From contig SVBB01000004.1 of the NCBI GenBank assembly GCA_015059105.1, forward strand, positions 69,144-133,143: a stretch of 64,000 bases of DNA, given 5' to 3'. The position numbers were made by a program, and so were the translations under genes. The notes below the pieces were generated by a model. The model was not told the DNA's origin. It did not search any database and worked only from the letters and a program-made list of their open reading frames with translations. Origin of the DNA: Erysipelotrichaceae bacterium (GTDB lineage Bacteria; Bacillota_I; Bacilli_A; RFN20; CAG-826). Of the stretch, positions 1-64,000 are shown piece by piece (within the stretch, counting starts at the first letter, position 1; each line of letters starts with the position of its first letter).

Positions 1-1
1 T

Positions 2-334
2 GATACTTGCCATACCCATGATGCGGGATATGACTTATTCGATTTTGATAATGTATTAAAACATTTTGATGAAGTGATTGGTCTAGACAAAATTCTCGTC
101 GTTCATTTAAATGATTCTAAAAATGTCAGAGGCGCGCATAAAGATAGACATGAAAACCTCGGATATGGAGAAATTGGTTTTGATATATTGAATAAAATCG
201 CCCATCATCCTGCTTTTAAAGATGTTCCAAAGATTTTAGAAACTCCTTATTACAATGAAAAAGCCCCCTATAAGGCAGAGATAGCAATGCTTAAAGAGGG
301 TAAATTTATTCCTAGTTGGAGAGACTTTATTTAA
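2..334 (+). CDS. nfo: Endonuclease IV (AP endonuclease), C-terminal part
   Basis: The frame is open from the window edge, so the 5' part of the gene lies outside. The visible tail starts with a [11 protein letters not shown]-like stretch and continues through [20 protein letters not shown], the metal-binding C-terminal signature of the endonuclease IV TIM barrel (Zn ligands in the H-D and H-R-H segments). The family cleaves the phosphodiester 5' of abasic sites in base excision repair. The stop codon overlaps the stop of the convergent ispG gene by 3 bp. Assignment by motif is strong; the N-terminal part cannot be judged. Confidence 0.9.
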
Positions 335-1383
335 AACTTTTCAATTTCTGCAATTAATGCATCATAGGCTTCCGATTCGGGAACATTTTTTATTACTTTA
401 TCTTTTTTAAAGATAACATATTCGGATTTGCCACCCGCAATACCGATATCTGCGTTTTTAGCTTCTCCTGGACCATTGACGACACAGCCCATAATCGCGA
501 CGTGAATCATCTTATTATGCTCTTCAAGGTAGTTTAAGACACGTCTCGCTAATGATTCGACATTGACCTGCGTTCTTCCACATGTTGGGCAAGAGACTAA
601 TGTTGGATAATTTGGATATAGTTCGCAGTCATGAAGCAGTTTTTTACAAACTTTGATTTCTTCAACTGGATCATCAGTGATCGATATTCTAATCGTGTCC
701 CCAATTCCTTCTAGTAAAAGTGGAGCAAGACCAGCAGAAGAACGAACGATTGATATTTCTTTTATGCCCGCTTCAGTGATACCGAGGTGAAGTGGATAAG
801 GGAATGTTTCACTCGCTAAGCGATAAGCCGCTATCGTTTCTTTGATATTGCTTCCTTTTAAGGAAATGACGATATCGTGGAAATCTAAGTCTTCAAGTAT
901 TTTGATATGTTTCTTCGCGCTTTCAACGAGTTTAGAGGCGTTATAAAGGGTGGAATAGTCGTGGACCGATTTATCTAACGAGCCAGAGTTAACACCGACT
1001 CTAATTGGGATATGCTTTTCTTTAGCCATATCGACGACTTTTTTGATATTTTCTATAGAACCGATATTGCCAGGATTGATTCTCACCTTATCAACACCGT
1101 TTTCCATCGCGATTAAAGCGAGGCGATAATCGAAATGAATATCTGCGACGATGGGGATAGTGGTTCTTTCTTTGATTTGTTTAATAGCGTATGCATCATT
1201 TTCATCCATCACGGAGACGCGCATGAGTTCCGCGCCAGCATTCGCGCAGCGGTTGATTTGGTCAACGACTTCATCAACTTTTTCAGTTTTGATGTTGCAC
1301 ATCGACTGTATGACGACTTTATTTTGGCCGCCTATTTGTAAATTTTTTACAAAAACTTTTCTTGTTAATTCTCTTTTTTCCAT
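331..1383 (-). CDS. ispG: 4-hydroxy-3-methylbut-2-enyl diphosphate synthase
   Basis: A 350-aa GcpE/IspG protein, the penultimate enzyme of the MEP isoprenoid pathway, converting MEcPP to HMBPP with a [4Fe-4S] cluster. It has an N-terminal TIM barrel (VQSMCN start, [21 protein letters not shown]) and a C-terminal cluster domain holding the SCPTCGR pair and the [12 protein letters not shown] cysteine, the three expected cluster ligands. Length is normal for the short bacterial form. dxs of the same pathway lies at 22.7-24.6 kb. There is no good Shine-Dalgarno; a perfect TATAAT sits 6 nt before the ATG, suggesting a leaderless mRNA. Convergent with nfo. Confidence 0.97.
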
Positions 1384-1389
1384 GCCTTT

Positions 1390-1418
1390 ATTATATAACT
1401 AATGTGAAGTTTTATCAT
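1390..1418 (-). promoter_or_regulatory. ispG promoter, TATAAT placed for leaderless start
   Basis: On the minus strand a perfect -10 TATAAT (1395-1390) is followed by six bases and then the ispG ATG, which puts the expected +1 on the A of the start codon. The -35 at 17-bp spacing is ATGATA (4 of 6 to consensus). Inference from spacing only. Confidence 0.55.
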
Positions 1419-1424
1419 TTTTTC

Positions 1425-1452
1425 TTGATAAGAGTTTTATCTATGATAATAT
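1425..1452 (+). promoter_or_regulatory. Candidate promoter of rpmG
   Basis: TTGATA (1425-1430), a 16-bp spacer and TAATAT (1447-1452) precede rpmG, whose ribosome binding site AAGGAG lies at 1465-1470. The spacing is acceptable; the -10 is imperfect and overlaps an alternative TATGAT. Confidence 0.45.
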
Positions 1453-1477
1453 ATTTAACGTTGCAAGGAGAAAACTA

Positions 1478-1642
1478 ATGGCGAAAGACGATAGATATTC
1501 ACTTACATTAAAATGCACTGTCTGCGGTGAAGAGAATTATTTAACTCAAAAAAATAAGAAGAATAATCCTGAAAGATTAGAACAATTAAAATATTGCCCA
1601 GTCTGCAAAAAGAAAACTCTCCATCGTGAGAAGAAGAAATAG
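1478..1642 (+). CDS. rpmG: 50S ribosomal protein L33 (zinc-binding form)
   Basis: A 54-aa protein of the large ribosomal subunit. It carries two CxxC pairs (C13-x-x-C16 in LKCTVC and the YCPVC pair near residue 40), the zinc-ribbon C+ version of L33, and a lysine-rich tail ending HREKKK. The ATG is preceded by AAGGAG at good spacing. The gene is monocistronic: its own promoter lies upstream and its stop codon is built into the stem of an intrinsic terminator. L33 paralogues with and without zinc ligands often coexist in Bacilli; only this one is in the window. Confidence 0.95.
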
Positions 1643-1660
1643 GCGTTGACCTATTTTTTT
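1637..1660 (+). terminator. Intrinsic terminator of rpmG
   Basis: AATAGG (1638-1643) pairs with CCTATT (1650-1655) around a 6-nt loop, followed by a T tract. The rpmG stop TAG lies in the left arm. Confidence 0.65.
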
Positions 1661-1666
1661 ATTATT

Positions 1667-2302
1667 ATGATTTCCGTAAAAGCATTTCGATATGATCCGC
1701 GATTTGAACTAATGAGCAACTGCTATGTTGTTTTTGATGCTCATAAGAAATGTTTTATCGTCGATCCATCTTGTAACTATGATGGAATAATTAATTATAT
1801 TAAAGACAATAAGCTTCGTCCCCAGGGGATATTATTGACTCACTGTCATTATGACCATATCAAAGGGGTGGACCGCTTAGTAAAAGCATTTAATATCCCT
1901 GTTTATATCCACGAAGATGATTATGATGGCTTATATGATCCAAAAATTAATTTATCTGATGATGACGGTTTGAAAGTAGTTTTATCTTCTAAAGCTAACA
2001 AGGTCAAAGACTACGATGAAATCAAAGGATTAGAAGAAAATGCATTAGTGATTCATACCCCATATCACACGCCTGGAGGTGTATGCTATTACTTTAGTAA
2101 TAATAAGATGCTTTTTTCTGGTGACTCTCTCTTTTATCGCTCCATTGGAAGAAACGATTTTAAAACCTCTGTTCCGGGCAAAACTAAAGAGTCGATTAAG
2201 AAGATTATGACCCTTCCAGATGATGTAGTTGTCTACCCTGGACACGGCCTAAATACGATAATTGGAGAAGAAAGAAACAAAAATCCGTTTGTTAATAGAT
2301 AA
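1667..2302 (+). CDS. MBL-fold metal-dependent hydrolase (glyoxalase II-like)
   Basis: About 211 aa. The metallo-beta-lactamase metal site is complete: THCHYDHIKG (HxHxDH), a His in the THPxxHTPGG-like segment, FSGDSLFYRSIGR (metal Asp) and a terminal VVYPGHG. This matches the small glyoxalase II / YqgX-type group, which hydrolyses S-acyl-glutathione or bacillithiol-like thioesters or related esters; the substrate cannot be told from sequence. ATG at 1667 is chosen because MISVKAF...SNCYVV aligns with the family N terminus, although it starts just after the rpmG terminator and has no Shine-Dalgarno. The next gene, efp, has its own promoter. Confidence 0.82.
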   Translation: MISVKAFRYDPRFELMSNCYVVFDAHKKCFIVDPSCNYDGIINYIKDNKLRPQGILLTHCHYDHIKGVDRLVKAFNIPVYIHEDDYDGLYDPKINLSDDDGLKVVLSSKANKVKDYDEIKGLEENALVIHTPYHTPGGVCYYFSNNKMLFSGDSLFYRSIGRNDFKTSVPGKTKESIKKIMTLPDDVVVYPGHGLNTIIGEERNKNPFVNR

Positions 2303-2315
2303 AATTTGTTATAAT
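2289..2315 (+). promoter_or_regulatory. Candidate promoter of efp operon
   Basis: TATAAT at 2310-2315 with TTGTTA at 2289-2294 (15-bp spacer, short). It gives a ~28-nt leader containing the GAAAGGA ribosome binding site before the efp ATG at 2350. The -35 overlaps the end of the preceding gene. Confidence 0.5.
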
Positions 2316-2349
2316 AACAAAGTTATAGAAAGAAAGGAAAATAATTAAT

Positions 2350-2907
2350 ATGGTTAATGTTACTGAATTAAGACCTGGCAACTATTTCATAGAAGACGGC
2401 AATATTTACCAAGTCCAAGACATTTTATTAAATAAGACTGCGATGAGAAAAATGGTCGCGAAAGTCAAAGTCCGTAACCTCAGAAGTGGCGCGGTCACTG
2501 AAATGGCGAAGAACTCCGGTTATATGATTGAAACAATCCGCCTCGACAAAAGACAAATGCAATATCTCTACGATACTGGCGATGCTTTATGCTTCATGGA
2601 TCAAGAAACTTATGACCAAATTGAAATCAGCAAAGACAGATTACAGTGGGAAATCCAATTCTTAAAAGGTGATGAAATCGTTGATATCACTTCTTATGAA
2701 GGAGAAATCCTCGGTGTTACTCTTCCAGCGAAAGTCGCTTTAAAAATCACTGACTGCGAACCAGCTATCCGTGGCGATACAGTCAACAAAGCGATGAAAG
2801 ATGCGATTACTGAAACTGGTTTAAAGATCAGAGTTCCATTATTTATCGAAAATGGTGAAGTCGTGCTTGTCCGTACTGATAACGGCGATTACGACGGGAG
2901 AGCCTAA
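2350..2907 (+). CDS. efp: Translation elongation factor P
   Basis: 185 aa, the normal EF-P length. EF-P binds between the P and E sites and relieves ribosome stalling on polyproline. The three OB-like beta-barrel domains are recognisable: the N-terminal KOW-like domain, a central domain (DTGDALCFMDQETYDQ) and a C-terminal domain with GDTVNKAMKDAITETGLKIRVP and NGEVVLVRTDNGDYDGRA, the classic EF-P ending. The modified-loop position near residue 30 lies in the LLNKTAMRK segment, which resembles the Lys-bearing loop of Bacillus EF-P rather than the Arg-type loop. The gene is followed after 2 bp by the UPF0154 gene, so the two are likely co-transcribed. Confidence 0.97.
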   Translation: MVNVTELRPGNYFIEDGNIYQVQDILLNKTAMRKMVAKVKVRNLRSGAVTEMAKNSGYMIETIRLDKRQMQYLYDTGDALCFMDQETYDQIEISKDRLQWEIQFLKGDEIVDITSYEGEILGVTLPAKVALKITDCEPAIRGDTVNKAMKDAITETGLKIRVPLFIENGEVVLVRTDNGDYDGRA

Positions 2908-2909
2908 TA

Positions 2910-3125
2910 ATGGAAATCGGTGTTGCAGTCGGCTTAATCATTGGCGCATTCCTCGTTGGTGCAATTGCAGCGTTCTTCATCACAAGATACTTATTCAAAA
3001 AACAACTTGAAAAGAATCCTCCAATCAACGAAAAGATGATTCGTGTGATGTTCGCACAAATGGGTAGAACTCCAAGCGAAAAACAAATCCGCGAAATCAT
3101 GAGAAACGTCAATAGCCAAAAATAA
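2910..3125 (+). CDS. UPF0154 (YneF-like) small membrane protein
   Basis: 71 aa with one N-terminal transmembrane helix (about residues 5-28, VGLIIGAFLVGAIAAFFITRY) and a conserved cytoplasmic tail, NPPINEKMIRVMFAQMGRTP and SEKQIREIM, which is the UPF0154/YneF signature of Firmicutes. Function is unknown. It is coupled to efp (2-bp gap) and followed by a strong terminator. Confidence 0.9.
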   Translation: MEIGVAVGLIIGAFLVGAIAAFFITRYLFKKQLEKNPPINEKMIRVMFAQMGRTPSEKQIREIMRNVNSQK

Positions 3126-3142
3126 GTTTATTATATAATAAT

Positions 3143-3168
3143 AAAGCATCCAGCAATGGATGCTTTTT
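3143..3168. terminator. Bidirectional intrinsic terminator between efp operon and abiE
   Basis: GCATCCA (3146-3152), GCAA tetraloop, TGGATGC (3157-3163), with A-run on the left and T-run on the right, so it can serve both directions. The T-run contains the stop codon of the abiEii toxin gene. Nearly the same stem recurs at 4858-4880 on the other side of the toxin-antitoxin pair. Confidence 0.85.
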
Positions 3169-4087
3169 ATATATCATATTCTTTTAAGAATTCTAATATT
3201 TCCTTAAGAGCAATTATACATTCGTTGTAAGATACTTTTTCGTACAATAGCAAATAAGTCTTATCAGCATAATCATCTTTATACGAATTTTCTTCGATTA
3301 GTTTTTCTAATACTGTATATAATTTTATTCCTTGCTTTGCAGTGATGCATATTTTGATTTGCTTTCGATATTCATTAACTTCTTCAAATAGCTGTTTTAA
3401 ACCGTCATTTAACGAAACTAGTGGCAAAATCTTGTAAAGGTCATACAAGTGTCTAGAATGACCATCGCATTTATCTCTAAGATAATAATCACATATCGCT
3501 GATGTTTTATCGACGAATGTTCTACTAATATCTTGAACAACAACATCAAATGATTGAAGTTCGTATTTTTCAACTAGATCATATCTATTGATACTTTCAA
3601 GATATTCACCTATAAAAGATTGGATTCTTTTACAAGTAACTGGAAAAGATGGAGTTTGTGCAGCTAATTCAACGATGATTTCATTAATTGCGGTATTGTT
3701 ATCATTGAGAATGCTTTTATACCCGCAATGGAATTGATTGAAATATCGATCGCGACGTAGTTTTTCAGTATTTGTTATATTTAGACCGACTTCTTTAATA
3801 GAGCTAGAGATGCCTCTAAATTTACTGTTTTTAGCATTAACACCAAGTGAGGAATAGGGGACGCTATAAGAAATATCAAGGTCTTCTGAAAAACGATTAA
3901 TCAGTTTATAACATTTTGATAAACATGTTCCACCTTTAAAAATGTAACCCTTTTCTTTAGAAAAAATCTGTTTTAAAAGAAGTGTTTGCCAATAATCTTT
4001 TTCAACATATTTGTTAGTGATATTGAATTGATTTGATGTTGCAATTATTAACGTATGAAAGGAGTCGTAATCATTATCTAAACGCAT
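3167..4087 (-). CDS. abiEii: AbiEii/AbiGii-type nucleotidyltransferase toxin
   Basis: 306 aa. The N-terminal half carries the DUF1814 nucleotidyltransferase core: KGGTCLSK (residues 51-58) and RFSEDLDIS (65-73), the two catalytic blocks of AbiEii toxins; a KDYWQTLLLK segment precedes them, as is usual in the family. Known members are toxins of type IV toxin-antitoxin systems that abort phage infection; some modify tRNA acceptor ends. The start overlaps the antitoxin gene by 14 bp, indicating translational coupling. Specific target unknown. Confidence 0.88.
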   Translation of the reverse strand: MRLDNDYDSFHTLIIATSNQFNITNKYVEKDYWQTLLLKQIFSKEKGYIFKGGTCLSKCYKLINRFSEDLDISYSVPYSSLGVNAKNSKFRGISSSIKEVGLNITNTEKLRRDRYFNQFHCGYKSILNDNNTAINEIIVELAAQTPSFPVTCKRIQSFIGEYLESINRYDLVEKYELQSFDVVVQDISRTFVDKTSAICDYYLRDKCDGHSRHLYDLYKILPLVSLNDGLKQLFEEVNEYRKQIKICITAKQGIKLYTVLEKLIEENSYKDDYADKTYLLLYEKVSYNECIIALKEILEFLKEYDI

Positions 4088-4700
4088 TGATTAATCCACT
4101 TTCTACTATCCTTTTCATTATTTTCACAGGATAAAGTGATATATAGTTTTCAAAATCTGTTTTTGAAAGATTGTCACGAATATATTTTTCAAGTAAAGAA
4201 TAATTCTCATTAACTTCGTCTTTGGTTATTAGATAAAACATATCGAAAAACTGAAGAGCTTTGTAATTAAATCTGTTAATAGTGATTTTGCTCTTTCTTA
4301 CAATTGCTTTTGCATAGCGATATTGAATTAAACGTTTTGAACTAGTGTTGTTGGTTTTAATTTCATATATGGCTGGGACTTGCTGTGATATTCCAATTTG
4401 ATTTAGAAATGTGAGACCAGTGAAGTAACCATACACATCTAAATTAAGTCCGGGAATACCATAATCATTCTTTATATAGCGATGAATAAAAACGTCTTCT
4501 GCAGATAAAACGTCTGGTAGATCACCTTTTAAATCGAAATAATAAACTCCATAACCATCCCGTACTATTTCTCCTTTTTCGGCGGCACGTGAAAGTTCTT
4601 TCCTGATGGCGGTTTTACTTTTACCGCCAATCCTAATATCCTTGACGAATATAGGAGTGGAGTAACCATATACTTCTTTTAAATAAGCGATTGTATTCAT
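4074..4700 (-). CDS. abiEi: AbiEi-type antitoxin / transcriptional repressor
   Basis: 208 aa. The N terminus (about residues 1-60) is a winged-helix region (TAIRKELSRAAEKGEIVRDG, then YGVYYF), as in AbiEi antitoxins of the DUF6088-like group; the remaining domain is of the type that regulates the toxin. AbiEi proteins normally repress their own operon and neutralise AbiEii without a stable complex. Gene order antitoxin-toxin with a 14-bp overlap is canonical. The ATG follows a near-consensus promoter by only 6 nt and there is no Shine-Dalgarno, predicting a leaderless message. Confidence 0.82.
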   Translation of the reverse strand: MNTIAYLKEVYGYSTPIFVKDIRIGGKSKTAIRKELSRAAEKGEIVRDGYGVYYFDLKGDLPDVLSAEDVFIHRYIKNDYGIPGLNLDVYGYFTGLTFLNQIGISQQVPAIYEIKTNNTSSKRLIQYRYAKAIVRKSKITINRFNYKALQFFDMFYLITKDEVNENYSLLEKYIRDNLSKTDFENYISLYPVKIMKRIVESGLINAFR

Positions 4701-4706
4701 GCTTCA

Positions 4707-4735
4707 ATTATACAAAACAATCAATGAAATGTAAA
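4707..4735 (-). promoter_or_regulatory. abiE promoter, strong, leaderless layout
   Basis: On the minus strand: TTTACA (4735-4730, 5 of 6), 17-bp spacer, TATAAT (4712-4707, perfect), then 6 nt to the abiEi ATG. Best-supported leaderless promoter of the window. Confidence 0.75.
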
Positions 4736-4857
4736 TAATGTGACAAAAGCATATTATAATAAATATTATATATTTTTATAAAAATGTGACATATTTGTTT
4801 GATGAGATATAATTTTGATGTGCAGAATTGTATAGTTATATTGTAATTATTAATATG

Positions 4858-4880
4858 AGCATCCTAAGGATGCTTTTTTT
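4858..4880 (+). terminator. Second copy of the GCATCC/GGATGC terminator
   Basis: GCATCC (4859-4864), TAA loop, GGATGC (4868-4873), T tract to 4880. Its T-run is on the plus strand, but no plus-strand gene lies between the efp/UPF0154 operon (ending 3125) and this site. Confidence 0.75.
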
Positions 4881-4915
4881 GATTACCTTTTAAAAGAAGG
4901 AGACTATAATAGTTT

Positions 4916-5998
4916 ATGATGAAAAGCGATTTATTATCTTATTTATCTAATTACGGTGACAAGTCGTTACACGAAGTTCCATTTAATGAAGTGGATGCTT
5001 TGCTGTTTGCCACTTTGTCTTATCCCAAATATCAGGACATTATCAAAGATAATGAGATATGCGACGCTAATAATATTCTCGAACTAATCAAAGAATATGA
5101 CCAATCTTCATTAACAGATAGAAAGAAGCTCAATATCACTTTATTAGAAAAAGTATGTTCTTCAATAAGGTTTAATAATATTAAAGTAACGCATTATCGC
5201 CATTCGATTAATAAAGAACTCAGTGAGCAGTTTCAGGCTGTTTCTTTTGTGTTTGATGAATTCGTCATCGTTTCGTATTGTGGAACGGATAATACGGTTA
5301 TTGGTTTAAAAGAAGACTTAAATATGTCATATCTCACATTTACTCCTTCTGAGATTGATGCGATTAAGTATATCAAAGATATAGAGACTCTTTATAAGGA
5401 TAAAAGACTTATCCTTGTCGGACATTCCAAAGGGGGTAGATTAGCCGTTTCTAGTGCGAAAGCGATAGAGAATAAGGAAATACTGAGAGACGTCTATACT
5501 TTTGATTCTCCAAATTATTCTAGTGGCTTTTATGATAAGGAATATAAAAAGATTGAAAAGAAGATTCATAATTATGTTCCGGAAGATTCAATTGTTGGTC
5601 GTCTTATCAACGAGCCAAAGAATCCGATTATTGTTAAATCGCATAATTCACTTATTCGTCAGCACGATATCTCATCATGGATTATCATAGATAATCATCT
5701 CATCATCAGCGAAAGTGGTTTTAGCAAGCAGTCAAGCAAGATATCAAAGACTCTCAATTTAAACTTAAAGAAATATGATGATGGCACTAAAAAAGAATTC
5801 GCGGATACATTGTTCGGCTTTATCGATAGACTAGAAATCCATGAATTCAAAGGCAAAGAAGAGAACATCAGCTTGCTAAAAGTCGCTATTAAGCGCATCC
5901 CAGAAGAGTGGAAGAAGACTCCTAAGAATGATCGAAAACTGCTTAGGAATATCTTATTAAAAACGATTCAAAATTACTTCTTAAACAAAGAAAACTAG
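4916..5998 (+). CDS. Mbeg1-like (DUF2974) alpha/beta-hydrolase
   Basis: 360 aa. The central region has the lipase-type nucleophile elbow GHSKGGRLA (Ser171), preceded by YCGTDNTVIGLKEDLNMSY, the conserved block of DUF2974/Mbeg1-like proteins (usually RGTD; here CGTD), and followed by YTFDSPN, a segment that normally supports the catalytic Asp. A His near residue 240-250 (SHNSLIRQHDIS) could complete the triad. No signal peptide or membrane segment is seen, so it is probably cytoplasmic. Substrate unknown. The ribosome binding site GAAGGAG (4896-4902) is about 13 nt from the ATG, and a TATAAT (4905-4910) lies 5 nt before it, so the initiation mode is uncertain. Codes towards plsY, with a shared terminator between. 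Confidence 0.75.
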   Translation: MMKSDLLSYLSNYGDKSLHEVPFNEVDALLFATLSYPKYQDIIKDNEICDANNILELIKEYDQSSLTDRKKLNITLLEKVCSSIRFNNIKVTHYRHSINKELSEQFQAVSFVFDEFVIVSYCGTDNTVIGLKEDLNMSYLTFTPSEIDAIKYIKDIETLYKDKRLILVGHSKGGRLAVSSAKAIENKEILRDVYTFDSPNYSSGFYDKEYKKIEKKIHNYVPEDSIVGRLINEPKNPIIVKSHNSLIRQHDISSWIIIDNHLIISESGFSKQSSKISKTLNLNLKKYDDGTKKEFADTLFGFIDRLEIHEFKGKEENISLLKVAIKRIPEEWKKTPKNDRKLLRNILLKTIQNYFLNKEN

Positions 5999-6011
5999 TT
6001 ATTGATAAATA

Positions 6012-6041
6012 AAAGCCGGAGAATAGTGCTTCTCCGACTTT
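6012..6041. terminator. Bidirectional terminator between Mbeg1-like gene and plsY
   Basis: AAGCCGGAGAA and TTCTCCGACTT form a stem with one mismatch (core CGGAGAA 6017-6023 with TTCTCCG 6030-6036), flanked by A and T runs. It serves two convergent genes. Confidence 0.75.
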
Positions 6042-6087
6042 ATATTATAAATAATATAATATCTACTAACTTTCTACTATGTTATTA

Positions 6088-6852
6088 CTATTTCATCCAG
6101 GTGATTTTTCTCTCTTCACCTCTAATGATTCTACCGATATTAGCGTGGTGTCTAGCATCCATAATGATGACCATCGCAGTCACGATGAGAGCGAAATGCC
6201 AAGTTGGATTTAAGCTTGGTCCATACATCACGAACCATTGCCATCCTTGTGGAATGACATTGGCTAAAAGAAGTATTGCCCATGTCCAGACGAAGACTAA
6301 TTGGATTGCGGAATAGATAATCATTGTTAAAGAAACCATTTTTGTTTTCTTTAAAATTGGGAAATAGAAGATACCAGCAGGGACAAAACCTAACCCCCAG
6401 CTCGCTCCTAAGGTAGTTCCCATATAGGCTGAAGCACCTTTACCACCTTTGAATCCGTAGAAGATTGGCCAGCAGTGACCAACTAAACAACCAAATGCGG
6501 CGAGATAATAAACTGGCCATTGAATGATGTAGTTGCTTGCTTCTGCTGAATAATATACAGCAGTAGTTGCTAAAAGTGGTTTTTCACCAAATGGCACAAA
6601 AGTGAGGATAGCCCAGCAGATCCACATTGGTAAGATGGTTTTAAGCATATCGAGAGTGATAACTAATAAACCAAATTTCTTTCCCCAAAGGCGTCCTGCG
6701 TTAGTACCTCCAGCGTTTTTTGAACCGTAATTACGTGGATCTTGGTGAAAAAATACCTTCCCAATAAATATTGAAAAGGAGAAAGAACCACATAAATAAC
6801 CAAATATTAAACAAATAATTGGGACGAAAATATTATATAAAATAATATCCAT
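6088..6852 (-). CDS. plsY: Acyl-phosphate:glycerol-3-phosphate acyltransferase
   Basis: 254-aa integral membrane enzyme of the first step of phospholipid synthesis, transferring an acyl group from acyl-phosphate to glycerol-3-phosphate. PlsY motifs are present: YLCGSFSFSI near the N terminus, DPRNYGSKNAGGTNAGR (motif 1, loop after TM1), LVGHCWPIFYGFKGGKGA (motif 2). About six to seven membrane helices; slightly longer than the typical ~200 aa because of an insertion between TM2 and motif 2. AGGAGG precedes the ATG. Divergent from parE, the same neighbourhood as in Bacillus subtilis, which supports naming the downstream topoisomerase genes parE/parC. Confidence 0.95.
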   Translation of the reverse strand: MDIILYNIFVPIICLIFGYLCGSFSFSIFIGKVFFHQDPRNYGSKNAGGTNAGRLWGKKFGLLVITLDMLKTILPMWICWAILTFVPFGEKPLLATTAVYYSAEASNYIIQWPVYYLAAFGCLVGHCWPIFYGFKGGKGASAYMGTTLGASWGLGFVPAGIFYFPILKKTKMVSLTMIIYSAIQLVFVWTWAILLLANVIPQGWQWFVMYGPSLNPTWHFALIVTAMVIIMDARHHANIGRIIRGEERKITWMK

Positions 6853-6895
6853 CTTTTTTCCTCCTATTGACGTATTTCATTCTACTAAATGTCTT

Positions 6896-6923
6896 TTGAT
6901 TTTCAACCTAAATTTAATATAAT
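6896..6923 (+). promoter_or_regulatory. Candidate promoter of parE-parC
   Basis: TTGATT (6896-6901), 16-bp spacer, TATAAT (6918-6923). It leaves a ~20-nt leader with GGAG before the parE ATG at 6950. Confidence 0.6.
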
Positions 6924-6949
6924 TTATGTTGCAAAAACGGAGAAACGTA

Positions 6950-8884
6950 ATGTCAAATAACACTTATAACGCTGATAGTATCCAAGTTTTACATGGTTTA
7001 GACGCGGTCAGAAAGCGTCCTGGTATGTATATTGGACCAACAAATTCGACTGGTCTGCATCATTTGATATGGGAAATCGTCGGTAACGCCATCGATGAAG
7101 CGATGTGCGGATACGGAAAAACCATTACAGTGACGATTTTTAAAGATGGCAGTTGTGGTGTTCTCGATGAAGGAAGAGGTATTCCAGTTGGCATCAATAA
7201 AGAAGAGGGTAGACCTGCTGTTGAACTCGTTTTCTCCGAACTCCATGCGGGTGGCAAATTCTCAGACTCAGCCTATAAAAATGCTGGTGGACTTCACGGT
7301 GTTGGAGCCGCTGTTACTAATGCCTTAAGCGTCTATTTAGATGTCACTGTTTATAACGATGGTGAGATTTATCATCTCCGCTACGAAAATGGTGGTCACT
7401 TAGTGACCAAACTTGAGAAACTTGGTCCAACTAAGAAAAGAGGAACTTTGGTGAGATTTAAACCAGATCCAGAGATTTTCTCGACTGTGGAATTCAAAGC
7501 GGATGTCATTCAAGATCATCTTCAAGAGAACGCTTTCCTTATCGGTGGAGTGAAATTTATCTTTAACGATGAAAGAACTGGTGAATCCAAAACCTTCTGT
7601 TATGAAAAGGGTTTACAAGAATATATCGCGAATATGAATGGGGAAAAATCTCCATTAACCCCAATCATCCATTTCCATGAATTCGATGAAGATAGCAGAG
7701 TAGAAACTGAAATCTCATTACAATATTGTAATGGTGTCTATGATGAGACCATTTTCTCCTATGCTAACTTGATTAGAACGAGAGATGGTGGTAGCCATGA
7801 AACTGGTTTTAGAAATGGTCTTACTAGAGCAATCAATGATTTCGCGGAAAACAATGGTTTATTAAAAGGCAAAAAGCTTGAAGGCGCGGATATTAGAGAA
7901 GGAATTACTGCGATTATCTCGATTAAAATTCCAGAAGATATCCTTCTTTTCGAAAGCCAAACCAAAGGAAAATTAACTACTCCAGTAGTGACTACTGTCG
8001 TGCAAAATGTCATTTATAATAAGTTAACTTATTATCTCACTGAAAATAAAGAAATCGCATTGGATTTAATTCATAAATGTGTCGCTTCTCAACAAGCGAG
8101 AATGGCGGCGAGAAAAGCAAAAGAAGAAGCGCGAAGCTCTAAAAAAGCGAAACAAGAAGTGATTCTTTCTGATAAACTCACTCCAGCCCAGTCCAAACAG
8201 TACATGTTAAACGAATTATTCATCGTCGAAGGTGATTCCGCTGGTGGTACTGCAAAAAAGGGCAGAGATAGAATCCATCAAGCAATATTACCACTACGTG
8301 GTAAACCACTTAATACTGATTCTGTTTCATTGGATAGATTACTTCAAAATGAAGAATTTGCGACCCTTATTAATACAATCGGCGCGGGCTTTGGTCAAAC
8401 ATTTGATATTTCCGATATTCATTACGGCAAAATCATCATTATGACTGATGCTGATACCGATGGTGCGCATATCCAAACGTTATTATTAACGTTCTTCTAT
8501 AAATACATGAAACAACTCGTGACTGCTGGTCATATCTATATCGCTGTCCCACCTTTGTACCGCGTTTTTAAAGAAGAGGGGCATAAAAAGATTCAACAGT
8601 ACGCTTGGAGTGATGAAGAACTAGAAATAGCGAAGAAAAAAGTCGGCGCGGGTTATAAAATTAACAGATACAAGGGTCTTGGAGAAATGGACGCCATTCA
8701 ACTTAAAGAAACGACGATGGATCCAAGAACTAGACTTCTTGTAAAAGTGGATATTGAAGATCCTTTTCTCGTAGAGAAACGTATCAATGTTTTAATGGGC
8801 AGAGATGCTTCTTTACGTCGTAAATGGGTGGAAGATAATGTCGACTTTAACACCGTTGATACATTCTTGAAGGAGGTCAAATAA
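6950..8884 (+). CDS. parE: DNA topoisomerase IV subunit B
   Basis: 644-aa type IIA ATPase subunit. GHKL ATPase domain: Glu42, Asn46, and LDEGRGIPVG with Asp73 and Arg76; transducer; TOPRIM domain with EGDSAGGTAK, PLRGKPLN and DADTDGAH for Mg2+ binding. ATG at 6950 is chosen over an in-frame ATG at 6926 because GGAG lies 7 nt upstream and MSNNTYNADSIQVL fits the family. Residue 45, the Asp of the usual EVVDN motif, is Gly (EIVGNAIDEA). The name parE rather than gyrB rests on adjacency to plsY and the parC partner. It overlaps parC by 1 bp. Confidence 0.93.
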   Translation: MSNNTYNADSIQVLHGLDAVRKRPGMYIGPTNSTGLHHLIWEIVGNAIDEAMCGYGKTITVTIFKDGSCGVLDEGRGIPVGINKEEGRPAVELVFSELHAGGKFSDSAYKNAGGLHGVGAAVTNALSVYLDVTVYNDGEIYHLRYENGGHLVTKLEKLGPTKKRGTLVRFKPDPEIFSTVEFKADVIQDHLQENAFLIGGVKFIFNDERTGESKTFCYEKGLQEYIANMNGEKSPLTPIIHFHEFDEDSRVETEISLQYCNGVYDETIFSYANLIRTRDGGSHETGFRNGLTRAINDFAENNGLLKGKKLEGADIREGITAIISIKIPEDILLFESQTKGKLTTPVVTTVVQNVIYNKLTYYLTENKEIALDLIHKCVASQQARMAARKAKEEARSSKKAKQEVILSDKLTPAQSKQYMLNELFIVEGDSAGGTAKKGRDRIHQAILPLRGKPLNTDSVSLDRLLQNEEFATLINTIGAGFGQTFDISDIHYGKIIIMTDADTDGAHIQTLLLTFFYKYMKQLVTAGHIYIAVPPLYRVFKEEGHKKIQQYAWSDEELEIAKKKVGAGYKINRYKGLGEMDAIQLKETTMDPRTRLLVKVDIEDPFLVEKRINVLMGRDASLRRKWVEDNVDFNTVDTFLKEVK

Positions 8885-11493
8885 TGGCTAAGAAAGTTAA
8901 CCAAGAAGAACTTGAACAAATTCAAGAAAATATCTCTGTTGAACCCCTTGAAGAAGTAATGGGTGACCGTTATGCGACATATGCAAAATACGTCATTCAA
9001 GACCGTGCTATCCCAGATGTTAGAGATGGGATGAAGCCAGTGCAAAGACGTATCATTTTCTCGATGTATAAAAGTGGTAACACTTTTAATAAACCAACGA
9101 AGAAATGCGCTCATACAGTTGGGGCGGTCATGGGTACTTATCACCCACATGGCGATTCTTCCATCTATGAAGCGTTAGCAAGAATGAGTCAAGATTGGAA
9201 AGTTAGATACCCACTTGTAGATTTCCAAGGTAATAATGGTTCTATCGATGGTGACTCTCCAGCCGCTTATCGTTATACTGAATCCCGTTTATCAGAATTA
9301 TCCAATGAATTAGTCCGCGATATCGAAAAGAACACTGTCGATATGCAGCTTAACTTCGATGATACAGAACTTGAACCTACAGTTTTACCAGCGAGATTCC
9401 CAAATCTTTTAGTGAATGGTACTGAAGGTATCGCTGTTGCATTAGCAACAGAAATCCCACCTCACAACCTAAAAGAAGTGATTGAGGCGATTATTTATCG
9501 CATTGGACATAAAACTGCAACTACCCAAGATTTAAGACAGTTTGTGCTTGGTCCAGACTTCCCAGGTGGTGGATTTATCTATCAAAGTGGTGGTTTAGAT
9601 GCGATTTATGAAACAGGTAGAGGACGTATTGAAGTTGCTTCTAAAGCGGAATTCGTCACTAACAAAGATAATCAACAAATCATCATTACTGAACTCCCAT
9701 ATAAAGCGGTGAAAATCAATACTGTCTATGAAATAGACAAGATTCGTCATTCCAAAGCTATTGATGGCATCATTGAAGTGAGAGATGAATCCGACTATAA
9801 AGGAATTAGAATCGTTGTCGATGTTAAAAAAGAAGCAAAAATTGACCTCATTTGGAACTATTTATTAAACAAAACATCACTTCAAACCAGTTATTCCGCG
9901 AATATGGTCGCGATTGTTAACGGTCGTCCGAGAACCCTTTCTTTATTAGAATTTGTCGACGCCTATATCGCTCACCAAGTGGATATTGTGACCCGTAAAT
10001 CAAGGTTTGATTTAAATAAATTTGAAAACAGACTTCATATCGTCGATGGATTAATCTTAGCCTCCCTTAACATCAATGAAGTTGTGGAAATCATCCGTAA
10101 GAGTAAAGATAAGGCTGATTCTAAAGTCAATTTGATGAATCGCTATGACTTTTCTAACGAACAAGCAGAAGCGATTGTGACGATGCCTTTATATAAATTA
10201 AGCCATACTGATGAAGAGATTCTTCTCAAAGAGAAGAAGCAATTAGAAGATGATATCGCGGAACTCAAAGAAATCCTCGCTGATCCAAATAAACTCAATC
10301 GCGTTTTAGTGAAGGATTTAAAAGCAATCGCGGATAAATATGGGGATGAAAGAAGAACCCAAATCATCGAAAAAGGTGAAACTAAACCAATTGATAAGCG
10401 TGAGCTTATCGCTAGAGAAGATGTGATGATTGCTGTCACCCATGATGGTTATATCAAACGCAGCTCCATCAAATCATATAAAAGCAGTGAATCTCTCCCT
10501 GGCGTGAAAGATTCTGACGCTCTTCTCCATATTGGAATGGCGAATACTATCGATTATCTTGTTTGTTTTACAAACAAAGGTAATTATATTGTCGTTCCAG
10601 TCCATAAATTAACAGAGAATAGATGGAAAGATGAAGGAACTCATATCAATGATTTCACGACATTAGGGCAAGGAGAAAAGCTTATTAAAGCTTTCGTCAT
10701 AAAAGAACTTAGAAATGATCTCTATTTCGCCGTTTTAAGCAAACTTGGACAAATCAAACGTTTCCCTGTTTCTGATATCGATGTCAGCAAGAAATCACGT
10801 CCTCAAAGAGCGATGCGTATTCTTAATTCCGACTTAGTAGTGGGCGTAGAATTATTGAGCGGTAACAGCAACTTATTAGTTATAACTAATAATGGTTTTG
10901 CTTCTTACTATAATGAAAACGAATTATCCGTCGTTTCAGCAAAAGCTGGTGGTGTGAAAGCAATGGGCAATATGCTCGGCGGGCAAGCCACTGCATTATT
11001 AGCTTTTGAAGAAAGCGAAAGAGGGAAAGTCGCTTTATTTACAGATAAAGGACATGTGCGTGTGTTTGACGCGTATAAGCTTCCTTTAACAAATAGATTA
11101 GGGAGAGCGAATATCGTCTGTCAATCCTTTAAAAACGATGTTCATAAAGTCGTCTCTGCGGTGAAGATTGGTAGAGCTGATTTACTTAGAGTAAATCTCC
11201 ACTTGAATAATCTCTCTTCAATGATCTATGAAATGGATGACTTTAGAATTACTGAAGCACAGAATGCAAAGAAGAATATTTCTACTCCAGCGAAGACTTT
11301 AATCCTTAGAGCGTTACCATTTGAAGAACTAATAACAATCGATAAAAACACGATTTCTCATCCAATTGTCCTTAAAGAACCACGTATTAAAAAGCCTGTT
11401 GAAGAAGGACAAATAGCGGAAGAAAAGGTAAAACCAGAGGGTGAAGAGAAAGAGCAAATCGAACAGATGTCAATCTTCGATGACCTCGATTAA
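8884..11493 (+). CDS. parC: DNA topoisomerase IV subunit A
   Basis: 869-aa DNA-cleaving subunit that decatenates replicated chromosomes with ParE. The winged-helix region holds Arg-Tyr131 in AAYRYTE, the catalytic tyrosine; HPHGDSSIYE contains Ser92 and Glu96, the positions mutated in quinolone resistance, both in their susceptible state. Coiled-coil and dimer region in the middle, C-terminal beta-pinwheel blades from about residue 500, and an acidic tail (EEGQIAEEKVKPEGEEKE). Starts at the TAATG overlap with parE. Confidence 0.94.
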   Translation: MAKKVNQEELEQIQENISVEPLEEVMGDRYATYAKYVIQDRAIPDVRDGMKPVQRRIIFSMYKSGNTFNKPTKKCAHTVGAVMGTYHPHGDSSIYEALARMSQDWKVRYPLVDFQGNNGSIDGDSPAAYRYTESRLSELSNELVRDIEKNTVDMQLNFDDTELEPTVLPARFPNLLVNGTEGIAVALATEIPPHNLKEVIEAIIYRIGHKTATTQDLRQFVLGPDFPGGGFIYQSGGLDAIYETGRGRIEVASKAEFVTNKDNQQIIITELPYKAVKINTVYEIDKIRHSKAIDGIIEVRDESDYKGIRIVVDVKKEAKIDLIWNYLLNKTSLQTSYSANMVAIVNGRPRTLSLLEFVDAYIAHQVDIVTRKSRFDLNKFENRLHIVDGLILASLNINEVVEIIRKSKDKADSKVNLMNRYDFSNEQAEAIVTMPLYKLSHTDEEILLKEKKQLEDDIAELKEILADPNKLNRVLVKDLKAIADKYGDERRTQIIEKGETKPIDKRELIAREDVMIAVTHDGYIKRSSIKSYKSSESLPGVKDSDALLHIGMANTIDYLVCFTNKGNYIVVPVHKLTENRWKDEGTHINDFTTLGQGEKLIKAFVIKELRNDLYFAVLSKLGQIKRFPVSDIDVSKKSRPQRAMRILNSDLVVGVELLSGNSNLLVITNNGFASYYNENELSVVSAKAGGVKAMGNMLGGQATALLAFEESERGKVALFTDKGHVRVFDAYKLPLTNRLGRANIVCQSFKNDVHKVVSAVKIGRADLLRVNLHLNNLSSMIYEMDDFRITEAQNAKKNISTPAKTLILRALPFEELITIDKNTISHPIVLKEPRIKKPVEEGQIAEEKVKPEGEEKEQIEQMSIFDDLD

Positions 11494-11574
11494 TAATACA
11501 TAGTATTAATCTAAAATATTAGTAAATAATTAGTAGATATTTAGTATTTATAACAAAGGTTTAGTAAACTAAAA

Positions 11575-11604
11575 AGCCTGCTTGGTAATGCCGAGCAGTT
11601 TTTT
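11575..11604 (+). terminator. Intrinsic terminator of parE-parC
   Basis: CTGCTTGG (11578-11585), TAATG loop, CCGAGCAG (11591-11598) with one wobble pair, followed by TTTTTT. Confidence 0.85.
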
Positions 11605-11648
11605 AAAAGTCTATTATTTAATGACTTTTTGCTTTATGATATTAGCAT

Positions 11649-12185
11649 ATGTTCAAGAAGTTCATTCCCTTTGCTCACGCTAATTCGATTTACGACCTTC
11701 CTGTCGATTTTTTTAAATCTATCGGCGTGAAATATGTCCTCACAGATTTGGATAACACTCTTGATAGTTATCGCTTGATGAAGCCAAAACAAAAAGCGAT
11801 TGATTTTATCAATAATCTTAGAGATAACGGGATTACCCCAATCATCATCTCTAATAACAAGGGGAAAAGAGTGAAAAGCTATGCGACTGCTTTAGGCGTT
11901 GACTTCATCTGGGGAGCGAAAAAGCCTTTCGCGAAGAACATTCTTGCATTTATCAATTCAAAAAGTATTGATAAAAATGATACAATACTAATTGGTGATC
12001 AACTCATCACTGATGTGTGGTGCGGTCATAACGCTGGTATCAGAGTCATTTGGACTAATAAATTAGTCAAAGAAGACCAATGGACTACGCATATCAACCG
12101 CAAATTTGAATTCATCATCAAGAAATATCATTATAAACACGGAAATATCCGAGAATGGAGTGACTGTTATGGCAACAAAGATTAG
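11649..12185 (+). CDS. yqeG: YqeG family HAD-IIIA phosphatase
   Basis: 178 aa. The HAD motif I DLDNTLDSY (LTDLDNT), motif II ISNNKGKR, motif III Lys in AKKPF and motif IV IGDQLITDVWCGHNAG are all present, as in YqeG/PGP-like phosphatases. Substrate in Bacilli is not settled; some homologues are phosphatidylglycerophosphate phosphatases. First gene of the conserved yqeG-yqeH-yhbY-nadD-yqeK block. No Shine-Dalgarno; a TATGAT lies 8 nt before the ATG (11635-11640). Overlaps yqeH by 17 bp. Confidence 0.9.
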   Translation: MFKKFIPFAHANSIYDLPVDFFKSIGVKYVLTDLDNTLDSYRLMKPKQKAIDFINNLRDNGITPIIISNNKGKRVKSYATALGVDFIWGAKKPFAKNILAFINSKSIDKNDTILIGDQLITDVWCGHNAGIRVIWTNKLVKEDQWTTHINRKFEFIIKKYHYKHGNIREWSDCYGNKD

Positions 12186-13311
12186 CAGAGTGAGAAGATG
12201 CTTCCACTGTGGAGCGATTCTCCAAACCATAGATAAGAGTGAAAAAGGCTATATCGACGAAAAGACTATTAATATGTACGATAACAATGCCTTGCTTTAT
12301 TGTAACAATTGTTACAACGATTTAAGAAACTACAATTCTAGCCAAGTCTTAAATCCTGTTGAAAGCGAAGTCATCAATATCTTAAAGGATGCGAATGCAA
12401 CTGACGCATTCATCATTTGGGTTGTCGACTTATTCTCGTTTAACGGCAACCTTCCAAAGGAAGTTGTCAAGATGGTCAAACATCTTAAAGTCAGCGTCGT
12501 GGGTACAAAAAGAGACTTATTCTCCCAATATATCGATGATGATGTATTCATTCGTTATTTAAACGAAAGATTCAAAGCTTCCGGCATTAAACCATATTCC
12601 GTGAGATTATTTGGCAACGAAGATGAAATCAACGCGCCTCAGCTCATGGAAGCGATTAATATTGCTAGACAAGGACATGATGTCTATCTCATCGGTTCCT
12701 TAACTAGTGGTAAAACTTCCCTCATCAATAGAATGATGAAGAATTTTGAAAACAAATCCAAATGGCATATTACCATCGATGAATATCCAGGAACTAACGT
12801 GAAGGTGTTAACAGTCCCATTATCTAACTCCTCATTCTTCTATGAACTTCCTGGTTTTGAAAACAACGATAGCATTCTCAATAAAATTGAGAAATCAAAT
12901 ACCAAATATCTCACTCCACGTAAGAAAGTCAGCGTTACTACCAAGTTCTTAAATGAACATGATGCCTTAATGGTTGGTAACCTTGCGACATTCACTTTAC
13001 AAAAAGGTGTTCAAACGACAGTGAGATTCTATGCCGCAGAAGATGTGGAAATCAAAAAGACGAAATCCAGCCATATTGATGAAATCAATGCGGAAAATAT
13101 CAGAAGACGCTTCATCCGTCCAGTCAGCGATCGATTCACACACTTCTCTGATTACGATGTCTTCTCTTTTGAGGTGGAAGATGATGAAAAGGTCCATGAT
13201 ATCTCCATCCAAGGTTTAGGATGGTTCTCCTTTATCGGTAAAGGACAAACATTCTTCGTCAGTTTACCAAAAGGTGTGGCAGTGAAAGAATGCCCAGGAA
13301 AGATTAGATAA
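12169..13311 (+). CDS. yqeH: Ribosome biogenesis GTPase YqeH (circularly permuted)
   Basis: 380 aa from the ATG at 12169, which has GGAG 8 nt upstream; earlier in-frame codons lie inside yqeG and are unlikely starts. An N-terminal zinc finger (CFHCG ... YCNNCY) is followed by permuted G motifs: G4 as GTKRDLF, then G1 as GSLTSGKTSLI, then G3 as ELPGFE. YqeH assists 30S subunit assembly. The G1 loop lacks the usual Asn (GxTNxGKS in Bacillus) but keeps GKT. 1-bp overlap with yhbY. Confidence 0.93.
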   Translation: MATKISRVRRCFHCGAILQTIDKSEKGYIDEKTINMYDNNALLYCNNCYNDLRNYNSSQVLNPVESEVINILKDANATDAFIIWVVDLFSFNGNLPKEVVKMVKHLKVSVVGTKRDLFSQYIDDDVFIRYLNERFKASGIKPYSVRLFGNEDEINAPQLMEAINIARQGHDVYLIGSLTSGKTSLINRMMKNFENKSKWHITIDEYPGTNVKVLTVPLSNSSFFYELPGFENNDSILNKIEKSNTKYLTPRKKVSVTTKFLNEHDALMVGNLATFTLQKGVQTTVRFYAAEDVEIKKTKSSHIDEINAENIRRRFIRPVSDRFTHFSDYDVFSFEVEDDEKVHDISIQGLGWFSFIGKGQTFFVSLPKGVAVKECPGKIR

Positions 13312-13604
13312 TGTTAAACAATCATCAAAAAGCACAGCTTAAAGGATTAGCGTCAACCCTTGATACAAAGTATCAGATTGGAAAGAATGAAATCTCTCCC
13401 TCTCTTTTAGATATGCTCGACAAAGCTTTAGTGGCCAAAGAACTCATCAAAATCGATGTGATGAAAGGTTATACTTCTCCAATTATGGAACTCGCTTTAG
13501 ATTTATCGAGCAAATTAAACGCGGAAATCGTCCAAGTCGTTGGAAGAGTGGTTGTTTTATATCGCAAAAACAAAGAGAAACCAAAAATCAAATTAGTAAA
13601 ATGA
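13311..13604 (+). CDS. yhbY: YhbY/YqeI CRM-domain RNA-binding protein
   Basis: 97-aa single CRM domain: LKGLASTLDTKYQIGKN at the N terminus and a C-terminal RVVVLYRK strand. Family members bind pre-50S or 16S/23S rRNA during ribosome assembly. Starts on the yqeH stop (TAATG) and overlaps nadD-yqeK by 4 bp, so translation is coupled along the operon. Length is normal. Confidence 0.92.
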   Translation: MLNNHQKAQLKGLASTLDTKYQIGKNEISPSLLDMLDKALVAKELIKIDVMKGYTSPIMELALDLSSKLNAEIVQVVGRVVVLYRKNKEKPKIKLVK

Positions 13605-14698
13605 ATATCATAATATTTGGAGGCAGCTTCGATCCAATTCATATTGGACACTTAAATATGGCCCGTAAAGCCGCGAAAGATTATGACGCGGTAGTTTATT
13701 TAGTTCCCTCCCCAATTGGCATCTGGAAGGCCCAAAGCGTATCAAAAAACGATAAACTCAATATGCTGAAGCTCGCGATTGAAGATTATCCAGAGCTTAA
13801 GATTGATGAATTTGAACTCAACAGCGGTAAAGATACGAACAATTATTCCATCGATACTGTGGAATATTTCATAAAGAAATTCCCTAATGACAAAATCTAT
13901 TTCCTTATCGGCGAAGATCAAGCGATGAATTTTCATCGTTGGATAAAAGCCAAAGAAATCTCTGAACTCGTCCAAATCATCTATTATCCACGAAGTGGTT
14001 ATTCCGTTCCTTTAGAGAATGCGAAGACTTTTCATATGAAATTCATTAAAGGAAAGACTTTTGATATGTCATCTACTGATATTAGAGATTTATCAAAACT
14101 CAATCTTCCTCCGAAAGTCCTCAATTATATAATTGAACATGAACTATATTTCGTTCCAAGAGTAAAGGCGATGTATACCGAAAAGCGTTATGAACATGTC
14201 CTTTCCGTTGCAAAACTGGCTTGTGAAATCGCTAGGAGCAATGGTTTATTAAATGAACCGCTTAATTATGGACGATATTTCGTCGCTGGCTATCTTCACG
14301 ACATCGCTAAATCGATGAGTAGAGAAGAACAAATCGAATTAATCAAATACAATTACCCAGATTACGATAATTTACCGATTTTCTCATATCATCAGTTTGC
14401 CGGATCAATCATCGCCGAGCAACAATTTGGTATAAATGACCAAGAAATCCTCGATTCCATCCGTTTCCATGCGACAGGAAGAAGTGAAATGTCTCCAATG
14501 GAAAGAATTGTTTATGCTTCTGATAAACTCGACCCATTAAGAGGATATGATAGCAGTAAACTCATCGCGTTAATGAAAATCGACTATGCGAAAGGGTTTG
14601 AAGAAGTCCTTAAAGCAAACAAAAGATATTTAGAAGCTAATGGTAAAATGACGATGAACCCTCTCACCAAAGAGTGCTTTGATTTTTATCTTAAATAA
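13601..14698 (+). CDS. nadD: NadD-YqeK fusion: nicotinate-mononucleotide adenylyltransferase + HD hydrolase
   Basis: 365 aa. Residues 1-185 are NadD: GGSFDP (7-12), HIGH (14-17), and MSSTDIR (156-162), giving NaMN adenylylation in NAD synthesis. Residues 190-365 form a YqeK-like HD domain with RYEHVLSV (His199), GYLHDIAKS (His233-Asp234), and YASDKLDP near 340; YqeK proteins hydrolyse Ap4A symmetrically. In Bacillus these are two adjacent genes; here they are one uninterrupted reading frame. A separate nadE lies at 40.0-40.8 kb. No terminator is visible before the convergent ABC permease gene. Confidence 0.93.
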   Translation: MNIIIFGGSFDPIHIGHLNMARKAAKDYDAVVYLVPSPIGIWKAQSVSKNDKLNMLKLAIEDYPELKIDEFELNSGKDTNNYSIDTVEYFIKKFPNDKIYFLIGEDQAMNFHRWIKAKEISELVQIIYYPRSGYSVPLENAKTFHMKFIKGKTFDMSSTDIRDLSKLNLPPKVLNYIIEHELYFVPRVKAMYTEKRYEHVLSVAKLACEIARSNGLLNEPLNYGRYFVAGYLHDIAKSMSREEQIELIKYNYPDYDNLPIFSYHQFAGSIIAEQQFGINDQEILDSIRFHATGRSEMSPMERIVYASDKLDPLRGYDSSKLIALMKIDYAKGFEEVLKANKRYLEANGKMTMNPLTKECFDFYLK

Positions 14699-15886
14699 CT
14701 ATTTAATACTGCTGAGAACGGCATTTAAGACAGTGGTTAACACTACTGAAACGAGATAAGTAGAAACGATAATGACATAAGGAATTATGTCTTTTTTCTT
14801 AATTGAAAAGCGGTGATTCATGATGCCGTTAAAGATATAATGTCCCGCGGATAAGAAAGTGATAACCGCGACATGTAAGACGATTGCTAAAGCGAGGATT
14901 GAAGAAGCATTATTTGTTGTCGCTCCTAACATGAAAGCTAATACGATAAAGAAAGCTTCAAAAATGGTTTTCTGTCCATAATCTCTTCCCATTGGTTTAC
15001 CAGCGAATTCTCCGCTGCTCTCTTTTTCTTTGATAAATACTAGTAGGCATATAATGCCTAAAGCGATATATAATCCAAGATAAACAAAGTCGAGGACCAA
15101 TAATAAGGCTTCTTTTGAATCAAAGTAACTGCTTTCCATATCGATTACTAGAGGATTAAAGATTTGATAAACGATCGCTAAAGGGTTAACCATCGTAATC
15201 GAGTGGAAAACATTTAAATTAGAGATGTTAAATGCATACCCTCTAGTGCTAGAAAACGCTCTGATGTAATGAATGACATAGTAAAGAGGAGTGGTCAAAG
15301 CATTATTGAGTAAGAAATAACCACACGCTAGCATGATTAAAGAATTGATGAGTCTATTGCTACGTGTCACTAAGAAATAAGCGATGAAATAATTTAAACA
15401 ACCAGCGAGTAAAACTAAGATATATGCGAGAATGTAATAACCAAAATTAAATACAAAATAACTATAAGTTATATCTCCACTTGTAACAACTTTACCAGCG
15501 TTGGGTAACTCTGTTAAAAACATGATGAGAAGGGATAAGAGGAATAATCCTGTATAGATGATGACGCTTCCAATTAACACGACGAGGTTATTGACATATC
15601 TAATGCTTCTTTGTCCTTTTGGGTTTTGATAGAACAAGTCAACATCCTGTATATGATAACGATATCTGTTCACAAATAGTGGGGCAAATGTTGTCAGAAT
15701 GATAAGCGGGATGAAGAATCCAAGCATCGAAGACGTTGGACGATTAAAGATATAATATGATGACGATGTACGAATAACAGCGTTCGATACATTAATACAA
15801 ATCATAAAATAGGCGACTAAAATGATCCCAAGAGTGAGGAAATAAGGAAGATATCTTTTGATAGTATATTTTATATACGGTTTCAT
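14699..15886 (-). CDS. ABC-2-like transporter membrane protein
   Basis: 395 aa with roughly ten to twelve hydrophobic segments and no catalytic motif, encoded directly behind an ABC ATPase gene with a 4-bp overlap. Architecture resembles the ABC-2 / YhaP type export permeases of Bacilli. The large soluble loop between the first two helices is short and tyrosine-rich. Substrate unknown; possibilities include peptide export or self-protection. It ends 1 bp after the nadD-yqeK stop on the opposite strand. Confidence 0.7.
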   Translation of the reverse strand: MKPYIKYTIKRYLPYFLTLGIILVAYFMICINVSNAVIRTSSSYYIFNRPTSSMLGFFIPLIILTTFAPLFVNRYRYHIQDVDLFYQNPKGQRSIRYVNNLVVLIGSVIIYTGLFLLSLLIMFLTELPNAGKVVTSGDITYSYFVFNFGYYILAYILVLLAGCLNYFIAYFLVTRSNRLINSLIMLACGYFLLNNALTTPLYYVIHYIRAFSSTRGYAFNISNLNVFHSITMVNPLAIVYQIFNPLVIDMESSYFDSKEALLLVLDFVYLGLYIALGIICLLVFIKEKESSGEFAGKPMGRDYGQKTIFEAFFIVLAFMLGATTNNASSILALAIVLHVAVITFLSAGHYIFNGIMNHRFSIKKKDIIPYVIIVSTYLVSVVLTTVLNAVLSSIK

Positions 15887-16752
15887 CTATCCTTCTCCTT
15901 TCTCATATTTTCTTTAAATACTTCTTGGTCATCGATATTAATCTTTTCAAATAACGAACAAGGGAAATCTTTCTTAAAAGAGTCGATATCAAAATCAGCA
16001 TTGAAGATAAGATGGGAGATAGAACCAATCCTCGTTAATGATGATAGTGGATATCCTTTAGAGATAATATCGCTTTCATTTACCTCTTTATCAAATAAAA
16101 TTTGATATTTTTGATAAGTAGTGGCTTCTTCCACAATATTTCCTTCTTTGCTGAGCTTGCCTTTATGAAGAAGGATGAAGTTATCGCATAAACCCTCTAA
16201 AGAAGTAAGACTATGGGAAGCGATGATAAATGTTTTAGTTTTGCTTTGCTCTTTAATTTCTTGTTTTATGACTTCGACCGCCATTGGATCAACACCATCA
16301 AAAGCTTCGTCTAAAAGGATATAGGAGCAATCCATTGCTAAAGCAATAGCGATAAATAGCTGTCTTCTCATGCCTTTAGAATAATTATTAACACGACGTC
16401 CTTTTGGAAGCTTGAACTTGTCAATCAACTCAAAAGCCTTATCGACATCAAGTGGAAATAGTGATGCATACAAGGAAACGCAGGTCTTTATATCCGCGTT
16501 ACGTGGGTAATAAGGATTATCAGATAGGAAGAATAGTGTATTTTTCGCTTCTAAAGAGTCTGCTGGGTGCTCATCAATAGTGACTTCACCGTCAGTAGGA
16601 ACATAAATAGCGGATATGAGTCTTAATAAAGTAGACTTACCCGCGCCATTTTCACCCATCAGCCCATTAACACCTGGACGTATTTCAATAGAGAGGTTAT
16701 TGATAGCAGTAACATCTTCAAATTTCTTAGTTACATTTGATACTTTAATCAT
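15883..16752 (-). CDS. ABC transporter ATP-binding protein
   Basis: About 289 aa. Walker A GENGAGKST, signature NYSKGMRRQL, Walker B ILLDEAFDGVDP, switch His in ASHSL; a C-terminal ~80-aa extension follows. This is the CcmA/NatA-like group working with ABC-2 permeases. MIKVSNVTKKF (ATG at 16752) is chosen as the N terminus because it matches the family; an in-frame ATG at 16776 exists, but neither has a Shine-Dalgarno, and a TATAAT overlaps the upstream ATG, which would favour the downstream start. Partner permease overlaps by 4 bp. Confidence 0.85.
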   Translation of the reverse strand: MIKVSNVTKKFEDVTAINNLSIEIRPGVNGLMGENGAGKSTLLRLISAIYVPTDGEVTIDEHPADSLEAKNTLFFLSDNPYYPRNADIKTCVSLYASLFPLDVDKAFELIDKFKLPKGRRVNNYSKGMRRQLFIAIALAMDCSYILLDEAFDGVDPMAVEVIKQEIKEQSKTKTFIIASHSLTSLEGLCDNFILLHKGKLSKEGNIVEEATTYQKYQILFDKEVNESDIISKGYPLSSLTRIGSISHLIFNADFDIDSFKKDFPCSLFEKINIDDQEVFKENMRKEKDR

Positions 16753-16776
16753 AAATATTGTTTTGTTCTTAATCAT

Positions 16777-17166
16777 TATAGCACAATAAAAACTATATGA
16801 TTCAGAATGTTAAAGCATATAACCTTCATTTGTGTATTGTTTAGTTTTGTGTAAATGAACTAAAATAACCATGACTGGATGCTGGAACGCGATAGTGAAC
16901 AATTACTAGAGATTAAGAAATTTCTGATTATATGACTACTTCGCATAATGTCCATTATGTTAACCAAATACAATAATAATAAGAATCAGTCTTGATTTCT
17001 CATTAACAAATTTGAATTATTAACAAAAGAATCTGTTGTTACCAACCTGAGTTATCCACAATCTAGTACATTTTTAAAAACTACTAGAAAACTACTAATT
17101 TTTGAGTACTCTTATCTGTGTGCTCATCCATTAGAGTTGCTTATTCTTATGATTTATTAACCTATA
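16777..17166. other. Intergenic region without recognisable genes
   Basis: About 390 bp between the exporter genes and the importer permease gene. No coding signature, hairpin terminator or RNA family is apparent. It contains one perfect DnaA-box sequence TTATCCACA (17052-17060). It may be decayed DNA. Confidence 0.5.
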
Positions 17167-17925
17167 TTATTTACGATTTTCAATATATTTATTAATGAAT
17201 ATTCCGATTACATCAACGATTAAAACGATGAAGATTGCAATTAAGGAAATCGCGAATACCGGACTGAGATCTGATGGGTCTAAACTTCTATATGCCCGGA
17301 TGGCATTTCCAAGTCCCGCCCCTGTATCTCCAGTGATGATTTCCGCCATGATTGTTGTCTTCAAGGATAAAGCAAAACTAGAAGCTAATCCGACGATGAT
17401 ATATGGAGAAGCAATTGGCACTCTGATTTTAAATAATGGAACTAAACCACCGTCTGTATCGATTTTTAAAACGTCGTTTATTTCCTGAGGTACACTTCTA
17501 ATGCCTCCGACGATTGATTCATATAATATTGGGAAAGCAATTAAGAAGACTATGTATATAGGCGCGTATTTAGAACCGCTTAAGGCGAGGAAGATAAACA
17601 CTAACGCGGCAGTTGGCACACTCTTAAAGACAATCATTAATGGTTTAAGGAAAACATAAACGCTTTTAAAAGAGCCTGCTAAGAGGCCTAAAACCATCGC
17701 GACGAGTAAAGCACTGCCAAAGCCGATTAAAGTCCTGAGAAGTGTCCATCCGATAGAAATATAGATATATGATTCGCTTAGTATTTCCCCAAGTTTAGTA
17801 AAAGTTGCTATTGGAGAAGGAAAATAGAGATTACCACTACCTAAGGCTGAAGAGAAAATAACCCATAATATGAAGACGAAGATAATCCCTAAGGAATAAA
17901 GAATGTAATTCTTATTGGTTAACAC
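17167..17925 (-). CDS. NitT/TauT-family ABC permease
   Basis: 252 aa, six predicted helices, with the binding-protein-dependent transport EAA loop (ESIVGGIRSVPQEINDVLKI, then FKIRVPIASPYIIVG). This places it in the SsuC/TauC/ThiX-like group of importers for sulfonates, nitrate or thiamine precursors. It overlaps the binding-protein gene by 14 bp. No ATPase gene of the SsuB/TauB type follows or precedes, so the subunit must be encoded elsewhere or shared. Confidence 0.82.
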   Translation of the reverse strand: MLTNKNYILYSLGIIFVFILWVIFSSALGSGNLYFPSPIATFTKLGEILSESYIYISIGWTLLRTLIGFGSALLVAMVLGLLAGSFKSVYVFLKPLMIVFKSVPTAALVFIFLALSGSKYAPIYIVFLIAFPILYESIVGGIRSVPQEINDVLKIDTDGGLVPLFKIRVPIASPYIIVGLASSFALSLKTTIMAEIITGDTGAGLGNAIRAYRSLDPSDLSPVFAISLIAIFIVLIVDVIGIFINKYIENRK

Positions 17926-18919
17926 TGGCTAAATAGAAATTCCCGAAAGTAATATTCGCGGCAATTTTGAAATTGCTGATTCCATCTTTAACAATTTTGG
18001 CTGTTAAAGCGTTTGTTGGAGCGATGACGATATCTTTATCGCTATTGGCAGATAAATATGTGAGGACGTTATTAGCGTCAGCATTGATTTCAACATTCTC
18101 ACTACTATACATTTTATATAAAGAGAAGGCAGGAGCGCCAGAAGGAGAAATGATCTTCAAAGAAGATATATCGCTCGCATGCGTCCCAACAGATCGCTTT
18201 TCATAATATAAACTAGCATCTGTATCAGCGGCTGTAAACTTAAGTGCTTTTAAGAAGTTATCGACAGCGGCTTTATTAGTCTTCGCGTCTTTGTAACCGA
18301 TTCTAATCGCATTATCTTTGACCATTTTTGCTAATAACTCTGGCGTACCAACCCCATACTTATTCGTGAGTTCGATTTGGGAAAGACCGCTGACAGCATC
18401 TTTTAATAGATTTGGCTGTTCCACCGCTGCTTTTATATCTCTTTCGATAGTATCTAAGAATGTATCGATAAGTGAGCTGCTCGTATTTGTATTTACAAAT
18501 ATTGATGCTTGAGTGATTTCAAGTCCTCCAGATTTAGCAATAAAGTCATCTTGGACATTCTTATAGAGCTTCGCATTAGCTTTGCTATTCGCTAAAACAT
18601 TAGTCAATGCTGGTTGAGGGAGTAAGACATAATCCACACTCGCGTTATTATCCGCTTCGTTTTTCCCAGTTAATCCCACTCTCGCGGCATCTTGAGCAGA
18701 GGAAACATAATGGATATTGCTAAATTGATCACCGTATACATATTTAAAAATGCGATCAGGAATCTGATTTTGTTGGAATAAGACCACATATGGTTCTTTT
18801 GTTTCGCTAGAAGAAACAGGATCGCTAGAAGAAACAGGAACTGAAGAAGAAGCACCTGAAGTTCCACAAGCTGTTAATAATAATCCGCTTAACACGATAT
18901 ATAAGATTTGTTTTTTCAT
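17912..18919 (-). CDS. ABC transporter substrate-binding lipoprotein (NMT1/SsuA-like)
   Basis: 335 aa. Signal peptide ending in a lipobox (LLLTAC, Cys18), followed by a Ser-rich linker GTSGASSSVPVSSSD and a periplasmic-binding fold. The combination with the downstream SsuC-like permease indicates an NMT1/SsuA-type receptor; ligand unknown. GAGAGG precedes the ATG. A CRP-type palindrome lies about 50 bp upstream, suggesting control by the Crp-family gene at 20.2 kb. Confidence 0.78.
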   Translation of the reverse strand: MKKQILYIVLSGLLLTACGTSGASSSVPVSSSDPVSSSETKEPYVVLFQQNQIPDRIFKYVYGDQFSNIHYVSSAQDAARVGLTGKNEADNNASVDYVLLPQPALTNVLANSKANAKLYKNVQDDFIAKSGGLEITQASIFVNTNTSSSLIDTFLDTIERDIKAAVEQPNLLKDAVSGLSQIELTNKYGVGTPELLAKMVKDNAIRIGYKDAKTNKAAVDNFLKALKFTAADTDASLYYEKRSVGTHASDISSLKIISPSGAPAFSLYKMYSSENVEINADANNVLTYLSANSDKDIVIAPTNALTAKIVKDGISNFKIAANITFGNFYLASVNQ

Positions 18920-18967
18920 AATTAAATTACCTCTCGAGTATTATTACATATAATAAACAAAAAACAA

Positions 18968-18983
18968 TGTGATTTAAATCACG
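18968..18983. promoter_or_regulatory. Crp-type palindromic operator upstream of importer operon
   Basis: TGTGATTTAAATCACG: TGTGA-N6-TCACG, containing the perfect 14-bp palindrome GTGATTTAAATCAC (18969-18982). It fits the classical CRP consensus and is placed upstream of -10-like sequences for the binding-protein gene. It could alternatively act as a weak terminator stem for the lipoprotein gene ending at 19010. Confidence 0.6.
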
Positions 18984-19009
18984 TAAAAAAATAATACCTT
19001 GTATATAGA

Positions 19010-20086
19010 TTACTTATTCCCAATTTTTGAAATCAAATATAAATAATTGTTATATGAAAAAGCAATGTTGATCGATCCTTCTTCATTATTCATATAATCA
19101 AAAGGAAGATATATTTCTCCTTTTTTCCATATATAGCAACTAAGTCCATTTAACTTTGTTATATAAAAAGAGTTTTCGTATGTTTCAAAATAATCGGCTT
19201 TTAGCATTATAAATTTCTGGTGATAGCTATCAAATGTAAAAGAATCGTTGACGCTATGGTATCTTGTGTAAGGATAAGCATTTTGATTGTCCGAACAAAA
19301 TAATGCTTGGATAGGTGGTAAACCAATATCTTGACTTGATTCGGCAAAAATAGAATTACCGAGATAATATACAATATTTTCATGACCGACATCATGAGGA
19401 ACATAAGTATGATCAAAAATAAACCTTGTCACATCATTTGTTTTGATATTTATGGCTATATTGTTACTTCCAAAATAATTTCTTTTCGCTTTTTCTCTAT
19501 GTTTATTTGAATCTAGAAAGGCTTTGTTAACATCAATTTCGTATAGATCTTTATCGACATTATTAAGTCGTTCTTTTTCTATAAACTGATAACGATCTAA
19601 AGAATCTATATATTCAGAAACTGTATTGTCTAATGAAGTAATCGATGTTTTTCCAATATCAACTTTTGTTTCATCTAAATGAATGTTTAATGAAAGCATT
19701 TTTTCGTTGGTATAGGGATTATATATACCTAAAGTTGTTTCCTGGAAATTTGAAATAGATTCAATTTGATAAACGATATATTTATAATCATTATCTTCAT
19801 AGGAAGAATAATCATTTCGAATCATTATTATTAAGTTAGTATTGTATTTAAGAATCAAATCATTGGGAACAGTTTTTATTTTTTCGTTATTGAAAGAAGC
19901 TTTTTTAAGCGCGAAAGTAAAATTATAGAGAAAAAATGGACGAAGCTTGTAAGCATCATTTTCTTTTTCAATCGTCTCATTATTAAAACAGTCAGTTACA
20001 TTGCTTATGATCACTGGATTGTCGTTATTAGAACAACCGATCAACGGTAGGCATAACGTAGGTAATAAAAAGTAAAAAAGTTTCAT
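19010..20086 (-). CDS. Predicted lipoprotein, function unknown
   Basis: 358 aa. N-terminal signal peptide with lipobox (LIGC, Cys18) followed by SNNDN; the rest is soluble and rich in Asn, Tyr, Ile and Asp. I recognise no domain. No paralogue in the window. It is divergent from the Crp-family gene and lies upstream of the importer operon in the same direction. No clear Shine-Dalgarno. Likely surface-anchored. Confidence 0.65.
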   Translation of the reverse strand: MKLFYFLLPTLCLPLIGCSNNDNPVIISNVTDCFNNETIEKENDAYKLRPFFLYNFTFALKKASFNNEKIKTVPNDLILKYNTNLIIMIRNDYSSYEDNDYKYIVYQIESISNFQETTLGIYNPYTNEKMLSLNIHLDETKVDIGKTSITSLDNTVSEYIDSLDRYQFIEKERLNNVDKDLYEIDVNKAFLDSNKHREKAKRNYFGSNNIAINIKTNDVTRFIFDHTYVPHDVGHENIVYYLGNSIFAESSQDIGLPPIQALFCSDNQNAYPYTRYHSVNDSFTFDSYHQKFIMLKADYFETYENSFYITKLNGLSCYIWKKGEIYLPFDYMNNEEGSINIAFSYNNYLYLISKIGNK

Positions 20087-20189
20087 TAGAATTAAAAATA
20101 GTATCTACAAATTATATTTTAATCTTACAATACATTAAAATATTTTTGAATAGTTTCGTTGCTCTAAATCAATATATAATAAGATTACA

Positions 20190-20205
20190 TGTGATTTACT
20201 TTGCA
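20190..20205. promoter_or_regulatory. Imperfect Crp-type site upstream of the regulator gene
   Basis: TGTGATTTACTTTGCA: left half identical to the palindrome at 18968, right half degenerate. It lies between a TATAAT (20175-20180) and the ATG at 20217, a position that would fit autorepression. Confidence 0.45.
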
Positions 20206-20216
20206 CAATACAGAAT

Positions 20217-20807
20217 ATGTTATTAGATAAATTAAACGCACAGGAATTAAATAAAATCAAAACACTATCGTTTAACAAAGATGATGTTATTTTTCATGAA
20301 GATGATTTATGTGAAGAAATCACCATCTTACTTGAAGGTGTTATTGAAATATCATCATATTCTTTCCAAGGTATGAAGATGATTTATAATACGATACTCC
20401 CTAATCAAATCTTTGGTAATAATCTTCTTTTCTCTAGCGAACCTCGTTACAAGGGGAATGTAATTTGCAAAACTAAATGTAAGGTCGCTATTATCAAGAA
20501 AGATATCTTGGTTAACATAATAAGTAACAATCAAGAATTTTTACTAGAGTATTTGAAATTACAATCTGATTTTGGAAAAACCCTCAATGATAAGATAAAA
20601 ATATTGTCTTTTAAAAACGCAGATGAACGATTGTTCTATTATCTAAAAATAAATAACAACCATATTAAAATTAATTCCATCGCCTATCTAGCGAAAGAAT
20701 TATATTTATCTAGAGAAGCGACTTCTCGGTTAATTTCTTCTTTAGTTAATAAAGGTATAATATCTAAAGATATTAAAGGTAATAAGATTATCATTAGCCT
20801 CTCATAA
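20217..20807 (+). CDS. Crp/Fnr-family transcriptional regulator
   Basis: 196 aa. Residues 10-115 form a cyclic-nucleotide-binding-like beta barrel (FHEDDLCEEITILLEGVIEI); residues 153-180 are a winged helix-turn-helix with the recognition helix SREATSRLISSL, the canonical Crp signature. Cysteines are at 32, 84 and 88, so the four-Cys FNR cluster is absent; effector unknown. It lies between a divergent lipoprotein gene and a convergent antiporter gene, overlapping the latter by 14 bp. Operator candidates are at 18968 and 20190. Confidence 0.87.
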   Translation: MLLDKLNAQELNKIKTLSFNKDDVIFHEDDLCEEITILLEGVIEISSYSFQGMKMIYNTILPNQIFGNNLLFSSEPRYKGNVICKTKCKVAIIKKDILVNIISNNQEFLLEYLKLQSDFGKTLNDKIKILSFKNADERLFYYLKINNNHIKINSIAYLAKELYLSREATSRLISSLVNKGIISKDIKGNKIIISLS

Positions 20808-21849
20808 ATGGGGCGAACGGCAAACCTAGATCGATATTAGAAAGAATTAAATAAGCGATATAAGAACCAATAACGATAATCCCCACTGCATAGATCGCAA
20901 ATCTATTTGGGAAATTGTCTTGGAATTTTTTACTATTAGAGACGAGTAAAGAGACGAGAACTGCAATCATGCTTAAGGAACCTAAAACCATTAATAAGAA
21001 GGCATTTTGGTCTAAATAATAAAGTGTATATGGGCATTTGAACGATAATAAATCCGCGAGAGTTAAGATGATGAAATTGAAACAGCAACTGCCGAGAATA
21101 TTGCCATATGCGGCGTTGAAGTTCTTCTTCTTACATAATGTAATTGTCGCGGTCATCTCTGGTAAGGATGTCGCTACTCCTAAGAAAAGCGCTCCTCCAA
21201 AGGTCGCGTTCATATTAAAGACATTACAGACCCAATCTGCGAGATAGGTCATACCGATTGAGGCACCAATTAAACCAATCGCGAAGATGATAAATAATAT
21301 AATTATTTGTTTAACAGTAAGGTTATCGAATCTGCTATGAGATTCTTCTTCCTCTTCTTTTTCTTCTTCCGTAGGAGTTTTAATCACATATAAAGCATAA
21401 ACGGCGACGATGAAAATGCTCATCGGATTGAACCAACCCCATAAGATGTGATTGAAATCAAAAACAAAGGAGGCGATATATGTTCCAACATACATGATAC
21501 CGATGAATAACATCGTCCACATATGTTGACTCTTTTTAAATTTGGATTGAGCGAGCTTCTTAAAGAAGAACAAATAGATAATCGCGAATAACGTCACGTT
21601 AAATAAGTTACTGCCTAAGATATCGCCATACACTAACGCGTTATTGTTCACTAATAAAGAAGCAGTCAAGGAAGTGAATAATTCCGGCAAAGAAGTCGTC
21701 GCCGCTAATAAGATACTGCCTAAAAACGCTCCTGAGACATTAGTCTTTTTATCGAGTAAGTCGACAAATATGCTTAAGAATATTGATAAGAACACCACGA
21801 CTGCTGCGACTAATAGATAAGCTAAGATTGAAACAGGTTGTTGCCACAT
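20794..21849 (-). CDS. Sodium/calcium exchanger family antiporter (CaxA/YrbG-like)
   Basis: 351 aa, about ten helices. The two inverted alpha repeats are clear: ATTSLPELFTSL with GDILGSNLFN in the first half and ATSLPEMTATIT with YGNILGSCCFN in the second, carrying the acidic ion-binding residues. An acidic cytoplasmic loop (TPTEEEKEEEEES) separates the halves. Likely exports Ca2+ in exchange for Na+ or H+. Last gene of the long minus-strand run starting at rel. Confidence 0.9.
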   Translation of the reverse strand: MWQQPVSILAYLLVAAVVVFLSIFLSIFVDLLDKKTNVSGAFLGSILLAATTSLPELFTSLTASLLVNNNALVYGDILGSNLFNVTLFAIIYLFFFKKLAQSKFKKSQHMWTMLFIGIMYVGTYIASFVFDFNHILWGWFNPMSIFIVAVYALYVIKTPTEEEKEEEEESHSRFDNLTVKQIIILFIIFAIGLIGASIGMTYLADWVCNVFNMNATFGGALFLGVATSLPEMTATITLCKKKNFNAAYGNILGSCCFNFIILTLADLLSFKCPYTLYYLDQNAFLLMVLGSLSMIAVLVSLLVSNSKKFQDNFPNRFAIYAVGIIVIGSYIAYLILSNIDLGLPFAPFMRG

Positions 21850-21855
21850 AATTAA

Positions 21856-22740
21856 TTATTTATTTCCTTTCATATATTGATCGTAAATTGAAGTCATTCT
21901 TCGAGAAGAGACGTGAGTATATATCTGCGTCGTTGCAATATTGCTGTGCCCAAGCATCTCTTGCACCGCGCGTAAGTCAGCGTTATTTTCTAATAGGTGA
22001 GTAGCAAAGCTATGCCTTAAGATATGGGGGGATATCGGTCTATCAATACCCGCGATTAACGCATATTTACGAATCATCTTGAAGTAGTATTGTCTCGTTA
22101 GTGGCTCCCCATATTTAGATAAGAAGAGATATTTACTGTTTTTATTCTTATTCTTATTTCTCACTTCATTAATATATTTATTAATATATTCTATCGCATA
22201 ATCTCCTAAAGGAACCTTTCTTTCTTTCGCACCTTTACCAAATACTTGAATCACTCCTCTATTGAGATTGACGTTTTTGATTTCAAGATTGATAATCTCA
22301 CTGACGCGAAGTCCGGAAGAATACATCGTTTCAAGCATCGCTTTGTCTCTGATTTCATCTGGTTTATCTAAGTCTGGTGCGTCTAATAGCCTCTCCACTT
22401 CTTCGCTAGATAAGCAGTCCGGAAGATGAGCAGGTTTTTTCACCGTTTCAAAATCAGGGATATCTTCTTTGATATATCCCTCTTTAGATAAGAAGAGATA
22501 AAACGATTTAGTCGAAGATAATCTTCTTAAGGCTGTTGAGACTGATAATTCATTTTCCAGTTGATGACGGAAATAATCCTTTAAATCAGTCGCGAATAAA
22601 TCATCAGTGGTCTTTTTATCAGGGAAAAACTGAAAGAAATGATATAAATCTTCTTTATAGTTATTTAAAGTTGAAGGCAATAAGCCACGTTCCACTAAGA
22701 TGTACTGCGAATACATCTCTATCGCATCGGAGATATCCAT
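21856..22740 (-). CDS. XerC/XerD-type tyrosine recombinase
   Basis: 294 aa. SAM-like N-terminal domain to about residue 90, then the catalytic domain with Arg145 (GLRVSEI), Lys169 (FGKGAKERK), His239-x-x-Arg242 (HILRHSF), His265 (LGHSNI) and Tyr274 (TQIYTHV): a complete catalytic set. Length and context in a housekeeping operon point to a chromosome-dimer recombinase (XerD-like) rather than an integrase. Starts on the dxs stop (TAATG). No dif site is evident here. Confidence 0.92.
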   Translation of the reverse strand: MDISDAIEMYSQYILVERGLLPSTLNNYKEDLYHFFQFFPDKKTTDDLFATDLKDYFRHQLENELSVSTALRRLSSTKSFYLFLSKEGYIKEDIPDFETVKKPAHLPDCLSSEEVERLLDAPDLDKPDEIRDKAMLETMYSSGLRVSEIINLEIKNVNLNRGVIQVFGKGAKERKVPLGDYAIEYINKYINEVRNKNKNKNSKYLFLSKYGEPLTRQYYFKMIRKYALIAGIDRPISPHILRHSFATHLLENNADLRAVQEMLGHSNIATTQIYTHVSSRRMTSIYDQYMKGNK

Positions 22741-24584
22741 TATTTATTAATCTCCATAAATAAATCGTCTAAAGAGATATGGAGCATCTCTCTTTGCTGT
22801 TTAATACTGCCTTGTTTAATAAAAGCATCAGGAACGCAGATGGAGATGATTTCACCTTTATAGCCGAGATTATTAAGCGCTTCCATAACGTGAAGAGCGA
22901 GACCTTCTTTCGTGCCATATACATCATAGATTATGACTTTGTCATAACTAGTTAATTCTTCAATCATCGATAAGTCGATTGGTTTGATAAACAAAGAATT
23001 ATAAACTGTGATATCTAAATTCTCTTTTTCGCTTCTAGAGACGATTTCATGAACGATTGGTCCAAGAGAAACTACCGCAGTTTTTTTGCCTTCCTTAAGT
23101 TTGATAGCCTTACCATATGTAAATGGATAAATCAGTTCGTTTTGTTTGACTTCTTCTCTTGGGAAACGAATCACGAACGGACCGTGTCCTTCAAAAGATT
23201 GGTCGAATAAATAATTGGCTTCTAAAGTATTAGAGGGCATTGTTATTACGACATTAGGAATTGAATATAAGAAGGCTTCATCATAGATGCCTTGATGAGT
23301 TTCCCCATCATTACCGACTAAACCCGCTCTATCGACGAGGATGGTCGCGTCTAAATGCATACGCGCGATATCGTGAGATAATTCGTCATATCCTCTTTGA
23401 AGGAATGTGGAATAGATACAGATGATGGGTTGAATGCCGCTTATCGATAAACCACTCGCATATGTTAAAGCATGTTCTTCAGCGATACCGACATCGATCA
23501 CTCTTGTTGGATAATAATTGATGAGTTTAGAGAGTTCACTACCATATCCTGTCGCGGGAGTAATGGCCACCACGCTTTTATCATTCATCATCTTTTTATC
23601 GATTAAATCGGAGAAATATTCGCTCCAAGAGATACCTGGTTTATTAAGCGGTTCTCCAGTTTCTTTATTAAATGGAGAAACACCGTGCCATTTACCAGTC
23701 TTATCTTCTTCACAGAATTTATATCCCTTACCTTTGATGGTTTTAATAATCACCATTGTCGATTTAGAATTTCTTTTCGCTTTCACAAATGCTTTTTCCA
23801 TTCCTTTGATATCATGTCCATCGATTGGACCGATGACGGAGAAACCGAGGTTATCAAAGATGGTCATCGTTAAAAATCTTCTCTTCACTGCGTTTTTCAT
23901 TCTATAGAAGAAATTATAGATTTTTTTACCAACTCTTCCTTTGGAAGAAAGTCGGACAAAGACATTCTTACTTCGCGCGTATAATTTGCTGAACTGGAAT
24001 TTTCTAAGGAGATGGGAGACTCCACCTACTGGACGAGAAATCGACATCTCATTGTCGTTTAATACGACGATAATTTTATGTTTGTTGTCTCTGCAGTTAT
24101 TAAGCCCTTCAAAGGCTAAACCATTAACGATAGAAGAATCGCCGATAAAGGAGATGACTTCATAATTTTCATTTTTTAAGTCTCTAGCAGTCGCCATTCC
24201 TAAGGCGGCAGAAATAGAAGTTGATGAATGTCCACATTCGTAATGGTCATATGGAGATTCATTAACTTTCTGGAACCCACTTATTCCGTCTTTTTGTCTA
24301 AGGGTATATAAGTCTCTACCAGTTAATAATTTATATGTATAGGATTGATGACCGACGTCAAAGATGATTTTATCTTTTGAAAAATCAAAACTGCGACATA
24401 AAGCGATGGTCGCATCTATCACTCCTAAATTAGAAGAGAGGTGTCCACCAGTTTTACTAGTCACATCTACTAAATAGTCTTTGATGTCACTAGAAAGAAC
24501 ATCCAAATTCTTATAAGAGATATCTTTTAAGAAATTAGGATTCTCAATTTTAGATAAATCGATGTGTAAAGGTTCTTTTTTCAT
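22740..24584 (-). CDS. dxs: 1-deoxy-D-xylulose-5-phosphate synthase
   Basis: 614 aa. Thiamine-diphosphate enzyme condensing pyruvate and glyceraldehyde-3-phosphate at the entry of the MEP pathway. TPP motif IGDSSIVNGLAFEGLNN, GHLSSNLGVIDAT at the N terminus, the IAEEHALTYASG segment with the catalytic Glu, and a C-terminal transketolase-like domain. 1-bp overlaps with xseB upstream and the xer gene downstream. ispG of the same pathway is at 0.3-1.4 kb. Confidence 0.96.
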   Translation of the reverse strand: MKKEPLHIDLSKIENPNFLKDISYKNLDVLSSDIKDYLVDVTSKTGGHLSSNLGVIDATIALCRSFDFSKDKIIFDVGHQSYTYKLLTGRDLYTLRQKDGISGFQKVNESPYDHYECGHSSTSISAALGMATARDLKNENYEVISFIGDSSIVNGLAFEGLNNCRDNKHKIIVVLNDNEMSISRPVGGVSHLLRKFQFSKLYARSKNVFVRLSSKGRVGKKIYNFFYRMKNAVKRRFLTMTIFDNLGFSVIGPIDGHDIKGMEKAFVKAKRNSKSTMVIIKTIKGKGYKFCEEDKTGKWHGVSPFNKETGEPLNKPGISWSEYFSDLIDKKMMNDKSVVAITPATGYGSELSKLINYYPTRVIDVGIAEEHALTYASGLSISGIQPIICIYSTFLQRGYDELSHDIARMHLDATILVDRAGLVGNDGETHQGIYDEAFLYSIPNVVITMPSNTLEANYLFDQSFEGHGPFVIRFPREEVKQNELIYPFTYGKAIKLKEGKKTAVVSLGPIVHEIVSRSEKENLDITVYNSLFIKPIDLSMIEELTSYDKVIIYDVYGTKEGLALHVMEALNNLGYKGEIISICVPDAFIKQGSIKQQREMLHISLDDLFMEINK

Positions 24585-24778
24585 TATTTGACTTCGATTA
24601 CTTTTTCAACTTCTTCACTTGCTTCTTTCAATGCTTTTTCAAGCTCTTTAACGATTTTACTACCTTCTTCGTAGAGTTTAAGGGATTCATCTAAACCTAA
24701 AGATTGGTCATTAATTTTGCTAACGATTTCTTCTAGTTTTGCTAATGAGGCTTCAAAATCATATTTCTTTTCTTCCAT
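24584..24778 (-). CDS. xseB: Exodeoxyribonuclease VII small subunit
   Basis: 64 aa. DFEASLAKLEEIVSKINDQ and the GLDESLKLYEEGSKIVKELE helix are the XseB family signature; two helices forming a coiled coil that binds XseA. It is encoded 2 bp after xseA and overlaps dxs by 1 bp, the usual Bacilli arrangement. Confidence 0.95.
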   Translation of the reverse strand: MEEKKYDFEASLAKLEEIVSKINDQSLGLDESLKLYEEGSKIVKELEKALKEASEEVEKVIEVK

Positions 24779-24780
24779 AT

Positions 24781-25902
24781 TTATTCCTCCACGATGCTCT
24801 TAATAGAGCCTTTTTCTAATAAGGTTGTTACTTCTTCACCAGGTTTGACCTGTTTAGCATCTTTTATCGGTTTACCAGAAATATCAAGGGTGATGGAATA
24901 TCCTCTTGATAATACTCCCTTAGGATTAAGGGCAATTAACTGTTTCTGATAAGCGGATAATCGAAGATTGTAATTATATAATTTGTTCTTTAAAGCATTC
25001 ACTAATTCTTCTTTATAAGAAGAAGTCATGTCTTTCATACTCTCTAATCTAGAGATTAATCCATCTTTCATATCTTCTAATGCATAGGTGATTTTTTGAA
25101 GGATTTCTCTTTGATCAACAGTGGCGAGTTCTGCTGCACCTGTGGGAGTTGAGGCTCTTTTATCAGCGATATAATCGATTAATGTCGAATCGATTTCATG
25201 TCCCACCGCGGCGATGACTGGCATTTTGCTACTCGCGACCGCTCTTACTAATGCTTCATCATTAAAGGCGGATAAATCTTCGCTCGCCCCACCGCCTCTG
25301 CCGATGATGAGAGTATCTAAATCATATTCTTGGCTCTTTTTAAAAGCGGATAATAATTCTTTAGGAGCGTTTTCTCCTTGCACAGAAGCAGGGAAGAAAT
25401 ATATTTCTGCTACTGGATATCTTCTTTTAATATTGAAGATTAGGTCTCTTATCGCTGCAGAATTCTTCGCGGTGATAATTCCAATTGCTTTTGGATAGAT
25501 ATTGATCTTTCTTTTTCTAGATTCATCAAATAGGCCTTCACTCGCGAGTTTCTTTTTGAGTTTTTCGAGTTCGAGAAGGATATTGCCTTGTCCTTCTAAA
25601 GAGATATCATAGACAAATAGTTGATATGAACCTCTCGGAATATAGACATCAACACTAGCGAGCAAGATGACTTCATCTCCATTTTTAGGAGTAAATGTAA
25701 TCTTACTTGCGTAATTAGCAAACATCACCGCGCTAATGATTGAATCATCATCCTTAATGGAGAAATAGATATGTCCGGTCGCGGCGATTTTACAGTTAGA
25801 GATTTCGCCTTTGACATAGACATATTTGAGATTATCGTCATTAGTTAAAGAAGCCTTGATATAGGTGTTGATATCTTTAACTGAATAAACGACTCTTTCC
25901 AT
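24781..25902 (-). CDS. xseA: Exodeoxyribonuclease VII large subunit
   Basis: 373 aa, shorter than the usual 400-450 aa because the C-terminal helical region is reduced. N-terminal OB fold (YVKGEISNCKIAATGHIYFSIKD) and catalytic core with IGRGGGASEDLSAFNDE and AVGHEIDSTLIDYIADKRASTPT. With XseB it degrades single-stranded DNA to oligonucleotides. 1-bp overlap with nusB. Confidence 0.95.
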   Translation of the reverse strand: MERVVYSVKDINTYIKASLTNDDNLKYVYVKGEISNCKIAATGHIYFSIKDDDSIISAVMFANYASKITFTPKNGDEVILLASVDVYIPRGSYQLFVYDISLEGQGNILLELEKLKKKLASEGLFDESRKRKINIYPKAIGIITAKNSAAIRDLIFNIKRRYPVAEIYFFPASVQGENAPKELLSAFKKSQEYDLDTLIIGRGGGASEDLSAFNDEALVRAVASSKMPVIAAVGHEIDSTLIDYIADKRASTPTGAAELATVDQREILQKITYALEDMKDGLISRLESMKDMTSSYKEELVNALKNKLYNYNLRLSAYQKQLIALNPKGVLSRGYSITLDISGKPIKDAKQVKPGEEVTTLLEKGSIKSIVEE

Positions 25903-26318
25903 TATTGAATGACTTTTTCTAATATGGCATTGATGAATTTGCCTTGTTTTTCTTCGACATATTTTTTAGCGAGTTCCACCCCGGTATTGATGATTACTTT
26001 CTTATCAACTTTACCTTTTTCTACATAGTAGAAATGCGCGTAACTCATCAACAAAATTGCCTGCGATAAAAGGGGGATTCTTTCCCATTTCCAGTTGATG
26101 AGATAAGGAGAGAGAGCTTCCACTATTTCTCCATAGTGAAATAAGGAAAGATTGACGCTATCGCGGATAAAAGGAGTGATTTCTTCTCCTTCTGGAAGTA
26201 AATCAGCGATCACTTCTTCACTAGGACGCGATAATTCGTTTTTTGCAAAGTTAAAGTCAGCAAGTTCGATATAGATTGCCGACATGATGATGTAATGAGA
26301 TTGGTTACGGGAAATCAT
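25902..26318 (-). CDS. nusB: Transcription antitermination protein NusB
   Basis: 138-aa all-helical protein. The C-terminal IPLLSQAILLMSYAHFYYVEKGKVDKKVIINTG region matches the NusB boxA-RNA/NusE binding fold. It acts in rRNA transcription antitermination. The N-terminal half is divergent, but context between yqhY (Asp23) and xseA is the conserved one. 1-bp overlaps on both sides. Confidence 0.88.
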   Translation of the reverse strand: MISRNQSHYIIMSAIYIELADFNFAKNELSRPSEEVIADLLPEGEEITPFIRDSVNLSLFHYGEIVEALSPYLINWKWERIPLLSQAILLMSYAHFYYVEKGKVDKKVIINTGVELAKKYVEEKQGKFINAILEKVIQ

Positions 26319-26656
26319 TAGAACAAATCTTCCACTTTCACTCTCACGTTAATTGGCATATGACCTAACGATAAAGTTAAGTCACTGCTCACGTGTTTAC
26401 TGATTTCATTCGCCGCGCGTTGAATGTTTTTGCTTTTACTAACGGCAACATAAACTTTGACATCCATAATCCCATTTTTATTTTGGGTGATGGTTGTTTT
26501 GTTAATCACGCGTGCGAATTCCCCTTTTTGAAGTTCTTCACCACTTGCCATACCTTTAAAATTCTTTAAAGATTGATCGACAAGGTGGTAGACGATTTCT
26601 TCGGAAAGGGCTAATTTTCCTTTTGGGTTCCAGTCAATGGTCATGTATTCAGGCAT
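26318..26656 (-). CDS. yqhY: Asp23/Gls24 (YqhY-type) family protein
   Basis: 112 aa. The DUF322 core VYVAVSKSKNIQRAANEISKHV and the VNVRVEDL-like end (INVRVKVEDLF) are recognisable. YqhY in Bacillus sits before nusB and affects acetyl-CoA carboxylase control; the precise role is uncertain. Here it sits between tkt and nusB with 1-bp overlaps. Confidence 0.85.
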   Translation of the reverse strand: MPEYMTIDWNPKGKLALSEEIVYHLVDQSLKNFKGMASGEELQKGEFARVINKTTITQNKNGIMDVKVYVAVSKSKNIQRAANEISKHVSSDLTLSLGHMPINVRVKVEDLF

Positions 26657-28626
26657 TATTTGACTCCTTTCACAAAGCTCACCACACTATCGACATCGAA
26701 ATGATTGGCGTTAATGACATCAGCAGCTTTTGCTGAAGCACCAAAATGATCGATACCGTAGTTATGATCAGCGTATTTTCCCCAACCGAATGTGGAGAGC
26801 ATTTCTAAGGAAATGCGTTTATCTTTACCTAAAGGTAAAACTTCTTTCTTATATTTCTCATCTTGCGCGTCGAAGAGTTCTGTACATGGCATTGAGACCA
26901 CTCTTACAGGAATCTTTTCTTCATCGAGTTTTGCTTGTACTTTAAGAGCTAAATCGACTTCACTACCAGTGGCGATGATGATGTATTTAAAGCCTTTTCT
27001 ATCGCTGATAACATAAGCGCCTTTACTCACTAGAGTTGGATCGCTATCTTTTAAAGTTGGTAATCCTTGTCTAGAAAGAAGAATTGCTGTTGGGGTAGTT
27101 TTGCTAAAAAGGGCGAGCTTCCAAGCTCCAAAAGTCTCTTTATCATCACATGGACGGATGACATTGAGGTTTGGTAAGGAACGGAGCATCGCGAGTTGTT
27201 CGACTGGTTGATGAGTTGGACCATCTTCTCCAACCGCGATTGAATCATGGGAGAAGAGATAAATCATTGGAAGTTGTTGTAAACAGGCAAGTCGAATCGC
27301 TGGTTTTAAATAATCAGAGAAGACGAAGAAACTACCGACATAAGTTCTAATACCTTTATGGAGCAATAAACCGTTAGCAATCGCCGTCATCGCGATTTCT
27401 CTAATGCCGTAGCAAATAGTTTTGCCGTCTCTATGCTCTGGGGAATAGATTTTCCCGTCTTTAATCAACGTTTGAACAGAAGAAGCTACATCCGCTGAGC
27501 CACCGATTAAATTTGGAAGTACCTTCACTAAATAGTTGAGGTATTCTCCACTTGCGTTACGCGTCGCTTTCACTTTGCCGACTTCAAAAGTAGGAAGTTC
27601 ATCAGTTAAATAGGAGCTATAGTCATTATCTCTAAAATCGATGAATTGTTCGGCTTCACTTGGATAAGTAGATGTATATTTTTCAAACAACTCATTATAT
27701 TTCTTATAAGCTTTTTCGCCTCTTTTAAAGATGGTATCGGCGAAATATTGTTTCACTTCTTCAGGGATGAAGAAATCTGGGTGATCGAAATGATAACATT
27801 CGACTTTTGCTTGTTTACCGTCTTCTTCACCTAAAGGTGCCCCGTGCACTTTGTTAGTCCCTTGCTTACTAGAACCATATCCGATAATGGTATTAACTTT
27901 GATCAGTGTTGGTTTATCTTTGCTCTTTTTGGCAACTTTAATCGCTTCATCAATCGCTTCGATGTCATTACCATCTTCCACTTCGATAAAGTTCCAGTTT
28001 GCAGCGATGAATCTACCTTTCACATCTTCGTTATCAGAAAGAGAAAGCGGACCATCTAATGTGACGTTATTTGAATCATAGAAAACGATTAATTTATTGA
28101 GTTTTTGACTGCCGGCAAAAGTAATTGCTTCTTGGCTAATGCCTTCTTGTAAACAGCCATCTCCACATAAACAGTAAGTGTAATGGTTGATTAATTTATT
28201 TCCCTTTGGATAGATTTTTTGAAGCATCGTCTCCGCCATCGCTAGACCAATCGCTTCGCCTAAGCCTTGTCCTAATGGGCCAGTAGAAGCATCGACACCA
28301 GGAGTCACTCCCACTTCGGGGTGGCCAGGAGTTTTAGAACCTAATTGTCTAAAATTCTTTAAATCATCTAAAGATAAATCATATCCTGAGAGGTGAAGTA
28401 ATGAATATAGCAAGCTAGAAGCATGTCCGCCAGAGAGGACAAAACGATCACGGTTAATCCATTCTGGATCTTTTGGATAGCTCACTAAGTGACGAGTGAA
28501 TAAGGTATAGAGGATAGGGGCGCTACCAAGGGCCATACCTGGGTGACCAGATTTCGCCTTGTTAATCATATCAATACAAAGGCTTCTAATTGTCGCAATT
28601 GCTAATTCGTCGATTTTTTGATACAT
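26656..28626 (-). CDS. tkt: Transketolase
   Basis: 656 aa, normal length. GHPGMALGSAPILY at the N terminus, TPP motif CGDGCLQEGISQEAI, the SHDSIAVGEDGPTHQPVEQLA segment with the catalytic His/Glu, and a C-terminal domain. It interconverts pentose phosphate pathway sugars and supplies ribose-5-phosphate to Prs and erythrose-4-phosphate. It follows aspS by 9 bp and overlaps yqhY by 1 bp. AGGAGA precedes the start. Confidence 0.96.
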   Translation of the reverse strand: MYQKIDELAIATIRSLCIDMINKAKSGHPGMALGSAPILYTLFTRHLVSYPKDPEWINRDRFVLSGGHASSLLYSLLHLSGYDLSLDDLKNFRQLGSKTPGHPEVGVTPGVDASTGPLGQGLGEAIGLAMAETMLQKIYPKGNKLINHYTYCLCGDGCLQEGISQEAITFAGSQKLNKLIVFYDSNNVTLDGPLSLSDNEDVKGRFIAANWNFIEVEDGNDIEAIDEAIKVAKKSKDKPTLIKVNTIIGYGSSKQGTNKVHGAPLGEEDGKQAKVECYHFDHPDFFIPEEVKQYFADTIFKRGEKAYKKYNELFEKYTSTYPSEAEQFIDFRDNDYSSYLTDELPTFEVGKVKATRNASGEYLNYLVKVLPNLIGGSADVASSVQTLIKDGKIYSPEHRDGKTICYGIREIAMTAIANGLLLHKGIRTYVGSFFVFSDYLKPAIRLACLQQLPMIYLFSHDSIAVGEDGPTHQPVEQLAMLRSLPNLNVIRPCDDKETFGAWKLALFSKTTPTAILLSRQGLPTLKDSDPTLVSKGAYVISDRKGFKYIIIATGSEVDLALKVQAKLDEEKIPVRVVSMPCTELFDAQDEKYKKEVLPLGKDKRISLEMLSTFGWGKYADHNYGIDHFGASAKAADVINANHFDVDSVVSFVKGVK

Positions 28627-28635
28627 AAGTTTCTC

Positions 28636-30351
28636 CTATTTTAATCTGATGCCGAGTTCGTCGAGTTGATCATTATCCACTGGGGATGGGCATCCGCTCA
28701 TCGGTTCAACCGCGGATAAGTTCTTTGGGAAGGCGATGACATCTCTGATGTTATCTGTTCCTCCTAAGATCATCGTTAATCTATCTAGACCAAAGGCCAT
28801 CCCTGCATGTGGAGGGGTGCCGTACTGGAAAGCATCGATAAAGAAACCAAATTTACGTTTGATATCTTCTTCGCTTAGTCCCAAAATCTCGAAGATTTGA
28901 TGTTGGATTTTTTGATCATATATTCTTAAAGATCCACCACCAGCTTCATATCCATTTATGACAATGTCATAAGCATAGGATAAAACTTTGCTTGGATCTT
29001 CTTTTAAATATGGTAAGGATTCGTCGTTAGGACGAGTGAATGGGTGATGGGAAGAAGTATAACCAGTATCTGTTTTTTCAAATAATGGGAAATCCACGAC
29101 CCATAATAAGTCATAAGTGTTTGGTTTGATTAAGCCGAGTTCTTTGCCGTATCTCAGTCTAAATGAACCGAGAAGAGGAAGAACTCTATTCTTATTACCA
29201 AAGGCGAGGATTACCACATCGCCTTCACTAACATTGAGTTTGTTCACGAGTTCATTAATCTTACTCTCATCAATATTTTTAGTTAAAGAACCGGATAAGA
29301 GGCCGTTTTCCTTCTTTATATATAAAATATAAGGTAAAGAGAATTTCTTCGCTTCTAATGATAATTCATCGATGACTTTACGCGATGTTTTAGAGGCTAC
29401 TCCAGGAACAACGATTGCTCTAATTGCTTCTGCTTTATTAAAGCCGTTAACTTCTAACTCGCCAAGGATGTCTTTAACATCATTGATATAGATTTCAAAT
29501 CTCGTATCTGGTTTATCAGAGCCGTATTTATCCATCGCTTCTAAATAAGGAAGTCTTCTTAGAGGTAATTTGACATCGTAATTGATCGTTTCTTTAAAAA
29601 TCTTTTGAATGAGGCCTTCCATCATCGTTAAGAATTGATCTTGGTCTAAGAAACTTGTTTCGATATCGATTTGGGTGAAGTCTGGTTGTCTATCCGCGCG
29701 TAAATCTTCATCTCTAAAGCAACGAGCGATTTGATAATACCTTTCCATACCTCCAATCATCAAAAGTTGTTTATAGATTTGAGGAGATTGTGGTAAAGCA
29801 TAAAAAGAACCATTATGAACACGGGATGGGACTAAATAGTCTCTCGCGCCTTCAGGAGTGGATAAACAAAGAATTGGAGTTTCCACTTCTACGAAACGGA
29901 GTTCACTTAAATATTTATGGGTGATTAATTTGATTTGATGACGGATGTCTAAAAAGTGTTGCATGCATGGACGACGTAAGTCGAGATAGCGATATTTAAG
30001 TCTCGTATCTTCAAGCGCGTCCGTGTTATCCGCGATGATAAGAGGAGTCGTATTCGCAGTGTTGATCACTTTAATTTCTGAAGCCACGACTTCGATATTG
30101 CCCGTTTTCAAATTTGGGTTAGCTTTATCTTTCGCTCTTACTTTTCCGTGAACGGAAATGACATATTCATTACGGATTTCTGGAAGAGAAGAAGTATCTT
30201 CAGAGATGACTTGAATGATGCCACTTCGATCGCGTAAATCGATGAAGGAAATCGATCCTAAATCTCTTTTCTTGCTCACCCAACCGATGAGATCAACTTC
30301 TTGACCAACATTATCTAATGTTAGATCCGTGTTAAAACAAGTTCTTTTCAT
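28636..30351 (-). CDS. aspS: Aspartyl-tRNA synthetase
   Basis: 571-aa class II synthetase: OB-fold anticodon-binding domain (GWVSKKRDLGSISFIDLRDR), motif 2 with FRDEDLRADRQPDFTQID, GAD insertion domain, and motif 3 GMAFGLDRLTMILGG. hisS lies 2 bp upstream, the conserved hisS-aspS pair of Bacilli. Whether it discriminates tRNA-Asp from tRNA-Asn cannot be judged here. Confidence 0.97.
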   Translation of the reverse strand: MKRTCFNTDLTLDNVGQEVDLIGWVSKKRDLGSISFIDLRDRSGIIQVISEDTSSLPEIRNEYVISVHGKVRAKDKANPNLKTGNIEVVASEIKVINTANTTPLIIADNTDALEDTRLKYRYLDLRRPCMQHFLDIRHQIKLITHKYLSELRFVEVETPILCLSTPEGARDYLVPSRVHNGSFYALPQSPQIYKQLLMIGGMERYYQIARCFRDEDLRADRQPDFTQIDIETSFLDQDQFLTMMEGLIQKIFKETINYDVKLPLRRLPYLEAMDKYGSDKPDTRFEIYINDVKDILGELEVNGFNKAEAIRAIVVPGVASKTSRKVIDELSLEAKKFSLPYILYIKKENGLLSGSLTKNIDESKINELVNKLNVSEGDVVILAFGNKNRVLPLLGSFRLRYGKELGLIKPNTYDLLWVVDFPLFEKTDTGYTSSHHPFTRPNDESLPYLKEDPSKVLSYAYDIVINGYEAGGGSLRIYDQKIQHQIFEILGLSEEDIKRKFGFFIDAFQYGTPPHAGMAFGLDRLTMILGGTDNIRDVIAFPKNLSAVEPMSGCPSPVDNDQLDELGIRLK

Positions 30352-30353
30352 AA

Positions 30354-31628
30354 TTAATCAGCTATTCCTCCTAATTTATCAAAGAAATCGACAACTTCTG
30401 ATGTTGGGACTTCGATTTGTTCTTGTTTATTTAAGTCTTTGATGACGACTTTATCATTATTGATTTCGTTTTCACCGATGATAATCGCGTATTTGGCTTG
30501 CTTTTTCTCCGCGCGTTTAAACATCGCTGATAATTTGCAGTCATCGAAACAATAATCGGTGATATATCCTGACATTCTTAAATCAGAAGCGAGATTTAAA
30601 GCGACTTTACGCGCCTGTAATCCCATTGGCATCATATAGATGAACACTTTATCTTCATCTTCGGGAAGGAGATTATCGTCTTTAAGAACGCTATATAATC
30701 TTTCAACTCCAAAGGAGAAACCGATGCCTGGGAGATCTGGACCACCGAGTTCTTTGACGAGTTTGTGGTAATGGCCACCACCGCCAATCGCTCCATAGTT
30801 ATTTCCTGTCGCACTGACGTAATGGAATTCAAAGACAGTTTCGGAATAATAATCTAATCCTCTTACTAAATGCGGATCCACTTCATATGGGATTTCATAT
30901 TCGCTTAATAAGGCTAAGATGTTATTGAATCTCTCTTCGCTTTCTTTAGAAAGGTATTGACCGACAATCGGTGCATTTTCCGCAATCTTGATATCTTCTT
31001 CGACTTTGCAGTCAAGAATTCTAAGAGGATTGAGTTCATAACGTTGTTTGCAGTCTTCACACATATGGTCAATATGAGGAGCGAAATAATCTTTCAACGC
31101 TTTTCTATAAGCGTCTCTAGAAGCATCATCGCCGATGGAATTGATTTTAAGTTTTACACCATTAAGTCCTAATGAGATGAGCATCGAATAAGCCATCATA
31201 ATCACTTCCACATCGTTAAAATAGGAATTGTTACCGACGGATTCAACGCCGAATTGGTTAAACTGACGGTATCTTCCAAGCTGTGGTCGATCATATCTAA
31301 AAACAGGACCGAGATAGAAATATTTAAGAGGTAATTCTTCCGTCGCATATGTTTTGTTATTCACGAGCATACGGATGATACCCGCGGTGAATTCTGGACG
31401 AAGAGAAATGCTTCTATCCGCTTTATCTAAAAATGTATACATTTCTTTTCTGACGACATCGGAGCTATTTCCGACTCCACGAACAAATAGTTCGCTTGGT
31501 TCGATAACAGGAGTTCTCACTTGTTTATAGGCATAATAAGTCGCAATCCCTTTTAAAAGATTTTCAATGCTTTCAAAACCGGCGGCTTCATTTGGTAATA
31601 AATCGTGTGTACCTTTGACGTTTTGCAT
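30354..31628 (-). CDS. hisS: Histidyl-tRNA synthetase
   Basis: 424 aa. Class II motif 1 region, motif 2 (YFYLGPVFRYDRPQLGRYRQFNQFG), the histidine A loop LVRGLDYYSETVFEF, and GIGFSFGVERL as motif 3; C-terminal anticodon-binding domain. AAGGAG precedes the ATG. No T-box is seen, consistent with transcription from the rel promoter upstream. Confidence 0.97.
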   Translation of the reverse strand: MQNVKGTHDLLPNEAAGFESIENLLKGIATYYAYKQVRTPVIEPSELFVRGVGNSSDVVRKEMYTFLDKADRSISLRPEFTAGIIRMLVNNKTYATEELPLKYFYLGPVFRYDRPQLGRYRQFNQFGVESVGNNSYFNDVEVIMMAYSMLISLGLNGVKLKINSIGDDASRDAYRKALKDYFAPHIDHMCEDCKQRYELNPLRILDCKVEEDIKIAENAPIVGQYLSKESEERFNNILALLSEYEIPYEVDPHLVRGLDYYSETVFEFHYVSATGNNYGAIGGGGHYHKLVKELGGPDLPGIGFSFGVERLYSVLKDDNLLPEDEDKVFIYMMPMGLQARKVALNLASDLRMSGYITDYCFDDCKLSAMFKRAEKKQAKYAIIIGENEINNDKVVIKDLNKQEQIEVPTSEVVDFFDKLGGIAD

Positions 31629-31637
31629 AATTTCTCC

Positions 31638-33854
31638 TTAGTGTATGATTCTAGTGACGTTATAAACGCTGCTGACGTTTAATAATATATTGATGATATC
31701 GTTTAATCTTTTTGAACCGGAGACGAGAATGGTCATATTGATCATCGCTTTCGTCCCATTGTCCGCTAATCTGGCATTCAAGTTTGAGACGTTGACGTGA
31801 TTGTTATTCATCGCCGTCATGATTGAGATGACGAGGTTATGACGGTTGCTCGCTTCGACTAAGATATCAACTGGGTAAGTGGAATATTCTAAATCTGTTC
31901 TCCAGAAGACTTCCACTAATCTTTCGTTTCGATTAGCAACATTTGGACAATTCTTACGGTGAACACTGATTCCTTTACCTTTGGTAATAAAACCGATGAT
32001 ATCATCACCAGGAATTGGGTTACAGCAGTTGCTACGGCTGATTGCAAGGCGTGAAACACCTTTGCAGTATATTGGATATTTACCAGATGTGGTCACTACT
32101 TTCTTATTCGTATTTTGTGGCATCACCACTGGTTTTTTAATCTTTAGGAAATCGATGATGGCACTGGTCGTCGGTTTTTTACCAGCGACGGCATAAAATA
32201 AGTCATCGACTGTGGCGACATTGAAGTTTTCAAGAGTTTTCCAGTCAGAGAGCATTTCCATCATCTCGTTTTCATCAACATTTCTTTCTTTGAAAGCATC
32301 GATACAAGATGTACGGCCTTTGCTAATTCTTTCTTCTCTGGCCATCTCCATATTCTTCTTAGCGAGGAATTTACGGATATTGCTTCTCGCACTGCTAGTA
32401 ACGGCGATATCAAGCCATCCTTCGTTTGGACCAGAAGCATTTTTACTAGTTTTAATCTCCACCATATCACCAGTCTTTAAGACAGTGTTAAGGGGAACGA
32501 TAACATGATTGATAAGCGCGCCCGTCATCGTTTCTGCCACTTTTGAATGGATGCGATAAGCGAAATCGATTGGGGTGCTATTTGCCGGTAATTCAATGAC
32601 TTTTCCTTTCGGAGTGAAGACATAAACATTCGCCTCAAAGATATCTTTAGTGAGGTGATTCACGTATTCATTCGCGCTTTCGGATTCATCTTCATTAGTC
32701 ATAGAGACAAAGTCTCTGAACCAGTGTAATTGATTTTCGATATCCTTTTGTTCTTTTTCTGGATTATAGTTAGAACCTTCTTTATATGCCCAGTGAGAAG
32801 CAACACCAGTTTCCGCGATATCATCCATCTCTTTAGTTCTGATTTGCACTTCATAGAAGTTACCATCGCCAGAAATGATGGTCGTATGTAAAGATTGATA
32901 AAGGTTTGGTTTTGGCATCGCGATATAATCTTTAAATCTACCGACGACTGGGGTATATGTTTTATGAATCAAACCAAGAGCTTGGTAACAGTGCATCTCA
33001 GTATCAGTGATGATACGAAGCGCTAATATATCATATATTTCATCGAATGTATGACCTTTGACATACATCTTTTCATAGATGGAGAAGATCGATTTCACTC
33101 TCGCAGATATTTCAAAAGGAATATTGTTTTCAAACATGATATCAGCGATTCTCTTCTTGATGGCATCTAATGATTTATCCATCGTCTTCGCTTTCTTCTT
33201 TAATAAGCGAGAAATCATCTCGAATTCTTCTGGTTTAAGATATTTTAAACAAATATCTGCCATTTCGGATTTGATTAAATCAAGACCTAAACGATGGGCA
33301 ATTGGAACGAAAACATCTAAAGATTCTTGCGATAAAGCGATCTGTCTTTCTGGCGATAATGCGCCTAAAGTTCTCAAATTATGTAGTCTATCAGCGAGTT
33401 TGACGAGGATGACGCGGATATCTTTCGCCATACCAATGAGGATTTTACGGTGATCTTCCGCTTCAAATTCTTCGCTTTCAATCTTTGATAATTTCAATCT
33501 TTGGATTTTGGTTAAAGAATCGACGATTTTGGCGATATCACTACCCCAAATCTTTTCGATATCTTCGACAGTTGTTTCTGTATCTTCAACGACATCGTGT
33601 AATAATCCAGCAATAATTGTGGATGGACCAGTCTTTAAAGATGCTAAGATATAGGCCACTTCTATTAAATGGTGATAATAAGGTTCACCACTTTTACGGA
33701 ATTGGTTCTTATGTTTCTCGATAATGAAATCATAGGCCTTACGAATATCTTCGAGATCTTTCTTATTGAAGATATATGTTTTATATATGTCTTCGACTTC
33801 TTCGAATGTATGGAGGGGATAGCCTCCGTTGATAGGAGCAGGTTTCTTATTCAT
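31638..33854 (-). CDS. rel: Bifunctional (p)ppGpp synthetase/hydrolase Rel
   Basis: 738 aa from the ATG at 33854. HD hydrolase domain (HHLIEVAY, LLHDVVEDTETT), synthetase domain (VKSIFSIYEKM, VVGRFKDYIAMPKPNLYQSLHTT), TGS domain (VYVFTPKGKVIELP), zinc/conserved-Cys region (RSNCCNPIPGDDI) and a C-terminal ACT domain: the full long Rel architecture. An ATG 4 codons earlier exists; the later one is preferred because a TATGAT ends 7 nt before it and neither has a Shine-Dalgarno. Heads an 11-gene minus-strand run after the recJ terminator. Confidence 0.95.
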   Translation of the reverse strand: MNKKPAPINGGYPLHTFEEVEDIYKTYIFNKKDLEDIRKAYDFIIEKHKNQFRKSGEPYYHHLIEVAYILASLKTGPSTIIAGLLHDVVEDTETTVEDIEKIWGSDIAKIVDSLTKIQRLKLSKIESEEFEAEDHRKILIGMAKDIRVILVKLADRLHNLRTLGALSPERQIALSQESLDVFVPIAHRLGLDLIKSEMADICLKYLKPEEFEMISRLLKKKAKTMDKSLDAIKKRIADIMFENNIPFEISARVKSIFSIYEKMYVKGHTFDEIYDILALRIITDTEMHCYQALGLIHKTYTPVVGRFKDYIAMPKPNLYQSLHTTIISGDGNFYEVQIRTKEMDDIAETGVASHWAYKEGSNYNPEKEQKDIENQLHWFRDFVSMTNEDESESANEYVNHLTKDIFEANVYVFTPKGKVIELPANSTPIDFAYRIHSKVAETMTGALINHVIVPLNTVLKTGDMVEIKTSKNASGPNEGWLDIAVTSSARSNIRKFLAKKNMEMAREERISKGRTSCIDAFKERNVDENEMMEMLSDWKTLENFNVATVDDLFYAVAGKKPTTSAIIDFLKIKKPVVMPQNTNKKVVTTSGKYPIYCKGVSRLAISRSNCCNPIPGDDIIGFITKGKGISVHRKNCPNVANRNERLVEVFWRTDLEYSTYPVDILVEASNRHNLVISIMTAMNNNHVNVSNLNARLADNGTKAMINMTILVSGSKRLNDIINILLNVSSVYNVTRIIH

Positions 33855-33861
33855 GTTAAAT

Positions 33862-33890
33862 ATCATAACATTATTAACTATTTTTTTATA
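33862..33890 (-). promoter_or_regulatory. Candidate rel promoter, leaderless layout
   Basis: TATGAT (33867-33862) ends 7 nt before the ATG at 33854; the -35 at 17-bp spacing, TATAAA, matches only 3 of 6. Supported mainly by the absence of a Shine-Dalgarno and the terminator immediately upstream. Confidence 0.4.
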
Positions 33891-33891
33891 T

Positions 33892-33916
33892 AAAAAATAT
33901 CAACGAATGCGTTGAT
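33892..33916 (-). terminator. Intrinsic terminator of recJ
   Basis: ATCAACG and CGTTGAT (33899-33905 / 33910-33916) form a 7-bp stem with a 4-nt loop; on the minus strand it is followed by ATTTTTTAT. Confidence 0.75.
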
Positions 33917-33949
33917 TTAAACTACCTGTATTAATTTTAGTTATGTAAA

Positions 33950-35503
33950 TCAGGAATATTTTTCGATTTTTTTAACGTCAAAAACGATATTGGTTAAGTC
34001 GCGATAAGTATCTTCTGTTAATGTGCCGTAAATATTGATAAAACGATTGACGCTAACTTCATCTTTGCTTAAATTCCAACCGCGGATAAGAGATCCTCCT
34101 CCGATGTTAGTAAAGATGTGTAATTTATTACGTGAGTAGGATAATGCAGATGTGTCGATATGCTCAATAGTTAATATCGGCGTGGGCCATTCAATACCAA
34201 ATGGTGAAAAAGACTGAATGAGTTTGTAGTTCTGTCTAGAAATATCGATGATGCGCATTGGGATAGTTACTTTCTCTTTTGCAACAACGGGAGTTGATTC
34301 CACTAATTCATAGAATTTCTGTTTAAATATTTCATAATTCTCTTCTTTAATAGCGCATCCACCAGCGTTCGCGTGACCGCCACCACTGATCATATATTCG
34401 CTTAATTTATGGAAAGCTTCTGAAATATTAAAACCTTCTTGGCTTCTTGCAGAGCCTTTTAGCACACCGGGTTCAGTACCTTTAGTGAAGATAATTGTAG
34501 GTTTATTATATTTTCCGAGTAAATTGTTCGCGACAATGCCCATTAAACCTTCTTTGATATCGAGATATTCGACGATTGCGGGTCCATATTCTTTTTTAGA
34601 AAGTTGATCAGCAATAGAATTAGAAAGTTGCTTTCTTCTTTCCCCAATTTCGATGAGGTATTCGTAATAGCTTAAAATATAGTTTTTATCACTACAAACA
34701 AAATATTTAACAATGTTATTTATCGATGTATCTTCAATGATTCTACCGATGGAATTGATTTTTGGAGAGATATTCATTCCAATTGTCGTTTCATTAAATG
34801 GTTTATCACCTACTAGTAAGGAGATTGGTAAGAATTCATCTTTTTGATAAGTAGAAATGATCACTCTTAATAAGTTGCGGTTATATTCTTTTAAAGGCAT
34901 CATATCAGAGATGATTGATATCGCCGCCAAAGTCGCTAAATATTTATCGACTCTATTAAGTAATTTACGGGAGAACATAAAAGCGGAAAAAGCCCCACTA
35001 GAAGTCGTCTCGCCTAGTTTAGAAAGCATGGGGTGAAGAATGACATCAGCGTTTGGTAATACTTCTCCAGGAGTGTGATGATCAATGACTAAAACAGTGA
35101 CATTATTATCTTTTAGATAATCTATCGCTTCATTCGCACATACTCCGTTATCCACAGTGACGACGAATTGATATCCTTTTTCAACATATTCTTTCGCTTT
35201 ATTGATATTGATGCCGTATCCATCTAAATAACGACTTGGAACATAATAATCAGCGGGAAAAGAAAGATAATCAAACATCTTTTTAAGGATTGATACTCCC
35301 ATAATTCCGTCGCAGTCATAATCGCCATATATGATGGTTTTCGCATTTATTTCCATCATCTTTTTCGTTAAATTAACCGCATCATCAACATTAACGAATT
35401 CATGACCTTCATTAAAAGATAAAAGGGTATGGGGAGCGATAAGCTTCTCATATTCTTCTTTAGAGATCTTGTAATAAGATAATAAACTGTCAAATAATGT
35501 CAT
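33950..35503 (-). CDS. recJ: Single-stranded-DNA exonuclease RecJ (short form)
   Basis: 517 aa. DHH domain: YGDYDCDGI (metal Asp motif), TVDNGV, VIDHHTPGE; DHHA1 domain: SGGGHANAGG; C-terminal OB-type domain about residues 430-515. It degrades ssDNA 5' to 3' in recombination and repair. Bacillus RecJ is ~780 aa; this one lacks the C-terminal extension. The start lies 8 nt after the terminator T-tract of secDF and has no Shine-Dalgarno. Confidence 0.93.
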   Translation of the reverse strand: MTLFDSLLSYYKISKEEYEKLIAPHTLLSFNEGHEFVNVDDAVNLTKKMMEINAKTIIYGDYDCDGIMGVSILKKMFDYLSFPADYYVPSRYLDGYGININKAKEYVEKGYQFVVTVDNGVCANEAIDYLKDNNVTVLVIDHHTPGEVLPNADVILHPMLSKLGETTSSGAFSAFMFSRKLLNRVDKYLATLAAISIISDMMPLKEYNRNLLRVIISTYQKDEFLPISLLVGDKPFNETTIGMNISPKINSIGRIIEDTSINNIVKYFVCSDKNYILSYYEYLIEIGERRKQLSNSIADQLSKKEYGPAIVEYLDIKEGLMGIVANNLLGKYNKPTIIFTKGTEPGVLKGSARSQEGFNISEAFHKLSEYMISGGGHANAGGCAIKEENYEIFKQKFYELVESTPVVAKEKVTIPMRIIDISRQNYKLIQSFSPFGIEWPTPILTIEHIDTSALSYSRNKLHIFTNIGGGSLIRGWNLSKDEVSVNRFINIYGTLTEDTYRDLTNIVFDVKKIEKYS

Positions 35504-35510
35504 AATGTTT

Positions 35511-35533
35511 TAAAAAGGCTACATAAGTAGCCT
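35511..35533 (-). terminator. Intrinsic terminator of secDF
   Basis: AGGCTAC (35516-35522), ATAA, GTAGCCT (35527-35533): a perfect 7-bp stem. On the minus strand it is followed by TTTTTAAAA and, within 8 nt, by the recJ start codon. Confidence 0.8.
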
Positions 35534-35539
35534 AATGTA

Positions 35540-38212
35540 TTAATCGTTGATGCCGATGAAGATTGCTTCTTCTGGTTCACCAGAGGATCTATTTGGTTTG
35601 ATGTTACCACTCTTCTTCTTTTTCTTCTTTGGCTTGATAGTGACGTTAACTCCAGAGAGTTTCTTATAGAAGAATTGAGCGAGTGGACCAAAGACAGTCA
35701 CAGCAAGTAATAAAGCAGTTGCCGCGCCTAATAAGCAGACCACGAAGATTGTAGAATAAGCAGAAGCTCCAAATCCGAAGAAATCCACTAATAAGTAGGC
35801 AGCGATGATTGTTAATATTCCCATTGGGACAATCGCACTGCTCGTGGATTTGACCATGAGTTCTTCTCTTCTTTCAAAAGAAGCATTATAAGATTTATCT
35901 TCGATGAGGAGTTCTCTTTCTCTATTCATCCAAATGATTTCTAGGATATAAGTGAATCCGGCGATAAACGGCATCACTAAGACGAGGTTAGAACCCATTG
36001 TAAGTCCTGTTAAAGAGATGAGGGCAAATAGACCACTGATTGCTGTCATATTAGCTAATGCTAATATAATAGAAGCAAAACCACGTGATAAGCGATATCT
36101 GATTAAGAGATAGACACCGATGACTAAGGATGCCACTACTGTGCCGAGCATAATGCCGGAATCATGCGGAACACTCTTAGAATAAGCAGCATATGGTTTG
36201 ATGCTCACATGTGCGGAGTTATCAGCACCATCAACTTCATTAGTGAGAATATCGTTTAATGTAGCTACTTCACTCTTGCTTTCATCAGGATTGACGAAAT
36301 AAGCGTTTTCTTCACCAGTTAAAGCAGTTTTGAAAGAGGCGACGATATAGTTAGTAGTCACATCGACACCATCTTTAGTTTCAGTAAATGCATAAGTGAC
36401 GACATCGTTAACTCTATCGGCTAAACAAACTGGATCTTTGCCTTCATAGGAGAGATAAGTATGGGCTAAGATTTCTTCTTTAATATAGTTATTTGTAGTG
36501 ATGACACTATCTTCATCTTTGGTATAGAAATAGATTTCAGTAGATGTCGCACCCATATTATCTTTATAATATTGGCCGTTATAGAAATTAGCGGTAAGCA
36601 CTAAACCAGTTAATCCTGCCACACATAATAATAAAGCGACGATGGAGAATGGTTTTCTGTTCTTTGTTAAATCTTTATCTTGATATGGTGAGAAATAAGA
36701 TTGTTTTTCTTCTTTATCCAAAGAAGGAACTTTATTTTCATCGATACCAAAGAGAGAATAACGATTATTTATTGCTGTCGTATTAGCGGCCAACCACATG
36801 AGACCTCTTGTCACTAATAAGTTAGCGAGCATAGAGATGATACCACCTAATACAGTTACTAAGGCAAATGAACGGAGTAAGGAACCGCCGAATAAATAAC
36901 CGAAGACACCGATTAAAATCACGACTAAGTTGATATCGATTGTTGGTAGTAAGCTCTTCTTAGCAGCTTCAGTATTTGCTTTTCTTAAGCTACGTCCTTT
37001 GTATGCTTCATCTTTAAGTTTGCTAGCATAGATGATGCCAGAAGCAAGTGAAGCGATAGCGACAAGCACTAATCCGACTAAAATCGCAATGTTGAATTCT
37101 CCACCAAGAGCGACTAATAAAGTTGAAGCACCATATAGGGATAATAAGGAAGAGACGATAATGCTAGTCGCAGATAATTTAAAGAAGACGACTAAGAGTA
37201 AAGAGATAATACCAATCGCGACGATTGTAGCGATCATTGTTCTGCTCCAAGCGACACTTCTATTTGGGTCACCATTGACGACGATGGATTCAACCCATGA
37301 TGGGATGACGACATCGTGTTGATTGTTGATGTATTTGACATCGTAATCGAGAGCATCACAGTTTAATAAATTCACGTAATAACGCGCGTTATCATAACCA
37401 TTTCTCACTTCAGTGAAATCGAGAACTTTATCGTTATTAGTGTCTAAGTTAATTAAAGCTGCTAATTTGTTTTCTTGATTATCTGGATACCATAAATCTT
37501 CGATATTGAATTTCATCAAGATCTTTTTAGCGATATTTTCATCGTAGTCTTCACTATCAGGGACAGTTCTTGAATAACGATCTGTTTCTTCGTTGAAGTC
37601 ATACCAAAGGTATAAATAAGTAGTTGTTACAGTTTTTTGGTTACCATCTTCATCAGTTTCCCCAGTTTCTGTAGTTTCACCAACACCATTTTCGTGTTGT
37701 GTTCTCGTTTTTTCGAGTAAGAGTTTAAAGTTATCGTTATTTGTATCAACAGGAATAACGATAGTTGGATAATTATTGACGTTATCTAAATATGCTTTAC
37801 TGCCTGCAAGGAGGAATTCTTCGCCAGTAAGTTGAATGTAGTTATCATCATCATCCATATTGGATAAGCCAAGAGAACCGTTAAAAGAAAGATAGGACAC
37901 TAAGTTATTTCGTTTAACATCATTATTTTCAGAGAATGTCACTTTGATGATATCATCACCAGCGACGTCAATTTTATAAGCGGTAATACCACTATTATCA
38001 AGACGTTCCGCCATCTTAGTCGCAATGACCTTGTTAGCGCCGACTTCCACTTCGCGTTCAGCATCTTCTTTATCAGTTAAACGGAAGACGATTTCTCGTC
38101 CATCGTTAAAATCTTGGTTAGCTGTCACATTTTTGAAAATCGCAGTAAATGTGGCTCCCATGATAAAAATAGAAGTGAATGCAATCAAGATATGTGCCCA
38201 TAATCTTCTCAT
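35540..38212 (-). CDS. secDF: Fused protein translocase subunit SecDF
   Basis: 890 aa, longer than Bacillus SecDF (737). SecD half: TM1 (residues 8-28), a P1-like extracytoplasmic domain enlarged with Asp/Asn/Thr-rich sequence (about 30-335), then five helices to about residue 490; SecF half follows with a second soluble domain and helices ending near residue 855. The last 35 residues are a basic then acidic tail (KPKKKKKKSG). It uses proton motive force to assist Sec export. AGGAGG precedes the ATG. Monocistronic with its own terminator. Confidence 0.92.
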   Translation of the reverse strand: MRRLWAHILIAFTSIFIMGATFTAIFKNVTANQDFNDGREIVFRLTDKEDAEREVEVGANKVIATKMAERLDNSGITAYKIDVAGDDIIKVTFSENNDVKRNNLVSYLSFNGSLGLSNMDDDDNYIQLTGEEFLLAGSKAYLDNVNNYPTIVIPVDTNNDNFKLLLEKTRTQHENGVGETTETGETDEDGNQKTVTTTYLYLWYDFNEETDRYSRTVPDSEDYDENIAKKILMKFNIEDLWYPDNQENKLAALINLDTNNDKVLDFTEVRNGYDNARYYVNLLNCDALDYDVKYINNQHDVVIPSWVESIVVNGDPNRSVAWSRTMIATIVAIGIISLLLVVFFKLSATSIIVSSLLSLYGASTLLVALGGEFNIAILVGLVLVAIASLASGIIYASKLKDEAYKGRSLRKANTEAAKKSLLPTIDINLVVILIGVFGYLFGGSLLRSFALVTVLGGIISMLANLLVTRGLMWLAANTTAINNRYSLFGIDENKVPSLDKEEKQSYFSPYQDKDLTKNRKPFSIVALLLCVAGLTGLVLTANFYNGQYYKDNMGATSTEIYFYTKDEDSVITTNNYIKEEILAHTYLSYEGKDPVCLADRVNDVVTYAFTETKDGVDVTTNYIVASFKTALTGEENAYFVNPDESKSEVATLNDILTNEVDGADNSAHVSIKPYAAYSKSVPHDSGIMLGTVVASLVIGVYLLIRYRLSRGFASIILALANMTAISGLFALISLTGLTMGSNLVLVMPFIAGFTYILEIIWMNRERELLIEDKSYNASFERREELMVKSTSSAIVPMGILTIIAAYLLVDFFGFGASAYSTIFVVCLLGAATALLLAVTVFGPLAQFFYKKLSGVNVTIKPKKKKKKSGNIKPNRSSGEPEEAIFIGIND

Positions 38213-38319
38213 ATTGTTTCCTCCTCATATATGTAGCGTGTACATATGCGTCATTGAATAATTTATAATAAATTATACTAAATATCAAATATATTTAACT
38301 TGTTTAGCTATTTTTATAA

Positions 38320-38340
38320 AAAAGGGAATTATTCCCTTTT
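38320..38340. terminator. Terminator after ruvB
   Basis: AAAAGGGAAT and ATTCCCTTTT form a symmetrical hairpin with A and T tails. On the minus strand it is followed by a T tract and closes the obgE-nadE-ruvAB operon. Confidence 0.75.
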
Positions 38341-38369
38341 AATGTTTTTTCTTACAAATCGTTAACCTA

Positions 38370-39374
38370 CTAGAGTAATGACTCTTGATAGGTGATTTTT
38401 AAGTGTTTATAAGCTTTTGGGGTCGCTACTCTACCTCTTGGGGTGCGATCGATAAAACCGATTTGAAGAAGATATGGCTCATAAACATCTTCGATATTCA
38501 TGCTTTCTTCTCCAATCGCACTTGCTAAGGTCTCTAATCCCACCGGTCCACCATGGAATCTGTTGATCAGAGTTTTTAAATATCTAATATCGACATCATC
38601 TAAACCGATTTCATCAACTTTTAAAGCGGTTAATGCTTTCTTTGCATCATTGATATCGATATGATCTTTATGTTCGTAATTAGCAAAGTCTCTCACTCTT
38701 CTAAACAAACGGTTGGCGATACGTGGAGTTCCTCTACTACGTAGAGCAATTTCGTGAGCAGCTTCTTCATCGATGGTTGTCGCAAAAACTTTGGCAGTTC
38801 TTTTAACGATTTGTTCAATTTCTTCAATCGTATAATATTGGAGTTTTTCAGAAAAACCAAATCTCGCTCTAAGCGGGGCTGATAAGTCGCCTGCTCTTGT
38901 CGTTGCACCGATTAAAGTAAAAGGTGGAAGTTTAAGTTCTAATGAACGGGAAGAGACATCTCTATTGATGACGACATGGAATATGAAATCTTCCATCGCT
39001 GAATAAAGCGCTTCTTCAACGATGCGTGGCATGCGGTGTATTTCATCGATGAAGACGACATCTCCTGGTTCAATCGTTGATAATAAAGCAGCTAAATCTC
39101 CTACTTTTTCAAAGGAAGGACCACTAGCAATTTTAATATTCGCGCCCATTTCATTAGCGATGACATGAGCAAGAGTTGTTTTACCAAGTCCAGGTGGGCC
39201 ATAAAAAAGCATATGGTCAAGAGGTTCATCGCGGTGAAGTGCCGCCCCGATGAAGACTTTTAAATTACTTTTAAGTTCACCTTGTCCGACATATTGATCA
39301 AGACTCGTTGGTCTTAAAGATAATTCTTCTTGGCTTTCTTTTGGATTTGCACTGGCATCTAATAATCTTGACAT
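38370..39374 (-). CDS. ruvB: Holliday junction branch migration ATPase RuvB
   Basis: 334 aa. Walker [12 protein letters not shown], Walker [11 protein letters not shown], sensor [18 protein letters not shown], and a C-terminal winged helix ([15 protein letters not shown]). Hexameric motor of the RuvAB complex that drives branch migration. 2 bp downstream of ruvA. No ruvC is present, as usual in Bacilli, which use RecU. Confidence 0.97.
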
Positions 39375-39376
39375 AC

Positions 39377-39928
39377 CTATTTCCTTAATAATGTTAATGC
39401 GATTCGTACGACATCTTCACTAGTCGCATTTGGTTCATTGATTTGGGCTAAAACGCGGTCAATTGCTGTACCTTTAAATCCTAGTGATTTAAGAGCGTCA
39501 TAAGCATCATCATAGACACCTGGGTCGCCTTTCGTACCGGTGAGTTCGCCTTTCAAATCAAGAATGATTTGGGCAGCAGCTTTCGCTCCAACCCCTGGTA
39601 ATGTTTTTAAATAAGCGACGTTATTTGAAGCGATCGCACTGATGACAGAACTTGGCGTGGTCGCACTTAAAGCATTGATTGCGGTTTTTGGACCAAAGCC
39701 TTTGACTTTGATGAGTGAAAGGAAGACATTTTGTTCTTCTTTTTGAGAGAAACCGACGAGATATTGCTCATCTTCTCTATCGATTTGGCAGGTATAGACA
39801 AAGATATCATCCCCTTTAACAAAGTCATCGGGGTGAGAGACTAATACTTCATATCCAACACCATTGACATCGATTTGTAGATAACTGTCATTGATATCGA
39901 ATACTTTTCCTTTTAAGAAGCAGATCAT
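39377..39928 (-). CDS. ruvA: Holliday junction DNA helicase subunit RuvA
   Basis: 183 aa. N-terminal OB fold ([20 protein letters not shown]), helix-hairpin-helix motifs ([16 protein letters not shown] and [16 protein letters not shown]), and a C-terminal domain for RuvB binding. It holds the junction in square-planar form. AAAGGA precedes the start. A 33-codon open frame lies between it and nadE. Confidence 0.96.
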
Positions 39929-39941
39929 GTTATATTCCTTT

Positions 39942-40043
39942 CTATTTATATATTGCGACGAATAAGATGATTATCACTAAAGTTATAACGACTGACGCTA
40001 ACGCAGAGATAACCGCCTTATCAATACCTTTATTCTCATCCAC
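39942..40043 (-). CDS. Small single-pass membrane protein, 33 aa, overlapping nadE stop
   Basis: A GTG-initiated frame of 33 codons encodes a polar N terminus (MDENKGIDKA) followed by one hydrophobic helix (about residues 11-31, VISALASVVITLVIIILFVA) and a Lys end. GAGGA lies at good spacing upstream, inside the nadE 3' end, and the start overlaps the nadE stop by 8 bp, which suggests translational coupling. It fills the only gap in the obgE-nadE-ruvAB operon. Too short for a family assignment; function unknown. Confidence 0.5.
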   Translation of the reverse strand: MDENKGIDKAVISALASVVITLVIIILFVAIYK

Positions 40044-40773
40044 GTTTATATTCCTCGGGAGTGGGAATTGGATTCCTTTTATGCGCGGAGATACGATGTA
40101 ATCTTTCAATTTTGTTCTTCGCTTCTTCGTTAATCTTTTTACCTAATATGTAATCATCTAAATCATTATATGTAATACCCATTTCTGATTCATCGGTTTG
40201 ACCTTGATATAAACCAGCGGATGGAATACGTCTTGCTAAATCTTCTGGTAAGCCGAGGATTAAACACGCTTCCACGACTTCTCTTTTTAATAAATGGGCA
40301 ATTGGTAATAAATCAACTCCCCCATCACCATATTTTGTATAATAACCAGTATATCTTTCATCCATATTATCAGTGCCGAGGACTAGTCCTCTTTTGTTTT
40401 GGGCAAAAGCATATAAAGTTGCCATTCTAAGACGAGCTTTTAAATTGCCTTTCGTAGATAAATCTAATTTCACACCTGTCGATTCATAGATTTTTACCAT
40501 TTCATGATATGGTTTAGTCAAATCAACTACTTCATAATTGAGATCTAAGTGCTTAGCAAGTCTCACCGCATCGTTTTCATCATCAATTAATGAATCTATT
40601 GGCATTGCATAGCAAAATAGTTTGTCTTTGCCGACAGCTTTCTTTGCTAAAGCGGCGACTAAAGAAGAATCAACACCACCAGAAATCCCTAAAACATAAC
40701 AATCTTGATGATTATCTGGTAAATAATTCTTCAAAAATTCTACGATGACGTTTAAATATTCATTTAAGTTCAT
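40036..40773 (-). CDS. nadE: NH3-dependent NAD+ synthetase
   Basis: 245 aa. PP-loop SGGVDSS (31-37), LGTDNMDERYTGYYTKYGDGGVD, and the IPSAGLYQGQTDESEMG segment define the short, ammonia-dependent NadE with no glutaminase domain. It converts deamido-NAD to NAD+, downstream of NadD at 13.6 kb. Follows obgE by 2 bp. Confidence 0.96.
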   Translation of the reverse strand: MNLNEYLNVIVEFLKNYLPDNHQDCYVLGISGGVDSSLVAALAKKAVGKDKLFCYAMPIDSLIDDENDAVRLAKHLDLNYEVVDLTKPYHEMVKIYESTGVKLDLSTKGNLKARLRMATLYAFAQNKRGLVLGTDNMDERYTGYYTKYGDGGVDLLPIAHLLKREVVEACLILGLPEDLARRIPSAGLYQGQTDESEMGITYNDLDDYILGKKINEEAKNKIERLHRISAHKRNPIPTPEEYKRG

Positions 40774-40775
40774 AA

Positions 40776-42050
40776 TTATCTCACATATTCAAATTCGAAA
40801 TCTTCTAATATGACGGTATCACCATCACTAGCGCCCATCCTTTCAAGTTCATCATCAACTCTTAAGGAACGGAGTTTGCTCATGAGTTTCATCATCCCTT
40901 CGTCTGTCGTAATATTGGTCATCTTATAGAATTTGATGATTTTATCACCAGTAATTCTGAATAAATGGGCTTTAAGACGAACGATTTCAAATTCTTTTTC
41001 CTCTTCTTCAATACTATATTTTTTATAATCGATTTCTCTTTCTTCTTCATCGAATAATGGGAATTTTGGAGTGACCGCTAATAAATCTTTACAGGCATAA
41101 AGGATTTCTTTAACCCCTTCTTCAGAAATATTGCTAAGCGGATAGATCTTTTCTTTTACTTTTTTCTTAAAAGATTTGAGTTTATCTTCCGCACCATCTT
41201 CATCCATTTTTCCAGCGACTAAGATAATTGGTCTTTTATTTAATCCAAAGCCATATTCTTTAAGTTCGTTATTCACTGTTAAATAGTCTTGATATGCATC
41301 GCGACCATTATTAGACATATCTATGATATGGATTAAAACACGGCATCTTTCAATATGTCTAAGGAATTGTAAGCCTAAGCCTTTACCTTGATGCGCACCT
41401 TCAATTAATCCTGGTAAGTCTGCCATTACAAATGATGAATCATCAACACTTACCACTCCTAAATTAGGAACGATTGTTGTAAAAGGATAATCAGCGATTT
41501 CTGGTCGCGCAGAACTGACGACGGATAAGAAAGATGATTTACCAACGCTTGGTAGACCGATAACTCCGACATCAGCGAGCAATTTTAATTCGAGAATTAA
41601 ACGTTTTGATTCACCAGGTTCACCATTTTCAGCAATTCTTGGGCATCTATTCGTGGAAGATTTAAAAGCAGTATTGCCGCGACCACCGCGACCACCCTTT
41701 GCAACTAGTAATGTTTTGCCATCTTCGTTGAGGTCGCCGATAAAAGATTTATCACTTTCAAGATAGACGACGGTGCCAACTGGTACTTCGACAATCATAT
41801 CTTCAGCATATTTACCGAACTTATTTTTGATACCGCCTTTTTCTCCTTCTTTAGCGATGAAGGCTTTTGAATGACGGAAGTTAAATAGAGTATTGATGCG
41901 AGAATTAGCTTTTAAAATGACGGAACCACCTCTTCCTCCGTTACCACCAGCAGGTCCACCTTTAGCAACGTATTTTTCACGACGAAAAGCGATCATTCCA
42001 TCGCCACCTTTGCCGCTTCTTACTTCAATTATTGCTCTATCTATAAACAT
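40776..42050 (-). CDS. obgE: GTPase ObgE/CgtA
   Basis: 424 aa. Glycine-rich Obg fold (VRSGKGGDGMIAFRREKYV), G domain with G1 GLPSVGKSS, G3 DLPGLIEGAHQGKGLG and a G4 at about residue 283 (AGKMD), and a C-terminal OCT domain. Functions in 50S assembly and stress signalling. In Bacilli it follows rpmA; here a UUCG terminator separates them and obgE has its own TATAAT exactly 6 nt before the ATG and no Shine-Dalgarno. Confidence 0.96.
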   Translation of the reverse strand: MFIDRAIIEVRSGKGGDGMIAFRREKYVAKGGPAGGNGGRGGSVILKANSRINTLFNFRHSKAFIAKEGEKGGIKNKFGKYAEDMIVEVPVGTVVYLESDKSFIGDLNEDGKTLLVAKGGRGGRGNTAFKSSTNRCPRIAENGEPGESKRLILELKLLADVGVIGLPSVGKSSFLSVVSSARPEIADYPFTTIVPNLGVVSVDDSSFVMADLPGLIEGAHQGKGLGLQFLRHIERCRVLIHIIDMSNNGRDAYQDYLTVNNELKEYGFGLNKRPIILVAGKMDEDGAEDKLKSFKKKVKEKIYPLSNISEEGVKEILYACKDLLAVTPKFPLFDEEEREIDYKKYSIEEEEKEFEIVRLKAHLFRITGDKIIKFYKMTNITTDEGMMKLMSKLRSLRVDDELERMGASDGDTVILEDFEFEYVR

Positions 42051-42056
42051 AACCTA

Positions 42057-42085
42057 ATTATACAATTAGAAATGCTTTATTACTA
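42057..42085 (-). promoter_or_regulatory. obgE promoter, leaderless layout
   Basis: Perfect TATAAT (42062-42057), then six bases TAGGTT and the obgE ATG. The -35 at 17 bp, TAGTAA, is weak (3 of 6). Confidence 0.5.
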
Positions 42086-42105
42086 TACAAATATTATATT
42101 TAAAG

Positions 42106-42127
42106 CACAAAAAAAGACCCGAAGGTC
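42106..42127 (-). terminator. UUCG-loop terminator of rplU-prp-rpmA
   Basis: On the minus strand GACC-UUCG-GGUC (42127-42116) followed by TTTTTTT. The UUCG tetraloop is exceptionally stable. Confidence 0.85.
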
Positions 42128-42146
42128 AATTTTTGTTATCTTTTGC

Positions 42147-42437
42147 TTATTGTTGTTCTTGTGGAATCACTCTCACAGAAGTTTTGCTTCTGCCGAGTCT
42201 TTCGAATTTCACAACTCCGGAAGCAGTCGCGAAGATAGTATCATCGCCACCCTTTTTGGTATTTTCGCCTGGATAAATCTTAGTACCTCTTTGACGGTAG
42301 ATAATGCTACCAGCATGGCACCATTGACCATCAGCGACTTTTGCACCAAGTCTACGACCAGCGGAATCACGACCATTTTTTGTGGAACCAACACCTTTTT
42401 TAGAAGCAAAGAGTTGTAAGTCTAGTTTGTATGTCAT
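42147..42437 (-). CDS. rpmA: 50S ribosomal protein L27 with cleavable N-terminal extension
   Basis: 96 aa. The N terminus [15 protein letters not shown] contains the Firmicute-specific extension (consensus LDLQFFA), which is removed after the Ala to expose SKKGVGST, the segment that reaches the peptidyl-transferase centre. The protease gene prp lies immediately upstream in the operon. Other L27 hallmarks: [16 protein letters not shown] and [13 protein letters not shown]. Confidence 0.97.
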
Positions 42438-42454
42438 AACTTTTTCTTCCTTTC

Positions 42455-42763
42455 TTAATTTTCTCTATCCAAGATTTTGATATGCTGTGGATAGGATTCT
42501 TCTACTGTCTTGAGCATAACCCAAACAGTATTCAATACTTTGTTACTTTCTTCATCAGTATTTTTCATTTCAATTAATGCATATCCACTTTCAAGCTTGA
42601 TATTGTAATTAGCTTTGTTTGGAATGGCATTTGCTCCACCAGTGATGATGGCGCTAACAGCAGCACAGACGAGATCATGACCTTTTGGACCACTATCCGC
42701 ATGTCCACTTATTTCTAATGATTGAATGAGATTATTGTGACGAACAATAGTAACCTTAATCAT
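42455..42763 (-). CDS. prp: Ribosomal-processing cysteine protease Prp
   Basis: 102 aa. Catalytic His21 in ISGHADSG and Cys33 in [12 protein letters not shown] match the YsxB/Prp family, which cleaves the N-terminal extension of L27. Sits between rplU and rpmA as in Bacilli and Staphylococcus. Confidence 0.95.
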
Positions 42764-42767
42764 TTGA

Positions 42768-43076
42768 TTAACCGTTAATGCTTTCGATGACTAAGCAAGT
42801 ATATGGTTGACGGTGACCAATGGTTTTGTGTTCGTTAGTCTTGGCTTTATATTTGAAAACACGGATCTTTTTGCTTAAGCCTTGTTTTTCAACTTTACCA
42901 ACCACGCTTGCGCCAGAAACATATGGGGTGCCAACTTTCGCGTTTTTATCACCTAATAATAAAACTTTGTCAAAAGTAACTTTATCACCAACATTGGCTT
43001 CTAATTTTTCGACATAAATCTTATCACCGACGTTAACACGGATTTGTTTTCCACCAGTTTCGATAATTGCGTACAT
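42768..43076 (-). CDS. rplU: 50S ribosomal protein L21
   Basis: 102 aa. [18 protein letters not shown] at the N terminus and [15 protein letters not shown] near the C terminus are diagnostic. First gene of rplU-prp-rpmA, preceded by AAGGAGG and a ~100-nt structured leader. Confidence 0.97.
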
Positions 43077-43180
43077 AATGTCCCTCCTTACTTCTTAAAT
43101 TCACTAAGTACTCGCTATTAAGGTAAACCTTAAGTTTTTAATGACCTTCTCTAGGCGGTTGTAGCTAGTGAGGCGACAAC
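43077..43180 (-). promoter_or_regulatory. L21 leader, candidate autoregulatory element
   Basis: The ~100-nt 5' leader of rplU contains complementary segments that can fold into hairpins (for example CTTAAGGTTTACCTTAA around 43110-43135 and GCCGTTG-like arms near 43155-43175). Position and size fit the Firmicute L21 leader family, in which a ribosomal protein is thought to feed back on the operon. I did not fit it to the covariance model, so the family name is tentative. Confidence 0.55.
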
Positions 43181-43186
43181 GTCAGT

Positions 43187-43216
43187 ACTATAACATAAGT
43201 TATCTTCACTATTCAA
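43187..43216 (-). promoter_or_regulatory. Candidate promoter of rplU operon
   Basis: TTGAAT (43216-43211), 18-bp spacer, TATAGT (43192-43187); start expected near 43180. Confidence 0.5.
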
Positions 43217-43345
43217 CTATTTTTTAAAAATAGGGATTCTTTGGAATCGGTAATTATTGTTTCATTTGGTCATATATAGTCATTTTTGCAAATTACGTAT
43301 TTTGTTTTACTTTTTATTGACTTCCTTTTAGATTGTTGTTTAAAT

Positions 43346-43397
43346 GAGTTTAGTCGGTGATTTACTGAAATAGAGTTTCGTAGCCGACTTTTTTATT
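43346..43397 (+). terminator. Plus-strand intrinsic terminator without an assigned gene
   Basis: AGTCGG (43352-43357) pairs with CCGACT (43384-43389) and an inner CTGAAA/TTTCGTAG arm, followed by TTTTTTATT on the plus strand. Upstream at 43317-43345 is TTGACT-N17-TTAAAT. No plus-strand gene is present; the rest of 43217-43400 shows nothing else. Confidence 0.5.
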
Positions 43398-43400
43398 GCC

Positions 43401-43718
43401 CTAACGCTTATAATATTTATTCTTCTTAATACGTTTGATTTTCCTTTTATCATTTTTATTCCATTTCCATGGATAAACCTTTTCATCAAAAGACGATTCA
43501 TCATCGAAATAATTTCTAGGAACTACATAATATTCTCCATCTTTACTACCATTTGGATGATGATATAAAGGAACGTTAGTTATGATTGATTTACCTGATC
43601 GATTTTTTATAGTAGGCTTTGAAGAAATCAATATATTTTTTCGTTTTGAACCAACATCTTTATGTAGATAAGCATAATGTCTTCGCTTCTTATTCCATCT
43701 AAATTCGCTTCTCGCCAT
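43401..43718 (-). CDS. Hypothetical basic protein
   Basis: 105 aa, strongly basic: both ends are Lys/Arg-rich (WNKKRRHYAY at the start, KWNKNDKRKIKRIKKNKYYK at the end). The middle has NVPLYHHPNGSKDGEYYVVPRNY. I recognise no family; the composition suggests nucleic-acid or ribosome binding. It starts 2 bp after radC, so it is co-transcribed with it and the 59-aa membrane peptide. Confidence 0.6.
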   Translation of the reverse strand: MARSEFRWNKKRRHYAYLHKDVGSKRKNILISSKPTIKNRSGKSIITNVPLYHHPNGSKDGEYYVVPRNYFDDESSFDEKVYPWKWNKNDKRKIKRIKKNKYYKR

Positions 43719-43720
43719 TA

Positions 43721-44467
43721 TTAAATGTTTTCCTCTTTATTTCGTTTAACATTATTACTATCAATGGATTCTATTAATTTGTTGAGATTATGCTTGTGTT
43801 TGTAATAGCTTTTAATCGATGTATAGCCCATATGGTGAATGATGATGTGATCAAGGAGAAAAATGTTCATTCCTTTGATTGCCATATTTAACCTAATTGT
43901 GAGTAATATGTCCTGTGGAGATGGGTCGCTATTTCCACTGGGATGATTGTGCACCAAATAGAAATAATATCCATCGTGAAGAATGACCTCTTTAATCACT
44001 TCATTAATCGAAACGGATACTAATGTGGTATTCCCTTTATAAATAGTTCTTTCACAAATTAATCGTTTATTTCTATTTAATATAAGTAAAACCACTGTTT
44101 CATTTGGTAAACTAGCAAGATAATCACCATATTTTTCGTTGATATATTCTGGGTCAACTGGTCGATTATCAAGTTCTATTCTTTTGTTTTTAATGCGATT
44201 CATCAAAGCGAATAGAGAAAGTAGCTGTGTCGATTTCACTTTACCGATGCCTTTTATCTTCTTTAGATCTCTTTGATTGATATTGCCGAGATTATATAAG
44301 CCGTTGCTTAGTTTTAATAACTCATCAGCGATATCAAGGGCGTTTTGCCCCTGATATCCATTGTTGATGAGAATGGCGAGCAGTTCAGCATCAGATAAAG
44401 AATCGATTCCGTATAATTTCGCTTTTTCTCTTGGGCGAAGTACTTCTGGAATATCCTTTATCTTCAT
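43721..44467 (-). CDS. radC: RadC family JAMM protein (UPF0758)
   Basis: 248 aa. Helix-hairpin-helix domain (residues 60-90, IKGIGKVKSTQLLSL) and C-terminal JAB/MPN domain with HNHPSGNSDPSPQD (His173, His175, Asp186) as metal ligands. The family has been called a DNA repair protein, but its function is unproven. Full length. It lies between the 59-aa peptide gene (1-bp gap) and the basic protein gene. Confidence 0.92.
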   Translation of the reverse strand: MKIKDIPEVLRPREKAKLYGIDSLSDAELLAILINNGYQGQNALDIADELLKLSNGLYNLGNINQRDLKKIKGIGKVKSTQLLSLFALMNRIKNKRIELDNRPVDPEYINEKYGDYLASLPNETVVLLILNRNKRLICERTIYKGNTTLVSVSINEVIKEVILHDGYYFYLVHNHPSGNSDPSPQDILLTIRLNMAIKGMNIFLLDHIIIHHMGYTSIKSYYKHKHNLNKLIESIDSNNVKRNKEENI

Positions 44468-44468
44468 A

Positions 44469-44648
44469 TTAAGCCCAGGAAAATTTCCAGTCGCCGATAG
44501 AAGCTCCTCCCTTAGATGAAAGGAAGAGTTTGTAGACGAGAACGGCGATTACTGCCGTGGCGAGAATCGCTAGAACAGCCGAGAGAGTAATCGCTTCTCC
44601 AACATAAGTTTTTTTGCATTCTTCAATGCTCATTTTTTCTAAGGTCAT
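44469..44648 (-). CDS. 59-aa single-pass membrane peptide, possible exported peptide
   Basis: ATG at 44648 is preceded by AGGAGG (44660-44655) at 6-nt spacing, so this start is preferred over one 10 codons upstream. The N terminus MTLEKMSIEECKKTYVGEA resembles a bacteriocin-type leader (MSxEEC...VGE), but the double-glycine position is GE and the spacing is one residue off. A hydrophobic helix (about 21-42) follows, then SSKGGASIGDWKFSWA, a Gly/Trp-rich tail. No processing transporter gene is nearby. Function unknown. Confidence 0.7.
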   Translation of the reverse strand: MTLEKMSIEECKKTYVGEAITLSAVLAILATAVIAVLVYKLFLSSKGGASIGDWKFSWA

Positions 44649-44699
44649 AAAAAACCCTCCTAATATATAAGAGGGCAAAAAGTGAAAATTTTCGGGTTT

Positions 44700-47294
44700 T
44701 TATTTTAATTTTTTTAATTTTTCTTCAATACGAGCAATGTTCTCACGATGGACTTGAAGTTTATTTTTTTCAAGTTCTACCTTTTCTTTAGGCGCTTTTT
44801 CTATGAAAGATGGATTATTGAGCATTTTCTCGCAGCGATTTGTCTCTTCTAGTTCTTTTTGCAGTTCTTTTTCAAGACGTTCAATAATTTCGCCAGCGTT
44901 CTCATTTGAAAGGATGATCATGTCTGCATCATCGTGGATGAATAATTCACCTTTTAAGGCAGATAAGTCTTCTTTGGAGAACTCGACATTAGAGAATGTA
45001 AAGCGGTTGAAATAAGTCGCGAAATCAGTGAATAAATCAATGTGATTATTGATCTTAATTTGTAAGGATAAAGATGGAGATAGTTTGTTTTCAATCTTGT
45101 AGTTTCTCACTTCTCTAATTAAATCGAATAAAAGGATAACTTGTTTATCACCTTTCTTATCGACGAGTTTTTTATCCACGACTGGATAACTTTCAAGCAT
45201 GATCGATTCTAAATGGATTGGCAAAGATTGATATAATTCTTCACCGATAAATGGAGTATATGGATAGATGAGTAAGATGATGTCTTTTAAACATTTGAAT
45301 AAGATTTGATAAGTGACTTCTTTCTTACTTTCATCATTGCCATTTAGAGAGACTTTGCTCATCTCTAGATACTGTCCACAGTAATCATCATAGACGAAAT
45401 TATAGAGGTGACCACTGGCGGCATTGAAGTCGTATTTATCCATATTTCTTTTAACCTTCTCTATCGTTTCATTGAGGCGGTTAATAATCCATTGGTCAAT
45501 CAAAGAGAACTCTTTTTTATTAAGTGGTTTTTCTTTAAAGTCTTCTGGTAAAACGCTTAAAACATAACGCGCGGAATTCCAGATTTTATTTAAATAGTTA
45601 CTAGATGCTTCAACACGTGATTCGATATAACGCATATCTTGTCCAGGTGTGGAATTAGTCGTCATAAAGTATCTTAAGGCATCCGCGCCATATTTCGCGA
45701 TGACGTCCATTGGATCAACGCCGTTACCAAGGGTTTTTGACATCTTTCTACCCTTTTCATCACGGATTAAGCCATGGATTAAGCAGTCTTCAAATGGTCT
45801 AACATTATTCATATGTAATGATTGGAAAATCATTCTAGATACCCAGAAGAAGATGATATCATAACCAGTCACTAAGCACTGGGTTGGGAAATAACGTTTG
45901 AAATCTTCAGTTTGATTTGGCCAGCCTAAAGTAGAGAACGGCCATAAAGCAGAAGAGAACCATGTATCTAAAACATCGTTTTCTTGTTCATAGTTTTCCA
46001 TATCTTTTGGAGGATCTATCGAAACCACTACTTCACCAGTATGCTTATTATAATAAGCAGGAATGCGGTGACCCCACCATAATTGACGGGAAATACACCA
46101 GTCTTCAATGTTGTTCATCCAGTTTGTGAAGGTCTTTTCAAAACGAGAAGGAACAAAATTCACTTTATCTTTCCCTTTTTGATTTTTTAAAGAAGCTTCT
46201 GCAAGTGGCTTCATCTTTACAAACCACTGTTTTGATAACATTGGTTCAACAACAGCGTCACTTCTTTCTGAGTGACCAACAGGGTGCACTATTTTTTCTT
46301 TTTTAATGAAATTACCGGCTTTTTCAATATCTTTTAATAATTCTTCACGACAGACGAATCTATCTAAGCCTTGGTATTTGCCGCATTTTTCATTCATCGT
46401 CGCATCTTTATTGAAGATGATTGGTTTTTCAAAACCATATTTTTCACCGATGATGAAGTCATTTGGGTCATGGGCAGGTGTACATTTCATCGCCCCTGTA
46501 CCAAATTCTACATCGACGTATTCATCGCCGATAATTGGAAGTTCGTCACCATTAGCAGGGTTGATGACTTTTTTACCAATGACATTAATATATCTTTTAT
46601 CTTTTGGATTGACGACGACACAGACATCGCCAAACATCGTTTCCGGTCTCGTTGTCGCCACTTCTAAATAACCACTGCCATCAGTGAGAGGATATTTAAA
46701 ATAATACATATATCCTTCATCATCTTTATGGATGACTTCGACGTTTGATAAAGCGGTTTGTTGGACTGGATCCCAGTTGATGATTCTTTCACCTTGATAG
46801 ATGAGTCCTTCATTATATAATTTGACGAAAACAGTTCTTACTGCATAGTTAAGACCTTCGTCAAGAGTAAATCTTTCGCGTGAATAATCGAGCATTAAGC
46901 CCATTGTTCGCCACTGATTATGAATGTTAGCGGCATATTCATCTTTCCATCCCCAAGCGGCTTTAAGGAAGTCTTCTCTAGAGATTTTAGTGACATCAAC
47001 ACCGTTTTTATATAGTTTCTCCATGACTTTGGCTTGGGTGGCAATACCCGCGTGATCCATTCCAGGAAGATATAAGACATCATATCCTAACATCTTTTTA
47101 TATCTGGCGATGATATCTTGAAGAGTGTTGTCCCAAGTATGGCCTAAATGTAATTTGCCAGTAACATTTGGAGGAGGAATGACAATTGTATATGGTTTTT
47201 TAGATGTATCACCAGCGGTGAAATATCCTTTTTCTAACCACTTGTCATATTTTCCTTCTTCGACTTTCTTTGGGTCATATCTTTTTTCTAGCAT
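44700..47294 (-). CDS. valS: Valyl-tRNA synthetase
   Basis: 864-aa class I synthetase. HIGH motif in PPPNVTGKLHLGHTWD, KMSKS as KMSKTLGNG, editing domain with TTRPETMFGD, and a C-terminal coiled coil (ENAGEIIERLEKELQKELEE to the end). Expression is controlled by a Val-specific T-box leader upstream. AGGAGG precedes the ATG. Confidence 0.97.
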   Translation of the reverse strand: MLEKRYDPKKVEEGKYDKWLEKGYFTAGDTSKKPYTIVIPPPNVTGKLHLGHTWDNTLQDIIARYKKMLGYDVLYLPGMDHAGIATQAKVMEKLYKNGVDVTKISREDFLKAAWGWKDEYAANIHNQWRTMGLMLDYSRERFTLDEGLNYAVRTVFVKLYNEGLIYQGERIINWDPVQQTALSNVEVIHKDDEGYMYYFKYPLTDGSGYLEVATTRPETMFGDVCVVVNPKDKRYINVIGKKVINPANGDELPIIGDEYVDVEFGTGAMKCTPAHDPNDFIIGEKYGFEKPIIFNKDATMNEKCGKYQGLDRFVCREELLKDIEKAGNFIKKEKIVHPVGHSERSDAVVEPMLSKQWFVKMKPLAEASLKNQKGKDKVNFVPSRFEKTFTNWMNNIEDWCISRQLWWGHRIPAYYNKHTGEVVVSIDPPKDMENYEQENDVLDTWFSSALWPFSTLGWPNQTEDFKRYFPTQCLVTGYDIIFFWVSRMIFQSLHMNNVRPFEDCLIHGLIRDEKGRKMSKTLGNGVDPMDVIAKYGADALRYFMTTNSTPGQDMRYIESRVEASSNYLNKIWNSARYVLSVLPEDFKEKPLNKKEFSLIDQWIINRLNETIEKVKRNMDKYDFNAASGHLYNFVYDDYCGQYLEMSKVSLNGNDESKKEVTYQILFKCLKDIILLIYPYTPFIGEELYQSLPIHLESIMLESYPVVDKKLVDKKGDKQVILLFDLIREVRNYKIENKLSPSLSLQIKINNHIDLFTDFATYFNRFTFSNVEFSKEDLSALKGELFIHDDADMIILSNENAGEIIERLEKELQKELEETNRCEKMLNNPSFIEKAPKEKVELEKNKLQVHRENIARIEEKLKKLK

Positions 47295-47306
47295 AAGCTT
47301 CCTCCT

Positions 47307-47505
47307 AAAATAAAAGCGTCCTATTTCTAAGGACGCATTGTTTTGCGCGGTACCACCTTAGTTCTAGATATAAATATCTAGCCCTTAATTAGATATATCC
47401 TCCTAAGCGACCCTTCATCCTCTCAATCAGTCGAACTTTCACCTATATCGACTCTCTAAGTGATTGAGAACTGGATTACTTCCTCTTAATCAACGGACTA
47501 TATTA
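47307..47505 (-). promoter_or_regulatory. T-box riboswitch of valS, specifier GUC
   Basis: The T-box sequence AAGGTGGTACCGCGC is at 47359-47345 on the minus strand. The terminator is GCGTCC/GGACGC (47336-47331 with 47321-47316) plus a T tract; the antiterminator can form by CTAAGG (47361-47356) with CCTTAG (47332-47327). Stem I carries AGAGAG and GGTGAAA loop features; the specifier is best read as GUC (47411-47409), a Val codon. Binding of uncharged tRNA-Val would favour antitermination. Confidence 0.93.
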
Positions 47506-47517
47506 TTTTTACAATAA

Positions 47518-49017
47518 TTAGAGATTGTGTTCAAGCAAAATATTTTTAATATATGAGATTGGTTCTTCTGTGACATCCACGCCGAGTTTCTTAAATGTAT
47601 TTAAGTCGACATCGGAGAGAATGTTAGAAGAATGAGCTTGTGCAGTGCGTAAATTTGGCAACTGCTTTAAAGCGATTTCCGCAAGCGGATTTGTGTTCGC
47701 TTGAATCGCTAAGGCGATAAGAGCTTCTTCCGCGTGTAGTCTTGGGTTGTTGTTATGAAGACCTTCGGTCTTAAGTTTGCTGATTGGCTCGATAACATTT
47801 GGAGAAATCAAGAATAATTTGTCATCGATATTTCCTAATGTTTTTAAAGCGTTGATTAATAAAGCGGCAGATGCACCTAAAATTGTACTTCTTCTCGCGG
47901 TGATGATTCTTCCATCGGGAAGTTCCATCGCCATCGCTGGTTCATGACTCTTTTCGTGTTTATCTAAAGCTGCTTTGACACACTTACGATTCATTGGAGT
48001 GCAACCAACTTGATTCATCAATAATTCAATCTTATTGACTGTTGAATCTTTAAACCTTCCTAAGAAGACATTCTTTTGCACCTCGTAATAACGACGGACA
48101 ATCTCTCTTTTAGAGGCATTACATGCCGCATCATCATCGATGATCGCGTAGCCTGCCATATTAACACCCATATCAGTTGGTGATTGATATGGAGAAGAAC
48201 CATAGATTTGGTTGAATATCGATTTTAAAAGTGGGAATGTTTCAACATCGCGGTTATAGTTAACAGCTTGTTCGCCATACGCTTCTAAATGATATGGGTC
48301 GATCATATTGACATCATCGAGGTCCACTGTCGCGGCTTCATAAGCAAGATTAACCGGATGCTTAAGAGGAATATTCCAAATTGGGAATGTTTCATATTTT
48401 GCATATCCAGATTTAATTCCTCTTACAGAATCTAAATATAATTGTGATAAACAAGTTGCCATCTTACCGCTTCCTGGGCCAGGAGCAGTCACGACCACTA
48501 AAGGACGTGTTGTTTTAATATAGTCATTTCTTCCAAGACCATCTTTAGAAAGAATTAAGTCAACATTTTGTGGATATCCATTGATTTGGTAATGTTTATA
48601 CATCTTGATGCCACTATTTTTGAGTTTCTTTTCAAATTCATCGATAGCGGGAGACTTCTCATAGAATGAGACGACGACAGAATTGACTTTTAAACCGAGT
48701 CTTAAAAAAGCAGTGATCAACCTTTCCACTTCCGCGGAATAAGAAATGCCGATATCTCCTCTCACTTTATTAGAGACGATATCTTTGCAGTTCACGGTGA
48801 TGACGATTTCAGCTTTTTCTTTCAAAGAAAGAAGCAAATGAATTTTTGCATTGGGGGCAAATCCTGGGAGAACACGTGAGGCGTGATAGTCATCGAAAAG
48901 TTTACCACCGAATTCGAGGTAAAGCTTTTTATCATACATTGCGATTCTATCTAAAATCGCTTTTTTTTGAATTTCTAAATATTTGTCGTTATCAAACGCC
49001 TGTCTCAGCACTCCCAT
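47518..49017 (-). CDS. DUF1846 family protein
   Basis: 499 aa. The family is recognisable by its N terminus (MGVLRQAFDNDKYLEIQK) and by KLYLEFGGKLFDDYHASRVLPGF, GPGSGKMATCLSQLYLD, and EEALIALAIQANTNP. The P-loop-like GPGSGK (residues ~180) suggests nucleotide binding. Function is unknown. It follows prs by 14 bp, with AGGAGC as ribosome binding site. Confidence 0.88.
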   Translation of the reverse strand: MGVLRQAFDNDKYLEIQKKAILDRIAMYDKKLYLEFGGKLFDDYHASRVLPGFAPNAKIHLLLSLKEKAEIVITVNCKDIVSNKVRGDIGISYSAEVERLITAFLRLGLKVNSVVVSFYEKSPAIDEFEKKLKNSGIKMYKHYQINGYPQNVDLILSKDGLGRNDYIKTTRPLVVVTAPGPGSGKMATCLSQLYLDSVRGIKSGYAKYETFPIWNIPLKHPVNLAYEAATVDLDDVNMIDPYHLEAYGEQAVNYNRDVETFPLLKSIFNQIYGSSPYQSPTDMGVNMAGYAIIDDDAACNASKREIVRRYYEVQKNVFLGRFKDSTVNKIELLMNQVGCTPMNRKCVKAALDKHEKSHEPAMAMELPDGRIITARRSTILGASAALLINALKTLGNIDDKLFLISPNVIEPISKLKTEGLHNNNPRLHAEEALIALAIQANTNPLAEIALKQLPNLRTAQAHSSNILSDVDLNTFKKLGVDVTEEPISYIKNILLEHNL

Positions 49018-49031
49018 ATTTTGCTCCTATT

Positions 49032-50027
49032 TTATTCTTCGTCGTCGTTATTGTTGCTTTCAAATAGAGGCTTTTCAAAATTTTGATGCGCTTCGGAAAG
49101 CGATGTACCAAGTTCTAATGCCTTGATGATGTTAGCCATCATTGGAGCAAGTGGTAATACTTCGATTTTATCGATTTGTTTTTCTAAAGGTAATGGAATA
49201 GAATCAGTGATCACTAATTTTTCAATTGCAGAATATTGAATCTTTGTGACCGCATCTCTAGATAAAATACCATGTGTAATGGCCGCGAAGACGCGTTTTG
49301 CACCTAATTCCTTAAGTTTATTCGCGGCAGCGCATAAAGTGCCAGCAGTATCCGCGATATCATCGACAATGATACAAGTCTTATCTTTGATATCACCGAC
49401 AATACCGATGACTTCGGCTTTATTTGGTTCTGGTCTACGTTTATCGATGATGGCGATAGGCGCATTCATCTTCGCTGCTAAGCGGGATGTGCGGGTCACA
49501 CCACCATGGTCTGGAGAAACGCAGACGACGTTTTCTAAATGTAAATTTGAGAAATAATTATAGAATAATGGCATCGCAGAGACGTCATCAACAGGGATGT
49601 TGAAGAAACCTTGAATCTGGGAAGCATGCAAATCAGTACAAATGATTTTATTCGCACCTGCAGTTGTTAATAAGTCCGCGACTAATTTAGCAGAAATTGG
49701 TTGTCTTGCTTTCGCTTTTCTATCTTGTCTAGCATAACCGAAATAAGGCATGATCAAAGTGATGCTTCTCGCGCTTGCTCTTTTACAAGCATCGCAGCAA
49801 AGTAACACTTCCATAAGTCTTTCAGTAACTGGTGAACAAGTTGATTGGATGATATAGATATTATCACCACGGAAGGATTTTTCTCCTTCGAAGATCATTT
49901 CGCCATCCGCGAAGTGAGTGACGTGACTTGGGAGGATTTCCACTCCTAAGATTTCAGAAATCTCTTTAGTCATTTTTTCATTCGCGCTAAGAGAAATAAG
50001 TTTTAATCTATTTAAATTCTTTGCCAT
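49032..50027 (-). CDS. prs: Ribose-phosphate pyrophosphokinase
   Basis: 331 aa. PRPP synthase: PYFGYARQDRKAKARQPISAKL, DLHASQIQGFF (metal/ATP site), CVSPDHGGVTR, and the ribose-5-phosphate loop IVDDIADTAGTL. Supplies PRPP to Upp, Xpt, PyrR-regulated and NAD pathways, several of which are encoded around it. Has an AAGGA site. Confidence 0.97.
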   Translation of the reverse strand: MAKNLNRLKLISLSANEKMTKEISEILGVEILPSHVTHFADGEMIFEGEKSFRGDNIYIIQSTCSPVTERLMEVLLCCDACKRASARSITLIMPYFGYARQDRKAKARQPISAKLVADLLTTAGANKIICTDLHASQIQGFFNIPVDDVSAMPLFYNYFSNLHLENVVCVSPDHGGVTRTSRLAAKMNAPIAIIDKRRPEPNKAEVIGIVGDIKDKTCIIVDDIADTAGTLCAAANKLKELGAKRVFAAITHGILSRDAVTKIQYSAIEKLVITDSIPLPLEKQIDKIEVLPLAPMMANIIKALELGTSLSEAHQNFEKPLFESNNNDDEE

Positions 50028-50046
50028 ATATGATATTCCTTAGTAA

Positions 50047-50068
50047 AAATAAGGGAAAACCCTTATTT
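50047..50068 (-). terminator. Intrinsic terminator of upp
   Basis: AATAAGGG and CCCTTATT with a TTTT loop, then TTTAC on the minus strand. It separates upp from prs. Confidence 0.75.
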
Positions 50069-50072
50069 ATAT

Positions 50073-50723
50073 TTATTTTACAGTACCGAAAGTACGGTCA
50101 CCACAGTCACCTAAGCCTGGGCAAATGTAAGCGTCATCGTTGAGTTCTCTATCAACAACACCGCAGAAGACTTCAACATCTGGATGTGCTTCACAGAAAG
50201 CTTTGACACCTTCTGGTGCAGCGATGATGCAGATAAATGTGATCTTTTGTGCGCCATGTTTTCTTAAGATTTCCACTGCGCCCATTGCTGAACCACCTGT
50301 CGCGAGCATTGGGTCGATTAAATAGACATGTCTATCGCAGATATCTCCTGGGAGTTTGCAGTAATATTCAACTGGTTTTTTAGTTTCTTCATCACGATAT
50401 AAACCGATATGACCACATGTGGCGCCTGGAACGAGTTCGAGCATACCATCTTCCATTCCAAGACCAGCTCTTAAGATTGGGACGAAGCATAATTTCTTTC
50501 TAGAGATGCTTGGTTGCCAAGTCTTTTCGATTGGAGTTTCGATTTCTCTTAAGTGAGTTGGTAAATCTCTTAAAGCTTCATATCCTTCAATGAAGGCGAT
50601 TTCTTTAACGATTTGACGAAATTCATTAGTTTTTGTATCCTTTTCTCTTAGTTTTGTAATTTTGTGTTTGAGTAAAGGATGATCAATTTCATGAAAGTTT
50701 GTGTATTTGCTAATATCAATCAT
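50073..50723 (-). CDS. upp: Uracil phosphoribosyltransferase
   Basis: 216 aa. PRPP loop [20 protein letters not shown] and the uracil site [16 protein letters not shown] at the C terminus. Converts uracil and PRPP to UMP, working with the permease UraA at 52.2 kb. Monocistronic, divergent from pyrR. Confidence 0.97.
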
Positions 50724-50853
50724 AATGTTATACCTCGATAACTATATTATCTAAAAAACCCTAATTATTAAATAATTATTTTCATTAATTTTTCTCTTTA
50801 TATTATCTTTTTAACCTATTAATGTTTATGTAAAAACAAATAAATAATATTTA

Positions 50854-50882
50854 TTTAAAAAGATTTATGGTTATGTTTTAAT
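50854..50882 (+). promoter_or_regulatory. pyrR promoter, leaderless layout
   Basis: TTTAAA (50854-50859), 17-bp spacer, TTTAAT (50877-50882, 5 of 6), then 6 nt to the ATG at 50889. No Shine-Dalgarno is present. Confidence 0.5.
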
Positions 50883-50888
50883 AGTATT

Positions 50889-51425
50889 ATGAAATTCAAA
50901 ACACAAATCCTTGATGAAGTTGGTCTAAATCGTGCGATTAAAAGACTATCTCATGAAATTATTGAACATAATAACGGGGTAGATAATATCGTCTTAGTCG
51001 GTATTAAAACTAGAGGGGTTCCTTTTGCGAAACAATTACAGGCTAATTTATTAGCCTTAGAAAATATCATGGTCCCTATAGAAGAACTTGATATTACTTT
51101 GTATCGCGATGATTTATCGGAATTAAATATCGAACCAATGCTCAATAAAGATAGTATTCTTTCTAATACTACCGGGAAAATTGTCATCCTCTGTGACGAT
51201 GTTGTTTATACTGGAAGAACATGTCGCGCTGCTATTGATGCGGTGATGAAACACGGCCGTCCTAAAAATATCCAATTTGCTGTTTTAGTAGACCGTGGGC
51301 ATCGCGAACTCCCAATACGCGCAGATTATATTGGGAAGAATATACCAACCAGCAAACAAGAAGTTGTCGCTGTTAAATTTAAAGAAGTCGATGGAAATAG
51401 CGGCATCGACTTATATGAATTATAA
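50889..51425 (+). CDS. pyrR: PyrR, pyrimidine operon RNA-binding regulator / UPRTase homologue
   Basis: 178 aa. PRPP loop VILCDDVVYTGRTCRAAIDA and VGIKTRGVPFAKQL, together with DITLYRDD, define PyrR rather than Upp. In Bacilli it binds pyr mRNA in response to UMP and promotes attenuation. No de novo pyr genes are in the window, so targets are elsewhere; the uraA leader has no obvious PyrR box. Overlaps the convergent PIN gene by 6 bp. Confidence 0.92.
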   Translation: MKFKTQILDEVGLNRAIKRLSHEIIEHNNGVDNIVLVGIKTRGVPFAKQLQANLLALENIMVPIEELDITLYRDDLSELNIEPMLNKDSILSNTTGKIVILCDDVVYTGRTCRAAIDAVMKHGRPKNIQFAVLVDRGHRELPIRADYIGKNIPTSKQEVVAVKFKEVDGNSGIDLYEL

Positions 51426-51851
51426 TTTTCCTGTATTTTCAATTATTTGATTGAAATAATCGGGCGTCCAAACTGGGATTCCAGCTTTTTCATAATCTTT
51501 TATATTGTTCGTTACAATTAAATCTAATAATTCTCTTTTTGCCGATTCAACCAGTAAAGCATCTTCATAATCTTTTATATCTGAATATAATGCTTCTATC
51601 GCATCGCTTTTCGATAAATCAATCATCTTTTGACATAATGAATAAGCTTTTGCTTGCGCTTCTTTGCCCTTGGACTGACTATGAAACTGTTTTGATGCAA
51701 TATAGCCAATATCTCTCATAGACATTGCTGACAAAAATACCTTTGATTGTGAAATATAGGCATTTATGAAAAACCTTTTGGCTATTTCTGATTGCTCTCC
51801 ACGGTCAAGTAGAAAATCAAGATATACATTAGTATCAACGAGTATGTACAT
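51420..51851 (-). CDS. PIN-domain toxin (VapC-like)
   Basis: 143 aa. Acidic catalytic positions: Asp6 and Asp11 in LVDTNVYLDFLLDRGE, the Glu in KSDAIEALY, and DYEDALLVESAKRELLDLIVTNN. PIN toxins are Mg2+-dependent RNases. It starts inside the end of the Phd-type antitoxin gene (17-bp overlap). Convergent with pyrR. Confidence 0.87.
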   Translation of the reverse strand: MYILVDTNVYLDFLLDRGEQSEIAKRFFINAYISQSKVFLSAMSMRDIGYIASKQFHSQSKGKEAQAKAYSLCQKMIDLSKSDAIEALYSDIKDYEDALLVESAKRELLDLIVTNNIKDYEKAGIPVWTPDYFNQIIENTGKL

Positions 51852-52077
51852 ATTTTTCTTCCAGTGCTGTCTTTAATACTTTATCGTAATCAATATTAGA
51901 ATCCACTTTGCCTAAAGAACCCGCTAATTCTTCAATTAATAAAAGTCTTTGTTTTTCTGGATTAGTTAAGACGGTTATCACTTCACCGTTTTTAGTGACA
52001 TATACATATTCTTTTTTAGATAATTCTAAATAATGACTTAAATTATTTTTTAATTCTGTAGCAGTTACATAGCACAT
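51835..52077 (-). CDS. Phd/YefM-family antitoxin
   Basis: 80 aa from the ATG at 52077, which has GAGG at 8-nt spacing. MCYVTATELKNNLSHYLELS and YVYVTKNGEVITVLTNPEK are the Phd/YefM DNA-binding fold; the C-terminal ~30 residues (IDYDKVLKTALEEKY) should wrap the toxin. An upstream in-frame ATG (15 codons earlier) would extend into the operator and is less likely. Three evenly spaced TGTACA repeats lie just upstream. Confidence 0.87.
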   Translation of the reverse strand: MCYVTATELKNNLSHYLELSKKEYVYVTKNGEVITVLTNPEKQRLLLIEELAGSLGKVDSNIDYDKVLKTALEEKYVHTR

Positions 52078-52090
52078 AACGCAATCCTCT

Positions 52091-52159
52091 TTTGTACATT
52101 CATATATTAATATTTTGTACATTTATTTACAATATCTATGTACATTTTGTTTATAATAA
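52091..52159 (-). promoter_or_regulatory. Operator array: three TGTACA repeats with a 23-bp period
   Basis: TGTACA palindromes start at 52093, 52116 and 52139, each in a 23-bp unit beginning T(T/A)TGTACATT. They surround likely -35/-10 elements of the antitoxin promoter (TTGTAA-N17-TAATAT on the minus strand). Confidence 0.65.
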
Positions 52160-52179
52160 AAGACCAGCATACGCTGGTC
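52156..52179 (-). terminator. Intrinsic terminator of uraA
   Basis: GACCAGC (52162-52168), ATAC, GCTGGTC (52173-52179), with TTTTATTA on the minus strand. Confidence 0.8.
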
Positions 52180-52204
52180 ATTTATCTATTTGTTAGGAAG
52201 ATTA

Positions 52205-53614
52205 TTATTCTTCAGTTTTGTTTTCAACAGCTGGAGTTTCTTCCTTTTTGCCACGGTTCACTAAGACGTTAGTGAGAATGCCAAGGATTAAGGAAGAGGC
52301 AACTGATGTGATTGTAACTTCACCGTTAAGACCGAAGCTTACAGCCATTCCACCGACACCGCAGATTAAGATGACGGAGACAACGAATAAGTTTCTGTTA
52401 TCGCCGAGGTCGATTTCTTTAATCATCTTTAAGCCGGAGACAGCGATGAAGCCGTAAAGGGCAATACAGACACCACCCATAACGCAGCTTGGAATTGTGC
52501 TGAGTAAGAGTGAGAATGGTAAGATGAAGCTTAAGACAATGGCCATTAATGCAGTTGTGAAGATTGTTCTTACAGAAGCATTGCCAGAGATAGCGACACA
52601 ACCGACGGATTCACCGTATGTAGTGTTACAAGCACCACCGAAGAAAGCGCCAGCGATAGAACCAACACCATCACCTAACAAAGTTCTGTGAAGTCCTGGA
52701 TCTTCGAGTAAGTCGTGTTCGATGATTGAGGATAAGTTTTTGTGGTCTGCGACATGTTCAGCGAAGACAACGAATGCCACTGGAACATAAGCTGCTAATA
52801 AAGTCACAATGTAAGTACCATTAAATCCGCTTAAATCACCTGTGAAAGCTTTGATGAATGTGAAATCTGGATACCATTTGCTCCAATCGGCTTGGGCAAA
52901 TTTTTCAAAGTTGATGATTCTCATCGCTAAGAATTCTGGTGAATTACCAGCATAGCTGATGGCTGTAAAGATAGAAGCAACTGCATAACCAGCACCGATA
53001 CCGATGATGAATGGAATCATTTTGACCATCTTTTTGCCATAGACTGAGCAAGCGATAGTCGTGAATAAAGTGACTAAGCCACAAGTTAAGCCGACATAAG
53101 TAGTTGCACCACTCACTTCAGCAGAGCCTGCTAAATAAGAACCAGTTAAGGTATCTCCGACGGCGTTACCGGCTAATGATAAACCGATGATAGCCACAGT
53201 TGGACCAATGACCACTGCTGGCATTAATTTATTAAGCCATCCGACACCGAATTTCTTAACTAATAAAGCTATAATGACGTAAACAAGACCAGCAAATGTA
53301 GCACCGATGATTAAACCTAAGTAACCAACTGCCATACTTGCTGCACCAGCAAAGGCTGAAATCATTGAACCTAAGAAGGCGAATGAGCTGCCTAAGAAAA
53401 CTGGGCTTTTGAATTTTGTGAATAATAAGTAAACTAATGTACCAACACCAGCGCCAAATAAAGCACCAGATTGAGATAATTCTGAGCCAACCGCACCATT
53501 GACGATGACTGGAACGACGATTGTCGCAGCCATAATCGCTAATAATTGTTGAAGTGCGAAAACTAATGTTTTACCCCATGATGGTTTGTCGCTTACTCCA
53601 TAAACGAGTTTCAT
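52205..53614 (-). CDS. uraA: Uracil permease (NCS2 family)
   Basis: 469 aa, about 14 membrane segments. The uracil-type signature ACNTTYGESVGCVAISG is close to the UraA/PyrP motif (TTYGENIGV); the N terminus has a QQLLAIMAATIVVPVIV helix. Imports uracil for Upp. Short acidic C-terminal tail. Preceded by GGGAGGA and a long leader with an attenuator-like hairpin. Xanthine permease is an alternative, but the YGE motif favours uracil. Confidence 0.88.
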   Translation of the reverse strand: MKLVYGVSDKPSWGKTLVFALQQLLAIMAATIVVPVIVNGAVGSELSQSGALFGAGVGTLVYLLFTKFKSPVFLGSSFAFLGSMISAFAGAASMAVGYLGLIIGATFAGLVYVIIALLVKKFGVGWLNKLMPAVVIGPTVAIIGLSLAGNAVGDTLTGSYLAGSAEVSGATTYVGLTCGLVTLFTTIACSVYGKKMVKMIPFIIGIGAGYAVASIFTAISYAGNSPEFLAMRIINFEKFAQADWSKWYPDFTFIKAFTGDLSGFNGTYIVTLLAAYVPVAFVVFAEHVADHKNLSSIIEHDLLEDPGLHRTLLGDGVGSIAGAFFGGACNTTYGESVGCVAISGNASVRTIFTTALMAIVLSFILPFSLLLSTIPSCVMGGVCIALYGFIAVSGLKMIKEIDLGDNRNLFVVSVILICGVGGMAVSFGLNGEVTITSVASSLILGILTNVLVNRGKKEETPAVENKTEE

Positions 53615-53742
53615 AATCTTCCTCCCTTTTCGTTTATTTGACCTAAAGAAACGCCTACCCGTGATATCGAGTAGGCGTAATAGTCTTAACTAATGTATAG
53701 ATGTTTTCGCTCTTGTCGATATCTCGTATCGTCTTAAAGATC
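53615..53742 (-). promoter_or_regulatory. uraA leader with candidate attenuator
   Basis: A 128-nt leader. A terminator-like hairpin ACGCCTAC/GTAGGCGT (arms at 53678-53671 and 53658-53651) is followed by TTTCTTT. Its loop (TCGATATC, 53670-53663) is complementary over 8 nt to an upstream GATATCGA (53723-53716), which itself sits in another possible hairpin. This suggests competing folds; no known riboswitch family or PyrR box is recognisable. Confidence 0.5.
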
Positions 53743-53748
53743 GTAATT

Positions 53749-53777
53749 AGTTTAGAGAATTAATTGATCGCTGTCAA
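53749..53777 (-). promoter_or_regulatory. uraA promoter
   Basis: Perfect TTGACA (53777-53772), 17-bp spacer, TAAACT (53754-53749). Confidence 0.7.
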
Positions 53778-53825
53778 CTAATTATTTATATTTTTTGAAA
53801 AATGTGAATAACTTATGATTGAAGA

Positions 53826-53849
53826 AAAAGAAAAGAGATAAATCTCTTT
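53826..53849 (-). terminator. Intrinsic terminator of relBE
   Basis: AAAGAGA (53832-53838), TAAA loop, TCTCTTT (53843-53849); followed on the minus strand by TCTTTTTC. Confidence 0.65.
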
Positions 53850-53871
53850 GGTTATTTAATTGCATCATTAT

Positions 53872-54141
53872 TTATTTGTAGATATCTTTTCGATGACCGA
53901 ATGTTAATGCGACAATAATCAATTTGTCGTCAATGATTTCTACGATCAATCTATAATTTGCAATGCGATACCTCCAAAAACCTTTTTTATCGCCAACTAG
54001 CGCTTTCCCATGAAGTCGCGGATTATCAGTGTTTTCTAAATACTTTTTGATATAAGTAAAAACTAATTTTTGAACTGTTGGATCTAGTTTTTTTACTATC
54101 TTTTTAAAATCATTAGAAAAAACAAGTTTATAGGTCTTCAT
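53872..54141 (-). CDS. RelE/ParE-superfamily toxin (YafQ-like)
   Basis: 89 aa from the ATG at 54141, which overlaps the antitoxin gene by 14 bp; a longer frame exists but the family N terminus is MKTYKLVFSNDFKKIVKKLD. KGFWRYRIANYRLIVEI and the C-terminal LTFGHRKDIYK are diagnostic RelE/mRNA-interferase features (the Arg/Lys/Tyr set that contacts mRNA on the ribosome). Confidence 0.88.
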   Translation of the reverse strand: MKTYKLVFSNDFKKIVKKLDPTVQKLVFTYIKKYLENTDNPRLHGKALVGDKKGFWRYRIANYRLIVEIIDDKLIIVALTFGHRKDIYK

Positions 54142-54364
54142 AATCAATGCCAACTTCTTTACATAAATCTTCGAGAGTTGTGTCGTCATTTAAATCAACA
54201 CTTTTTGAAGCTAAAAGTGCCATTTTGTAATCATAATCGTTTTCAATTTTTTCCATAATTGCCTCCAGCACTATTTCTGAAATGGTTTTATTTTCTAGCT
54301 TTGCATACCCTTTCAAAACATTTTTAGTTTCTTCATCTACTCTAATGTTTATATTTGTTGTCAT
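54128..54364 (-). CDS. RelB/DinJ-like antitoxin
   Basis: 78 aa. The N terminus NINIRVDEETKNVLKGYAK with KTISEIVLEAI is a ribbon-helix-helix DNA-binding domain as in RelB/DinJ; the acidic C-terminal part (LNDDTTLEDLCKEVGIDYEDL) is suited to toxin binding. GAGGA lies 8 nt before the ATG. Two palindromic operators are upstream. Confidence 0.87.
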   Translation of the reverse strand: MTTNINIRVDEETKNVLKGYAKLENKTISEIVLEAIMEKIENDYDYKMALLASKSVDLNDDTTLEDLCKEVGIDYEDL

Positions 54365-54384
54365 TTTTATGTCCTCACGTTAAA

Positions 54385-54425
54385 TGTAACACATTGTTTT
54401 ACAACCTGCAACACATTGTTTTGCA
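54385..54425 (-). promoter_or_regulatory. relBE operator: two palindromes with covarying arms
   Basis: TGTAA-N9-TTACA (54385-54403) and TGCAA-N9-TTGCA (54407-54425), sharing the centre CACATTGTT, 22 bp apart. They overlap a promoter read on the minus strand as TTGCAG-N17-TACATT. Confidence 0.7.
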
Positions 54426-54426
54426 A

Positions 54427-54449
54427 AAATAAAAGACCCATAAGGGTCT
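54427..54449 (-). terminator. Intrinsic terminator of guaA
   Basis: AGACCC (54434-54439), ATAA, GGGTCT (54444-54449); on the minus strand followed by TTTATTTTT. Confidence 0.8.
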
Positions 54450-54473
54450 AGTATTTTATAATTTATTGGTTTA

Positions 54474-55451
54474 TTATTCCCATTCAATAGTAGCGACTGG
54501 TTTTGGTGAAATATCGTATAAAACTCTATTAACGCCTTTGACTTCATTTAAAATACGATCGGTCACTCTTGCTAAGAATTTGTAATCGAGTGGTTCAATT
54601 GACGCACTGGTGGCATCAATGGAGTTAACCGCTCTAATAACAACAGGCCAATCATAAGTTCTCTTATTATCTTTGATACCAGTGGATTTAAAATCTGGGA
54701 TGATGGTGAAATACTGCCATACTTTACCTTCTAATCCTTCTTTTGCAAATTCTTCTCTTAAAATTGCATCAGATTCTCTAACTGCTTCAAGTCTATCGCG
54801 AGTAATCGCGCCGACACATCTTACACCAAGACCTGGTCCTGGGAATGGTTGTCTATAAACCATATTATGTGGTAAACCAAGCGCTTCACCCACTACTCTT
54901 ACTTCGTCTTTATAAAGGAATTTGACTGGTTCTACTAATTCAAAATTGAGTTCTGGTGGTAATCCGCCAACATTATGATGTGCTTTAATACCGTGGCTTT
55001 CTAAGATATCTGGATAGATAGTTCCTTGGCCTAAGAAAGAAATACCATCTAATTTTTTAGCTTCTTCTGCGAAGACATCGATGAAGATCTTACCAATGAT
55101 TTTTCTTTTTCTTTCAGGTTCATCAACACCTGCTAAAGCATCTAAGAATCTATCGACTGCATCGACATAGATGAGATTAGCACCGAGTTCTTCTTTGAAA
55201 ACTCTGATGACTTGTTCTGGTTCACCTTTACGTAGTAAACCATGATTGACGTGAACACAAACTAGGTTGTTACCAATCGCTTTGATCAATAAAGCAGCAC
55301 AGACAGAAGAGTCAACACCACCACTAAGGGCTAATAAGACTTTCTTGTCGCCAACTTGTTCACGAATCGCTTTTACTTGTTCATCAATAAAAGCCTTTGC
55401 TAATTCTGGCGTGTTAATTCTCGCCATATTAGGATCGCGTAATTCTGACAT
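54474..55451 (-). CDS. guaA: GMP synthase ATP-pyrophosphatase subunit (no glutaminase domain)
   Basis: 325 aa. PP-loop ALSGGVDSSV (residues 41-50), HVNHGLLRKGE, FLGQGTIYPDILES, YRQPFPGPGLGVRCVGAI, and the C-terminal dimerisation end SPKPVATIEWE are those of GuaA. The ~190-aa class I glutaminase domain found at the N terminus of bacterial GuaA is absent and AGGAGG fits this start, so this is the split form known from archaea. It would use a separate glutaminase or free ammonia. It closes the nucleoside-transporter operon, 25 bp after the permease gene. Confidence 0.92.
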   Translation of the reverse strand: MSELRDPNMARINTPELAKAFIDEQVKAIREQVGDKKVLLALSGGVDSSVCAALLIKAIGNNLVCVHVNHGLLRKGEPEQVIRVFKEELGANLIYVDAVDRFLDALAGVDEPERKRKIIGKIFIDVFAEEAKKLDGISFLGQGTIYPDILESHGIKAHHNVGGLPPELNFELVEPVKFLYKDEVRVVGEALGLPHNMVYRQPFPGPGLGVRCVGAITRDRLEAVRESDAILREEFAKEGLEGKVWQYFTIIPDFKSTGIKDNKRTYDWPVVIRAVNSIDATSASIEPLDYKFLARVTDRILNEVKGVNRVLYDISPKPVATIEWE

Positions 55452-55476
55452 ATATATATCCTCCTAATGAAAGTAA

Positions 55477-56457
55477 TTACCTATCTTCACGGAAATAAGT
55501 GATTCCGAGCCCAGCCGGTGGTTGAGCATTCTTTTTATTAAATATACTTGTTAACACTAAGACTAAGATTGTTGCGACATATGGCACCATCGCAAAGATT
55601 TGTTTTTCCACAGATCCGATTGATAAGAAATTTGGCAAAACTTGCAACGCACCGAAAAGTAGAGAAGCAAAAATACATACTGATGGTTTCCACATGGAGA
55701 AGATAACTAACGAAAGAGCTAACCAACCAAAGCTATCAACCGCATCTTTTGCGTTAAACATCCCTTTATAAAGATCCATTTCAAGAGCCATACCGCCAAG
55801 TCCAGCAATCGCCGCGCCAACAATAGTTGCGACATAACGATATTGGTCGACATTAATACCAGCAGCATCAGCAGCGGCAGGATTTTCTCCACACGCTCTT
55901 AAATTGAGGCCGATTCTTGTTCTAGAGATAAAGACGGCAGTAACAACAGCGATAATAATCGCGAGATATGTAAATAATGATTGTGAGAGGAATATTTCAC
56001 CAAACCAGTTGCCGTTCCAGTTAAAATCATTAGAGATGAATAATGACTGAATCATTAATCCAGCTTCTGCCATTCTCGTTCCAGGTATTAAACCAATAAA
56101 ATAACATGATAAACCTACTCCAAAAGTTGTAATAGTTAATCCTGTCACATTGTGATTACATTTTAAAGTAACAGTAAAAAATGAGAATAATAGACCACCA
56201 ATAGAGGCAAATAGCATCGCGAATATCATTGGCATGAATAAGACCATAAAGCCATTAAGAGCAGCTTCACCAATTGCGTCTAAATATATTCTTTCTCCAA
56301 TAATCCCACCTAAGGCTCCAAGATACATAATACCAGGAATACCCATATTGAGGTGTCCACTTTTTTCAGTGATAGTTTCTCCAGTTGACCCGAAGATGAA
56401 AACAGTAGCAAATTTAATCGCTCTAGCAAGGAAGCCAACAAAAATAGTACCAGTCAT
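55477..56457 (-). CDS. Nucleoside ABC transporter permease 2 (NupQ-like)
   Basis: 326 aa, about nine helices, of the BPD_transp_2 (RbsC-like) type. The motif MALEMDLYKGMFNAKDAVDSFGWLALSLVIFS and the start region TGETITEKSGHLNMGIPGIMYLG are typical of the second permease of BMP-dependent (guanosine/nucleoside) importers. It pairs with the permease encoded 2 bp upstream. Confidence 0.88.
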   Translation of the reverse strand: MTGTIFVGFLARAIKFATVFIFGSTGETITEKSGHLNMGIPGIMYLGALGGIIGERIYLDAIGEAALNGFMVLFMPMIFAMLFASIGGLLFSFFTVTLKCNHNVTGLTITTFGVGLSCYFIGLIPGTRMAEAGLMIQSLFISNDFNWNGNWFGEIFLSQSLFTYLAIIIAVVTAVFISRTRIGLNLRACGENPAAADAAGINVDQYRYVATIVGAAIAGLGGMALEMDLYKGMFNAKDAVDSFGWLALSLVIFSMWKPSVCIFASLLFGALQVLPNFLSIGSVEKQIFAMVPYVATILVLVLTSIFNKKNAQPPAGLGITYFREDR

Positions 56458-56459
56458 AA

Positions 56460-57704
56460 TTATTTAGCCTCCTTTTTCTCGGAATCTGTTTCTTTTGTTT
56501 CTTCTATTAAAGGAGATTCGATTTCTTCTAGCTTCTCTTCTTTAACCTCATTTATTTCCATATTATTTGTGGTGTTATTTGCATTAACAAAAGCAATTTC
56601 TTGGTTATTATGAACTTCTTTGTCTTTTTTCATAATTTTATAATTGACAAAGAATTCTGAAGCGATGACTACTAAGAAGAACATTCCTGTGACAATCGCA
56701 GAGAAATCAGTGGAATTCATCGCCATATAACTTGCGGCGTGTCTACTACCGCACTGGAATATACCAACTAAGAAAGAATATAAAATCATTTGACCTGGTT
56801 GGAATCCTCCTAGCCAAGCGATTAATACTCCGGTAAAGCCTCTACCATCTGCAAGACCAGTTGATAAAGTATGATGATGACCAGCGACGAGTAAGAATCC
56901 AACTAAACCACAAATCGCACCAGAGAGAATCATTGTTCTAATGATGACTTTTTTCACATTAATACCAACATATCTAGCAGTGTTAACTGATTCTCCAACA
57001 ACCGCGAGTTCATATCCATGTTTAGTTTTCTTTAAATAAACGATCATCAAGGTGACAACGATGACAACAACGATGATATTAAATAAATATTTGATTCCGA
57101 AAATGCTTGGTAAAGAAGCATTAGTAAGACGTCCAAAAACTTGCGTGCCACTTGGAACCCAAACATTAATTAATAAAGCAATTAACGCCATTGCAACATA
57201 ATTCATCATCAAAGTAAATAATGTTTCATTGGTATTAAAAAATGCTTTAAATATCGCAGGAATAACCGCCCATATAATACCTGCTAGTATTGATAATACT
57301 AGACATAGAATAATAACTAATGCATCACTAGTGCCTGCCATAAATTTTGATATAGCGGCAGTCACTAAACAGCCCACTAAAATTTGTCCTTCACCACCGA
57401 TATTCCAAAAGCGCATTTTAAAGGCTGGAGCAAGAGCAAATGCAACGAGCAATAATAGACCAACAGTCTCCAAAAATTCAAATAATATTTCTAAATCGCT
57501 AGGATCAAAAACACCGAGGAACATCTCTTTATAAAATGTTCCAAAAGAACCCGGTCTAAAAATAGTACATATCAAACCAGCTAATAGGAATGCAGCTAAA
57601 AAGCCAGCAATTTTAATCAACCAATATTGTTTTTTAGGAGTGTCTAACCTTTTAACAACATGGAAAGGTAAGGAAAAACGTTTTTTTGTTTCCGCTAAAC
57701 GCAT
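56460..57704 (-). CDS. Nucleoside ABC transporter permease 1 (NupP-like)
   Basis: 414 aa. RbsC-like permease with NIGGEGQILVGCLVTAAI and GRGFTGVLIAWLGGFQPGQM, characteristic of this group. A ~60-residue charged cytoplasmic C-terminal tail (ending KETDSEKKEAK) is unusual. Starts on the ATPase stop codon with a 1-bp overlap. Confidence 0.88.
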   Translation of the reverse strand: MRLAETKKRFSLPFHVVKRLDTPKKQYWLIKIAGFLAAFLLAGLICTIFRPGSFGTFYKEMFLGVFDPSDLEILFEFLETVGLLLLVAFALAPAFKMRFWNIGGEGQILVGCLVTAAISKFMAGTSDALVIILCLVLSILAGIIWAVIPAIFKAFFNTNETLFTLMMNYVAMALIALLINVWVPSGTQVFGRLTNASLPSIFGIKYLFNIIVVVIVVTLMIVYLKKTKHGYELAVVGESVNTARYVGINVKKVIIRTMILSGAICGLVGFLLVAGHHHTLSTGLADGRGFTGVLIAWLGGFQPGQMILYSFLVGIFQCGSRHAASYMAMNSTDFSAIVTGMFFLVVIASEFFVNYKIMKKDKEVHNNQEIAFVNANNTTNNMEINEVKEEKLEEIESPLIEETKETDSEKKEAK

Positions 57705-59542
57705 TATTGAGCCCTCCCTTTGGTCATGAGTAAACCGATTTCTTCTTTGCTCACCACTTTTGGATCAACAATGCCTGCTAATTTACCACTACTAAGCACC
57801 ATGATGCGATCGCATAAAGCCATTAAAACATCGAGATCTTCGCCGACGAAAAGCACAGCGACACCTTTTTCTTTTTGTTTATTGAGCAAATCATATATTA
57901 AATATGAGGAATTGATATCAAGACCTCTAACCGGATAAGCCGCCATAAAGACTTTTGGGGAAGAAGATATTTCTCTACCCACTAAAACTTTTTGAATATT
58001 GCCGCCTGAAAGTTTTCTAACCTGTGTATGAACGTCAGGAGTTACAACTTCCAAATCTTTAACGATTGTATTCGCGAGCTCTTCAGGTTTTTTTCTATTT
58101 AAGAAAATACCAGGACCTTTTCTAAAGCTTCTAAGCATCATGTTATCTGTTAAATCCATGCTTCCCACAAGTCCCATACCAAGTCTATCTTCTGGAACGA
58201 ATGATAATTTGATACCTAAATCTCTAATTTCAAGTGGGGTTTTATTTTTTAAATCGATGACTTCATCTTCATAGAAGATAACTTCTTCATTATTCACCAT
58301 TTTGATAATGTCTTTTTTTGATTTTCCAGATAAATCTAGTTTATTACCGTTTTTATCGTGGAAATATCCTTGTGTAGACATTTCTTTAATCTGTTTTGGA
58401 CTATGATGGAATAAAGTAACTGGTTTTTCTTTCTTTGGATTATGGAAAATCATTTCTCCAGTTTTATATTTACGCAAACCTGCAATCGCGTCTAATAATT
58501 CTTTTTGACCGCTTCCAGATATGCCGGCAACACCTAAAATTTGACCACTTTTTAAAACAAATGAAATGTCATCTAATGCTAAGGAATGGTCTAGATTTTC
58601 CACTGTCAAATTATTGATATAAAGACGATTTGGAGTGTCACTTAATGTATTTCTAGTGATTTTAAGGTCAACTTTTCTACCCACCATCATATCGGTGAGT
58701 TCTTTTTCATTAGTTTCACTAGTATTGACAGTGCCGATATATTCACCTTTACGAAGAACGACTACTTGGTCTGATATCTCCATGACCTCATTTAATTTAT
58801 GAGTGATGATGATAACAGTTTTACCCGCTTCTTTCATGTTTCTTAAAACATCAAATAACCCTTTTATTTCTTGTGGGGTTAAAACTGCAGTTGGCTCATC
58901 GAGAATGAGAATATCGATACCACGATATAAAGCTTTTACTATTTCTAATGTTTGTTTTTGACTAACAGACATATCATAAACTTTTTGATAAGGATCAACC
59001 TTAAATCCATACTTGCTACAGATATTTTCAATACGTTCTGCGGCACCAGGAATATTATATCCACGGCTTCTTCTCACGTAACGCCTATATCTTTTGATAT
59101 TAGCTTTCGCTTTTTCAATGCCTTCGGCATCACCTTTTTGGGTGGCTTCCGCAAGCATCTTTTTATATTTTTCAATACGTTCTAAGCCTTTTTCTTTTTG
59201 GTCTTTATTAAAGAGTTTATAGTCTTGTTTTGTTAATCCTAATAAAACATTTTCTGTCGCGGTGAAAACATCCACTAATTTGAAGTGTTGATGAATCATA
59301 CCGATGCGGTATTTATATGCATCTCTTGGAGAATTGATTTCGGCTTCTTCTTCATTGATATATAATTTTCCAGCATCTTGTTTATAAATGCCTGCTATCA
59401 TATTCATCAAAGTTGTTTTGCCTGAACCATTTTCACCTAAAATAGAATAAATCTTCCCCTCTTCTAGAGCGAAAGACACGTCATGGTTAGCAACAACCTT
59501 ACCGAATGTTTTAGTAATGTTTTCAAATCTAATCGCGTTCAT
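57704..59542 (-). CDS. Nucleoside ABC transporter ATPase (double ABC domain, NupO-like)
   Basis: 612 aa, two ABC domains in tandem. Domain 1: Walker A GENGSGKTTL, signature MSVSQKQTLEIVKAL, Walker B ILILDEPTAVLTP. Domain 2: degenerate Walker A (GISGSGQKELL), KLSGGNIQKVLVGRE, and a less complete Walker B, as in RbsA/MglA-type pumps. A long charged insertion of about 60 residues occurs in domain 1 between Walker A and the signature. A TATAAT lies 6 nt before the ATG and no Shine-Dalgarno is visible. The upstream terminator of the binding-protein gene separates the two. Confidence 0.9.
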   Translation of the reverse strand: MNAIRFENITKTFGKVVANHDVSFALEEGKIYSILGENGSGKTTLMNMIAGIYKQDAGKLYINEEEAEINSPRDAYKYRIGMIHQHFKLVDVFTATENVLLGLTKQDYKLFNKDQKEKGLERIEKYKKMLAEATQKGDAEGIEKAKANIKRYRRYVRRSRGYNIPGAAERIENICSKYGFKVDPYQKVYDMSVSQKQTLEIVKALYRGIDILILDEPTAVLTPQEIKGLFDVLRNMKEAGKTVIIITHKLNEVMEISDQVVVLRKGEYIGTVNTSETNEKELTDMMVGRKVDLKITRNTLSDTPNRLYINNLTVENLDHSLALDDISFVLKSGQILGVAGISGSGQKELLDAIAGLRKYKTGEMIFHNPKKEKPVTLFHHSPKQIKEMSTQGYFHDKNGNKLDLSGKSKKDIIKMVNNEEVIFYEDEVIDLKNKTPLEIRDLGIKLSFVPEDRLGMGLVGSMDLTDNMMLRSFRKGPGIFLNRKKPEELANTIVKDLEVVTPDVHTQVRKLSGGNIQKVLVGREISSSPKVFMAAYPVRGLDINSSYLIYDLLNKQKEKGVAVLFVGEDLDVLMALCDRIMVLSSGKLAGIVDPKVVSKEEIGLLMTKGRAQ

Positions 59543-59548
59543 AAATTC

Positions 59549-59554
59549 ATTATA
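59549..59554 (-). promoter_or_regulatory. TATAAT 6 nt before the nucleoside ABC ATPase ATG
   Basis: Perfect -10 (59554-59549), six bases GAATTT, then ATG. The -35 region is poor (it coincides with the terminator T tract). It could make transport genes expressed independently of the riboswitch. Confidence 0.4.
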
Positions 59555-59572
59555 TTTTATTTAGAATAAAAA

Positions 59573-59610
59573 AAGAAGAAGACTTGCTGACCATACGATC
59601 AGCAAGTCTT
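59573..59610 (-). terminator. Terminator between the binding-protein gene and the ATPase gene
   Basis: AGACTTGCTGA and TCAGCAAGTCT form an 11-bp stem with an 8-nt loop; on the minus strand it is followed by TCTTCTTTTTTT. Strong; partial readthrough would leave binding protein in excess. Confidence 0.9.
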
Positions 59611-59618
59611 TAGTTTAA

Positions 59619-60950
59619 TTAGTTGCTCTTTGGTAAGTTGATACCATCGATGTTGAGATCGAAATATGGAGCAGAGCATTCGACTGATTCATCGAAATAA
59701 GTGATTTGTTGTCCTAAAGCGTTAGTGAATGTTTTAATAACTTCAGTATCGCCTTTGAAATCGCCATCAGTATCTGCTTGATAAGTAGTGACTTTCTTAC
59801 CATCAACTGTGAAAGTGGCAGTATCGAAAACTTTGACATCACCGCTCTTTAAGCCAGCTTCCATACTGGCGAAGAGTAATTTGGCTTGCGCAAGGTATTC
59901 AACTTTTCTTTCGGCTGAAACTTTCTTTAAAACATTGTCCCAGTTGACATTATATTGAACGGAATCAGTTGATAATGTACCAGTCCAGTTGTTATTTTTC
60001 TCACCGTCAATGGCTTTGCCTTCATATAAAGCGTTAACAACAGCTTGGTAATATGGAGCCCAGTTGATACGACTATAAGCTAAATAAGTGTTTGGACAAT
60101 CAGTGGTTGTTTCAATGTTATAAGTAACATTTGGAATATTATTCTTTTCACATTCACCTGGTGCGCCCTTGGAGTCAGCGTGTTGAGAAACTAATTTAGC
60201 ACCACCAGTGATTAAGGCTTTAGCAGCACTAGTTTCTGCATCTGGAGAATACCAGGAGTTAGTGAATTGGACATCCATTGTGACGTCAGAAGCATCGAAA
60301 CCGACATGGCTAACAGCGGATCTAACACCTAAGAACCAAGCAGTATAACCAGATTTAACTTCCGCATATGGGAAAGCACCGACATAACCGAGTTTAGTGG
60401 CTGGGAATTTTGGATGAGCATCCATATTGATTGATTCAGTAACAGTATTTGTATAGTCAAGAACTAATCTTAATCCAGCGGCATAACCAGCTAAGAATCT
60501 ACCTTCATAGATAGAAGCAAAGGCGTTATGATAATTTGCTAATTTAGCAGTTTTGGCATTAGTACCAGTTGCGTGGCAGAATTGAACAGTTGGCCAATCT
60601 TTAGCAGCTTGTAACATATAATCTTGATGACCAAAGGAATCAGCAAAGATGACGTTACAGCCTTTTTTAACTAAGTCTTTAGCGGCATCATAGCAGTGTT
60701 CGTCTTCAGCAACACCAGTTAATAAACAATCTTGAGAAAATTGAACTTTTCCACCTAATGCTTTGACAGCTTCGCCTAAAGCATCAATAAAGTTCTTATC
60801 ATAAGTGGAAGAAGAATCGTGTAAGCAGATTAAACCGATTTTGACAGGTTGACCTTTAACATATTCGGCACCTTTGACACTTCCACATCCAGTTAAGCCC
60901 GCTAATAAGGCGACACTAGATAAAGATAAGAGTAATTTTGTTTTTTTCAT
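59619..60950 (-). CDS. bmpA: BMP-family nucleoside-binding lipoprotein
   Basis: 443 aa from the ATG at 60950, which has GAGGAGG upstream; a longer frame would run into the riboswitch. Lipobox LLAGLTGC (Cys22). Basic membrane protein/PnrA-like fold: LICLHDSSSTYDKNF near the N terminus, NVIFADSFGHQDYMLQAAKD, QFCHATGTNAKT, FLAGYAAGL and KLGYVGAFPYAEVKSGYTAWFLG. Such proteins bind purine nucleosides. The gene follows a purine riboswitch. A C-terminal extension includes TFTVDGKKVTTYQADTDGD. Confidence 0.9.
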   Translation of the reverse strand: MKKTKLLLSLSSVALLAGLTGCGSVKGAEYVKGQPVKIGLICLHDSSSTYDKNFIDALGEAVKALGGKVQFSQDCLLTGVAEDEHCYDAAKDLVKKGCNVIFADSFGHQDYMLQAAKDWPTVQFCHATGTNAKTAKLANYHNAFASIYEGRFLAGYAAGLRLVLDYTNTVTESINMDAHPKFPATKLGYVGAFPYAEVKSGYTAWFLGVRSAVSHVGFDASDVTMDVQFTNSWYSPDAETSAAKALITGGAKLVSQHADSKGAPGECEKNNIPNVTYNIETTTDCPNTYLAYSRINWAPYYQAVVNALYEGKAIDGEKNNNWTGTLSTDSVQYNVNWDNVLKKVSAERKVEYLAQAKLLFASMEAGLKSGDVKVFDTATFTVDGKKVTTYQADTDGDFKGDTEVIKTFTNALGQQITYFDESVECSAPYFDLNIDGINLPKSN

Positions 60951-60973
60951 TATTATTTTTTCCTCCTCTTTAA

Positions 60974-61138
60974 TGAAAAATGCTTCCTCGTAATTTGGAA
61001 GCCTCTTTCTACAATATAAATTAGAGAATAACACAAACGGTCTATTGACTAATTTAATTCGTAGTCCTAGATTATACGGTCTAGGGTAGAGACGACCCAC
61101 CAATTAGGGAAATATACGAATCATCGATTTTCATCGAC
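60974..61138 (-). promoter_or_regulatory. Purine (guanine-class) riboswitch with terminator
   Basis: Aptamer at 61121-61057 (minus strand). P1 ATTCGTA/TACGAAT; J2/3 TCTCTACC; P3 CTAGA/TCTAG around CCGTATAA; J3/1 GAC, with C at 61064 in the specificity position, so guanine/hypoxanthine type. P2 is short (CCC/GGG around an 8-nt loop), compared with ~5 bp in Bacillus xpt. Terminator: GCTTCC/GGAAGC with T tract (61002-60976). A GAAA-capped hairpin (61122-61138) precedes the aptamer. Confidence 0.88.
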
Positions 61139-61144
61139 ACACAC

Positions 61145-61172
61145 ATTATATATGCCTAAAATCTTTTTGCAA
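61145..61172 (-). promoter_or_regulatory. Promoter of riboswitch-BMP transcript
   Basis: TTGCAA (61172-61167), 16-bp spacer, perfect TATAAT (61150-61145). Start near 61138. Confidence 0.65.
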
Positions 61173-61247
61173 TACCTAAAATAAAATTATTTTTAATACT
61201 TTTCACACGTTTATTATTAAAAAGGATATATTTATATATTTTGAGAT

Positions 61248-61275
61248 AAAAAAAGATTCAGCAAGACACTGAACC
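61248..61275 (-). terminator. Terminator of xpt
   Basis: On the minus strand GGTTCAG (61275-61269), 7-nt loop, CTGAATC (61261-61255), then a T tract. One G-U pair. Confidence 0.75.
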
Positions 61276-61293
61276 TCATTTTCAATAAATAAT

Positions 61294-61860
61294 TTATTCG
61301 AAGACTGGAACGTTATTTTCAAATGCTTTGATACAGGCACCAGAAACTACTTTAATTCCTAGTTCTTCAATCTTCTTTCTTCCACCTTGGAATGACTTTT
61401 CCACTAATGCGGTTACCCCTACGACTTCCGCGCCTGCTTGTTTACAGATGTTAATCAGTCCTAAGGATGCTGCCCCACTAGCTAAGAAATCATCAGCGAT
61501 TAAAATCTTTTCGCCTTTAGATAAGAATTTCTTATCCACTGTCACTTGATTGACATTACCGTGAGTAAAAGAAGGAATTTCTTCGATATAACATGAAGAT
61601 AAATCAACAGTTTTTGATTTTTCTTTCTTCGCGAAGACCATGTTAACGCCGTATTGTTCCGCTAAAGCAAAAGCATAGGGAAGTCCACTAGTGACAATAG
61701 TCAGCACTTTATCGACACATGGGAATTCTTTTTTAATCTCTTTCGCAATTTCGACCATTAAAGGAACATCGACTTGATGGTTGATAATGGTATCAACTTT
61801 AATGATATCGTTATCTAAAATCCTCCCTTTTTGAAGGATTGCATCTTCTAAGATTTTCAT
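61294..61860 (-). CDS. xpt: Xanthine phosphoribosyltransferase
   Basis: 188 aa. Type I PRTase with KILIADDFLASGAASLGLINIC as PRPP loop and the Xpt-type N terminus ILEDAILQKGRIL; LKVDTIINHQVD corresponds to IKVDxFLNHQ. Salvages xanthine (and guanine) to XMP, which feeds GuaA. It follows the DUF2188 gene by 6 bp. It is not itself directly behind the purine riboswitch, which controls the next operon. Confidence 0.94.
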   Translation of the reverse strand: MKILEDAILQKGRILDNDIIKVDTIINHQVDVPLMVEIAKEIKKEFPCVDKVLTIVTSGLPYAFALAEQYGVNMVFAKKEKSKTVDLSSCYIEEIPSFTHGNVNQVTVDKKFLSKGEKILIADDFLASGAASLGLINICKQAGAEVVGVTALVEKSFQGGRKKIEELGIKVVSGACIKAFENNVPVFE

Positions 61861-61866
61861 AAAAGA

Positions 61867-62100
61867 TTATTTCTTTTTGATCTTGCCTTTGTTTTGGCCT
61901 TTGGAATTATGGACGAGCATTTTGCCGTCTTGGTTTTTGGCCATTTCTTTTGTATAGGCAACTGCTTCTGCTTGTGTTTTGAAAAGTTTGATTGCTTTTT
62001 CTCCACCAGCGAATTTCACTGCCCACATTCCATCTTCTCTTTTCGCGACGTGATACACTCTTGTACCATCTTTTAAATTTGGTTGTTTCTTTTCTGCCAT
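61867..62100 (-). CDS. DUF2188 domain protein
   Basis: 77 aa. YHVAKREDGMWAVKFAGGEKAIKLFKTQAEAVAYTKEMAKNQ, with the C-terminal LVHNSKGQNKGKIKKK, fits DUF2188 (short basic proteins with a single conserved beta-alpha motif). Function unknown. AAGGAG precedes the ATG, and a TATAAT (62128-62123) suggests its promoter, shared with xpt. Confidence 0.85.
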   Translation of the reverse strand: MAEKKQPNLKDGTRVYHVAKREDGMWAVKFAGGEKAIKLFKTQAEAVAYTKEMAKNQDGKMLVHNSKGQNKGKIKKK

Positions 62101-62161
62101 AATTATTATCTCCTTAATTATTATTATATGAAAAAATAATTATTTTAGTTAAGATTAATAT

Positions 62162-63361
62162 ATGAAATCGATTAAAGAAATTTTCGTTGTTGGTCATGGA
62201 CCATCCTCATCTCACACGATGGGGCCAGCAAACGCGACAGATTATATTCTTTCTAAATATCAAAATATCGAGGCAGTTAAAGTTATTTTACATGGTTCTT
62301 TAGCCTTAACTGGGAAAGGCCATTTAACTGATTATATCATCGATTTAAAACTCAAAAATGTCCCCCATAAAATCATTTTTGATATGGAGAATAAGAAATT
62401 ACCACATCCAAACACGATGGACTTTATCATCACTACTAAGGATGGGGAATTTAATGAAAGAATTCTTTCTATCGGTGGAGGAAGTATCAAGAAAGTTGAT
62501 GAGGAATGTCTTGCCACTATTGATACATATCCACATAATACCTTAAAAGATATTCTTAATTACTGTTCTATTAACTGCATATCATTAAGTGACTATGTCC
62601 TTAAATATGAAGGGGAAGATATTAAAAAATACCTTTCTCACATCATTCATGTGATGACCACGACTGTTGTTAAAGGTATTAAAAAAGAAGGGGAACTACC
62701 TGGAGAATTACATATCAAAAGAAAAGCCAGAGATATGTATGATCGTTGGAGACATCTTGAGGATCCAATTTCTAAAAGAAATTATGAATTTATGATGGCT
62801 ATTGCGGCAACTGCAACTAGTGAAGAAAATGCTTCAGGTGGTATAGTAGTCATCGCCCCAACATGTGGTAGTTCTGGTGTTATTCCAGGAGTGCTCGCGT
62901 ATTTATTTGCAAGAAAAACTCCTTACGAAGATATCATTAAAGGACTAATGGTTGCTGGACTAATCGGTCAGCTTTGTAAAACAAATGGTTCCATTTCAGG
63001 AGCGGAAGCAGGTTGCCAAGCCGAAATCGGCGTCGCTTGTGCGATGGGAGCGGCTCTTATCGCTGCTGCTAGAGGGATGGAAAATCGAAAAATCGCCCAA
63101 TGTGCCGAAATCGCTTTAGAGCATTCTTTGGGTCTTACATGCGATCCAGTAAAAGGGTATGTACAAATTCCATGTATTGAAAGATGCGCGATGTTCGCTT
63201 TAAAAGCCAAAAATGCCTTTACTTTATCTAGGCTCATTCCATCTGAATACGGCAAAATATCTTTTGATGATTCTGTTAAGACGATGTTATCTACTGGTAA
63301 AGATATTCCTTCCGGATATAAAGAAACTTCTAAAAAAGGCTTATCGAAACTATTTGAATAA
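62162..63361 (+). CDS. sdaA: L-serine ammonia-lyase, single-chain iron-sulfur type
   Basis: 399 aa. N-terminal beta-domain [13 protein letters not shown], then the alpha-domain with [49 protein letters not shown]: the three cysteines bind a [4Fe-4S] cluster that activates serine. Converts serine to pyruvate and ammonia. Shorter than the 454-aa E. coli form because of a trimmed beta domain. The stop codon lies in the A-run of a minus-strand terminator. No Shine-Dalgarno is obvious. Confidence 0.93.
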
Positions 63362-63534
63362 AAAAACATCTCCGTCGAGATGTTGTACGCCAAGCAGGCC
63401 AGCCTATTTATGGAAGCGACTGGAACGTTAGAGGTCATCTATTAGCTTCCCCCTGCATCGCTGTAGTGGTACTTAAACCATCCACCCTATGGCTAGGGTG
63501 CGCCGTGGTCGACAGCTGAATCTCCACCTTTGGC
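63360..63534 (-). ncRNA. Candidate free-standing structured RNA, ~175 nt, family unknown
   Basis: Minus-strand transcript predicted from a promoter at 63569-63541 (+1 near 63534) to an intrinsic terminator (AACATCTC-GACG-GAGATGTT then seven T, 63384-63360). Nested helices: GCCAA (63534-63530) closes with TTGGC (63393-63389); CAGCTGT/ACAGC (63516-63512 with 63464-63460); CACCCTA/TAGGGTG hairpin (63500-63494 with 63489-63483); TGGT/ACCA hairpin (63480-63477 with 63470-63467); GCAGG/CCTGC (63456-63452 with 63398-63394); GGAAGC/GCTTCC (63450-63445 with 63417-63412). The expected conserved motifs of SRP RNA, tmRNA, RNase P and 6S are absent. Confidence 0.6.
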
Positions 63535-63540
63535 AGTTTT

Positions 63541-63569
63541 ATTTTAATAAAGCATCACTATGTTATCAA
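63541..63569 (-). promoter_or_regulatory. Promoter of the candidate ncRNA
   Basis: TTGATA (63569-63564, 5 of 6), 17-bp spacer, TAAAAT (63546-63541, 5 of 6). The expected start, ~63534, is the first base of the closing helix. Confidence 0.55.
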
Positions 63570-63722
63570 CAAAAATTATATGTTGAATTAATAGAGAAAC
63601 TTAAAGAAGTTCTTCATAAGAATATCGATATCCGCTTACATATTGATAATAATCAATCTTTGTTAGAGAATGTACTTATAAAAGGAATCAAGATATATGC
63701 AAAAAGAAATTATCGAAACTGA
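63546..63722 (+). pseudogene. Possible remnant of a minimal nucleotidyltransferase gene, C-terminal part
   Basis: The frame reads LYVELIEKLKEVLHKNIDIR followed by LLENVLIKGIKIYAKRN, resembling the C-terminal segment of MNT-type nucleotidyltransferases (hydrophobic strand, then Ile-x-x-Gly-x-x-x-Tyr). No start codon with a ribosome binding site is present after 63541, and the 5' part overlaps the ncRNA antisense. It overlaps the next gene by 26 bp, as intact neighbours often do. Confidence 0.35.
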
Positions 63723-64000
63723 ACGATTATTATTACGTAAATTCAAAAGAGATGATGCTTTTATGATGTATGTCAACTGGGCAAGCGACCCAGAAGTTAC
63801 TAGATATCTCACCTTTTCTCCTCATGAAAATGTGGGAGTAACACAGATGATCATCGATAAATGGATTGATGAATATCAAAAAGAAGAAACGGTGAGATAT
63901 TGTATCACCATCAAAGGAAATGATGAACCAATCGGTTCTATTGATATCGTCAATATCTTTGATAACATTCCTGAAATTGGTTACTGTTTATCAAGAAAAC
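63697..64000 (+). CDS. GNAT acetyltransferase (RimJ/RimL-like), N-terminal part
   Basis: The gene runs past the window end; 101 codons are visible. IETERLLLRKFKRDDAFMMY, then WASDPEVTRYLTF and IKGNDEPIGSIDIVNI are typical of the Acetyltransf_3 group that acetylates ribosomal protein N termini, small molecules or antibiotics. AAAGG lies 11 nt before the ATG. Substrate cannot be inferred. Confidence 0.85.
   Translation, partial: MQKEIIETERLLLRKFKRDDAFMMYVNWASDPEVTRYLTFSPHENVGVTQMIIDKWIDEYQKEETVRYCITIKGNDEPIGSIDIVNIFDNIPEIGYCLSRK

Follow-up and report, generated by a model that had tools for sequence, protein, structure and literature searches.

An abiE toxin–antitoxin operon separates the efp–UPF0154 operon from a hydrolase gene in the window (the whole stretch of 64,000 nucleotides that was analysed) and lies between two intrinsic terminators that share a stem. 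In the only other genus member compared (G001), abiE is absent, the UPF0154 and hydrolase genes are directly adjacent, and a single hairpin of this kind stands at the junction. The reading we prefer, at a probability of roughly 0.55, is that abiE was acquired at this junction with duplication of a short terminator. Counting for acquisition are the hairpin's occurrence at only two places in the genome, its single copy at the matching junction of G001, the kept gene order, the 3′ flank, GC3, the patchiness of abiE, and the lack of a GCATCC stem in the stretches read at 28 UPF0154 loci outside the genus. Counting against it are the unlike loops and tails, the 5′ flanks, the 3′-flank match of hairpin 1, the counts of terminator pairs that share a stem core, the reversed control pattern, a genus represented by two genomes, and 0/19 other abiE loci with a matching hairpin pair.

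Under acquisition, the junction between the efp–UPF0154 operon and the hydrolase gene would once have held one GCATCC-stem intrinsic terminator, as it does in G001, and hairpins 1 and 2 would share descent with that terminator. The abiE unit that now occupies the junction would have been gained there, the short terminator being copied in the process. Hairpin 2 would have stayed just before the hydrolase gene, which it may insulate, and hairpin 1 would have stayed past the UPF0154 stop, where its structure suggests that it could end transcription on both strands, that of efp on the plus strand and that of abiE on the minus strand.

The window's own genome (G000) comprises 1,503,442 bases (1.50 Mb) in 26 contigs, and G001 is 89% complete, with the junction itself covered. 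A scan of genome contigs returned, besides what appears to be G001 itself, one 49% relative, so it added no third genus member. The features of the junction are collected in Table 1.

Table 1. Features at and around the abiE junction, in window coordinates.
Feature	Position	Strand	Basis
efp, elongation factor P	2350..2907	+	Pfam EFP domains; G001 identity 97%
UPF0154 gene, immediately 3′ of efp	2910..3125	+	Pfam UPF0154, E 2.9e-28; G001 identity 90%
Hairpin 1, intrinsic terminator	3143..3166	terminator-like on both strands	terminator scan, folding
abiEii, nucleotidyltransferase toxin, type IV toxin–antitoxin	3167..4087	-	Pfam AbiEii 2.5e-21; PADLOC AbiEii 3.3e-74
abiEi, cognate antitoxin, presumed autorepressor	4074..4700	-	PADLOC AbiEi 7.1e-45
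abiE promoter-like TTTACA-17-TATAAT	4707..4735	-	consensus matches 11/12
Two TGTCAC boxes, candidate AbiEi operators	4740..4791 (plus-strand GTGACA 4740-4745, 4786-4791)	-	common to 6 loci; binding predicted
Hairpin 2, intrinsic terminator, loop TAA	4857..4875	+	terminator scan, folding; G001 position and 3′ flank
TATAAT before hydrolase gene, possible -10 box	4905..4910	+	TATAAT at matching G001 place
Mbeg1-like alpha/beta hydrolase gene, right neighbour of junction	4916..5998	+	Pfam Mbeg1-like 2e-55; G001 identity 68%

Both hairpins have a 7-bp stem, AGCATCC/GGATGCT, followed by a T-run. Hairpin 1 reads AAAGCATCC-AGCAAT-GGATGCTTT and then TTATATAT; in its fold, which reaches −14.8 kcal/mol (z −5.1; 0/200 shuffles equally good), the A and T at the ends of the AGCAAT loop pair too. 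It starts 17 nt past the UPF0154 stop, its other end abuts the abiEii stop codon, and in the terminator scan its minus-strand T-run is weaker than its plus-strand one. Hairpin 2, which reads GAGCATCC-TAA-GGATGCTT and then TTTTTGAT, folds at −11.4 kcal/mol (z −3.6; 1/200 shuffles equally good) and is oriented as a terminator for the plus strand. Since the simple terminator scan lists 17 sites over 12 kb where shuffled sequence yields 6.7, a single match in it carries little weight.

The ORFs of at least 50 aa lying wholly between the hairpins are abiEi, abiEii, and one 51-aa ORF that overlaps abiEii. The window ORF list contains no plus-strand ORF of that size there, which leaves hairpin 2 without a listed plus-strand gene whose transcripts it could end. 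The initial annotation had described an AbiE pair flanked by two similar terminators, the second facing plus-strand transcripts with no plus-strand gene back to the efp operon, and both points are confirmed at the coordinates of Table 1. It had also called the hairpins near-identical, which is true of the stem and not of the loops (AGCAAT and TAA) or tails; because these differ, the two are not a fresh literal duplicate.

G001 keeps the gene order of the window from 1646 to 11493, over seven genes (MBL, efp, UPF0154, hydrolase, plsY, parE, and parC; the names MBL, ispG, plsY, parE, and parC were assigned by reading the sequences alone), and a search of the family genomes gave no AbiEii match in it. 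Its junction hairpin, GCATCC-TTT-GGATGC, is the sole copy in that genome. The distance from the UPF0154 stop to the hairpin is 28 nt, compared with 20 nt for hairpin 1, and that from the stem to the hydrolase ATG is 41 nt, compared with 42 nt for hairpin 2. We assessed the non-coding flanks by alignment against 3000 Euler shuffles. Aligned with its counterpart at hairpin 2, the 3′ flank in G001 scores 36 (shuffle mean 19.7; 2/3000 shuffles as good). With its counterpart at hairpin 1 it also scores 36 (24.2; 13/3000, or 0.0043), in part owing to the T-run at the start of both flanks. The 5′ non-coding flank gave no significant alignment with either (fraction of shuffles as good 0.79 for hairpin 1 and 0.12 for hairpin 2).

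Because the 3′ flank in G001 fits hairpin 2 best, and the G001 hairpin follows the UPF0154 stop as hairpin 1 does, one hairpin appears to be extra, and hairpin 2 was probably once the efp-operon terminator, now displaced and separated from that operon by abiE. Since G001 lacks both the unit and a second hairpin, the surplus hairpin probably marks the entry point of abiE, or its loss in G001. The initial annotation had proposed looking in relatives without abiE for an empty site with a single hairpin rather than two; this one relative has it. Its proposal that a cassette was inserted at, or duplicated, the efp-operon terminator is partly supported by this empty site; the idea of a fresh duplicate does not hold given the loops and tails, and a deletion would fit too.

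Whether the two stems could agree by accident depends on how often such stems occur. The pattern GCATCCN{3,12}GGATGC has two matches in the window, compared with 0.02 expected, and occurs at two places in the whole G000 genome, both at abiE; a control pattern read backwards occurs at one place. Given that control, the genome total of two is unremarkable, and the remarkable part is the closeness of the copies: by simple arithmetic, two lone copies would fall within 1.7 kb of each other by chance in ∼0.2% of cases. With only these two places in G000, a common terminator stem of this genome, the objection that the initial annotation had foreseen, is rejected. With loops of 3–8, the pattern is present in 10/57 family genomes, G000 and G001 included, and is a single copy in 7 of these 10. 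Sharing of the stem core was also counted among candidate terminators. In the window alone, 1/120 pairs share it, namely hairpins 1 and 2. Among 71 candidates, a 6-bp stem core is shared by 48/2408 between-locus pairs, a figure raised by related UPF0154 terminators within the set, and by 2/77 within-locus pairs; among pairs within 2.5 kb the count is 2/22 (hairpins 1 and 2, and one pair in L125). From these pair counts, chance sharing of the stem seems unlikely, though not negligible.

It is accordingly improbable, in our estimate, that abiE brought or evolved a terminator of its own whose stem matches that of the efp terminator by accident. Such a coincidence would draw on the 48 between-locus pairs, on the close pair in L125, whose hairpins both lie on the same side of abiE, and on the distant abiEii of L078, which ends in a TATCC/GGATA hairpin. 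It has to contend with the exact hairpin occurring nowhere else in G000, with the few family genomes that have any copy, and with the 120 nt past the abiEii stop at 29 other loci, none of which contains GCATCC/GGATGC. The absence of the stem from these 29 3′ ends also led us to reject a family-wide abiE terminator.

Instead of being a leftover terminator, hairpin 2 might serve the hydrolase mRNA as a 5′ attenuator or leader element, an option to which we give hardly any credence. A promoter-like GTGACA-16-TATAAT on the plus strand at 4786–4813 would feed a very short transcript into hairpin 2, where it would end. However, a TATAAT stands shortly upstream of the hydrolase start in both genomes, 29 nt past the end of hairpin 2 in G000, and at the matching place in G001 it falls between hairpin and start codon; hairpin 2 therefore probably lies upstream of the hydrolase transcript start. 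This TATAAT has no good −35 that we could recognise and is absent from the promoter-scan list. Also against an attenuator, the upstream regions read in L111–L115 contain no such plus-strand TATAAT at that distal-box spacing, and Rfam returned three matches only (E 0.2 to 0.81), two of them covering the hairpins and all far under gathering scores.

Elsewhere in the family, a matching hairpin pair across the abiE operon was found at 0/19 other abiE loci, chosen, mostly as the best, from 39 other AbiEii match rows (L115 and L123 lack one flank). The test took stems of at least 6 pairs with at least 4 G–C, so weaker hairpins fall outside it. A general terminator-duplication mechanism was therefore not seen at these loci, and a general mobility mechanism is disfavoured. 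For UPF0154 outside the genus, we compared the best 28 of 133 further matching genomes: a terminator is listed at 27/28 loci and at least two hairpins at 11, and the stretches read contain no GCATCC stem and no stem occurring twice. With no repeat of the duplicated hairpin at these 28 UPF0154 loci or the 19 abiE loci, the pattern looks local. No recurrent flanking repeat was seen at the 19 other abiE loci, nor at a second abiE locus of G000 (L110). Searches for mobile carriers gave no relative in viral contigs and only matches of <60% identity in plasmids (230 records) and phages (5 records). Between the hairpins, no recombinase gene was found among ORFs of at least 50 aa, and no ORF other than the abiE genes is of integrase or transposase size.

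The lone hairpin of G001 fits insertion with terminator duplication and deletion between repeats alike. In the latter case, the genus ancestor would already have carried abiE between two GCATCC hairpins, and recombination or slippage between these short repeats would have left one in G001; we regard this as possible, if doubtful. The single hairpin does sit where a deletion product is expected, with the UPF0154 gene on one side and the hydrolase upstream region on the other, but two terminators with like stems must still have arisen beforehand, and no such pair was seen at the 28 UPF0154 loci outside the genus. Gain of abiE is favoured by its patchy family distribution (AbiEii matched in 32/146 family genomes) together with its low GC3 (0.21–0.24 in the abiE genes vs 0.31–0.43 in the eight neighbouring genes measured).

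The second abiE operon, on contig C26 of G000, is likewise absent from G001, where contig C11 matches the sequence on either side. Beside this operon (L110, 3142–3396) lies a C-terminal phosphoglycerate-mutase fragment of 84 aa, residues 27–81 of which match positions 185–239 of the 248-position family model; in G001 apparently just its last codons are left. The comparison hints at loss of abiE in G001 at this second locus, which would favour deletion at the first, but the hint is weak: the left-hand match to G001 is 77 bases only, the G001 sequence beyond it is unlike, and the fragment is itself truncated in G000. The abiEii stop at L110 also adjoins a host terminator, and no hairpin is duplicated there.

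In deletion or insertion between short direct repeats, a repeat flanks the variable segment and is present as a single copy in the other state. The abiE site is alike in having a repeat on each side of abiE and one copy in G001, and unlike in that its repeat is a terminator hairpin whose copies agree in stem and T-run only. Some mobile elements, such as group IIC introns, target terminators; the abiE site similarly adjoins an intrinsic terminator, but no intron, integrase, or transposase was seen between the hairpins. The portions of the literature consulted, which deal with AbiE and with insertion at terminators, contain no report of abiE between twin terminators. Host intrinsic terminators could conceivably capture small defence cassettes, which would enter at the hairpin, copy it, and need no recombinase of their own; we think this highly unlikely, and if it were true a cassette would arrive transcriptionally insulated on both sides. 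The locus shows a defence operon turning over in the ordinary way, at a site where its presence or absence is clear and an orphan terminator is left as a mark. An orphan with its neighbour's rare stem is a legible trace that a bacterium with a small genome has gained or lost genes, and like-stemmed orphans may be usable for finding other turnover sites. About AbiE itself they tell little new.

The operon has the make-up of an AbiE type IV system. AbiEii matches Pfam PF08843 with 77.2 bits (cut-off 22.5) and has no NCBIfam match at 0.01; its motifs I and II follow hG[G/S]-x15-DhD, with GG-x15-DLD intact (GGTCLSKCYKLINRFSEDLD at residue 52). The abiEi gene lies just upstream in the same operon, overlaps abiEii by 14 nt, and encodes a COG5340-type antitoxin according to PADLOC, with no Pfam match at 1e-3 and no NCBIfam match at 0.01. 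The sections consulted of two papers on AbiE (AbiEi/AbiEii, COG5340/COG2253) describe the same antitoxin-then-toxin bicistron, a DUF1814/AbiEii nucleotidyltransferase with GG-x15-DhD, and boxes repeated upstream of abiEi, as well as autorepression by AbiEi through promoter repeats in Streptococcus agalactiae and by a related antitoxin in Mycobacterium tuberculosis (PMC7319586, PMC3985639). By analogy, the unit would act as an ordinary AbiE, with AbiEi repressing its own promoter and neutralising the AbiEii toxin. The layouts differ in that, according to the same sections, two 23-bp inverted repeats 3 bp apart span −35, −10, and +1 in S. agalactiae (PMC3985639, PMC7319586), whereas the TGTCAC boxes of the window lie upstream of −35, 46 nt apart start to start.

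A further difference from the known AbiE system is that abiEi of the window appears leaderless: its mRNA probably has no leader because the −10 box (TATAAT) ends 6 nt short of the ATG, a layout similar in relatives. An exact TATAAT begins 12–14 nt before the abiEi start in 8/11 loci with AbiEi identity >41%, the window included, while L120 and L128, which are more distant, carry a GGAGG site ahead of abiEi. The TGTCAC box pair (35 to 51 nt start to start) with TTTACA upstream of abiEi is common to the window and L111–L115, four of these five loci coming from a single genus. L110, L116, L117, and L118 instead have TGTTAT or TGTTAC beside a TTATACC-GGTATAA inverted repeat. In L120 and L128 (G084 and G112, of one genus), abiEii is interrupted by stop codons and neighbouring ORFs are of matching size, as in decaying abiE copies.

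Follow-up and report, generated by a model that had tools for sequence, protein, structure and literature searches.

Between sdaA and a GNAT gene, the 64,000-nt stretch of DNA analysed here (the window) carries a set of helices flanked by minus-strand expression signals, which raises the question of what RNA is made there and what it does. The initial annotation described a free-standing structured RNA with a promoter TTGATA-N17-TAAAAT starting transcription near 63534, a closing helix GCCAA/TTGGC, a stem of GCAGG/CCTGC over GGAAGC/GCTTCC, and a strong terminator. Each of these elements is present in the sequence (Table 1), and the description of an RNA with its own promoter and terminator is upheld by the sequence, by homologues and by covariation. 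The RNA starts at 63535/63534 on the minus strand, its gene is convergent with sdaA, and its terminator overlaps the end of sdaA on the opposite strand. All helices (P1, P2, P3, P4, P5 and P6) and the CAGC/GCUG kissing interaction are found in this copy.

Table 1 Parts of the window RNA and its expression signals
Feature	Position	Strand	Basis or remark
-35 element TTGATA	63564..63569	-	Sequence; 17-nt spacing to -10
-10 element TAAAAT	63541..63546	-	Sequence; 5 nt ahead of RNA start, the usual family spacing
Orphan RNA gene of the long form, 148 nt including both P1 arms	63388..63535	-	Homologues and covariance model R2
P1 5' arm UGCCAA	63530..63535	-	Pairs with 63388-63393; compensatory changes
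P1 3' arm UUGGCG	63388..63393	-	Pairs with 63530-63535; compensatory changes
P2 hairpin GUGG...CCAC, carrying the conserved AAAGGUGGA and CGACCACG	63505..63527	-	Near-invariant in family
Kissing strand CAGC, P2 loop	63515..63518	-	Partner GCUG 63400-63403
Kissing strand GCUG, within P4	63400..63403	-	Partner CAGC 63515-63518
P3 hairpin CACCCU...AGGGUG	63483..63500	-	Compensatory changes
P4 5' arm GCAGG	63452..63456	-	Pairs with CCUGC 63394-63398; long-form comparison
P4 3' arm CCUGC	63394..63398	-	Pairs with GCAGG 63452-63456; long-form comparison
Long-form extension, P5 enclosing P6	63412..63450	-	Compensatory changes
P5 GGAAGC/GCUUCC	63445-63450 with 63412-63417	-	Compensatory changes in 2 pairs
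P6 UAGA/UCUA	63438-63441 with 63429-63432	-	Compensatory changes in 3 of 4 pairs
Intrinsic terminator ACATCTC-GACG-GAGATGT and T-run	63360..63383	-	Sequence; predicted hairpin

The RNA had been left unassigned, and in part this stands: in the Rfam search that the initial annotation had suggested, the window copy has no match even at E<=10. An assignment to a family related to skipping-rope RNA is now proposed below. ARAGORN finds no tRNA, and with the blank Rfam search this sets aside tRNA, Y RNA and every other Rfam family; the branch once read as tRNA-like is in fact the P2 hairpin followed by the P3 hairpin. The suggested resemblance to bacterial Y RNAs fails on topology as well, as here P1 closes P2, P3 and P4, with a kissing helix between P2 and P4, a contact that the earlier description did not include. 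Elsewhere in the window, a T-box leader (47326-47502), a purine riboswitch (61042-61139) and an L21 leader (43097-43170), all on the minus strand, score above Rfam cut-offs.

The minimum free energy (MFE) z-score of the window RNA is only -1.3, and the MFE structure misses GCAGG/CCTGC. Energy alone thus does not prove the fold, and the case for it rests on comparative data. The RNA occurs in a short form of ~85-95 nt and a long form of ~130-150 nt, to which the window copy belongs, and a longer P2 is possible in both. Among 60 distinct short-form sequences, 95% of cells are paired and 20 of 26 pairs show compensatory change, with a covariation score of 0.464 versus 0.218 in shuffles (0 of 500 as high). 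This alignment was built with a model of the nested helices, so its pair counts are biased in favor of that model. The kissing helix that joins the P2 and P4 loops was no part of the model, and 4 of its 5 pairs covary. The long-form alignment (19 homologues including the window copy) was made with MAFFT using no structure, and in it 98.3% of cells are paired, compensatory changes occur in 14 of 35 pairs, and none of 500 shuffles reaches the covariation score. In P1, compensatory changes are seen in 6/6 pairs of the short form and 3/6 of the long form, while P2, like the kissing pairs of the long form, does not vary and is by itself uninformative. The search for homologues and covariation that had been proposed at the outset was positive for both forms.

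The window RNA belongs, in its long form, to a bacterial RNA family that had not been catalogued before. Further copies turned up by nucleotide search on contigs C11 and C10 of this genome and in relatives, and R2, a covariance model made from seven RNAs of this family only, matches the window RNA over its full length (E=1.4e-10). R1, a 38-nt model of the 5' module, detected the RNA in at least 64 of the 224 genomes from this taxonomic family and in 13 of 35 genera, with up to six copies per genome; these are lower bounds, as copies with a P2 insert escape R1. R1 had no match in any of 55 further genomes, which belong to other families within the order. The genomes compared are mostly draft MAGs, and nearly every named contig with the RNA comes from a rumen or gut MAG under the label Erysipelotrichaceae, Bacillales or Bacilli. 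Close copies are absent from the phage, plasmid and IMG/VR collections searched. Pattern matches in Corynebacterium (L028), Alphaproteobacteria (L030), Peptococcaceae (L036), Alistipes (L038) and Paracoccus (L039) were rejected, as the rest of the RNA is missing; such matches outside the lineage look like chance.

Members of the family have their own expression signals. A TATAAT-like -10 box ends 5 nt before the modelled RNA start in 92 of 119 copies, and TATAAT is matched at five or more of its six positions in 105 of 119, compared with 16% of control positions. In 107 of 117 copies a terminator-like hairpin and T-run follow the RNA, a count made without a control, and some tandem copies (in L012, L016 and L021) have no intervening terminator. 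An inverted repeat, TCAATC-n-GATTGA, precedes the -10 box at ~240-282 of L005 and in the same place in L027, L033, L035, L040, L041, L045 and L056, which suggests a shared regulator. Highly divergent RNAs of the same topology are found beside divergent enzymes in genus g6 (L236 2723-2818 and L235 1851-1941, both minus strand). In two genomes, three cow-rumen-1 RNAs (RF02946) stand in tandem near family copies (L152 3130-3821 and L160 3102-3796).

In the sister species G001 (SdaA 91% identical), sdaA and the GNAT gene are kept, the intervening sequence is unrelated and the RNA was not found there. The motif was matched in none of 22 further sdaA neighborhoods either, and the window copy is therefore no ancestral fixture of this site. 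Between the RNA and the GNAT gene there is a C-terminal remnant of a nucleotidyltransferase-like (MNT/Polbeta) gene (window 63553-63722, plus strand; Polbeta E 0.006), possibly another decayed toxin-antitoxin piece. Within this genome, the C11 copy adjoins an enzyme gene (L188, 124 aa); no enzyme adjoins the C10 copy or that of the window, which are orphans.

Clustering of ORFs around the RNA copies revealed one family of ~120-aa proteins (cluster-0) directly 5' of many of them. These have weak PBECR3 and MuF_C matches; against Pfam PBECR3 the E values are 2e-4 to 9e-3, and the best score is 21.4 bits relative to a curated cut-off of 30. MuF-C is counted among the PBECR domains by Iyer et al. 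2017 (PMC5512222), who describe this RNase-fold clade as metal-independent and its members as effectors that phages and conjugative elements use. The AlphaFold model of cluster-0 has a pLDDT of 90, and among viral structures just one match, to a polyvalent-protein domain protein, is significant; several MuF-C proteins come next at weaker E-values. Foldseek against the PDB gave no significant match; the ribonuclease toxin BrnT reached a probability of 0.75 (E 0.24). H49, H55, D61 and R90 are invariant in 28 enzyme sequences, and Thr/Ser is common in the last strand.

The RNA lies directly downstream at 63 of 65 checked places encoding the cluster-0 enzyme, with the motif within 60 nt at 61. The two exceptions are a broken enzyme gene near a contig end (G130:C3) and a weak R2 match in convergent orientation (G162:C3, E 0.04). 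A second, MuF_C-like protein family is encoded 70-122 nt upstream of six RNA copies, mostly at ~120 nt, and in L106 a clear PBECR4 gene (E=7e-19, 69.3 bits, cut-off 27) is found 23 nt upstream. The slot 5' of the RNA is thus occupied by three different PBECR-type families (PBECR3/MuF_C-like, MuF_C-like and PBECR4). Of 120 RNAs, 72 have a partner within 500 nt, 43 have none nearby, and five are near contig ends. This association is asymmetric: intact enzymes without the RNA are almost absent, while about a third of the RNAs have no enzyme, and the RNA is still present at 4 of 5 broken enzyme genes.

Covariance-model searches in both directions tie the family to skipping-rope RNA (RF02924). The RF02924 model covers the C10 copy (the L003 RNA) from end to end at 21.7 bits, and likewise its best match in the family (G204:C4) at 31.3 bits (E 1e-5 per genome), below the gathering threshold of 36.7. 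In the opposite direction, R2 has genuine skipping-rope RNAs as its top matches and recovers their ends exactly (E 1e-5 to 0.09 over 45 kb); the weakest of these matches are not significant singly. Both kinds have a P1 closing three hairpins in the same order and with the same ends, a similar conserved segment (GAGAUG/GCGAU) ahead of P4, and stand-alone partner genes of PBECR type, which are PBECR3 for skipping-rope RNA. Complementarity between the P2 and P4 loops is also shared, cognate loops being the more complementary in RF02924 members (permutation p 1.5e-4, with loops chosen by eye). They differ in that the gathering threshold is not reached, the window copy itself having no RF02924 match at E<=10, and in that the window family has AAAGGUGGA/CGACCACG as core motifs, along with a long form that bears P5 and P6. 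Furthermore, the enzyme is encoded 5' or 3' of true skipping-rope RNAs, whereas it is almost always 5' in the window family.

Skipping-rope RNA occurs above cut-off in 7 of 344 genomes of the phylum, and PBECR3 in eight, as four stand-alone genes and four domains inside proteins of 513-2599 aa. All four stand-alone genes lie within ~200 nt of a skipping-rope RNA (two 5' and two 3' of it, two of the four being broken), and all four domains inside large proteins are in genomes without a skipping-rope match. The hypergeometric probability of this four-in-four co-occurrence is ~6e-8, adjacency not counted. The linked PBECR3 partners score 37.8-79 bits against a cut-off of 30. An hhalign comparison of these partners with cluster-0, in which one side had just two sequences, gave no significant match, and a single-sequence AlphaFold model of the L237 PBECR3 protein was unusable (pLDDT 40). 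An RF02924 match at G005:C6 was discarded because it lies inside a coding gene.

Other genuine skipping-rope RNAs have different surroundings. In phage structural operons (portal, minor capsid) they occur with no PBECR gene adjoining (L220/L223 in G185:C24, and L243 in G518:C5), where they are possible phage-carried antidotes. In G527:C4, two of them (L240 and L246) stand on either side of the gene for a 208-aa protein whose PemK/MazF-like match is very weak (E 0.11), and two more adjoin a broken PBECR3 gene on the same contig. In L238, ~500 nt separate a skipping-rope RNA from a SIR2-like gene downstream of it (PF13289; 2098-3084, plus strand), which may mark a defence island.

We consider it probable, at roughly 70%, that the window RNA is an orphan copy of a structured RNA antitoxin from a type III-like system with a predicted PBECR-fold ribonuclease. 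The excess of RNAs over enzymes, the RNAs kept beside broken enzymes, the separate promoter, the elaborate conserved fold and the lack of complementarity to the enzyme mRNA agree with this reading. We infer a mechanism in which the RNA, made from its own promoter immediately 3' of the small ribonuclease gene and folded as P1-(P2,P3,P4) locked by the kissing helix, would bind the ribonuclease directly and keep it inactive. If the RNA disappeared, for example upon phage attack or once the locus is lost, the enzyme would be released and could cleave RNAs of the cell. The window orphan may serve as a trans-acting antidote to the G000:C11 enzyme of the same genome or to enzymes brought in by mobile elements. 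Counting against this reading are the weak resemblance of cluster-0 to PBECR3, with non-significant hhalign and solved-structure matches, an enzyme-then-RNA order with a separate RNA promoter that is unlike classical type III systems, and the lack of an adjoining enzyme at the window copy itself.

Rather than being inhibited by the RNA, the PBECR nuclease could require it as a cofactor or guide, the two forming an AbiF- or Cas13-like defence ribonucleoprotein. The tight linkage and elaborate conserved fold would suit such a role, for which AbiF-ncRNA systems, tied to the evolution of Cas13, are a precedent (PMC12373285). However, RNAs persist without an enzyme or beside broken ones and enzymes without the RNA are almost absent, which fits an antidote better, and no variable spacer-like region was noticed in the RNAs; we regard a cofactor as unlikely. 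Less likely still is a general housekeeping or riboswitch-like sRNA that neighbors PBECR genes through shared mobile islands. The patchy, multi-copy distribution and the many orphans are what this would predict, but spacing and order are fixed over 61 loci, three enzyme families share one slot, and the distant skipping-rope RNAs are independently linked to PBECR3.

Post-transcriptional control of the enzyme gene by base pairing, as in a type I-like antitoxin, would agree with the adjacency and the separate promoter. The two genes are on the same strand, however, and in 8 of 8 pairs the duplex energy of RNA and enzyme mRNA is no better than in codon-shuffled controls (z -0.5 to +3.0), so that with no antisense complementarity such pairing is very improbable. 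A chance coincidence of promoter, hairpins and terminator, judged hard to credit from the start and favored only by the modest MFE z-score, is refuted by covariation and by homologues in at least 64 genomes.

Beyond the antitoxin reading, cells might keep free-standing RNAs against the PBECRs that phages and conjugative elements deliver in polyvalent proteins, and phages might carry skipping-rope RNAs as counter-antitoxins to host PBECRs, a speculative extension that we rate as rather unlikely. If true, it would be an RNA-based immunity with one RNA fold on both sides of the conflict. Skipping-rope RNA, too, looks like an antidote of this kind, and the antitoxin reading offers it a testable function. 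No function was found described for it: no paper in the open-access PMC literature searched joins 'skipping-rope' with 'toxin', and a prior description elsewhere is possible.

Also close among known systems are the type III toxin-antitoxin systems (ToxIN, CptIN, TenpIN/AbiQ), in which a small ribonuclease-fold protein is likewise linked to a pseudoknotted RNA. Classical members carry 34-50-nt RNA repeats ahead of the toxin gene with a terminator between (PMC5086642; PMC12373285). Here the RNA is instead a single unit of 85-175 nt, at most a few in tandem, and is usually downstream of the enzyme with its own -10 box and terminator, not upstream under one shared promoter. The putative toxin is PBECR/MuF-C-like, from its PBECR3, MuF_C and PBECR4 matches and the MuF-C and polyvalent-protein structural matches, and not of the ToxN/AbiQ family. 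As gene order and toxin fold both differ, we call the system type III-like and not a member of that type. The complementarity of RNA and toxin mRNA that defines type I systems is not found. The protein AbiF and its structured non-coding RNA (RF03085) are likewise arranged in a type III-like way (PMC12373285), but AbiF is a HEPN protein and its RNA consists of 33-37-nt motifs repeated upstream of the gene, neither of which matches here. The PBECR domains of polyvalent proteins share the ribonuclease-fold clade of the partner enzymes, and the passages on them in Iyer et al. 2017 (PMC5512222) mention no RNA partner. PBECR ribonucleases would gain one, and RNA-antitoxin systems would, if this reading is true, be widened by a toxin of another fold and an RNA of new architecture.
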